The translations under genes were made by a program, and so were the position numbers. From IMG/VR virus record IMGVR_UViG_3300043410_001293, positions 1 through 20,220 of that record: DNA of 20,220 nucleotides; one strand, given 5' to 3'. The notes beneath the pieces are model-generated. The model saw only the letters and a program-made list of their open reading frames with translations, was not told where the DNA came from and ran no database searches. This document shows positions 1-20,220 of this stretch, piece after piece; positions within the stretch are counted from its first letter, which is position 1, and each line of letters opens with the position of its first letter. The stretch is from a virus.

Positions 1-1
1 A

Positions 2-688
2 ACGTCAAACATGAATATGGGTTTTGTACTTGACGGAGAAGTTATTGGCAACACGTTCCAAGAATTGATGCGACAAGCACGCCGAAAAGAAAACGCACAG
101 GCTGAGGATAGTGTGTTCAATGTGTTTGATATTATCCCGTTGAATGACTTCCGTAGAGGATATTGGAATGCTCAATTGAGTAAGCGTATTAGTATCTTAG
201 AAGATATTCGTCCTATCATTGACACAATGCCCAACGTTGAACTGTTGCCTCACATCATGGTTGACTTGGATACAGCCGCAGGTCGTGACCAACTCAATCG
301 CTATGCTAAAGATCAAGTTAATGCTGGCTTTGAAGGCATTATGATTAAGGATGTTGACGCACCTTACGAGTGTAAGCGTAATACATTCTGGATGAAGTGG
401 AAGCCTACTATTACTGTTGACTTGACTGTAGTAGGTCTTGAAGAAGGTACTGGTCGCAATCAAGGTCGTCTTGGTGCGTTAGTTTGTCAAGGAGTAGATG
501 ATGATAAAGAAATTTCTGTCAATGTTGGTTCAGGTTTCAGTGATGAAGATAGAGATAGTTACTGGAATAATTCTGATCTTATTGTTGGGCGCACCGCTGA
601 GATTCTTTGCGATGTAATCACGCAGAACCAAGACGGTACTTACAGTTTGCGTTTCCCCCGCTTTGTTAGATTTAGGGATGACAAATGA
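2..688 (+). CDS. ATP-dependent DNA ligase, C-terminal part (5' end outside window)
   Basis: This enzyme seals nicks in duplex DNA during phage replication and repair. The reading frame is open from base 2, so the gene starts upstream and the ATG at 11 is internal. Nucleotidyltransferase motif III is visible as LDGE near the left edge, IIIa as NVFDIIP, IV as EGIMIKD and V as MKWKP. An OB-fold segment (GRLGALV) follows, and the protein ends in a motif VI-like FPRFVRFRDDK. The motif I lysine (KxDG) must lie upstream and cannot be seen. The stop codon overlaps the next ATG (ATGA), so the downstream small genes are probably translated from the same transcript. The match is to viral ATP ligases rather than NAD-dependent LigA. 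Confidence 0.92.
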   Translation, partial: TSNMNMGFVLDGEVIGNTFQELMRQARRKENAQAEDSVFNVFDIIPLNDFRRGYWNAQLSKRISILEDIRPIIDTMPNVELLPHIMVDLDTAAGRDQLNRYAKDQVNAGFEGIMIKDVDAPYECKRNTFWMKWKPTITVDLTVVGLEEGTGRNQGRLGALVCQGVDDDKEISVNVGSGFSDEDRDSYWNNSDLIVGRTAEILCDVITQNQDGTYSLRFPRFVRFRDDK

Positions 689-945
689 ACAAACGAATTC
701 AAGCACTGGCTGAGCAATGTTATCATCGGTACAGTGAGCATCACATTGATTTGGAAAAGTTCGCCGAGCTGATTGTTCAGGAATGTATTGGATTGTGCGA
801 CCAGGCTGTAGAAGAAAACAAAAGAACATTTTATACTGTCAACGAAACACAAGAAGTAGGACCTGCATTGGTAGCAAAAGGATGTCAAGTGCAGGCCGAG
901 AAATTGTCCAAGCAGATTAAACAACATTTCGGAGTTGAAGAATGA
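685..945 (+). CDS. NERI/HFGVE-family small protein, copy 1
   Basis: This 86-aa protein of unknown function belongs to a family with seven members in the window. It starts MNKRIQALAEQ, has the central block FAELIVQEC and ends IKQHFGVEE. The stretches between these blocks are unlike those of the other copies. Its ATG overlaps the ligase stop as ATGA. Its last codons contain GGAG (931-934), placed 7 nt before the ATG of copy 2, so it appears to carry the ribosome binding site of its neighbour. I recall similar proteins from freshwater and marine phage metagenomes but know no function. It has no signal peptide or membrane segment. Confidence 0.85.
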   Translation: MNKRIQALAEQCYHRYSEHHIDLEKFAELIVQECIGLCDQAVEENKRTFYTVNETQEVGPALVAKGCQVQAEKLSKQIKQHFGVEE

Positions 946-1139
946 GCAAACGCATATTTGAAATCGTACAGGATATAAACGGTCGAGTTGGATTACACTG
1001 GGACGATGAAGATAAGCACGAACTTGCCGAGTTGATTGTGCGGGAATGTGCTGATAAATGTTTAGCAATGGCCTATGTAGCTCCAGGACCTCATCACTAT
1101 GCGGCTATGATTAAAGAACATTTTGGAGTTAAAGAATGA
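942..1139 (+). CDS. NERI/HFGVE-family small protein, copy 2
   Basis: At 65 aa this is the shortest member of the family. It starts MSKRIFEIVQ, has the central block LAELIVREC and ends IKEHFGVKE. The variable stretch before the central block is only about 18 residues and contains HWDDEDK; the one after it holds a short Pro/His-rich stretch (PGPHHY). The gene overlaps copy 1 and copy 3 at ATGA junctions, and its GGAG at 1125-1128 lies 7 nt before the copy 3 ATG. Function is unknown. Confidence 0.84.
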   Translation: MSKRIFEIVQDINGRVGLHWDDEDKHELAELIVRECADKCLAMAYVAPGPHHYAAMIKEHFGVKE

Positions 1140-1396
1140 ATGAACGAATTCGAGAACTTGTTAAACAAGCAGGTGGTGAGTTTTGGCAACGACTGGAAAA
1201 TGATACAGTCAATCCAGAAGCATACATTACCTTTGATCCGCCAGAGAGTTTGGAAAAGTTTGCAGAGTTGATTGTCAGGGAATGTGTTATTCGTGCTGAA
1301 AGAGAATGGATTCGCAATGGTTCAGACACAGAACACAATAAGGCAATAACTGGCGTTATCAAATCTATTAAAGAACATTTCGGAGTTGAAGAATGA
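1136..1396 (+). CDS. NERI/HFGVE-family small protein, copy 3
   Basis: This 86-aa protein starts MNERIRELVKQAGGEFW, has FAELIVREC near residue 43 and ends IKEHFGVEE. The N-terminal variable stretch is long and acidic and includes AYITFDPPESLE. The second variable stretch is rich in Arg and Trp. Its first 25 nt are nearly the same as those of copy 4 and of the copy at 18044, so the start block forms a DNA direct repeat. GGAG at 1382-1385 lies 7 nt before the next ATG. Function is unknown. Confidence 0.85.
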   Translation: MNERIRELVKQAGGEFWQRLENDTVNPEAYITFDPPESLEKFAELIVRECVIRAEREWIRNGSDTEHNKAITGVIKSIKEHFGVEE

Positions 1397-1629
1397 ACGA
1401 ACGAATTCGAGAACTTGCCGAGCAGGTCAATCCACGATTTACCAAATCCTATGTAGTTGGTCCTTGGTATGCTGAAGATATTGAAATGTTCGCCCAGTTG
1501 ATTGTGCGAGAATGTATCGATATATCAACAGATGTAGAAAATGAAGCACTACAGAACCAAGAATTCAAAGCAGGAAGTGCCGCAACCTTGATTAAGGTTT
1601 TAATCAAAAAACATTTCGGAGTTGAATGA
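1393..1629 (+). CDS. NERI/HFGVE-family small protein, copy 4
   Basis: This 78-aa protein starts MNERIRELAEQ, has FAQLIVREC in the centre and ends IKKHFGVE, one residue shorter than most copies. A 30-nt stretch covering the central block (1488-1517) is identical to that in copy 5 (1972-2001), which indicates recent duplication or gene conversion. Its tail provides GGAG at 1618-1621 for the unrelated gene that follows. Function is unknown. Confidence 0.85.
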   Translation: MNERIRELAEQVNPRFTKSYVVGPWYAEDIEMFAQLIVRECIDISTDVENEALQNQEFKAGSAATLIKVLIKKHFGVE

Positions 1630-1862
1630 TGAATGTAAAGTGGTATAATGATATGTCTGCTAAAATCGCATACGACCACATGCGTTACAAATTAGATCCT
1701 ATCATTGAAGAAATGTTCCCTAACTACGAATTGAGCCATGTTGGTGTTAATAGAAACGAAGTTACCGAAGAAGTCACAATCAAATTACACTTGAACCAGA
1801 TTGGAAGTGTAAGGGTAACCGAAACCTACACTGATAATAATGATTTTAGGAAATTGAAATGA
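1629..1862 (+). CDS. hypothetical phage protein, 77 aa
   Basis: I do not recognise this protein. It begins MNVKWYNDMSAKIAYDHM, and its second half looks like a beta-rich domain (EVTIKLHLNQIGSVRVTETY). Two ATG codons stand in tandem at 1626 and 1629. I chose 1629 because it lies 7 nt after the GGAG at 1618-1621, the spacing used at the neighbouring junctions. The gene sits between two NERI/HFGVE copies, so it is either an inserted cassette or an older resident. Its own tail carries AGGA at 1848-1851, 7 nt before the next start. Confidence 0.75.
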   Translation: MNVKWYNDMSAKIAYDHMRYKLDPIIEEMFPNYELSHVGVNRNEVTEEVTIKLHLNQIGSVRVTETYTDNNDFRKLK

Positions 1863-2113
1863 ACGAACGAATTAAACAACTTGCTATACAAGCAGGATTT
1901 TTTTATGAAGATTACAAAGATATCTGGTATTTGGAATATCATAATGAATCCTGTGAAGAAGAAATGGAAAAGTTCGCCCAGTTGATTGTGCGAGAATGTA
2001 TGGAAGTTGTTGAAAAACAACTTGGCGGGGGTAACGGCGACGGTGTTGAATGGGATCGAGCCATCAACTTTACCTACGATGATATGAAACAACATTTCGG
2101 AGTTGAAGAATGA
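1859..2113 (+). CDS. NERI/HFGVE-family small protein, copy 5
   Basis: This 84-aa protein starts MNERIKQLAIQAGFFYEDY, has FAQLIVREC in the centre and ends MKQHFGVEE. The first variable stretch is rich in Tyr, Trp and acidic residues, and the second contains a Gly-rich loop (LGGGNGDG). It shares a 30-nt identical core with copy 4. GGAG at 2099-2102 lies 7 nt before the ATG of the next gene, which is from another family. Function is unknown. Confidence 0.85.
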   Translation: MNERIKQLAIQAGFFYEDYKDIWYLEYHNESCEEEMEKFAQLIVRECMEVVEKQLGGGNGDGVEWDRAINFTYDDMKQHFGVEE

Positions 2114-2289
2114 GTGGACGTGGATTTATTAGTGAAGAACCTATGCAGGTTTGTGAAATGTGTGGCACGATTGATGAGTGTCGCCCATATGGTCCTAACG
2201 GGGAACAAATTTGTTTTGATTGTGGTATGAAGGATGAAGAAACCACACAAAAGAAAATGGCAGCTTATATTTTCGGAGAAGAACAATGA
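2110..2289 (+). CDS. small zinc-finger-like protein, 59 aa
   Basis: This short gene begins MSGRGFISEEPMQ and contains two CxxC pairs, CEMC (residues 15-18) and CFDC (35-38), with a further Cys in between (DEC). It is therefore a likely single zinc ribbon. It ends YIFGEEQ, where TTC GGA GAA again puts a GGAG (2275-2278) 7 nt before the next ATG, although the protein is unrelated to the NERI family. Both ends overlap neighbours at ATGA. The partner or nucleic-acid target is unknown. Confidence 0.72.
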   Translation: MSGRGFISEEPMQVCEMCGTIDECRPYGPNGEQICFDCGMKDEETTQKKMAAYIFGEEQ

Positions 2290-2588
2290 ACAGATTCAGA
2301 CCACAAGAAATTCCTAAAGCATATATTTTCAAGCAACGATTAGCTTTCGGTCGTGCTGACAATTACAATTGGCAATCACGTGTCAAGTGGATTCCTGCAG
2401 GATACAAAATTAATCGTAAAGGTATCCTACGTAGGTGGCAAGAGATTCATCACTATGCAAGCCATGCTCCGTGGTGCTTGTCTCACTATAAGACAGCAAA
2501 CAAAATGTTTAATCAAAAGTTTCTTGGCTCAAAGGGCAAAGCAAGCACAAGATATCTAAATACATATTCAGCACATAGTTGGTTATAA
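2286..2588 (+). CDS. basic hypothetical protein, 100 aa
   Basis: I do not recognise this protein. It is strongly basic and rich in aromatic residues (FRPQEIPKAYIFKQRLAF at the start, INRKGILRRWQEIHHYA in the middle), which would fit nucleic-acid binding; that is inference. The start is supported by the GGAG at 2275-2278. The stop overlaps the next ATG in a TAATG junction. A CTAAATAC motif at 2556-2563 lies inside its 3' end and may act as a promoter for what follows. Confidence 0.72.
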   Translation: MNRFRPQEIPKAYIFKQRLAFGRADNYNWQSRVKWIPAGYKINRKGILRRWQEIHHYASHAPWCLSHYKTANKMFNQKFLGSKGKASTRYLNTYSAHSWL

Positions 2589-2824
2589 TGGCTAGTTATA
2601 CAGATTACTTCAACGAAAAAGCCTACAAACCCAAATACGAAATCGGTGATAGAGTGTTTGGTAAGTGGAACAAGATTCCCTTTGTGGGTAGTGTGGGCAA
2701 TGACCGTGTAGTATCTGACGCTGGGCCTGAGGTTACCATACATTTAGATTTACCGATTCTCTTTCAAAAGAAGATACATAATATTATAATTGTAAAGCAC
2801 AAAGACATTAAGGCTTACAAGTGA
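2588..2824 (+). CDS. hypothetical phage protein, 78 aa, beta-rich
   Basis: This protein starts MASYTDYFNEKAYKPKYEIGDRVFG and continues through KWNKIPFVGSVGND to a hydrophobic beta-like C-terminal half (VTIHLDLPILF, NIIIVKHKDIKAYK). The pattern GDRVFGxWxxxPFxGxV resembles a small SH3-like fold found in phage hypothetical proteins; that is recollection, not a search result. The start at 2588 overlaps the previous stop (TAATG) and has only a weak upstream SD, so translation is probably coupled. Confidence 0.75.
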   Translation: MASYTDYFNEKAYKPKYEIGDRVFGKWNKIPFVGSVGNDRVVSDAGPEVTIHLDLPILFQKKIHNIIIVKHKDIKAYK

Positions 2825-2955
2825 TGACACTAAACGAATTTTCTATGTTTGTCACTGGAGTATTCTGGGGCATCTTTATTATCAAACCTATTTGGGATAT
2901 CGGTGTAAAGATTTACAAAAACGCTAAGGAGGCGCAAAATGGTAACAATCGTTAA
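2824..2955 (+). CDS. single-pass membrane peptide, 43 aa
   Basis: This short frame begins MTLNEFSMFV and contains one hydrophobic stretch (residues 9-21, FVTGVFWGIFIIK) followed by a basic and amphipathic tail (VKIYKNAKEAQ). It overlaps the stop of the previous gene as TGATG and runs 17 nt into the next gene. Its 3' end carries the strong AAGGAGG (2926-2932) that serves the gene at 2939. Small phage membrane peptides include holin-like and exclusion factors, but nothing here tells which. Confidence 0.6.
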   Translation: MTLNEFSMFVTGVFWGIFIIKPIWDIGVKIYKNAKEAQNGNNR

Positions 2956-3628
2956 ACATGAGTGGCATCAACATGATCGCCAATACGCAATTGAACTTGA
3001 TGAAGCACTATTGAGTGAAATCTATCCTGATTTAGATGAAGATGAAATTGCCAGCCTACTCAAACAAATTGAAGATGGTGAAATTGACATTGAGGAAGTT
3101 GTCGATGAAGCATATAACAATGACGTGGATATTGAGTGGGACTTTCAGTATGATGATTGTTGGACAGACCGTAAAGGTGGTTACGAAGTTACCTACGAAC
3201 TAGGTGACGAAGATAGTTGGGTAGAGCCTGAAAAAGAGCCAGAACCAACACACCAGTGTACCAAGTGTCGTTGGAAGGGTAGAAGTTATAATACTCTTAC
3301 TATGTTCTTGCGTGAAGATGGTTCGGTAATTGAAGATTATTATAGTTCCGAAGAAGAATCACATAGCACAAAAGATGTTTGTCCAATGTGTGATAGTGAT
3401 GTTGAACTCACCGAATTAGGTATACAAGAAGAAAAAGAACATGCCGCACGTATGGCTCAATGGGACTTAGAATTAGAAGAGGCTCTTGAAGATGGAGAGG
3501 AAGAAGTTCCTTGCTTTAGTTGTGGTGCAATGCATAAGGAAAGCGAACTACCCGAACTCAGCGGACAATTGTATTGCCCAGACTGTAAAGAGGGGTGGGT
3601 AATGATGGATAGTAGAGAAAATGACTAA
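2939..3628 (+). CDS. acidic double zinc-ribbon protein, 229 aa
   Basis: This is a very acidic protein of unknown function. Four CxxC pairs are visible: C107/C110 (CTKC) with C148/C151 (CPMC), and C192/C195 (CFSC) with C213/C216 (CPDC). They suggest two zinc-ribbon modules separated by a charged helix (EEKEHAARMAQWDLELEEALED). The N-terminal 100 residues are Asp/Glu-rich with a helical stretch at residues 15-60. The start has the strongest SD in the window, AAGGAGG with 6-nt spacing, which suggests high expression. A role as a transcription or DNA-mimic factor is conceivable but not shown. Confidence 0.82.
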   Translation: MVTIVKHEWHQHDRQYAIELDEALLSEIYPDLDEDEIASLLKQIEDGEIDIEEVVDEAYNNDVDIEWDFQYDDCWTDRKGGYEVTYELGDEDSWVEPEKEPEPTHQCTKCRWKGRSYNTLTMFLREDGSVIEDYYSSEEESHSTKDVCPMCDSDVELTELGIQEEKEHAARMAQWDLELEEALEDGEEEVPCFSCGAMHKESELPELSGQLYCPDCKEGWVMMDSREND

Positions 3629-3827
3629 ACATGAACTAGTAGGTAAAAAGTATACCTTTGAAGATGGAAATGTGTTAGAGGTTATTCAGGTAAAAAGTAG
3701 AGACCACGATACTGATGGTATCGTTCCATATGTTACATATACCATTCATCAAAACAATAACTTGCCCAGAAAGCTAGTTATGTCACTTACTGAATTTATG
3801 AATACATATAGGCATCTGTTTGAGTAA
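3621..3827 (+). CDS. hypothetical protein, 68 aa
   Basis: I do not recognise this protein. It starts MTKHELVGKKYTFEDGNVLEV and looks like a small beta-barrel followed by a helix (MSLTEFMNTYRHLFE). The start codon lies inside the last codons of the previous gene (8-nt overlap), with a weak AGAGA upstream, so coupling is likely. It is the last gene of the first small-gene chain. Confidence 0.7.
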   Translation: MTKHELVGKKYTFEDGNVLEVIQVKSRDHDTDGIVPYVTYTIHQNNNLPRKLVMSLTEFMNTYRHLFE

Positions 3828-3833
3828 TAAATA
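3826..3833 (+). promoter_or_regulatory. possible T4-type late promoter motif (AATAAATA)
   Basis: The octamer AATAAATA sits between two genes and resembles the TATAAATA element of T4-like late promoters. The following ATG is only 4 nt downstream, so a transcript from here would be leaderless or would serve a later start. Such hexamers also occur by chance in AT-rich DNA. Confidence 0.3.
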
Positions 3834-3837
3834 TTAG

Positions 3838-5334
3838 ATGTTGGCTAGATTTTTTAATTTAACCAATGCCGCACTTTTAGTAGCATTATCACTAAGTACA
3901 GTAGCGGCTTGGTACAGTATCATTGGTTTGACCGCTATCTTTGCAGGTGCGGTTATACCCATTATTATTATGGGTGGTTTCTTAGAGTTAGCTAAGATTA
4001 CAACTACAGTTTGGTTACGCAAGTACTGGCATCGTTGTAGTCTAGCACTAAAACTTTATATGGTACCAGCAATCGTCTTATTGATGATTCTCACAAGCAT
4101 GGGTATCTTTGGTTTCTTATCAAAGGCTCATTCAGATCAGGGAATGGTTAGTGGCGATGTGCAAGCCAAACTAGCAATCTATGATGAGAAAATTAAGATT
4201 GAAAAAGACAACATTGATGCTAACCGTAAAGCACTGAAACAAATGGATGAGGCTGTCGACCAAGTTATGGGTCGAAGCACAGATGAAAAAGGTGCAGACA
4301 AAGCAGTTGCTATTCGCCGTGGTCAACAAGTAGAACGTGGTCGTTTATTAAAAGAGATCGGCGAAAGTCAAAAGAAAATTACAGCACTTAATGAAGAACG
4401 TGCTCCAATTGCGGCAGAGAATAGAAAAGTTGAAGCTGAAGTCGGTCCTATCAAATATATTGCCGCACTGATATATGGAGACAACCCAGATGCAAATTTA
4501 CTTGAACGTGCTGTTCGTTGGGTAATCATTTTACTTGTGATTGTATTTGATCCTCTTGCTATTGCACTTGTATTAGCAGCCAACCAAAGTCGTGAATGGG
4601 ATAAAGAAAAACCAAATGAAGAAATTAGTACTCCTGTAACACCGACAGAAGAAGTTACAGAAGAAGTTGCCGAAGAAGTTACCGAGGAAGAAAAACCTTG
4701 GCACGAAAGGTATCCATACCTAGCAAAACCTTTTAGTCATTTTACAAAGACTACGCCAATGGTGTATAAACCCGAAACACTTCCTCCAGTAGAAGAAACT
4801 TCCGAAGATGAGGCGTTCAAAGAACTAGAAGATAATATAGCACGAAAATTAAACACGATCAGGTTATTAAACAAAGAACCCGAAGTTGTTAGTGTTGAGA
4901 AGCCTGTAGAAAAAACTGAAACTGAGATTGAAACTGAGGGTATCACTAAAGCATACCGAAACACAGAAGGACCTTATGTTGAAGTAGAGGGTAGACACAT
5001 GCATGAAAATGTAGCCATGCAACTACACCCAAAATTAGAATTGTCTCCTGAGACAGAAGGTGGGAAAAATACAGTTAAGTTTGGAAATAGTTTCCCAGAA
5101 TATTCGCAATCCGGTGACATTTATACTAGAATAGATGTTCTACCTCATAAAGTTTACAAATTCAATGGTAAAAAATGGATACCTGTAGACAAAAGTATTA
5201 CAGATGTATACTTAAGTACTACTTACATAGAATTCCTTGTAGGAAAGATATCCTCAGGTGAGTACGATCCTGAACTATTGACACCCACAGAGCAAGATGA
5301 AATCGCGGAACTCATCCAAAAACAAAACGGGTAA
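3838..5334 (+). CDS. polytopic membrane protein with periplasmic or cytoplasmic coiled coil, 498 aa
   Basis: I do not recognise a named family. Hydrophobic segments lie at about residues 8-27, 29-52, 72-95 and 226-248. Between the third and fourth is a charged helical region (about 108-200) with heptad-like spacing that probably forms a coiled coil. The C-terminal half is acidic and contains a 12-nt tandem repeat in the DNA (4645-4692, four units) coding for repeated EEV-T/A. The last 90 residues look like a small globular domain (KVYKFNGKKWIPVD). The layout suggests an inner-membrane anchored scaffold. No SD precedes the ATG at 3838, and an AT-rich late-type motif lies directly upstream. I recall related proteins with FGFLSKAH in other phages. 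Confidence 0.8.
   Translation: MLARFFNLTNAALLVALSLSTVAAWYSIIGLTAIFAGAVIPIIIMGGFLELAKITTTVWLRKYWHRCSLALKLYMVPAIVLLMILTSMGIFGFLSKAHSDQGMVSGDVQAKLAIYDEKIKIEKDNIDANRKALKQMDEAVDQVMGRSTDEKGADKAVAIRRGQQVERGRLLKEIGESQKKITALNEERAPIAAENRKVEAEVGPIKYIAALIYGDNPDANLLERAVRWVIILLVIVFDPLAIALVLAANQSREWDKEKPNEEISTPVTPTEEVTEEVAEEVTEEEKPWHERYPYLAKPFSHFTKTTPMVYKPETLPPVEETSEDEAFKELEDNIARKLNTIRLLNKEPEVVSVEKPVEKTETEIETEGITKAYRNTEGPYVEVEGRHMHENVAMQLHPKLELSPETEGGKNTVKFGNSFPEYSQSGDIYTRIDVLPHKVYKFNGKKWIPVDKSITDVYLSTTYIEFLVGKISSGEYDPELLTPTEQDEIAELIQKQNG
4645..4692 (+). repeat. 12-nt tandem repeat, four units, coding
   Basis: Four 12-nt units of the form ACAGAAGAAGTT run in frame and encode TEEV, TEEV, AEEV and TEEE. The last unit is the most diverged. 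Repeats of this kind can change length by slippage and would alter the acidic linker of the membrane protein. Confidence 0.8.
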
Positions 5335-5350
5335 AATCCAATCCAAAAAT

Positions 5351-5379
5351 TTGACAATAAATCAGTTTGGTGCTATACT
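5351..5379 (+). promoter_or_regulatory. sigma70-type promoter, family member 1
   Basis: TTGACA (5351-5356) and TATACT (5374-5379) are separated by 17 nt. The spacer starts ATAAATCAGTTTGG, which is shared with four other promoters in the window. It drives the lipoprotein pair at 5411 and 6070. Confidence 0.85.
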
Positions 5380-5410
5380 ATGTGTATTGTTTAACTCAAC
5401 TGAGGTTTTT

Positions 5411-6073
5411 ATGAAACGCACTCTTACTTGTATCGCTGTTGCACTTACGCTAGGTGCATGTTCTAGTACCAAAATCGCAGGTAATGACAACACTGGTACA
5501 TTGACTCCTGTCAATGCACAAAAACTATCCACATCATTCAAACGTCAAGGTATCAAACTTGATTGGGACTGTGCTTGGGGCACAGGTGGTTTTGGTATGA
5601 CTGATGCGATGTGCGTCAAAGGTGATATCAAGTCTATTGAGGTCACTGGTTACGCTCCTAGCTTCGGTAACAGCGAGGTAAATCGTGAGGATGCCTTCCG
5701 CAAGGCTGCTATGAATGCTCAGGCTAAACTAAGCCGATTCATCAAGGATGACATTCAGACCTCTAGTGTGTCTAACACTATCAGCAAAAACGTGGAAAAG
5801 GCAAATGACAAATTGCGTTCCAAAATTTCTACTGACGAGGTTCAAATCAGTGATGAGGAAGCGGACAAGTCGGCAAATACTTCAGTGCGTGAAAACGTCA
5901 ATGATGTGGTTCATACATTGACCGAAAGCATTCGTTCACAATCCCAATCTATTCAACGTGGCGTGTATGTAGTTGACGAGCGTATCGTTGACCGTCAAAC
6001 TGTACAGGTAACGATTCGTTGGGACAAGAACAGCCAAAATGCTTCTGAATTCTTTCAAAAGAAATTCCGATGA
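5411..6073 (+). CDS. phage-encoded lipoprotein 1, 220 aa
   Basis: The N-terminus MKRTLTCIAVALTLGACSS is a lipoprotein signal with lipobox LGAC and lipidated Cys17; Ser at +2 predicts outer-membrane sorting. The mature part contains a beta-strand/helix unit (IKSIEVTGYAPSF, then AFRKAAMNAQAKLSRFIKDD), a long helical stretch and a strand near the C-terminus (QTVQVTIRWDK). This layout resembles LPP20/FlgT-like lipoproteins, but I am not certain. I chose the ATG at 5411 because a promoter lies just upstream and GAGG (5402-5405) is 5 nt before it; an upstream in-frame ATG at 5297 would put the promoter inside the gene. It overlaps the next lipoprotein gene at ATGA. Confidence 0.85.
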   Translation: MKRTLTCIAVALTLGACSSTKIAGNDNTGTLTPVNAQKLSTSFKRQGIKLDWDCAWGTGGFGMTDAMCVKGDIKSIEVTGYAPSFGNSEVNREDAFRKAAMNAQAKLSRFIKDDIQTSSVSNTISKNVEKANDKLRSKISTDEVQISDEEADKSANTSVRENVNDVVHTLTESIRSQSQSIQRGVYVVDERIVDRQTVQVTIRWDKNSQNASEFFQKKFR

Positions 6074-7074
6074 AATCATTAATCTTGGTAGCCATGCTGT
6101 CCTTTGCGACAGCATGTGCTAGTCAACCAGCATCACAAGTTCCTAATTATGCAGACACCGGTACTATACGAGTCATCGGTCGAGGTAAGACATTCGAGGA
6201 AGCAAAGACTAACGGTTTCAACAATGCTATCGAAATTGTTGTAGGTAGTTTGGTTCTTGCTGATACCGAATTGTCAAAAAATAAATTTGTGCGTGATGAT
6301 ATTGCCAAGCATAGTGCAGGTTATGTTGACAATTACAAAATTGTCAACAAATCCGAAACTGATTTAGGTGTGTCACTAGTCATGGATGTTAACGTTAAGA
6401 GTAGCAAAATCCATGAACGTGTTCTAAGCAAGCCCGGTGATACTGCAAAATTAGAAGGTGAAAAGCTAGCCGACCAATACAACACTTATATGCAGAACCG
6501 TGAATCCGGTGATAAGTTGTTGAATACTATTCTAGGTGACTTTTCAAAGTATGCCTTCAATCTAAAGAAGGGTGAAACTTCTTTTAAATTGGACGAGTTC
6601 CGAAATGCTATTTTGGTAGTAGAATACGAATTGTCATGGAATCAAAAATACCTCAAGGCACTCAATGAGGCATTGGCTGTCACTGGCGATGAGGGCAATC
6701 GTGGATTAGACCAAGAGCGTGTCTTTATTGCTAGTAAGGATCCTAGCGCATGGCTATTTGGAAGTACTAATCGCTATTACTTTAACGACAAGATGCGAGC
6801 AAGGCGTGTCAAACAGACCTTTCTAGGTAGTACAACTGTCTGGGGTGAGATAAAGGATAGTGATGGACAAGTTATCTTTAGAGGTTGTTCGCAACCCGTA
6901 TACATGGTAGGTTCCGAAATGCATGATCCTATGATTGTTCGAGGTAACGAAAAGATTCAGAATGAGGTCATGATTAAGATTCCTGCAAATAGCCCAGTTC
7001 GTCATAAAATGAACAATGCGGTTAAAGTAGAGATTTCATTTTCTAGCGGAGGATGTTATAATTTTAATCAATGA
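6070..7074 (+). CDS. phage-encoded lipoprotein 2, 334 aa, LPP20/FlgT-like
   Basis: MKSLILVAMLSFATAC gives a lipoprotein signal ending at Cys16, with Ala at +2. The mature region starts with a domain of the form GTIRVIGRGKTFEEAKTN, a helix, then SAGYVDNYKIV and a strand LVMDVNVKSS, which is the pattern of LPP20/FlgT-type domains. The remaining 200 residues are unassigned. The gene is coupled to lipoprotein 1 by an ATGA overlap, so the two probably act together at the outer membrane. Superinfection exclusion or receptor masking is a reasonable but untested idea. Two strong inverted repeats (6093-6116 and 6324-6349) lie inside the coding sequence. Confidence 0.82.
   Translation: MKSLILVAMLSFATACASQPASQVPNYADTGTIRVIGRGKTFEEAKTNGFNNAIEIVVGSLVLADTELSKNKFVRDDIAKHSAGYVDNYKIVNKSETDLGVSLVMDVNVKSSKIHERVLSKPGDTAKLEGEKLADQYNTYMQNRESGDKLLNTILGDFSKYAFNLKKGETSFKLDEFRNAILVVEYELSWNQKYLKALNEALAVTGDEGNRGLDQERVFIASKDPSAWLFGSTNRYYFNDKMRARRVKQTFLGSTTVWGEIKDSDGQVIFRGCSQPVYMVGSEMHDPMIVRGNEKIQNEVMIKIPANSPVRHKMNNAVKVEISFSSGGCYNFNQ
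6093..6116 (+). repeat. perfect inverted repeat, 9-bp stem, near gene start
   Basis: CATGCTGTC at 6093-6101 is followed after a 6-nt loop by GACAGCATG (6108-6116). It lies about 20 nt inside the lipoprotein 2 gene and would form a stable RNA hairpin close to the start codon. Confidence 0.8.
6324..6349 (+). repeat. perfect inverted repeat, 11-bp stem, 4-nt loop
   Basis: TGTTGACAATT (6324-6334), loop ACAA and AATTGTCAACA (6339-6349) form a perfect hairpin inside the lipoprotein 2 coding sequence. The arm contains TTGACAAT, which also begins the promoter family in this window. Confidence 0.85.
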
Positions 7075-7113
7075 GTCTATTAGACTAAGTAATATATCTC
7101 AATTAAAATTATA

Positions 7114-8313
7114 ATGTCCGAAGATACAAAACAAATCAACCATTGTAGTTTTTGTGGTAATCACAAGGACGCTGTCAAAAAATTAGTCGTGAGTAACGAT
7201 ACCGCAATATGTAGCGATTGCGTAGAATTATGTCAGGAACTGATTACAGACGGTGCTCCGGAAACTGAACAAACTACAGATCCTGAATACGATCCCATTT
7301 CTATCAAAGAGTATCTTGACCAACATATCATCGGTCAGAATGATGCCAAAATAGTTCTTAGTGTAGCTATTGCTAATCACTATAAACGAATCAATAATCC
7401 ACCTAAAGACTTAGAAATACAAAAAGGCAACGTCCTTGTTGTAGGTCCAACAGGTAGTGGTAAAACCCTACTTGCCAAGACTGCGGCAAAATATCTCAAA
7501 GTGCCCTTTGTGGTGGCTGACGCTACAAGTTTGACCGAAGCTGGGTATGTAGGTGATGATGTTGAATCTATGATTACTATGTTGTTACAGGCCGCCGGTG
7601 GTGATAAACAACAAGCCGAGAGAGGTATTGTCTTCATAGATGAGATTGACAAGGTTGCCCGAAAGGGAGAAAGCACTAGTATCACCCGTGATGTTTCAGG
7701 TGAGGGTGTACAACAAGCATTACTCAAACTAGTTGAGGGTACAACTTGCCGAGTTCCTGCTAGCGGTGGTAGAAAACACCCCGGTAACGATATGTTAGAA
7801 ATCAATACCAAAAATATCTTATTCATTGCTGGTGGCGCATTTGTTGGATTGAAAGACGTTATTGCAAATAGAATGAATGGAACTAGTATTGGCTTCAATG
7901 CTGACGTTCGTGACAACAAAGTAGAAGGTGATCTTACTAAAGTTACACCAGATGACGTAGTGAAATTCGGTATGATACCTGAATTTGTAGGTCGTTTTAC
8001 TACCACAGTAAGCATAAGCGAATTATCCAAAGAACAATTGGTTCACATTTTGACAGATGTTAAGAACAACTACATAAGTCAATACCAATATCTATTGAAA
8101 CTTGATGAGATTGAATTGACGTTTACCCAGGATGCGTTAGAAGAAATAGCAGAATGTGCTATCAAACTAAAAACAGGGGCTAGGGGATTACACACAGAAA
8201 TTGAACGAGTTTTAATGTGTCACATGTATAACTCAAATTTATACCGTAAAAATGAGATTAAAACGCTAAATATAGACAAGGGGCAGGTAATTAATCCAAC
8301 ACCATTGTTATGA
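7114..8313 (+). CDS. clpX: ClpX, ATP-dependent unfoldase subunit of ClpXP
   Basis: ClpX is a hexameric AAA+ unfoldase that recognises tagged proteins and threads them into ClpP. All key parts are present in 399 aa: the C4 zinc-binding domain (C11, C14, C33, C36), Walker A GPTGSGKT (111-118), pore loop GYVG (144-147), Walker B VFIDEIDK (173-180), the RKH loop (220-222), the IGF tripeptide used to dock on ClpP (259-261), an arginine in PEFVGRF (R294) and sensor-2 in GARGL (R358). Bacterial ClpX is about 420 aa, so this copy is slightly short but not truncated in any motif. No clear SD precedes the ATG, and the 39-nt leader is very AT-rich. The stop overlaps the bS21 gene at ATGA. Confidence 0.97.
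   Translation: MSEDTKQINHCSFCGNHKDAVKKLVVSNDTAICSDCVELCQELITDGAPETEQTTDPEYDPISIKEYLDQHIIGQNDAKIVLSVAIANHYKRINNPPKDLEIQKGNVLVVGPTGSGKTLLAKTAAKYLKVPFVVADATSLTEAGYVGDDVESMITMLLQAAGGDKQQAERGIVFIDEIDKVARKGESTSITRDVSGEGVQQALLKLVEGTTCRVPASGGRKHPGNDMLEINTKNILFIAGGAFVGLKDVIANRMNGTSIGFNADVRDNKVEGDLTKVTPDDVVKFGMIPEFVGRFTTTVSISELSKEQLVHILTDVKNNYISQYQYLLKLDEIELTFTQDALEEIAECAIKLKTGARGLHTEIERVLMCHMYNSNLYRKNEIKTLNIDKGQVINPTPLL
8266..8272 (+). promoter_or_regulatory. possible late-type promoter motif upstream of rpsU
   Basis: CTAAATA occurs inside the 3' end of clpX, about 37 nt before the rpsU ATG. It could allow rpsU to be expressed without clpX, but a chance match is possible. Confidence 0.25.
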
Positions 8314-8531
8314 GCGTAAAAGGAAGACGAGTACAAGTTACTGACGGAAATGTTGAAAAAGCATTACGAAAACTCAAAAAGAAGGTTACAGACCAAGGTC
8401 TACTTCAAGAGGTCCGTGACCGTCAAGAATTTGTCAAACCTACGGTAAAAAGAAAGATTGCCAAAGGGCAAGCTAGACGCCGTTGGTTGAAACACTTACG
8501 TGACCAACAATTACCCCCAAAACTATATTAA
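8310..8531 (+). CDS. rpsU: ribosomal protein bS21 homologue
   Basis: This 73-aa, very basic protein matches bS21. It has a short strand (GRRVQVTDGN), a helix EKALRKLKKKV, then GLLQEVRDRQEFVKPTVKRKIAK, and a basic C-terminal helix ending in KLY, as bacterial S21 ends in RLY. bS21 binds the 30S platform near the anti-SD end of 16S rRNA and affects initiation. Phage copies are known in pelagiphages and large freshwater phages, where they are thought to replace the host protein and favour phage mRNA. Its start overlaps the clpX stop (ATGA), so the two are translationally coupled. This is the clearest link between the proteolysis genes and translation control. Confidence 0.93.
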   Translation: MSVKGRRVQVTDGNVEKALRKLKKKVTDQGLLQEVRDRQEFVKPTVKRKIAKGQARRRWLKHLRDQQLPPKLY

Positions 8532-8632
8532 CCATAATAGTTGAATATTTTACGCAACAAACTAAAATAGATATATACATGTAGATGCTTTTTAGGTCTA
8601 CTAAAAATCTTGCTTTTTTAAAGGAGAATACA
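8532..8632 (+). promoter_or_regulatory. AT-rich leader of dnaK, no confident promoter
   Basis: This 101-base gap contains a weak hairpin over 8521-8542 that includes the rpsU stop and is followed by a T-rich stretch. It also holds a short repeat pair GTAGA/TCTAC (8581-8601) and a strong SD AAGGAG (8621-8626), 6 nt before the dnaK ATG. I see no sigma32-type heat-shock promoter and no good sigma70 site. Confidence 0.45.
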
Positions 8633-10528
8633 ATGAGCAAAGTCATCGGTATCGATTTGGGTACCACAAATTCATGCGTCGCCATCATCGAAAATGGCAA
8701 TCCCAAAGTAATTGAAAACAGCGAAGGTGCAAGAACAACACCTAGTATCGTGGCATATGGTGCTGACGAAGTATTGGTCGGTGCAAGTGCTAAACGCCAA
8801 GCAATTACAAATCCAAAGAACACAATTTATGCGGCTAAGCGACTAATCGGTCGTAAGTTCAAAGAAGAAGCCGTACAAAAAGATATTAACCTAATGCCAT
8901 ACCAAATCATTGAAAATGATAACGGTGATGCTTGGGTTCAATCAGGAGACAAGAAACTAGCACCCCCACAAATTAGTGCTGAGGTTCTACGTAAGATGAA
9001 AAAGACCGCAGAAGATTATCTCGGTCACGAAGTCACACAAGCAGTTATTACTGTTCCTGCTTACTTCAATGATAGTCAACGACAAGCAACCAAAGACGCA
9101 GGACGCATTGCGGGTCTAGAAGTATTGCGTATTATTAACGAACCTACAGCGGCTGCTCTAGCATACGGTGTAGACAAACAGGACAAGAAGGACCGAAAGG
9201 TTGCTGTCTATGACTTGGGTGGTGGTACATTTGACGTTTCAATCATTGAAATTGCTAACGTTGATGGTGACAAGCAAATTGAAGTACTATCTACAAATGG
9301 TGACACATTCCTAGGTGGTGAAGACTTTGACCAACGCATCATGGATTTCTTGGTTGATGAGTTCAAAAAGGATCAAGGAGTTGACCTAACCAAAGATGTT
9401 TTAGCACTACAGCGTTTGAAAGAGGCTAGTGAGAAGGCTAAGATTGAGTTGTCAAGTTCTAGTCAGACTGATGTTAACTTGCCATACATCACAGCAGATG
9501 CTAGTGGTCCTAAGCATATGAACATTAAGTTGTCACGTGCTAAACTTGAAAGTCTTGTTGATGAGTTGATTCAGCGTAGTATCGCTCCATGCAAAACAGC
9601 CATGCAAGATGCTGGTGTAAGTGCAAGCGATATCGATGAAATTATTCTTGTAGGTGGTATGACACGTATGCCCAAAGTACAAGAAGAAGTAGAGAAATTG
9701 TTCGGCAAGGCGCCACGTAAGGATGTGAATCCTGACGAAGCTGTCGCAGTAGGTGCTGCCGTTCAAGGTAGTGTACTTGCAGGTGATCGTAAAGACGTAC
9801 TATTGTTAGACGTAACTCCGTTGAGTTTAGGTATCGAAACATTAGGTGGTGTGATGACTAAAGTTATTACTAAGAACACAACCATCCCAACCAAACAAAG
9901 CCAGACATTCAGTACAGCAGACGATAATCAATCAGCAGTAACTATCAAGGTATATCAGGGTGAGCGTGAAATCGCTAAGTACAATAAAGCACTCGGTGAT
10001 TTCAACTTAGAAGGAATTCCTCCTGCACCACGCAATGTACCTCAAATCGAAGTTACTTTTGACATTGACGCAAACGGTATCTTACACGTTAGCGCAAAAG
10101 ATAAAGGAACTGGCAAAGAAAACAAAATCACTATCAAAGCTAATTCTGGATTGACTGAGACAGAAATTCAGCAGATGGTCAAAGATGCTGAAGCAAATGC
10201 TGAGGCAGATAAGAAACAACGTGAACTAATTGATGCACGTAATGGTGCAGAAGGAACGTTGCGTGGCTTCCGTAATGACTTTAATACATATAAAGACCAA
10301 CTTACTGAAGAAGAAAAGACCAAGATTGAAACTGCGCTCAACAATGTTGACACAGCAATTGCCGGTGAAGATGTTGAAGCTATTAACACAGCCGTAAAAG
10401 AAATGTACGAAGCTATTGGCCCTGTCACTGCTAAAAAGTACGAAGCTGAAGAGGCTGCAAAGAAACAATCAGAGTCTAAGGACGAGACTGTGGTTGACGC
10501 AGAAGTTAAAGAAGCACAACCTTCTTAA
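8633..10528 (+). CDS. dnaK: DnaK (Hsp70) chaperone
   Basis: DnaK binds unfolded segments and refolds them in cycles of ATP hydrolysis with DnaJ and GrpE. The 631-aa protein is full length compared with about 638 for bacterial DnaK. Visible motifs are [12 protein letters not shown] at the N-terminus, [22 protein letters not shown] and [10 protein letters not shown] in the ATPase domain, the linker [18 protein letters not shown], and a helical lid ending in [12 protein letters not shown]. The start at 8633 is set by AAGGAG and by homology; an in-frame ATG at 8585 would add 16 residues not seen in DnaK. No dnaJ or grpE is in the window, so it would need host partners or phage genes elsewhere. 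It is much closer to bacterial DnaK than the phage ClpX is to bacterial ClpX, which suggests later acquisition. Confidence 0.98.
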
Positions 10529-10537
10529 CTTAAACTA

Positions 10538-10563
10538 GAGGGCGCCGCATGGGGCGGGCCCTC
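10538..10563 (+). other. GC-rich hairpin between dnaK and hsp20
   Basis: GAGGGC (10538-10543) pairs with GCCCTC (10558-10563), and CCGC (10545-10548) pairs with GCGG (10554-10557) after one bulged G, giving ten base pairs around a 5-nt loop. It is the most GC-rich stretch in an AT-rich neighbourhood. No T-run follows, so it may be an RNA-processing or stability element, or a pause site, rather than a classical terminator. Confidence 0.75.
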
Positions 10564-10597
10564 AATGTCATAACTTGCTTATTAAAGGAGAATTAAC

Positions 10598-11047
10598 ATG
10601 ACAAGAGAATTAACACTACGTTCACTAGATATTCCAGCTATTCATAGATTTGGAATAGGGTTTGATACCATGCTTGAAGAATTAATGAGAGTATCAGGTA
10701 CGCAAGCACAAACAAACTACCCACCACACAACGTTATTCAAACAGGTGACGAGACAATTACTATTGAAATTGCAGTCGCTGGGTTTAATGAAGGTGATAT
10801 CGAAGTTAATGTTGAAGATAACGTTCTGACTATTACTGGTACTAAAGAACCATATGCAGAACCTGTCAACTACAATTACCTACATCGTGGTCTAAGCCGC
10901 AGAAGTTTTACCCAAACTTTCCGTCTAGCACCCTATGTAGAAGTAGTTGAGGCTACAATTAAGAACGGTATCTTGACTATTCTGCTAGAACGCAAACTTC
11001 CGGAAGAAAAGAAGCCCAAGAAGATTGCAATCAATTACAATAAATAA
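10598..11047 (+). CDS. hsp20: Hsp20-family small heat-shock protein
   Basis: Small heat-shock proteins hold unfolded proteins in a refoldable state for DnaK. This 149-aa protein has an N-terminal arm (residues 1-38), an alpha-crystallin domain beginning near YPPHNVIQTGDETITIEIAV, the AGFNEGDIEV and NVLTITG strands, a loop, the RSFTQTFRL strand, and ILTILLERKLPEEKKPKKIAI at the end, with a C-terminal I-x-I-like tail. IbpA-like Hsp20 genes are common in T4-like cyanophages. AAGGAG at 10585-10590 lies 7 nt before the ATG. It sits directly after dnaK, its expected functional partner. Confidence 0.95.
   Translation: MTRELTLRSLDIPAIHRFGIGFDTMLEELMRVSGTQAQTNYPPHNVIQTGDETITIEIAVAGFNEGDIEVNVEDNVLTITGTKEPYAEPVNYNYLHRGLSRRSFTQTFRLAPYVEVVEATIKNGILTILLERKLPEEKKPKKIAINYNK
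11039..11046 (+). promoter_or_regulatory. possible late-type promoter motif upstream of clpS
   Basis: AATAAATA overlaps the hsp20 stop codon and precedes the hairpin and clpS. A transcript starting about 10 nt downstream would begin just before the hairpin at 11070-11093. The motif is short and may be chance. Confidence 0.28.
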
Positions 11048-11069
11048 TATAATAGCATATTGTTAAACA

Positions 11070-11093
11070 GAGTGTGTAGGTGACTACACACTC
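11070..11093 (+). other. perfect hairpin with GTGA tetraloop before clpS
   Basis: GAGTGTGTAG (11070-11079), loop GTGA and CTACACACTC (11084-11093) form a perfect 10-bp stem capped by a GNRA-type tetraloop. It ends 14 nt before the clpS ATG, just upstream of the weak GAG ribosome-binding site. It could separate hsp20 from clpS as a processing or stability element, or control clpS translation. Confidence 0.85.
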
Positions 11094-11107
11094 ATTTGAG
11101 AAAAATT

Positions 11108-11416
11108 ATGTCACAAACTGAATCTAAAACCAGAATTAAAACTAACCTTAAGGTAACTGAACCTCCGTTGTTCAAGGTCATTTACATGAATGACAATCAT
11201 ACGACTATGGATTTTGTTGTGAACAGTTTAATTGAACATTTTAATTATACTGAGGATACCGCAACCAATATCACTGAAGGTATCCACGTTGATGGAAGCG
11301 CAGTAGTTGCAGTTTTACCTTATGAAATTGCTGAACAAAAGGGAATTGAAGTTACACTAGAAGCTAGAAATCAAGGGTTCCCACTTCAAGTTAAAATCGA
11401 AGCTGAAGAAGTTTAA
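11108..11416 (+). CDS. clpS: ClpS, N-degron adaptor protein
   Basis: ClpS delivers proteins with bulky hydrophobic N-terminal residues to ClpAP. The 102-aa protein has PPLFKVIYMNDNHTTMDFVV, which keeps the Asn-Asp pair and the gatekeeper Met of the substrate pocket. It then has GIHVDGSAVVAVLPYEIAEQKG, which keeps the pocket His, and ends with ARNQGFPLQVKIE. The second Asp of the usual NDD is Asn here, and the Tyr and Pro of YTPM are His and Thr, so substrate preference may be altered. I chose ATG 11108 over a TTG at 11096 because GAG lies 7 nt upstream. There is no clpA in the window, so the partner is either the host ClpA or, unusually, another unfoldase. Confidence 0.93.
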   Translation: MSQTESKTRIKTNLKVTEPPLFKVIYMNDNHTTMDFVVNSLIEHFNYTEDTATNITEGIHVDGSAVVAVLPYEIAEQKGIEVTLEARNQGFPLQVKIEAEEV

Positions 11417-12111
11417 ATCACTACCTCTATGCGTTTAGCATAGTAAGGTTCTCTATCAAATTTTGTATTGTTAATGTAATTAACATTGTTGATGGTTGTG
11501 TCAACTAATTTATCATAAGTACCATATACCCACTTCACAACCTTATGTTCTGTATCTTTGTATAGTACATAACCTGGGTATATATCTTCATCATTAATAT
11601 CACATTCACCGTAGTACAATTCCCTAAAAGGAACACAGTTGCTCATAATGATGATTTTCTTTACATCCACATGTAATTGAAGTTTTTCTAATGTTTTTTC
11701 TAGGTAACTGATATCTTCATATCTAAGACACTTAGCATGGAAGTCATCAATAATCGTATTGTTTTGATAGTTTTTATACCATCCATTAATTGCGACTAAA
11801 GCCACTCCATCTATAACTACTACATTATTGTGTAAGTAAATTACGTTACGCAACGAACTACAAATTTGTTGTAGTTCAGTAACACGTGTGTCCCGTGTTT
11901 GAATGTCAGAATTCTCAAGCGCACCATCTATAAAAAACACGCCTTGATATAAATTGCTTAGGTGTTTCAACACTCTACTTATTGTCCCCAAATCAGTAGA
12001 GATGTTGCCGGGAATCAAGCAGAATAAACTTGTAGGTTTACCCGTCCAATCAAAGTCATCGGACGGGTTTAGGTTTATATCGCTTATTACATCAAAGCCA
12101 AATAACACCAC
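11413..12111 (-). CDS. calcineurin-like phosphoesterase-fold protein with lost metal ligands
   Basis: The 232-aa order of strands matches metallophosphoesterases: FDVISDINLN at residues 6-15, LIPGNIS (32-38), FFIDGALEN (59-67), NVIYLHNNVVVIDGVALVAING (from 89), IIIMSNCVPF (153-162) and WVYGTYDKLVD (194-204), ending YINNTKFDREPYYAKRIEV. At each place where the family has a metal ligand the residue is changed. DxH is D11-I-N13, GD is G35-N36, GNHE is G63-A-L-E66, TH is S157-N158, and GHTH is G197-T-Y-D200. Only the first Asp remains. It is probably a non-catalytic binding protein. The start codon is GTG at 12111 or 12108. Its stop shares bases with that of the convergent clpS gene. Confidence 0.72.
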   Translation of the reverse strand: MVLFGFDVISDINLNPSDDFDWTGKPTSLFCLIPGNISTDLGTISRVLKHLSNLYQGVFFIDGALENSDIQTRDTRVTELQQICSSLRNVIYLHNNVVVIDGVALVAINGWYKNYQNNTIIDDFHAKCLRYEDISYLEKTLEKLQLHVDVKKIIIMSNCVPFRELYYGECDINDEDIYPGYVLYKDTEHKVVKWVYGTYDKLVDTTINNVNYINNTKFDREPYYAKRIEVVI

Positions 12112-12120
12112 TTGGGTCTT

Positions 12121-12378
12121 TTATTCTGCTTTAGTAGCCTTAGGTGCTCTTGGTTTTTTAGCTTTAGGTTCCTTAGCTTTAGTTGCTTTTGGAGCCTTTG
12201 GCTTAGCTGGTTTTTTAGCCTTTTTAGGGGCCTCAGCTACAACTGCTTCAACTTTAGGAGCTTCCGTAACGACTGGGGTTGCAGGTGTTTCGACCTTGTA
12301 AGGTGCTGCGGCCTCGGCTGCAACTGTCTTTTCCTCTGGTTTGTAAGTTCCGAATAGTTTCTTCAAAAAGTTAATCAT
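12121..12378 (-). CDS. Lys/Ala/Pro-rich basic protein with amphipathic N-terminus, 85 aa
   Basis: The protein starts MINFLKKLFGTYKPEEK, a short amphipathic helix, and continues with a low-complexity region of Ala, Val, Glu and Pro. It ends in about 35 residues made almost only of Lys, Ala and Pro (repeats of the type KKAKKPAKPKAPKATKAK), like the tails of histone H1-like bacterial proteins. It may bind nucleic acid or a membrane. The SD AAGGAG (12388-12383 on this strand) lies 4 nt before the ATG. It is followed on the same strand by the phosphoesterase-fold gene, 9 nt away. Confidence 0.75.
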   Translation of the reverse strand: MINFLKKLFGTYKPEEKTVAAEAAAPYKVETPATPVVTEAPKVEAVVAEAPKKAKKPAKPKAPKATKAKEPKAKKPRAPKATKAE

Positions 12379-12396
12379 AATTTTCTCCTTATAATA

Positions 12397-12403
12397 TATT
12401 TAG
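12397..12403 (-). promoter_or_regulatory. late-type promoter motif for the inverted gene pair
   Basis: CTAAATA on the minus strand lies 18 nt before the ATG of the Lys/Ala-rich gene. A start site about 7 nt downstream of the motif would fall just before AAGGAG. It sits in a divergent intergenic region with a similar motif facing the other way. Confidence 0.4.
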
Positions 12404-12418
12404 ATATATTTGGAGTTT

Positions 12419-12454
12419 CTGTATTTTTTCCTGTCAGATTTTGACTAAATACAG
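12419..12454. repeat. 8-bp inverted repeat in the divergent promoter region
   Basis: CTGTATTT (12419-12426) and AAATACAG (12447-12454) are inverted copies 20 nt apart, so AAATACAG is present on both strands. The right arm overlaps the ACTAAATA motif. This could be a dyad operator or simply two promoter elements facing opposite ways. Confidence 0.6.
12444..12451 (+). promoter_or_regulatory. late-type promoter motif for the SprT-like gene
   Basis: ACTAAATA lies 41 nt before the SprT-like ATG at 12493 and would give a leader of about 35 nt that contains the AGAGG ribosome-binding site at 12483-12487. This spacing is what a T4-like late promoter would need. Confidence 0.42.
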
Positions 12455-12492
12455 ATATGTTTGCTCTGTCCAACTATTCACTAGAGGATATA

Positions 12493-12951
12493 ATGCATAT
12501 TCCGTTACCCACACTAACGGAACAGAAAAGACTTTGCTATCGTCCCAGTAAAGCGGATGTGCTACACGTGTATACACAATTAAATGAGTATATTTTTCGC
12601 AATGAATTAGCAGTTCCTAAAATAGAGGTTCGCTCACACCGTAAAAAATACTGGGGAATGTGCGTAGGGGAAACCGAAGAACCCAGAAGAGGTAGTTGCT
12701 GTGAGATAAAACTAATGGATAAATGGTTTTGCCCACAATGGACAGTGACTATAATAGCACATGAAATGGCCCATCAATATCAGTGGGATATCTTAGGACC
12801 GAAGAGAAATAAAAAGGGCTATGAACATCTTATGAGTCATGGCCCTAGTTTTTTTGTGTTTCGAGATAGATTGGAAAGATTTAGTATTCCGTTAAAAACA
12901 GCACATAGTATGCGTAAATGGTTCAAATATCAAGATTTGTTCAAATGCTAA
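12493..12951 (+). CDS. SprT-like zinc metalloprotease-fold protein
   Basis: SprT-like proteins are zinc metallopeptidases; the eukaryotic relative Spartan cleaves DNA-protein crosslinks. This 152-aa protein shows the HExxH motif at H90-E-M-A-H94, with the third ligand likely H116 in MSHGPSF. The N-terminal half is a helical region followed by the strand VPKIEVRS and WGMC. An in-frame ATG at 12457 would add 12 residues, but AGAGG lies 5 nt before 12493 and not before 12457, so I prefer 12493. It sits between the ClpS and ClpP genes and adds a second kind of protease to the region. Function on DNA crosslinks is inference from the family. Confidence 0.82.
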   Translation: MHIPLPTLTEQKRLCYRPSKADVLHVYTQLNEYIFRNELAVPKIEVRSHRKKYWGMCVGETEEPRRGSCCEIKLMDKWFCPQWTVTIIAHEMAHQYQWDILGPKRNKKGYEHLMSHGPSFFVFRDRLERFSIPLKTAHSMRKWFKYQDLFKC

Positions 12952-12956
12952 CTTGA

Positions 12957-12964
12957 GATAAATA
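12957..12964 (+). promoter_or_regulatory. late-type promoter motif before the 479-aa gene
   Basis: GATAAATA lies 7 nt before the ATG at 12972, in the 20-nt gap between two genes. Transcription from it would give a nearly leaderless mRNA. Confidence 0.35.
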
Positions 12965-12971
12965 CTATATT

Positions 12972-14411
12972 ATGAGAGCAACCGAGTTTTTATCAGAGAG
13001 TCCATTGACGCCGGGTAGTTTATTTGATCCAAGACATTTATCTTGGAGACCACAGAAGTTCCTTCAAAAAATTGTAGACGGAACACCCTTTGTTGACAAA
13101 GCTGGAAACAAATTTTATCCAGACCCAAGTGATGCAAACCGCATAAGCGCCATCATCACCACAACACTTAAACAACTAGAGAAACAACCAAACGCACCTT
13201 TACCTAGTATTAGTGTAAAGATGAAAGAAGTTCCACCTGGATTCCCTAATCCCGTTCCAGCAAGCAAGTTTGAAAAAGCAGATTTACAAACATCTAAAGG
13301 ACAATTTACTAGTGACGTAAATGTACAGCCTATAGGAATAGGTATTGCAACCGAACCCATAAATAAGCCTGGCACTAAACCAAAAGATAAAGTTGTATTG
13401 ACAACTGACGAAGAAGTTAAACGAGCATTAGATGCACATAAAGAAATTCGTGCAGGTGATTTGTATAACGTAATCATAAACAATAAAGTTTTGGATCAAG
13501 CAGGTGAACTAGGTCAAGCAATTAAAGAAGTTGCTAGACAAATGGAAAATAAACAAATACCTGTCATCAAACAATATGATGAAAATACACAAAAGAAAAT
13601 AGCTATTGATGCTGGAGAGTATCTAGGTATATTAGCATTAGTAAATGATATAGCAGATTTCCCAAAGAAAGAGGCGTTTTTAAAATTCTTACGTTCATCT
13701 AATTTTGATAATTTAGCAGTAATTTTCCCAGGCGAACAAAACTCATCATTAAGTGACAGCTACGGCGTACAAAACGCAGAAACTGGCCACACTATTATGA
13801 TTAGTAGCAAGGGAGGAAAAGGCAGCACAGCGTCAGGCGCGGCGCCATCATTGGCTGGTTTAGCCCCTTCTATTGCAAAACGTAAAAACAAGATTAGAAG
13901 GGGAAATGGATTAGATTTTATAAATCATATCATTCAAGTGTCTCCTACATCAGCGCAAGGTTTTGCAGGTATAAATTGGATCGCAGAAAATTATCCAGAA
14001 GCACTTCCGGACAAATATAGAAAGTATGTTCCTTTCTATAGTGAAGATATCAAACTAGTATTAAACAATATCAGAACCAAAGGTGCAGAACCAATTCCAA
14101 ATAAGTTTTATCCACTAATTAGTTCTCCTAGTATCCGAAATAGCAAGGGCACAGATGGTGGAAAGTTAGCATACGTAGTAACTAAGGATTTGGTTAGTGC
14201 TATGAATTCTGGTATTATTCGTAACTTTAGAAACACAATCTTAGAGTTATTAGATGAAAACTTTGTCCAAATCTTCACACGTATCGTAGGTGGCAGATTA
14301 ATAACCAAAGTGTTATGGCCAGGCAAAGTAGACGGTAATGTAGAATTACATACCAAGATGTATCCGGGTAATCCTAACTTTGCTGGACTCAGCTTTAAGG
14401 TAACCGATTAA
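12972..14411 (+). CDS. protein of unknown function, 479 aa
   Basis: I do not recognise this protein. It begins MRATEFLSESPLTPGSLFDP. Residues 1-110 are Pro-rich and probably flexible, and residues 150-240 are helical. A segment with AGEYLGILAL (214-223), SDSYGVQN (261-268) and TIMISSKGGKGS (274-285) has the order of a PD-(D/E)xK nuclease (helix Glu, then Asp, then xxK), but the usual acidic residue before the Lys is Ser here, so I give this low weight. The last third contains several Trp/Tyr-rich strands. No SD is visible, and a late-type motif precedes the ATG. It ends 49 nt before clpP. Confidence 0.78.
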   Translation: MRATEFLSESPLTPGSLFDPRHLSWRPQKFLQKIVDGTPFVDKAGNKFYPDPSDANRISAIITTTLKQLEKQPNAPLPSISVKMKEVPPGFPNPVPASKFEKADLQTSKGQFTSDVNVQPIGIGIATEPINKPGTKPKDKVVLTTDEEVKRALDAHKEIRAGDLYNVIINNKVLDQAGELGQAIKEVARQMENKQIPVIKQYDENTQKKIAIDAGEYLGILALVNDIADFPKKEAFLKFLRSSNFDNLAVIFPGEQNSSLSDSYGVQNAETGHTIMISSKGGKGSTASGAAPSLAGLAPSIAKRKNKIRRGNGLDFINHIIQVSPTSAQGFAGINWIAENYPEALPDKYRKYVPFYSEDIKLVLNNIRTKGAEPIPNKFYPLISSPSIRNSKGTDGGKLAYVVTKDLVSAMNSGIIRNFRNTILELLDENFVQIFTRIVGGRLITKVLWPGKVDGNVELHTKMYPGNPNFAGLSFKVTD

Positions 14412-14412
14412 C

Positions 14413-14440
14413 TTGATTTTTCTTTAAAACTCTATACAAT
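14413..14440 (+). promoter_or_regulatory. sigma70-type promoter of clpP
   Basis: TTGATT (14413-14418) and TACAAT (14435-14440) are separated by 16 nt. It lies in the 49-nt gap before clpP and gives clpP a start independent of the upstream gene. It differs from the five-copy TTGACAATAAATC family. Confidence 0.55.
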
Positions 14441-14451
14441 AGAGCTTTTAA
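14424..14451. repeat. inverted repeat across the clpP -10 region
   Basis: TTAAAA plus CTCTAT (14424-14435) is mirrored by ATAGAG (14439-14444) and TTTTAA (14446-14451), with one bulged C and a 3-nt centre. It covers the -10 element and ends at the SD AAGGA (14450-14454). It could be an operator, or an RNA hairpin that hides the ribosome binding site. Confidence 0.7.
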
Positions 14452-14460
14452 GGAAACAAT

Positions 14461-15051
14461 ATGAGTTTAGTGCCGATCGTAATTGAACAAACAAGCAAAG
14501 GTGAGCGTAGCTACGATATTTACAGTCGGCTATTACGTGACCGTGTAATTTTGCTAGAAGGTGAAGTTCATGACCAAATGGCTAACTTGATTGTAGCCCA
14601 ATTGTTGTTCTTAGAATCAGAGGGTGAAAAAGATATTTCAATGTATATCAATAGCCCGGGTGGCAGTGTAACTGCTGGTATGGCAATCTATGATGCGATG
14701 CAATTTATCAAACCCGATGTGCAAACAATCGTAATGGGTCAAGCATGCAGTATGGGAAGTCTATTAGCACAAGCAGGTGCTAAAGGCAAACGTATGATTC
14801 TACCTAATGCACGACACATGATCCATCAACCTTCAGGTGGCGCACGTGGTCAGGCTACTGACATGGAAATTCAAGTAAAAGAGATTTTGCAAATGAAACG
14901 CACGTTGACCGAAATCTATGTCAATCACAATAGCAAGGGAAAAACCTTTGTAGAGTTGGCTAAGGATATGGAACGTGATTATTTCATGTCCGCGCAAGAA
15001 GCCGTAGACTATGGACTTGCTGACCAAATTATTACCAAACGTGATATTTGA
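14461..15051 (+). CDS. clpP: ClpP, serine protease subunit of ClpXP
   Basis: ClpP forms the tetradecameric proteolytic chamber fed by ClpX or ClpA. The 196-aa protein has the nucleophile in GQACSMG (S97), MIHQP (H122) and MERDYF (D173), plus the INSPGG segment and the [11 protein letters not shown] helix. It starts [19 protein letters not shown], which lines up with the mature N-terminus of bacterial ClpP (ALVPMVIEQT in E. coli), so the usual 14-residue propeptide is absent. AAGGA lies 6 nt before the ATG. The residue before the nucleophile is Cys rather than the more usual Ala. Its stop codon lies inside the -35 box of the next promoter. Confidence 0.97.
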
Positions 15052-15076
15052 CAATAAATCAATTTGGTAATATACT
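15048..15076 (+). promoter_or_regulatory. sigma70-type promoter, family member 2
   Basis: TTGACA (15048-15053) and TATACT (15071-15076) are separated by 17 nt, and the spacer begins ATAAATCAATTTGG as in the other members. The TGA stop of clpP is made from the TGA of this -35 box. Confidence 0.85.
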
Positions 15077-15105
15077 ATACGCATCATCAAAATTGAGGGT
15101 GCGTG

Positions 15106-16224
15106 ATGCGTACTTTAGTATTAACTTTATCAGTTGCATTTTTAACCGCATGCGGAGGGGGCGGAGGAGGTTCTACTCCGACTCCCGCCAGGAATCCCGA
15201 CCCCATCAATTATACCTTGTATGATACATCATACAAGAATTTTAAATCATACCCCTTTGACAGTTTCGTTTTCCCAGCATCTACCCAATGGGGTGAAACA
15301 CTTGGTGTAGGTGTAGGTAATTTTTTAGACAGGAACACCGCAAGTGTTTTTACCACCACACAAAATTATGTGATGAACGGTACAGTATCTGCCGCACAAT
15401 CAACGGATTCTCAATATAAAAGTGATTTTCGTTTCTGGACTATCAATCCTGACAGGTCTCTTACACTAGCCAAAAGTTATAAAGGTTGCTTGCATCCTAG
15501 AAAGGCAGTTGTCGCTGATTTTAACAGAGACGGAATTAGTGACGTATTTGTAGCATGTCATGGATATGATGGTGCTCCTTACCCCGGTGAAAAGAGCAAA
15601 CTACTCTTGAGCAATGGCACAGACTTTACTATGTCTGACGTTGGTGATGTTGGATTCTATCATGGCGCAAGTGCGGCTGACGTTAATAATGATGGGTACC
15701 CTGATATTGTAGTAGCTAACATTCAAAATACACCTAGTGTGTATTTTCTAATGAATCAAGGAAACGGAACGTTCGTAAAAGATACCACAAGAGTTACCGA
15801 CCCGAATCCTGGTGGAATATTCTCAGTAGAATTGCTTGACGTTAATCAGGACAATATCATTGACTTAGTTATCGGTGGCCACGAACATGAGGGTTTTGCG
15901 GCTAAGATTATGTATGGAGATATCAACGGAGTATTTGGTAATACATCGTACACAATCCCTAGCGTTCCCGGAAGTGGTGTAGTCTTAGATTTTACCCTAG
16001 TAGATGTGAACAAATTGTATGTGGGTAGGGCTTACGATTCTACGTCAAGCGCAGGATTCTACGGTGGTTATACTTTGCAAGTTGTTGACCTGCATACACA
16101 GACTTCCACAATAGCCGCATCCGGAACTGGATCGTGGATACCCTGGTTCGTTTTGAAAACTAAAGATAACAAAAACGGGGTAGCCCCATATTTGAAACTT
16201 TTTGATTACTTTTTCACGTTATAA
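15106..16224 (+). CDS. phage-encoded lipoprotein 3 with FG-GAP/VCBS-like repeats, 372 aa
   Basis: MRTLVLTLSVAFLTAC is a lipoprotein signal ending in lipobox LTAC, followed by six Gly residues and a Pro/Thr linker, a layout often seen in proteobacterial surface lipoproteins. Three calcium-binding type repeats are visible: DFNRDGISD (138-146), DVNNDGYPD (192-200) and DVNQDNIID (245-253), each before a short hydrophobic strand, as in FG-GAP beta-propellers. The third repeat lacks the Gly. GAGGG lies 6 nt before ATG 15106, which I prefer to GTG 15103. The C-terminus is short for a full propeller, so it may be trimmed. A surface or adhesion-blocking role is inference. Confidence 0.85.
   Translation: MRTLVLTLSVAFLTACGGGGGGSTPTPARNPDPINYTLYDTSYKNFKSYPFDSFVFPASTQWGETLGVGVGNFLDRNTASVFTTTQNYVMNGTVSAAQSTDSQYKSDFRFWTINPDRSLTLAKSYKGCLHPRKAVVADFNRDGISDVFVACHGYDGAPYPGEKSKLLLSNGTDFTMSDVGDVGFYHGASAADVNNDGYPDIVVANIQNTPSVYFLMNQGNGTFVKDTTRVTDPNPGGIFSVELLDVNQDNIIDLVIGGHEHEGFAAKIMYGDINGVFGNTSYTIPSVPGSGVVLDFTLVDVNKLYVGRAYDSTSSAGFYGGYTLQVVDLHTQTSTIAASGTGSWIPWFVLKTKDNKNGVAPYLKLFDYFFTL
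15216..15237 (+). repeat. perfect inverted repeat, 10-bp arms, 2-nt centre
   Basis: CTTGTATGAT (15216-15225) and ATCATACAAG (15228-15237) are separated by AC, inside the lipoprotein 3 coding sequence about 110 nt after its start. It could be a protein-binding dyad or an RNA hairpin. Confidence 0.85.
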
Positions 16225-16231
16225 GGTTATA

Positions 16232-16266
16232 CCTCGCAGAGCCGCATAAACAGTGGCTTTCCGAGG
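16232..16266 (+). other. strong hairpin upstream of the promoter cassette
   Basis: CCTCGCAGAGCC (16232-16243) pairs with GGCTTTCCGAGG (16255-16266) with one C-C mismatch and one G-T pair, and two further pairs can form inside. It lies 8 nt after the lipoprotein 3 stop and 2 nt before the next -35 box. No T-run follows, so a role as a rho-independent terminator is uncertain. Confidence 0.75.
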
Positions 16267-16267
16267 C

Positions 16268-16296
16268 TTGACAATAAATCAGTTTGGGCATATAAT
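16268..16296 (+). promoter_or_regulatory. sigma70-type promoter, family member 3
   Basis: TTGACA (16268-16273), 17-nt spacer and TATAAT (16291-16296) give a consensus promoter. The transcribed leader to the AAGGAG at 16315-16320 is nearly identical to members 4 and 5. A 12-bp palindrome AATACATGTATT (16294-16305) overlaps the -10 and start region. Confidence 0.92.
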
Positions 16297-16326
16297 ACAT
16301 GTATTGATTGATTAAAGGAGCTTTCT

Positions 16327-16599
16327 ATGACAGTAGTTTATGACCGTTTGACCGAGCAACAAAAGCGTGAGGTTCGCATGTACGGTGTAACCGAAGCAGG
16401 AATGCGTGAATCAGTCGAATCTAGCCTAGCGTTTAAGCACCGTGGTCCCGCTATGATGGCTGCTAGCATCATGTCCGATTGTCAGGAAATGATTAGTCAC
16501 GACAACGGTGGTTCTTACGATTTCATGGTGATCGAGGATGTCCGTCAAGCCCTGAATCGTGCTAAGTGGATCCTGTTTGAATACTGTGACCAAAAGTAA
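16327..16599 (+). CDS. hypothetical phage protein, 90 aa
   Basis: I know no function for this protein, though I recall similar ones from other phages. It is mostly helical: VVYDRLTEQQKREVRMYG, GMRESVESSLAFKHRGPAMM, ASIMSDCQEMI, and VRQALNRAKWILFEYC near the end. AAGGAG with 6-nt spacing sets the start. It has its own consensus promoter and is probably an early, strongly expressed gene. Its last codons (QK and stop) begin a 22-nt repeat shared with the gene ending at 17162. Confidence 0.85.
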   Translation: MTVVYDRLTEQQKREVRMYGVTEAGMRESVESSLAFKHRGPAMMAASIMSDCQEMISHDNGGSYDFMVIEDVRQALNRAKWILFEYCDQK

Positions 16600-16612
16600 T
16601 ACTTAGTACTAC
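16591..16612 (+). repeat. short repeat with TAGTACTA palindrome, copy 1
   Basis: The sequence spans the last two codons and stop of one gene and the 8-bp palindrome TAGTACTA (16604-16611). A near-identical copy is at 17154-17176. In both, the palindrome starts 19-20 nt before the -35 box of a family promoter. Confidence 0.8.
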
Positions 16613-16623
16613 ATTTCCCAAAT

Positions 16624-16652
16624 TTGACAATAAATCGGTTTGGGTATATAAT
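16624..16652 (+). promoter_or_regulatory. sigma70-type promoter, family member 4
   Basis: TTGACA (16624-16629), 17-nt spacer and TATAAT (16647-16652). The leader to AAGGAG (16674-16679) resembles member 3 but with a few inserted bases. Confidence 0.92.
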
Positions 16653-16686
16653 ACTTGTATTGTCAGTTGATTAAAGGAGTTTGCAA

Positions 16687-16959
16687 ATGCGTACCAAGAC
16701 TATCGTTGAAGGTTTCAAAAACAGTCAAAAATTTCGCTTTATTCTCACCACCGAGAATGGTGAGGAATTTGGCATGTATGTCACGCTCCAGCAAATGAGT
16801 GACCAATTTGCTACTGGCAACGCTAGGGCCGCTGTTTGGGACGCTATGCTCCGATTGAGTTATGACCGTCGCATTGCAGAGGCTCGCCGCGAACCCATCC
16901 CTTCAGGTCTCGTCCGTGAGTGTTTTGGATACAAGCAAGTTCAAGTGGATTTGGTGTAA
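16687..16959 (+). CDS. hypothetical phage protein, 90 aa
   Basis: I do not recognise this protein. It begins MRTKTIVEGFKNSQKFRF, then has a strand pair (FRFILTTENG, EFGMYVTL) and helices (DAMLRLSYDRRIAEARRE). I moved the start from the TTG at 16681 to ATG 16687, which lies 7 nt after AAGGAG. Two overlapping and mutually exclusive hairpins (16741-16758 and 16744-16764) occur early in the coding sequence. Confidence 0.8.
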   Translation: MRTKTIVEGFKNSQKFRFILTTENGEEFGMYVTLQQMSDQFATGNARAAVWDAMLRLSYDRRIAEARREPIPSGLVRECFGYKQVQVDLV

Positions 16960-16961
16960 TT

Positions 16962-17162
16962 ATGTCGTATACAGTTTTCAAGCACAACAAGGAATTCGGT
17001 CCCCGTAAGGGACTTGAAGGTCCCTTTCACTATCCCAATGGTCGTGTGTTGTACTACGATCCGAAGGCAGGTGAGTACTATGATCCTCTCACCGACTTTT
17101 ATGTTGAGCGGGATGAGGTCGCTGAACTGCAAAAACAGGTTTTTACGTACCTACAAAAGTAA
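16962..17162 (+). CDS. hypothetical phage protein, 66 aa
   Basis: I do not recognise this protein. It starts MSYTVFKHNKEFGPRKG and is rich in Tyr, Asp and Gly (YNGR-like loops, then YYDPKAGEYYDPLTDFYVE), ending in a helix. It begins 2 nt after the preceding stop with only a weak SD, so coupling to the gene at 16687 is likely. An ATG at 16920 in frame lies inside the previous gene and lacks an SD. Confidence 0.75.
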   Translation: MSYTVFKHNKEFGPRKGLEGPFHYPNGRVLYYDPKAGEYYDPLTDFYVERDEVAELQKQVFTYLQK

Positions 17163-17176
17163 TACTTTAGTACTAC
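17154..17176 (+). repeat. short repeat with TAGTACTA palindrome, copy 2
   Basis: This is the second copy of the repeat at 16591-16612, with one extra T. It again begins in the last two codons (QK and stop) of the upstream gene, and TAGTACTA is at 17168-17175. Confidence 0.8.
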
Positions 17177-17186
17177 TTTTTAAAGG

Positions 17187-17215
17187 TTGACAATAAATCG
17201 TTTTGGGTATATAAT
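17187..17215 (+). promoter_or_regulatory. sigma70-type promoter, family member 5
   Basis: TTGACA (17187-17192), 17-nt spacer and TATAAT (17210-17215). The leader to AAGGAG (17234-17239) is nearly identical to member 3. It heads the gene run from 17248 onward. Confidence 0.92.
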
Positions 17216-17247
17216 ACTTGTATTGATTGATTAAAGGAGCATTTCAA

Positions 17248-17691
17248 ATGGCAACTCGTTCTACTATCGCACTGGAATTCGCTGACGGTTCTGTGGGCCA
17301 AGTATATTGTCACTGGGACGGTTATCTGGATCACAACGGCAAGATCCTGTTTGAACAATATCAGGACCCGTTCAAGTTGCAAAAACTCATTGACCTCGGT
17401 GACTTGTCTAGCCTGCGTAATGAGGTAAATCCTGAGCCCTATCGTGCTCACACGTTTGACAATTCTCAGGAAGACGTTTGTGTGTTCTATGGTCGTGACC
17501 GAGGTGAGACTGGTGTCAATGCCCGTTACTTCAAGGACTTTGCCGATTATAAGGCTAATCACCAGTATGAGGAATTTGAATACATCCTACGTACTGATGG
17601 CAAGTGGTATGTCTGTGAATACAGCGGTGACTATAAATTGCTTGCCATTGAATTGGCAAAAGAAGAAACTGTTGGCTACAAGGATTATTGA
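17248..17691 (+). CDS. conserved phage hypothetical protein, 147 aa
   Basis: The protein starts MATRSTIALEFADGSVGQVY and contains CHWDGYLDHNGKILFEQY and LIDLGDLSSLRNEV. I recall this arrangement from many phages under no assigned function. The second half holds a domain with EEFEYILRTDGKWYVCEY and a short hydrophobic strand. I chose ATG 17248, which lies 8 nt after AAGGAG; an upstream ATG at 17227 overlaps the SD. It is the first gene of the run and is coupled to the SWIM-type gene by a TGATG overlap. Confidence 0.85.
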   Translation: MATRSTIALEFADGSVGQVYCHWDGYLDHNGKILFEQYQDPFKLQKLIDLGDLSSLRNEVNPEPYRAHTFDNSQEDVCVFYGRDRGETGVNARYFKDFADYKANHQYEEFEYILRTDGKWYVCEYSGDYKLLAIELAKEETVGYKDY

Positions 17692-18047
17692 TGAAATACT
17701 TCCAAGAGGTTACTGAGTGGGCAGACAAAACGCCCAATCACATTTATTATCTATCCGATGATAAGACCTCTATGGTTGGTTACATCAAGGTAGGTAGCAA
17801 AGACCTGTACAAGTTTAAGAGCCCTATTCGGATTGATGTGCGTGGTCGCAAGTTTAAGGTTCTTGACATGAAGGCAGAACCGGACAATGTGTACTTTAAG
17901 AAAGAGGCACCTAAGAAGGATGTTATCATTGTACAGGGTTCTAATGGTAAGGAATATCAAGTAGAAAAGATTGGCGACAAGTATAGTTGCAGTTGCCCTG
18001 GCTTTATGTTCCGTCATAAGTGTAAACATGTTGAAGGATTGAAATGA
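17691..18047 (+). CDS. SWIM-type zinc-finger protein, 118 aa
   Basis: The C-terminus has C100-S-C102, eight residues, then C111-K-H113, which matches the SWIM zinc motif CxCxnCxH known for binding DNA or proteins. The strand NGKEYQVEKIGDKYSCSC precedes it, as is usual. The N-terminal half contains a possible beta-domain (VGYIKVGSKDLYKFKSPIRI). The gene overlaps its neighbours at both ends, and AAGGA at 18034-18038 near its 3' end lies 5 nt before the next ATG. Confidence 0.82.
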   Translation: MKYFQEVTEWADKTPNHIYYLSDDKTSMVGYIKVGSKDLYKFKSPIRIDVRGRKFKVLDMKAEPDNVYFKKEAPKKDVIIVQGSNGKEYQVEKIGDKYSCSCPGFMFRHKCKHVEGLK

Positions 18048-18295
18048 ACGAACGAATTCAAGAACTTTCTGTAGAGGCATGGCGTTTTACCTCCAATCAG
18101 GTGGCTTATCTCAACCGCATCCATAATAGATCATATTCGCAGGATGAGGTTACAGATATTTTTGAACAAAAATTCGCCGAGTTGATTGTCAAGGAATGCT
18201 TGGACCAATGCTATAACCGTGGCATGAACGATGAATTGTATGCTGGCCAGTTGAAAGCGGCGGCATATATTGAAGAACATTTCGGAGTTGAATGA
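18044..18295 (+). CDS. NERI/HFGVE-family small protein, copy 6
   Basis: This 83-aa protein starts MNERIQELSVEAWRF, has FAELIVKEC in the centre and ends IEEHFGVE. The copies at 685-2113 are 16 kb away, so this is a second cluster of the family. The first variable stretch has VAYLNRIHNRSYSQDEV and the second has YNRGMNDELYAGQ. GGAG at 18284-18287 lies 7 nt before ATG 18295. Function is unknown. Confidence 0.85.
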   Translation: MNERIQELSVEAWRFTSNQVAYLNRIHNRSYSQDEVTDIFEQKFAELIVKECLDQCYNRGMNDELYAGQLKAAAYIEEHFGVE

Positions 18296-18519
18296 TGATT
18301 ACAGGTGTTCGTTGGTTTACAAATCGTGATGGGTGTATGGGTATTGTACAGATTGTACAAGACCATCAAAAGGATATATATCGTCAAACCGGAGAGGCTG
18401 ACTTCAAATATTACATTGGAGTTGGTAGTGGTCTAGATGAAAAGGCTGATATGAATCACATTGCTGACTACGGATGTCCTTTTGACAAGGCACCGGGTGA
18501 TGTATTGTTTGGAGTCTGA
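18295..18519 (+). CDS. hypothetical phage protein, 74 aa
   Basis: The protein begins MITGVRWFTNRDGCMGIVQIV and contains YYIGVGSGLDEKAD and IADYGCPFDKAPGD, a small alpha/beta fold. I recall related phage hypotheticals but know no function. Tandem ATG codons stand at 18292 and 18295, and I chose 18295 for its 7-nt distance from GGAG. It is not a member of the NERI family, yet it ends LFGV, coded by TTT GGA GTC, which puts GGAG (18511-18514) 6 nt before the next ATG. Confidence 0.78.
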   Translation: MITGVRWFTNRDGCMGIVQIVQDHQKDIYRQTGEADFKYYIGVGSGLDEKADMNHIADYGCPFDKAPGDVLFGV

Positions 18520-18520
18520 C

Positions 18521-18754
18521 ATGAACGAACGAATTTTAAAACTTATGGCCGAGGCTGGATTTGATGTAGAGAAACTACGCACCTATCCCGGTGGCTGGCC
18601 CAGAGAAGACCTATTGGTTCTTGAAGACTTTGCCAAGTTGATTGTTCGGGAATGTATGAGTAAGACTGCTGGATATCTGCTTGAGGATGAATTCGGTGGG
18701 TCAGATGTAAAAGAAGCATCAGAAGAACTGGCAAAACATTTCGGAGTTGAATGA
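18521..18754 (+). CDS. NERI/HFGVE-family small protein, copy 7
   Basis: This 77-aa protein starts MNERILKLMAEAGFDVEKL, has FAKLIVREC in the centre and ends LAKHFGVE. I placed the start at 18521, where the family motif begins and GGAG is 6 nt upstream; an in-frame start at 18461 would add 20 unrelated residues. The variable stretches are YPGGWPREDLLVLED and a Gly/Ser/Asp-rich one. Its tail supplies GGAG (18743-18746) for the next gene. Confidence 0.85.
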   Translation: MNERILKLMAEAGFDVEKLRTYPGGWPREDLLVLEDFAKLIVRECMSKTAGYLLEDEFGGSDVKEASEELAKHFGVE

Positions 18755-18936
18755 TGAAATATGTAATGACCGAGCAACACTACGACATGAAGCCCGGTCT
18801 GGAGGTTGAATTCGTTAGTGTGAGCGAGAGTGACACTAAGAGCACAGGCAAAGAGCATGTGGTTGTATCCGTTGAGGGTTCTGACAGCGTGTTTGTTGTT
18901 CCTACTTACAAGTTGAAAGAATATGATTCCAAGTGA
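18754..18936 (+). CDS. hypothetical protein, 60 aa
   Basis: I do not recognise this protein. It starts MKYVMTEQHYDMKPGLEVEF and is a likely all-beta fold with alternating strands (VVVSVEGSDSVFVVPTYKL). ATG codons at 18751 and 18754 are in tandem, and I chose 18754 because it lies 7 nt after GGAG. It overlaps the next gene by 14 nt. Confidence 0.7.
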   Translation: MKYVMTEQHYDMKPGLEVEFVSVSESDTKSTGKEHVVVSVEGSDSVFVVPTYKLKEYDSK

Positions 18937-19312
18937 GCACAAAGTAGATATCATCCAAACTGGCATGAGTTTCATGCGAGCCATTACAGAAGCCTACGGT
19001 ACTGACGAAGGTATGAAACTTTGGGATAATATCGCAAGTGTCCTGGACCCTGATGTTAAGGGTCAGATTTTCTTTGCCATGCTGACCGGTGATTACACTA
19101 ATGTTATTCACGTTACCGGACACCAGATCGGTTCAGATCGTGTTCGCATGATTAAGGCTATTCGTAATGTTGACAAGCGTGGTATTGGGTTGAAAGAGGC
19201 TAAGGACATGTGTGATGAGTTGACTGCCGGTAGACCCTTTAAACTTGAAATCAATCCTCAATCTCGGGCATTGTGTTTGAGTGAACTTAGAAAGGCAGGG
19301 TTCTACGCATGA
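18923..19312 (+). CDS. protein with bL12-like C-terminal domain, 129 aa
   Basis: Residues 1-60 form a helical region of unknown type (VDIIQTGMSFMRAITEAYG, then MKLWDNIASVLDPDVKGQIFF). Residues 62-127 align by eye with the C-terminal domain of ribosomal protein L7/L12: DRVRMIKAIRNVDKRGIGLKEAKDMCDEL against the VIKxVR..LGLKEAKxLV signature, then ELRKAGF in place of the last helix. In bL12 this domain recruits the translation factors EF-G and EF-Tu. The N-terminal dimerisation domain of bL12 is absent, so this is not a simple copy. The ATG overlaps the previous gene, and only a weak SD is present. Confidence 0.72.
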   Translation: MIPSEHKVDIIQTGMSFMRAITEAYGTDEGMKLWDNIASVLDPDVKGQIFFAMLTGDYTNVIHVTGHQIGSDRVRMIKAIRNVDKRGIGLKEAKDMCDELTAGRPFKLEINPQSRALCLSELRKAGFYA

Positions 19313-19584
19313 AGAAGGATGACATAGACAGGATGTATATACATCCTGTCAGGATGTATCCTGCCTTGATCTCCAAAGAACCCAAATATCGTTTTAGTCG
19401 CAATTGGCACCAAGCATACTTTGATACAAAAGATTACTTTGCAGTAGACAAATGGTGCGAAGAACAATTCGGGCCGCACCCCAAAAATCCCGATGCGTGG
19501 AGCCGTTGGTGGCACAAGTTTGAAAATAGCATTTTGTTCCGTGATGAAAAAGACTATGTGTTGTTTATGTTGAGGTGGTCGTAA
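19309..19584 (+). CDS. LRW-family small protein, copy 1
   Basis: This 91-aa protein of unknown function ends KDYVLFMLRWS. The C-terminal third (WCEEQFGPHP, WHKFENSILFRDEKD) resembles that of the gene at 19895, so the two form a second paralogous family. The N-terminal region encodes DRMYIHPVRMYPAL in DNA that forms a perfect 24-bp palindrome (19327-19350). The ATG overlaps the previous stop (ATGA). The last codons TTG AGG TGG contain GAGG (19572-19575), 8 nt before the next ATG. Confidence 0.78.
   Translation: MKKDDIDRMYIHPVRMYPALISKEPKYRFSRNWHQAYFDTKDYFAVDKWCEEQFGPHPKNPDAWSRWWHKFENSILFRDEKDYVLFMLRWS
19327..19363. repeat. perfect 24-bp palindrome plus adjacent smaller palindrome
   Basis: Bases 19327-19350 read the same on both strands (arms GACAGGATGTAT). 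Directly next to it, CAGGAT-GT-ATCCTG (19350-19363) is a second inverted repeat built from the same CAGGATGTAT unit. The unit therefore occurs three times, in alternating directions, about 20-50 nt after the start codon of the gene at 19309. Confidence 0.9.
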
Positions 19585-19850
19585 TGGAATACTTTCATTC
19601 AGAAGGTGGCAACAATAAACCTTTCTTCCTCTATAGATACAAAGTTGATAGAGTGACTCCTGACATGTACGTATGGGCAGAAAACTATCCTAGTAAAGGA
19701 CCTTTTAGCAGATTTCATGTTATATGGAATGCTGTAGAGAACAATCCATATGACATTATTCAATTTGAATTGAAGGATGCTTATCTAGCATTCAACTATG
19801 CATTTGCAGGTGAGATACTTGAAGATATTACTTGGAAAGAATACAAATGA
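19584..19850 (+). CDS. hypothetical protein, 88 aa
   Basis: I do not recognise this protein. It starts MEYFHSEGGNNKPFFLYRY and is rich in aromatic residues (YVWAENYPSKGPFSRFHVIW), ending in a helix (LKDAYLAFNYAFAGEIL). I chose ATG 19584, which overlaps the previous stop in TAATG and lies 8 nt after GAGG. No signal or membrane segment is visible. Confidence 0.72.
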   Translation: MEYFHSEGGNNKPFFLYRYKVDRVTPDMYVWAENYPSKGPFSRFHVIWNAVENNPYDIIQFELKDAYLAFNYAFAGEILEDITWKEYK

Positions 19851-19898
19851 TGGAAACTAAAACAACATATTACTTGGTTTAAGTTGAGGTGGTCATGA
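19851..19898 (+). pseudogene. relic tail of an LRW-family gene
   Basis: Directly after the stop at 19848-19850, the same frame reads WKLKQHITWFKLRWS and then a stop. Its end matches AWFSLRWT and VLFMLRWS, the tails of the two intact family members. The DNA around TTGAGGTGG is nearly identical to those tails. No start codon fits, so it looks like the leftover 3' end of a deleted copy, kept because it holds the ribosome binding site for the next gene. Confidence 0.6.
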
Positions 19899-20164
19899 TG
19901 AAATTTGATTATGGGTCAATGGCTAAAAAGTATGAGGGCTTCACTGGTAGAAAGTGGAACTTCGCTGGCGGCAATATTGCTAGTGACATCAAGAAAAACT
20001 TTCCCATGGTGAGCCTTGAAGGCAAGACAGGAATTGAAAATGAAATGGATGAGGTCAGAGACTGGTGCCAAGAACATTTTGGAGATCGTTGGATCTATGA
20101 TTGGAACGATTTTTACTTTCATACTCAAAAAGATGCCGCTTGGTTTTCGTTGAGGTGGACATGA
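19895..20164 (+). CDS. LRW-family small protein, copy 2
   Basis: This 89-aa protein (88 if the second ATG at 19898 is used) starts MMKFDYGSMAKKYEG and ends DAAWFSLRWT. Its segment WCQEHFGDRWIYDWNDFYF matches WCEEQFG and the Trp-rich part of copy 1. GAGG at 19886-19889 lies 5 nt before ATG 19895. Its own tail carries GAGG (20152-20155), 5 nt before the next ATG. Function is unknown. Confidence 0.78.
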   Translation: MMKFDYGSMAKKYEGFTGRKWNFAGGNIASDIKKNFPMVSLEGKTGIENEMDEVRDWCQEHFGDRWIYDWNDFYFHTQKDAAWFSLRWT

Positions 20165-20220
20165 AATATACGCCCGTTGATTTGCCAAAACATCATGGTA
20201 AAATAGAAGCAGTAAAATGG
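20161..20220 (+). CDS. start of a further small gene, cut by the window end
   Basis: An ATG overlaps the previous stop (ATGA) after the GAGG ribosome-binding site. The open frame reads MKYTPVDLPKHHGKIEAVKW and runs off the window. Too little is present to name it. Confidence 0.6.
   Translation, partial: MKYTPVDLPKHHGKIEAVKW

Follow-up and report, generated by a model that had tools for sequence, protein, structure and literature searches.

Ribosome-binding sites that lie within the coding end of an upstream gene constrain the choice of codons and of stop codons there, a general statistical effect (Palleja et al. 2009, PMC2784483, which cites Eyre-Walker 1996 on Shine-Dalgarno [SD] sequences in upstream coding ends and codon use). 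Translational coupling is associated with gene pairs whose stop and start codons overlap as ATGA or TGATG, and integron gene cassettes are promoterless units that enter or leave exactly at the borders between genes. Phage morons are extra genes between conserved phage genes and classically carry their own promoter and terminator. Phages swap small genes in gapless operons, and how translation of the downstream gene survives this is not obvious; the family of small genes described here would provide a concrete answer, in that the inserted gene mends the boundary that it breaks. Specifically, these genes, whose products end in HFGVE(E), are on sequence grounds probably cassettes, each unit extending from its own start codon to the next start codon with an SD site as its tail.

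The window, i.e., the whole 20,220-base virus record that was analysed, contains seven HFGVE paralogues, of which five lie at 685-2113 and two at 18044-18754, interspersed with small genes that are unrelated to them. The seven proteins form a single paralogous family with the pattern MNERI...FAELIVREC...HFGVE(E). The first array, on the plus strand like the second, comprises member 1 right behind a ligase gene (685..945, ending HFGVEE), member 2 (942..1139, HFGVKE), member 3 (1136..1396, HFGVEE), member 4 (1393..1629, HFGVE), a non-family gene with a predicted site in the tail of member 4 (1629..1862), member 5 (1859..2113, HFGVEE), a gene for a 59-aa zinc-ribbon-like protein (phrog_18256; 2110..2289, ending FGEEQ), and a further non-family gene (2286..2588). 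In the second array, member 6 (18044..18295, HFGVE) is followed by a gene for a non-family 74-aa protein ending LFGV (18295..18519), member 7 (18521..18754, HFGVE), and a non-family gene with a predicted site in the tail of member 7 (18754..18936). In 24 contigs, the window included, the plus-strand bay flanked by the ligase gene on one side and by the MASYTDYF gene (at 2588) on the other (approximately 689..2587 in the window) ranges from 0 to 4 kb and holds 0 to 5 family members; in one contig (L398) it is empty, and the two flanking genes adjoin. The first array thus represents a variable bay partly filled by HFGVE cassettes. Elsewhere in the window, positions 7114-15051 encode homologues of ClpX, DnaK (Hsp70), Hsp20, ClpS, and ClpP, a full chaperone and protease set that is unusual for a phage, and a protein encoded at 18923-19312 matches the C-terminal domain of ribosomal protein L7/L12 (PF00542, E value 8e-6, above the curated cut-off). 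The window also carries a 68-nt repeat in three copies (16257-16324, 16613-16680, and 17176-17243), in which TTGACA-N17-TATAAT is followed by AAAGGAG; these are likely repeated units of promoter plus ribosome site.

Scans of viral contigs yielded 852 distinct complete family members at 413 loci. The longest of these contigs measures 374 kb, and eight large ones carry between 2 and 17 copies each. The carriers are a group of large phages from aquatic habitats; a scan of bacterial genomes gave seven loci, mostly in metagenome bins. Profile searches with the HFGVE proteins against Pfam and PHROGs returned no convincing match, a tblastn search of named phages with one window member gave none at E≤0.01, and a PDB fold search with an AlphaFold2 model of member 3 (mean pLDDT of 87) gave none at E≤0.001; these protein-family, named-phage, and fold searches thus found no function for the HFGVE proteins.

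The initial annotation had claimed that the HFGVE ending is written with GGA-containing codons that include GGAG, placed 7 nt before the next ATG. All seven family proteins of the window do use GGA, and all coordinates check out. GGAG lies exactly 7 nt before ATG at 931 (start 942; predicted ribosome site GGAGTTGAAGA-ATG, 931..944, within member 1), 1125 (start 1136; GGAGTTAAAGA-ATG, 1125..1138), 1382 (start 1393; GGAGTTGAAGA-ATG, 1382..1395), 2099 (start 2110; GGAGTTGAAGA-ATG, 2099..2112), and 2275 (start 2286; GGAGAAGAACA-ATG, 2275..2288, in the tail of the zinc-ribbon-like gene), and also at 1618 (start 1629; GGAGTTGAATG-ATG, 1618..1631), 18284 (start 18295; GGAGTTGAATG-ATG, 18284..18297), and 18743 (start 18754; GGAGTTGAATG-ATG, 18743..18756), the value for these last three presuming the second ATG, as an alternative ATG with 4-nt spacing lies 3 nt upstream. 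At 18511 the distance to the ATG at 18521 is 6 nt (predicted site GGAGTCTGAC-ATG, 18511..18523). All these predicted sites are on the plus strand, and at all nine the GGAG core, within the 4 to 11 nt before the start that are expected of an SD site, is inside the upstream open reading frame (ORF). The window as a whole has 11 GGAG-N7-ATG occurrences, all on the plus strand, the remaining three being at 2928, 10587, and 16676; shuffled sequences averaged 2.0, and none of 100 shuffles reached 11. An Rfam search of the window gave no match.

The same arrangement had also been noted in other protein families. The ends FGEEQ (GGA GAA) and LFGV (GGA GTC) do carry GGAG, as stated; they follow from a general geometry, a short overlap with GGAG at 6 to 7 nt, that unrelated genes show as well. 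Among unrelated genes with an ATGA overlap, Gly occupies position -4 in 13% of cases, compared with about 3% at positions -5 to -8, and is encoded by GGA in 52 of 75. Two cultured phages provide examples: gp028 of Rheinheimera phage Barba1A (end HLGGEE, DNA AGGAGGTGAAGAATGA) and the Edwardsiella phage PEi20 gene preceding pseT (end LLGIEE) both share with the family the ATGA overlap and a Gly four residues before the stop codon, which gives a Gly-x-Glu-Glu end. Unlike the family, both proteins lack the HFGVE family motifs, and the shared geometry has apparently led to these ends by convergence. These figures, and the frequency with which prokaryotic ribosome sites lie inside the coding end of the preceding gene (PMC2784483), fit an alternative in which nothing is cassette-like: genes would be packed tightly in the ordinary way, the SD sequence would merely fall in the upstream gene, the peptide would come first, and the family would have been copied by descent.

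In a codon-neutral pattern search, the tail Gly was GGA in 306 of 308 HFGVEE* ends, against a background of 22.5% for Gly codons in long ORFs and 26.8% for internal Gly codons of family genes. GGA is thus conserved beyond amino acid need, as the initial annotation had anticipated, and synonymous constraint acts on the codons forming the SD site; with one member per locus the count was 310/321, and among members with a nearby start, defined as a start 4 to 10 nt after the GGAG position, it was 634/657. Following GGA, the Val codon that forms the most stable anti-SD duplex is GTT (-8.7 versus -6.3 to -7.1 kcal/mol for the others), as scored against the canonical tail, from which that of the host 16S rRNA may differ. 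Spacing was 7 nt in 610 of the 657 members, irrespective of how long the tail is, which stop codon it has, and whether the next gene starts with ATG or GTG. Other family motifs, FAELIVREC and MNERI, are codon-conserved as well (GCC 81%, GAG 84%, CGA 86%), as tight packing with copying by descent would have it. The GGA bias is therefore partly a matter of shared descent or gene conversion, and codon conservation was dropped as sole proof. Since it is insufficient by itself, the case for the cassette reading rests on the limits of the conserved block, copies without a following start, out-of-frame copies, and pairs of filled and empty boundaries.

The limits were determined from 394 members followed by a non-family gene. 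Most positions of the block GGAGTTGAAGAATG are 87 to 100% conserved, the lowest values being 68% and 81%; the base just before it, the third base of the Phe codon, is conserved in 60%, and past ATGA conservation drops to background. Even with an unrelated next gene, the conserved block reaches precisely from GGAG to the next start codon, an extent that speaks against ordinary packing. The genes at family tails include 356 non-family ones in 259 unrelated clusters. GGAG at 7 nt was found in 57% of junctions with a family gene upstream and a non-family gene downstream, in 13% of the reverse arrangement, and in 5% where neither gene is of the family, so that the site goes with the family gene in front of it rather than with the gene behind it.

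Copies without a following start should lose the motif if it is kept for the next gene, and a reading of no loss was reached at first (GGA in 36 of 38 copies without a downstream gene); it was abandoned, as a short ORF or a GTG start proved to lie at 7 nt in most of these copies. With nearby starts defined as above, GGAG was kept in 598/657 members that have one and in 27/55 that do not (Fisher's exact test, p=1e-13), and GGA in 634/657 and 43/55, respectively (p=3e-6). Divergence elsewhere in the gene is similar, with 1.57 changed codons in no-start copies versus 1.35 in copies with a start. The loss of GGAG expected by the initial annotation is real but partial, GGA in no-start copies still being far over background, and even partial loss speaks against mere packing. 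Together with the codon excess, it supports the proposal that the peptide ending is kept partly as SD-site DNA, as far as can be judged from sequence comparison.

The DNA is also retained where the peptide is not. GGAG at 7 nt from a start was in frame 0 in 565 members, in frame 1 in 16 (ends FRS*, FWS*, PRS*, and similar), in frame 2 in 15, and behind the stop codon in 3, i.e., 34 members keep the DNA with the peptide changed or absent. In one member (L146), HFGV is present with GGT for Gly, and a new GGAG occurs further along, 7 nt from the start. A counterexample is a non-family 170-aa protein (L011, 6128-6641) ending HFGVEE with GGT despite a start 7 nt on. Members with a divergent tail (FPEI*; CCGGAGATTTAAAATG in L416 and L425) occur at similar boundaries in L384, L416, L425, L377, and L380; they place GGAG in another frame, except that L384 has GGAA instead. 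Retention out of frame and past the stop is at odds with simple packing, and equally with selection on the peptide end itself, e.g., as a Gly-Val helix C-cap, of which the codon bias would be a by-product. Such selection would suit the near invariance of HFGV in A2 and the AlphaFold2 model, in which the last helix is predicted to end at residue 82, directly before the Gly at residue 83. Peptide constraint cannot, however, fix GGA at 306 of 308 ends, and we regard this explanation as highly improbable.

The same tail is found on unrelated proteins in L231, L292, L290, and L218. This would be expected if the block GGAGTTGAAGAATGAACGAACGAATT were chiefly a recombination site that shuffles genes, its likeness to a ribosome site being secondary, and so would the near identity of junction DNA in tandem arrays and a 13-aa ORF, MNEQIKQHFGVEE (L067, 4621-4687), which is apparently a cassette cut to start plus tail by an internal deletion. 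Against a primarily recombinational role stand the abrupt end of conservation right after ATGA when the next gene is unrelated, the 5' limit at the G of GGAG, and the 7-nt spacing held despite variation in tail length and stop codon; we judge such a role very unlikely.

Related phages with and without a copy were compared for 35 filled members, of which ten boundaries were resolvable; breakpoints were assigned with ATG and GTG starts only, as allowing TTG misplaced several events. At each of them, the 20 nt preceding the cassette's ATG matched what the empty relative has ahead of the next gene (0.75 to 1.0), whereas in the filled phage the next gene's own upstream sequence, which there is the cassette tail, did so poorly (0.10 to 0.55). 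The unit present or absent is therefore start to start, from ATG to next ATG, at 10/10 resolvable boundaries, with none opposite; either state of a pair may be the ancestral one. One pair reads GAGGTTCAAAC / ATGAACGAACG...CATTTCGGAGTTGAATG / ATGAAGATTATC in the filled phage (L399) and CCGGAGGTTCAAAC / ATGAAAATTATC in the empty one (L348). Among the remaining boundaries, several have the same site on both sides, so that insertion and recombination between repeats are indistinguishable there, and in the rest start assignment failed. As a control, 64 non-family indel sites of the same lineage were classified, a noisy set that includes spurious ORFs: 14 were start to start, 26 kept their own upstream sequence, and 24 were unclear. 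Start-to-start geometry is accordingly found outside the family as well. For the next gene, anti-SD pairing was predicted to be better in the filled phage at 7 of ten tabulated boundaries, about the same in both at one (L317/L165), and clearly stronger in the empty relative at two (L399/L348 and L416/L420). That the site travels with the upstream gene in these pairs weakens the packing explanation, which we consider unlikely, and supports the earlier suggestion that each gene is a self-contained module.

Direct support for the cassette reading thus comes from the constraint on the DNA and its exact limits, the partial loss in no-start copies, the other frames, the unrelated next genes, and the start-to-start pairs. 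Mechanistically, a cassette gained at a boundary would place its ATG behind the next gene's former upstream sequence and take over any ribosome site there. Its 3' end, the SD site GGAGTTGA, encoded by the last codons of the cassette protein 7 nt before the next start, would then supply a fresh ribosome site to the displaced gene. Insertion, deletion, duplication, or swapping would consequently spare the next gene's ribosome site in a tight operon. Ribosomes presumably use the tail site, which selection on translation would maintain, and the cassettes may have been moved by recombination between the near-identical junctions. More tentatively, the family may represent a relay class, in which each unit would come under the ribosome site already present at its landing boundary and provide the following gene with another, encoded by its last codons. 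If so, operons would be open to insertion, cassettes may spread as near-neutral passengers, and the tail would also have been acquired by unrelated genes. That the end of a protein can be conserved in part through a ribosome site is a caution when conserved C termini are read as protein function, and stackable genes for synthetic operons could be designed after this natural arrangement.

In the openly accessible literature, the general effect was found and no family with a fixed SD tail moving start to start; ribosome sites embedded upstream are already known, and gene families organised as relay cassettes seem to have gone undescribed. As in the effect of Palleja et al. (2009), the SD site of the family lies in the upstream coding sequence at a short overlap, and unlike that effect, which concerns many genes, a single family with a fixed tail site supplies hundreds of unrelated genes. 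HFGVE junctions share the overlap of stop and start with translationally coupled genes, and downstream initiation likely depends on upstream translation at these overlaps; coupling, however, is a property of a gene pair, whereas the HFGVE cassette as the upstream half stays and its downstream partner differs between phages. The family resembles morons in adding genes between conserved phage genes and differs in that each cassette comes with a ribosome site for the gene behind it. With integron cassettes it shares promoterless units whose gain or loss is precise to the gene boundary. An attC-like site after the gene was not found, conservation ending at the next start codon, and the constant part of an HFGVE cassette is an in-frame ribosome site rather than a recombination site behind the gene.

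Follow-up and report, generated by a model that had tools for sequence, protein, structure and literature searches.

In the literature, bS21 is the ribosomal protein that phages carry most often. The virus record of 20,220 bases analysed here (the window) contains a bS21 gene, rpsU, whose start overlaps the stop of a gene for the unfoldase ClpX. This locus raises the question of whether the two proteins are made together, as the initial annotation held, and whether their pairing serves the exchange of host bS21 for the phage copy. The sharing of ATGA by the two genes was confirmed, and both gene identities were borne out by domain matches (Table 1). For ClpX, the Pfam matches were zf-C4_ClpX (2.3e-12) and AAA_2 (2.7e-32). 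For bS21, Ribosomal_S21 (PF01165; 6.5e-16, with 58.2 bits where 27 is the cut-off) covered most of the protein (residues 8-58), and ribosome-bound S21 chains in the PDB matched it with a best value of 6.8e-07. The 498-aa membrane protein gene stands at the head of the gene run leading into clpX, and Pfam and PHROGs identified DnaK, Hsp20, ClpS and ClpP downstream of rpsU on the same strand. Position 8266, from which the initial annotation had marked the pair, falls within the clpX tail, at the octamer GCTAAATA.

Table 1. Coordinates of the clpX-rpsU locus and associated features in the window.
Feature	Position	Strand	Remarks
AATAAATA, late-promoter-like octamer	3826..3833	+	12 nt before the ATG (3838) of the 498-aa membrane protein gene
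clpX	7114..8313	+	399 aa; zinc finger, Walker A/B, pore loop, RKH and ClpP-docking IGF loop all present
GCTAAATA, T4-type late-promoter-like octamer in the clpX tail	8265..8272	+	predicted from conservation; 44-45 nt before the rpsU ATG
AGGGG, window version of the AGGAG-like block	8279..8283	+	synonymously constrained; -31..-27 of rpsU
ATGA, rpsU start over clpX stop	8310..8313	+	clpX ends TTA TGA
rpsU, viral bS21	8310..8531	+	73 aa; ATG at 8310, begins ATGAGC
dnaK	8633..10528	+	strong Shine-Dalgarno
hsp20	10598..11047	+	Pfam/PHROGs
clpS adaptor	11096..11416	+	Pfam/PHROGs; exact start unsure
clpP	14461..15051	+	catalytic Ser97-His122-Asp173

Two other features of the window were observed. The leaders of dnaK and hsp20 (8560-8635 and 10536-10603) are alike, with a hairpin followed by CTTGCT(T)n..AAAGGAG before the ATG, and resemble a ROSE RNA thermometer; Rfam ROSE_3 on the hsp20 leader was below threshold (28.4 bits, E 0.028), and four related loci gave no match. 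Runs of small paralogous proteins ending in HFGVE(E), many of them joined by ATGA overlaps, are present at 685-2113 and 18044-18754 (+).

The recurrence of the pair was evaluated by searching IMG/VR with the window bS21 and with the window ClpX, with counts made over distinct loci. It was found that clpX adjoined rpsU in 80/80 loci retrieved with the bS21 query, and that rpsU was directly downstream of clpX in 92 of the 101 distinct related ClpX loci; the nine loci with clpX and no rpsU are fragments, and rpsU may sit elsewhere in those phages. A search seeded with the most diverged member, L079, gave adjacency in 79/79 loci; the 51 of them that were new and distinct make up a second, more diverged clade, in which rpsU was directly downstream of clpX in 51/51. 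In a third group, with ClpX about 45-55% identical, rpsU was either adjacent or separated from clpX by infC, the gene for IF3. When the search was seeded with the ClpX of an Agrobacterium phage (Atu), rpsU was near clpX in 73/80 loci; among the 63 distinct ones, 24 had rpsU within 60 nt and 38 had a gap of at least 500 nt, in which the open reading frame encodes IF3 (five tested, PF05198 and PF00707). The order clpX-infC-rpsU-hsp20-clpS is carried by many giant phages of this Atu_ph07-like ClpX group (L321-L400), and no IF3 was found in the window-type genomes searched. These counts show that the adjacency, which the initial annotation had described from one genome, recurs widely; the refuting condition named there, that the pairing be unique to this genome, does not hold. 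The bS21 of the type found in Pelagibacter phage HTVC008M was adjacent to clpX in 0/80 related loci; therefore, the pairing belongs to some giant-phage lineages and not to phage bS21 generally. All close relatives are metagenomic contigs, and gene starts in whole contigs come from a simple custom caller.

A search of genome contigs for a bacterial source of the pair, with a single sequence as query, returned no close relative. An alignment query brought up nine distant bS21 genes, and no match to clpX was seen in the neighbourhood of any of them; L518 and L519, the two that have hsp20 and clpS in their vicinity, are possibly phage contigs within MAGs. One contig of 524,565 bases (L044/L116, L074/L128) contained two clpX-rpsU-clpP islands that differ from each other and lie at a great distance, one on each strand; either the island was duplicated, or the assembly merged two phages.

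Comparisons of one whole clade member with two others showed that 132/148 and 107/123 of the adjacent ortholog pairs had been retained. Given this high synteny, the clpX-rpsU adjacency within a clade is expected from inheritance, and conserved adjacency within a clade was dropped as proof of function. The distances of clpX and rpsU were also correlated (Mantel r = 0.68). Both results favour plain inheritance, in which the genes lie in a syntenic block without joint function and gene order changes slowly; we give this explanation, which is compatible with the embedded promoter described below, somewhat less than an even chance. Where median protein identity had dropped to about 48% and 39%, only about half of adjacent ortholog pairs survived (55/106 and 32/64), whereas the clpX-rpsU adjacency held in all 79 of the L079-seeded loci, and in the Atu-seeded loci rpsU stayed near clpX (73/80) while clpP and lipoprotein genes had moved, with clpP about 40 to 154 genes from clpX. 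The order kept at depth was that of the membrane protein gene (498 aa in the window), clpX, (infC), rpsU, hsp20 and clpS, and a Clp_N protein of ClpA size was found in 14/15 related large records. Also against inheritance without joint function, an embedded promoter would be a selected joint feature, lost if rpsU moved away.

The junction itself was compared in the 92 distinct clpX-rpsU pairs: the overlap was exactly 4 bases in 75 and 7-35 bases in 16, and one pair had a 9-base gap. The overlap is conserved, although an overlap of 4 bases is nothing unusual in phages of this kind (68/387 and 33/302 of the co-directional gene pairs in two relatives; 11-18%). In this first set, the overlapped rpsU starts had no Shine-Dalgarno sequence, with a mean aSD duplex of -0.4 kcal/mol compared to -8.8 for dnaK, -8.3 for hsp20 and -5.9 kcal/mol for clpP in the same phages; clpX was likewise without one. 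The sole pair of the set without an overlap (L079, with the 9-base gap) had its own strong Shine-Dalgarno sequence (-12.5 kcal/mol). Of 38 overlapping rpsU starts in the second clade, about two thirds had a Shine-Dalgarno sequence. The window combines the two features of termination-reinitiation, an overlapping stop and start (ATGA) and a weak independent start, and translational coupling of rpsU to clpX is consistent with both; the frequency of ATGA overlaps in these genomes, the similarly weak start of clpX and the Shine-Dalgarno sequences of the second clade speak against giving this fit much weight.

Inspection of the clpX tail pointed to a second mode of expression. A core of the form [A/C]TAAATA (the DNA word there being G[A/C]TAAATA) is located at -44 of the rpsU ATG, and it was present in 85/92 clpX genes followed by rpsU compared to 2/9 without it (Fisher p = 6e-6, for sequences that are not independent and whose kinship was considered only through the tree check). 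In that check, the tips lacking rpsU were scattered over the ClpX tree, pointing to repeated losses of rpsU. Synonymous conservation along clpX peaked at the very start and in the tail, where codons 384, 385, 389, 390 and 399 were at or above the 98th percentile of constraint. In the second clade, the TAAATA core was found in the clpX tail in 51/51 cases (the rate over the rest of clpX being 0.002 per 60 nt), and was encoded mostly through Val-Asn codons instead of Leu/Ile-Asn, that is, in another codon register. The codon choice there was GTA in 39/43 (29% elsewhere in the gene) and AAT in 43/43 (61% elsewhere). One DNA word kept in two reading contexts would be hard to explain by protein constraint. 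Since the core precedes rpsU by 44 nt and is kept mainly where rpsU follows, rpsU can probably be transcribed without clpX. The statement of the initial annotation that the two are made together therefore stands in part: the overlap and the start lacking a Shine-Dalgarno sequence fit coupling, whereas the late-promoter core embedded in clpX argues against obligatory joint production.

The same word was found genome-wide. When no motif was given as input, ATAAATA ranked first among the strand-biased intergenic 7-mers of two whole relatives of 350 kb, with an enrichment of about 20-fold, and it also ranked first in a third, distant relative (G19). It lies mostly 12-14 or 24-33 nt upstream of starts, and the genes that it leads include those of the terminase large subunit, tail sheath and baseplate wedge. 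T4 late promoters are read by gp55 with the host RNA polymerase. The elements found here resemble them in the TAAATA core, in the octamers like TATAAATA that are positioned and strand-biased before late genes, in the late structural genes under the word, and in a gp55-type late sigma (phrog_12791, E about 1e-72) in 7/8 related records, the window record being only 20 kb long. They differ from T4 in that the rpsU element is within the coding end of the upstream gene and often begins with GA or GC. The window octamer GCTAAATA matches TATAAATA at 6/8 positions and is the C variant, which is less enriched in intergenic regions than ATAAATA; it is the weaker variant, which counts against the embedded promoter.

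These data bear on an alternative that we regard as unlikely, namely that coupling is the main control, with rpsU read only by ribosomes terminating on clpX, in a fixed ratio, and with TAAATA reflecting protein or codon-usage constraint. It agrees with the 91/92 overlapping starts (first set) and their absent Shine-Dalgarno sequence, and is at odds with the two thirds of second-clade starts that have one, with the other codon register of TAAATA in that clade and with the identity of TAAATA to the genome-wide late-promoter word. Furthermore, the word is gone where rpsU is absent though the residues can stay, as in L121, which keeps CTAAACATC and has lost TAAATA. On the basis of the conservation of the core, its two codon registers, its match to the genome-wide late word and the gp55-type sigma, rpsU is most likely served by a late promoter of its own, located inside clpX.

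We take the transcription start to lie, relative to the octamer, as in T4. The predicted start of the embedded promoter then coincides with an AGGAG-like block at -31..-27 of rpsU that is under strong synonymous constraint in relatives. At about 25 nt from the rpsU ATG, this block is too far for a normal Shine-Dalgarno sequence, and RNAalifold gave no conserved hairpin that would bring it near the start. A transcript from the embedded promoter would present the rpsU AUG without a Shine-Dalgarno sequence or upstream translation to start from, which counts against this promoter. Elsewhere, three relatives (G002, G004 and G005) have 27, 19 and 21 genes, the terminase large subunit gene among them, in which a late octamer stands about 12-14 nt ahead of the ATG and a Shine-Dalgarno sequence is missing; window sites are at 3826, 12444 and 12957 (+). 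With a T4-like start, such octamers would give leaderless late mRNAs. A tie between bS21 and leaderless late mRNAs was considered and rejected, such octamers being equally common in two fragments without rpsU. The octamer at 3826 could drive clpX, so clpX may be late too. An early clpX under a host sigma-70 promoter, combined with a late rpsU, is not claimed: 27/99 loci passed, compared to 10.8% of random positions.

We consider it likely that rpsU is a late gene in an inherited island, with translation coupled to clpX and with its own embedded gp55-type late promoter. clpX and rpsU would lie side by side in a set of proteostasis and translation genes that is inherited as an island and consists of clpX, in some lineages infC, rpsU, hsp20 and clpS, often with dnaK and clpP. 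By one route, rpsU would be expressed as the tail of a clpX-containing mRNA, on which its start, lacking a Shine-Dalgarno sequence, would need ribosomes finishing clpX at ATGA. By the other, it would be transcribed from the gp55-type late promoter within the last 60 bases of clpX, which would supply bS21 in excess of ClpX once late mRNAs dominate; bS21 would presumably be needed in larger amounts than a hexameric unfoldase. Transcription from the motif, coupling, late timing in the window phage and incorporation of phage bS21 into 30S subunits are inferred. Late expression of phage bS21 has been reported in other phages (PMC9723584).

ClpX and the phage ClpP would act as a general unfoldase and protease, for which specific action on host bS21 is possible. 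The ClpX C4 zinc finger, Walker A/B, GYVG pore loop and RKH loop are invariant or nearly so in 99 sequences, the ClpP-docking IGF loop reads I/M-G-F in 99/99, and the Ser-His-Asp triad of ClpP is invariant in 73/73 distinct sequences. Such a complete ClpXP, together with the widespread clpX-rpsU adjacency and the presence in another group of IF3, a second initiation factor, between the two genes, agrees with the proposal of the initial annotation that ClpXP unfolds or degrades host bS21 (or another initiation factor) and that phage bS21, made with ClpX, replaces it. A phage protease against host bS21 has been proposed independently, as speculation (PMC9976891), and the viral bS21 of HTVC008M was shown to enter E. 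coli ribosomes (PMC6375957). However, it did so without any phage protease, nothing in the sequence points to the substrate, and no report of bS21/RpsU as a ClpXP substrate was found in the literature searched. In addition, clpX persists without rpsU in 9 loci and stays also with hsp20 and clpS, and in some phages infC; clpP is not beside the pair in distant relatives, and the embedded promoter splits the expression of clpX and rpsU. We therefore regard removal of host bS21 as improbable. In an extended form, ClpX(P) would be a machine dedicated to stripping host bS21 (and, in infC-bearing relatives, host IF3 too) off the 30S subunit, after which the embedded late promoter would yield phage bS21 in large amounts. 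This form is very improbable; if true, a ribosomal protein would be exchanged during infection in two steps, with the help of a protease.

The locus can be placed among known systems. In published phages, Hsp20 (n=127) and Clp proteases (n=50 and 47) occur within ten genes of bS21 (PMC9723584). The freshwater giant phages of that paper likewise carry bS21, with late expression reported, but there the gene is on the reverse strand and has structural genes (TerL, portal, prohead protease and MCP) around it. In the window, by contrast, rpsU overlaps clpX and has clpX, dnaK, hsp20 and clpS as neighbours, all on the same strand. A description of an rpsU that overlaps clpX, with a promoter embedded in clpX, was not found in the passages of PMC9723584 consulted. 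In Sinorhizobium phage AP-J-162 and Agrobacterium phage Atu_ph07, clpX is directly beside infC (PMC11242549); AP-J-162 has its bS21 gene at another site, and in Atu_ph07 the gene is close by once the two ends of the record are joined. In both, IF3 intervenes and clpX and rpsU do not overlap, unlike the window-type genomes. HTVC008M also carries a viral bS21, which differs from that of the window in not being beside clpX.

The conserved clpX-(infC)-rpsU-hsp20-clpS island supplies a concrete candidate for the bS21-directed protease previously speculated upon. The promoter predicted within clpX would imply a split in which ClpX comes from upstream transcription and bS21 is boosted late, and the single DNA word in two coding registers would be a clear example of selection for a regulatory element within the end of a coding sequence.
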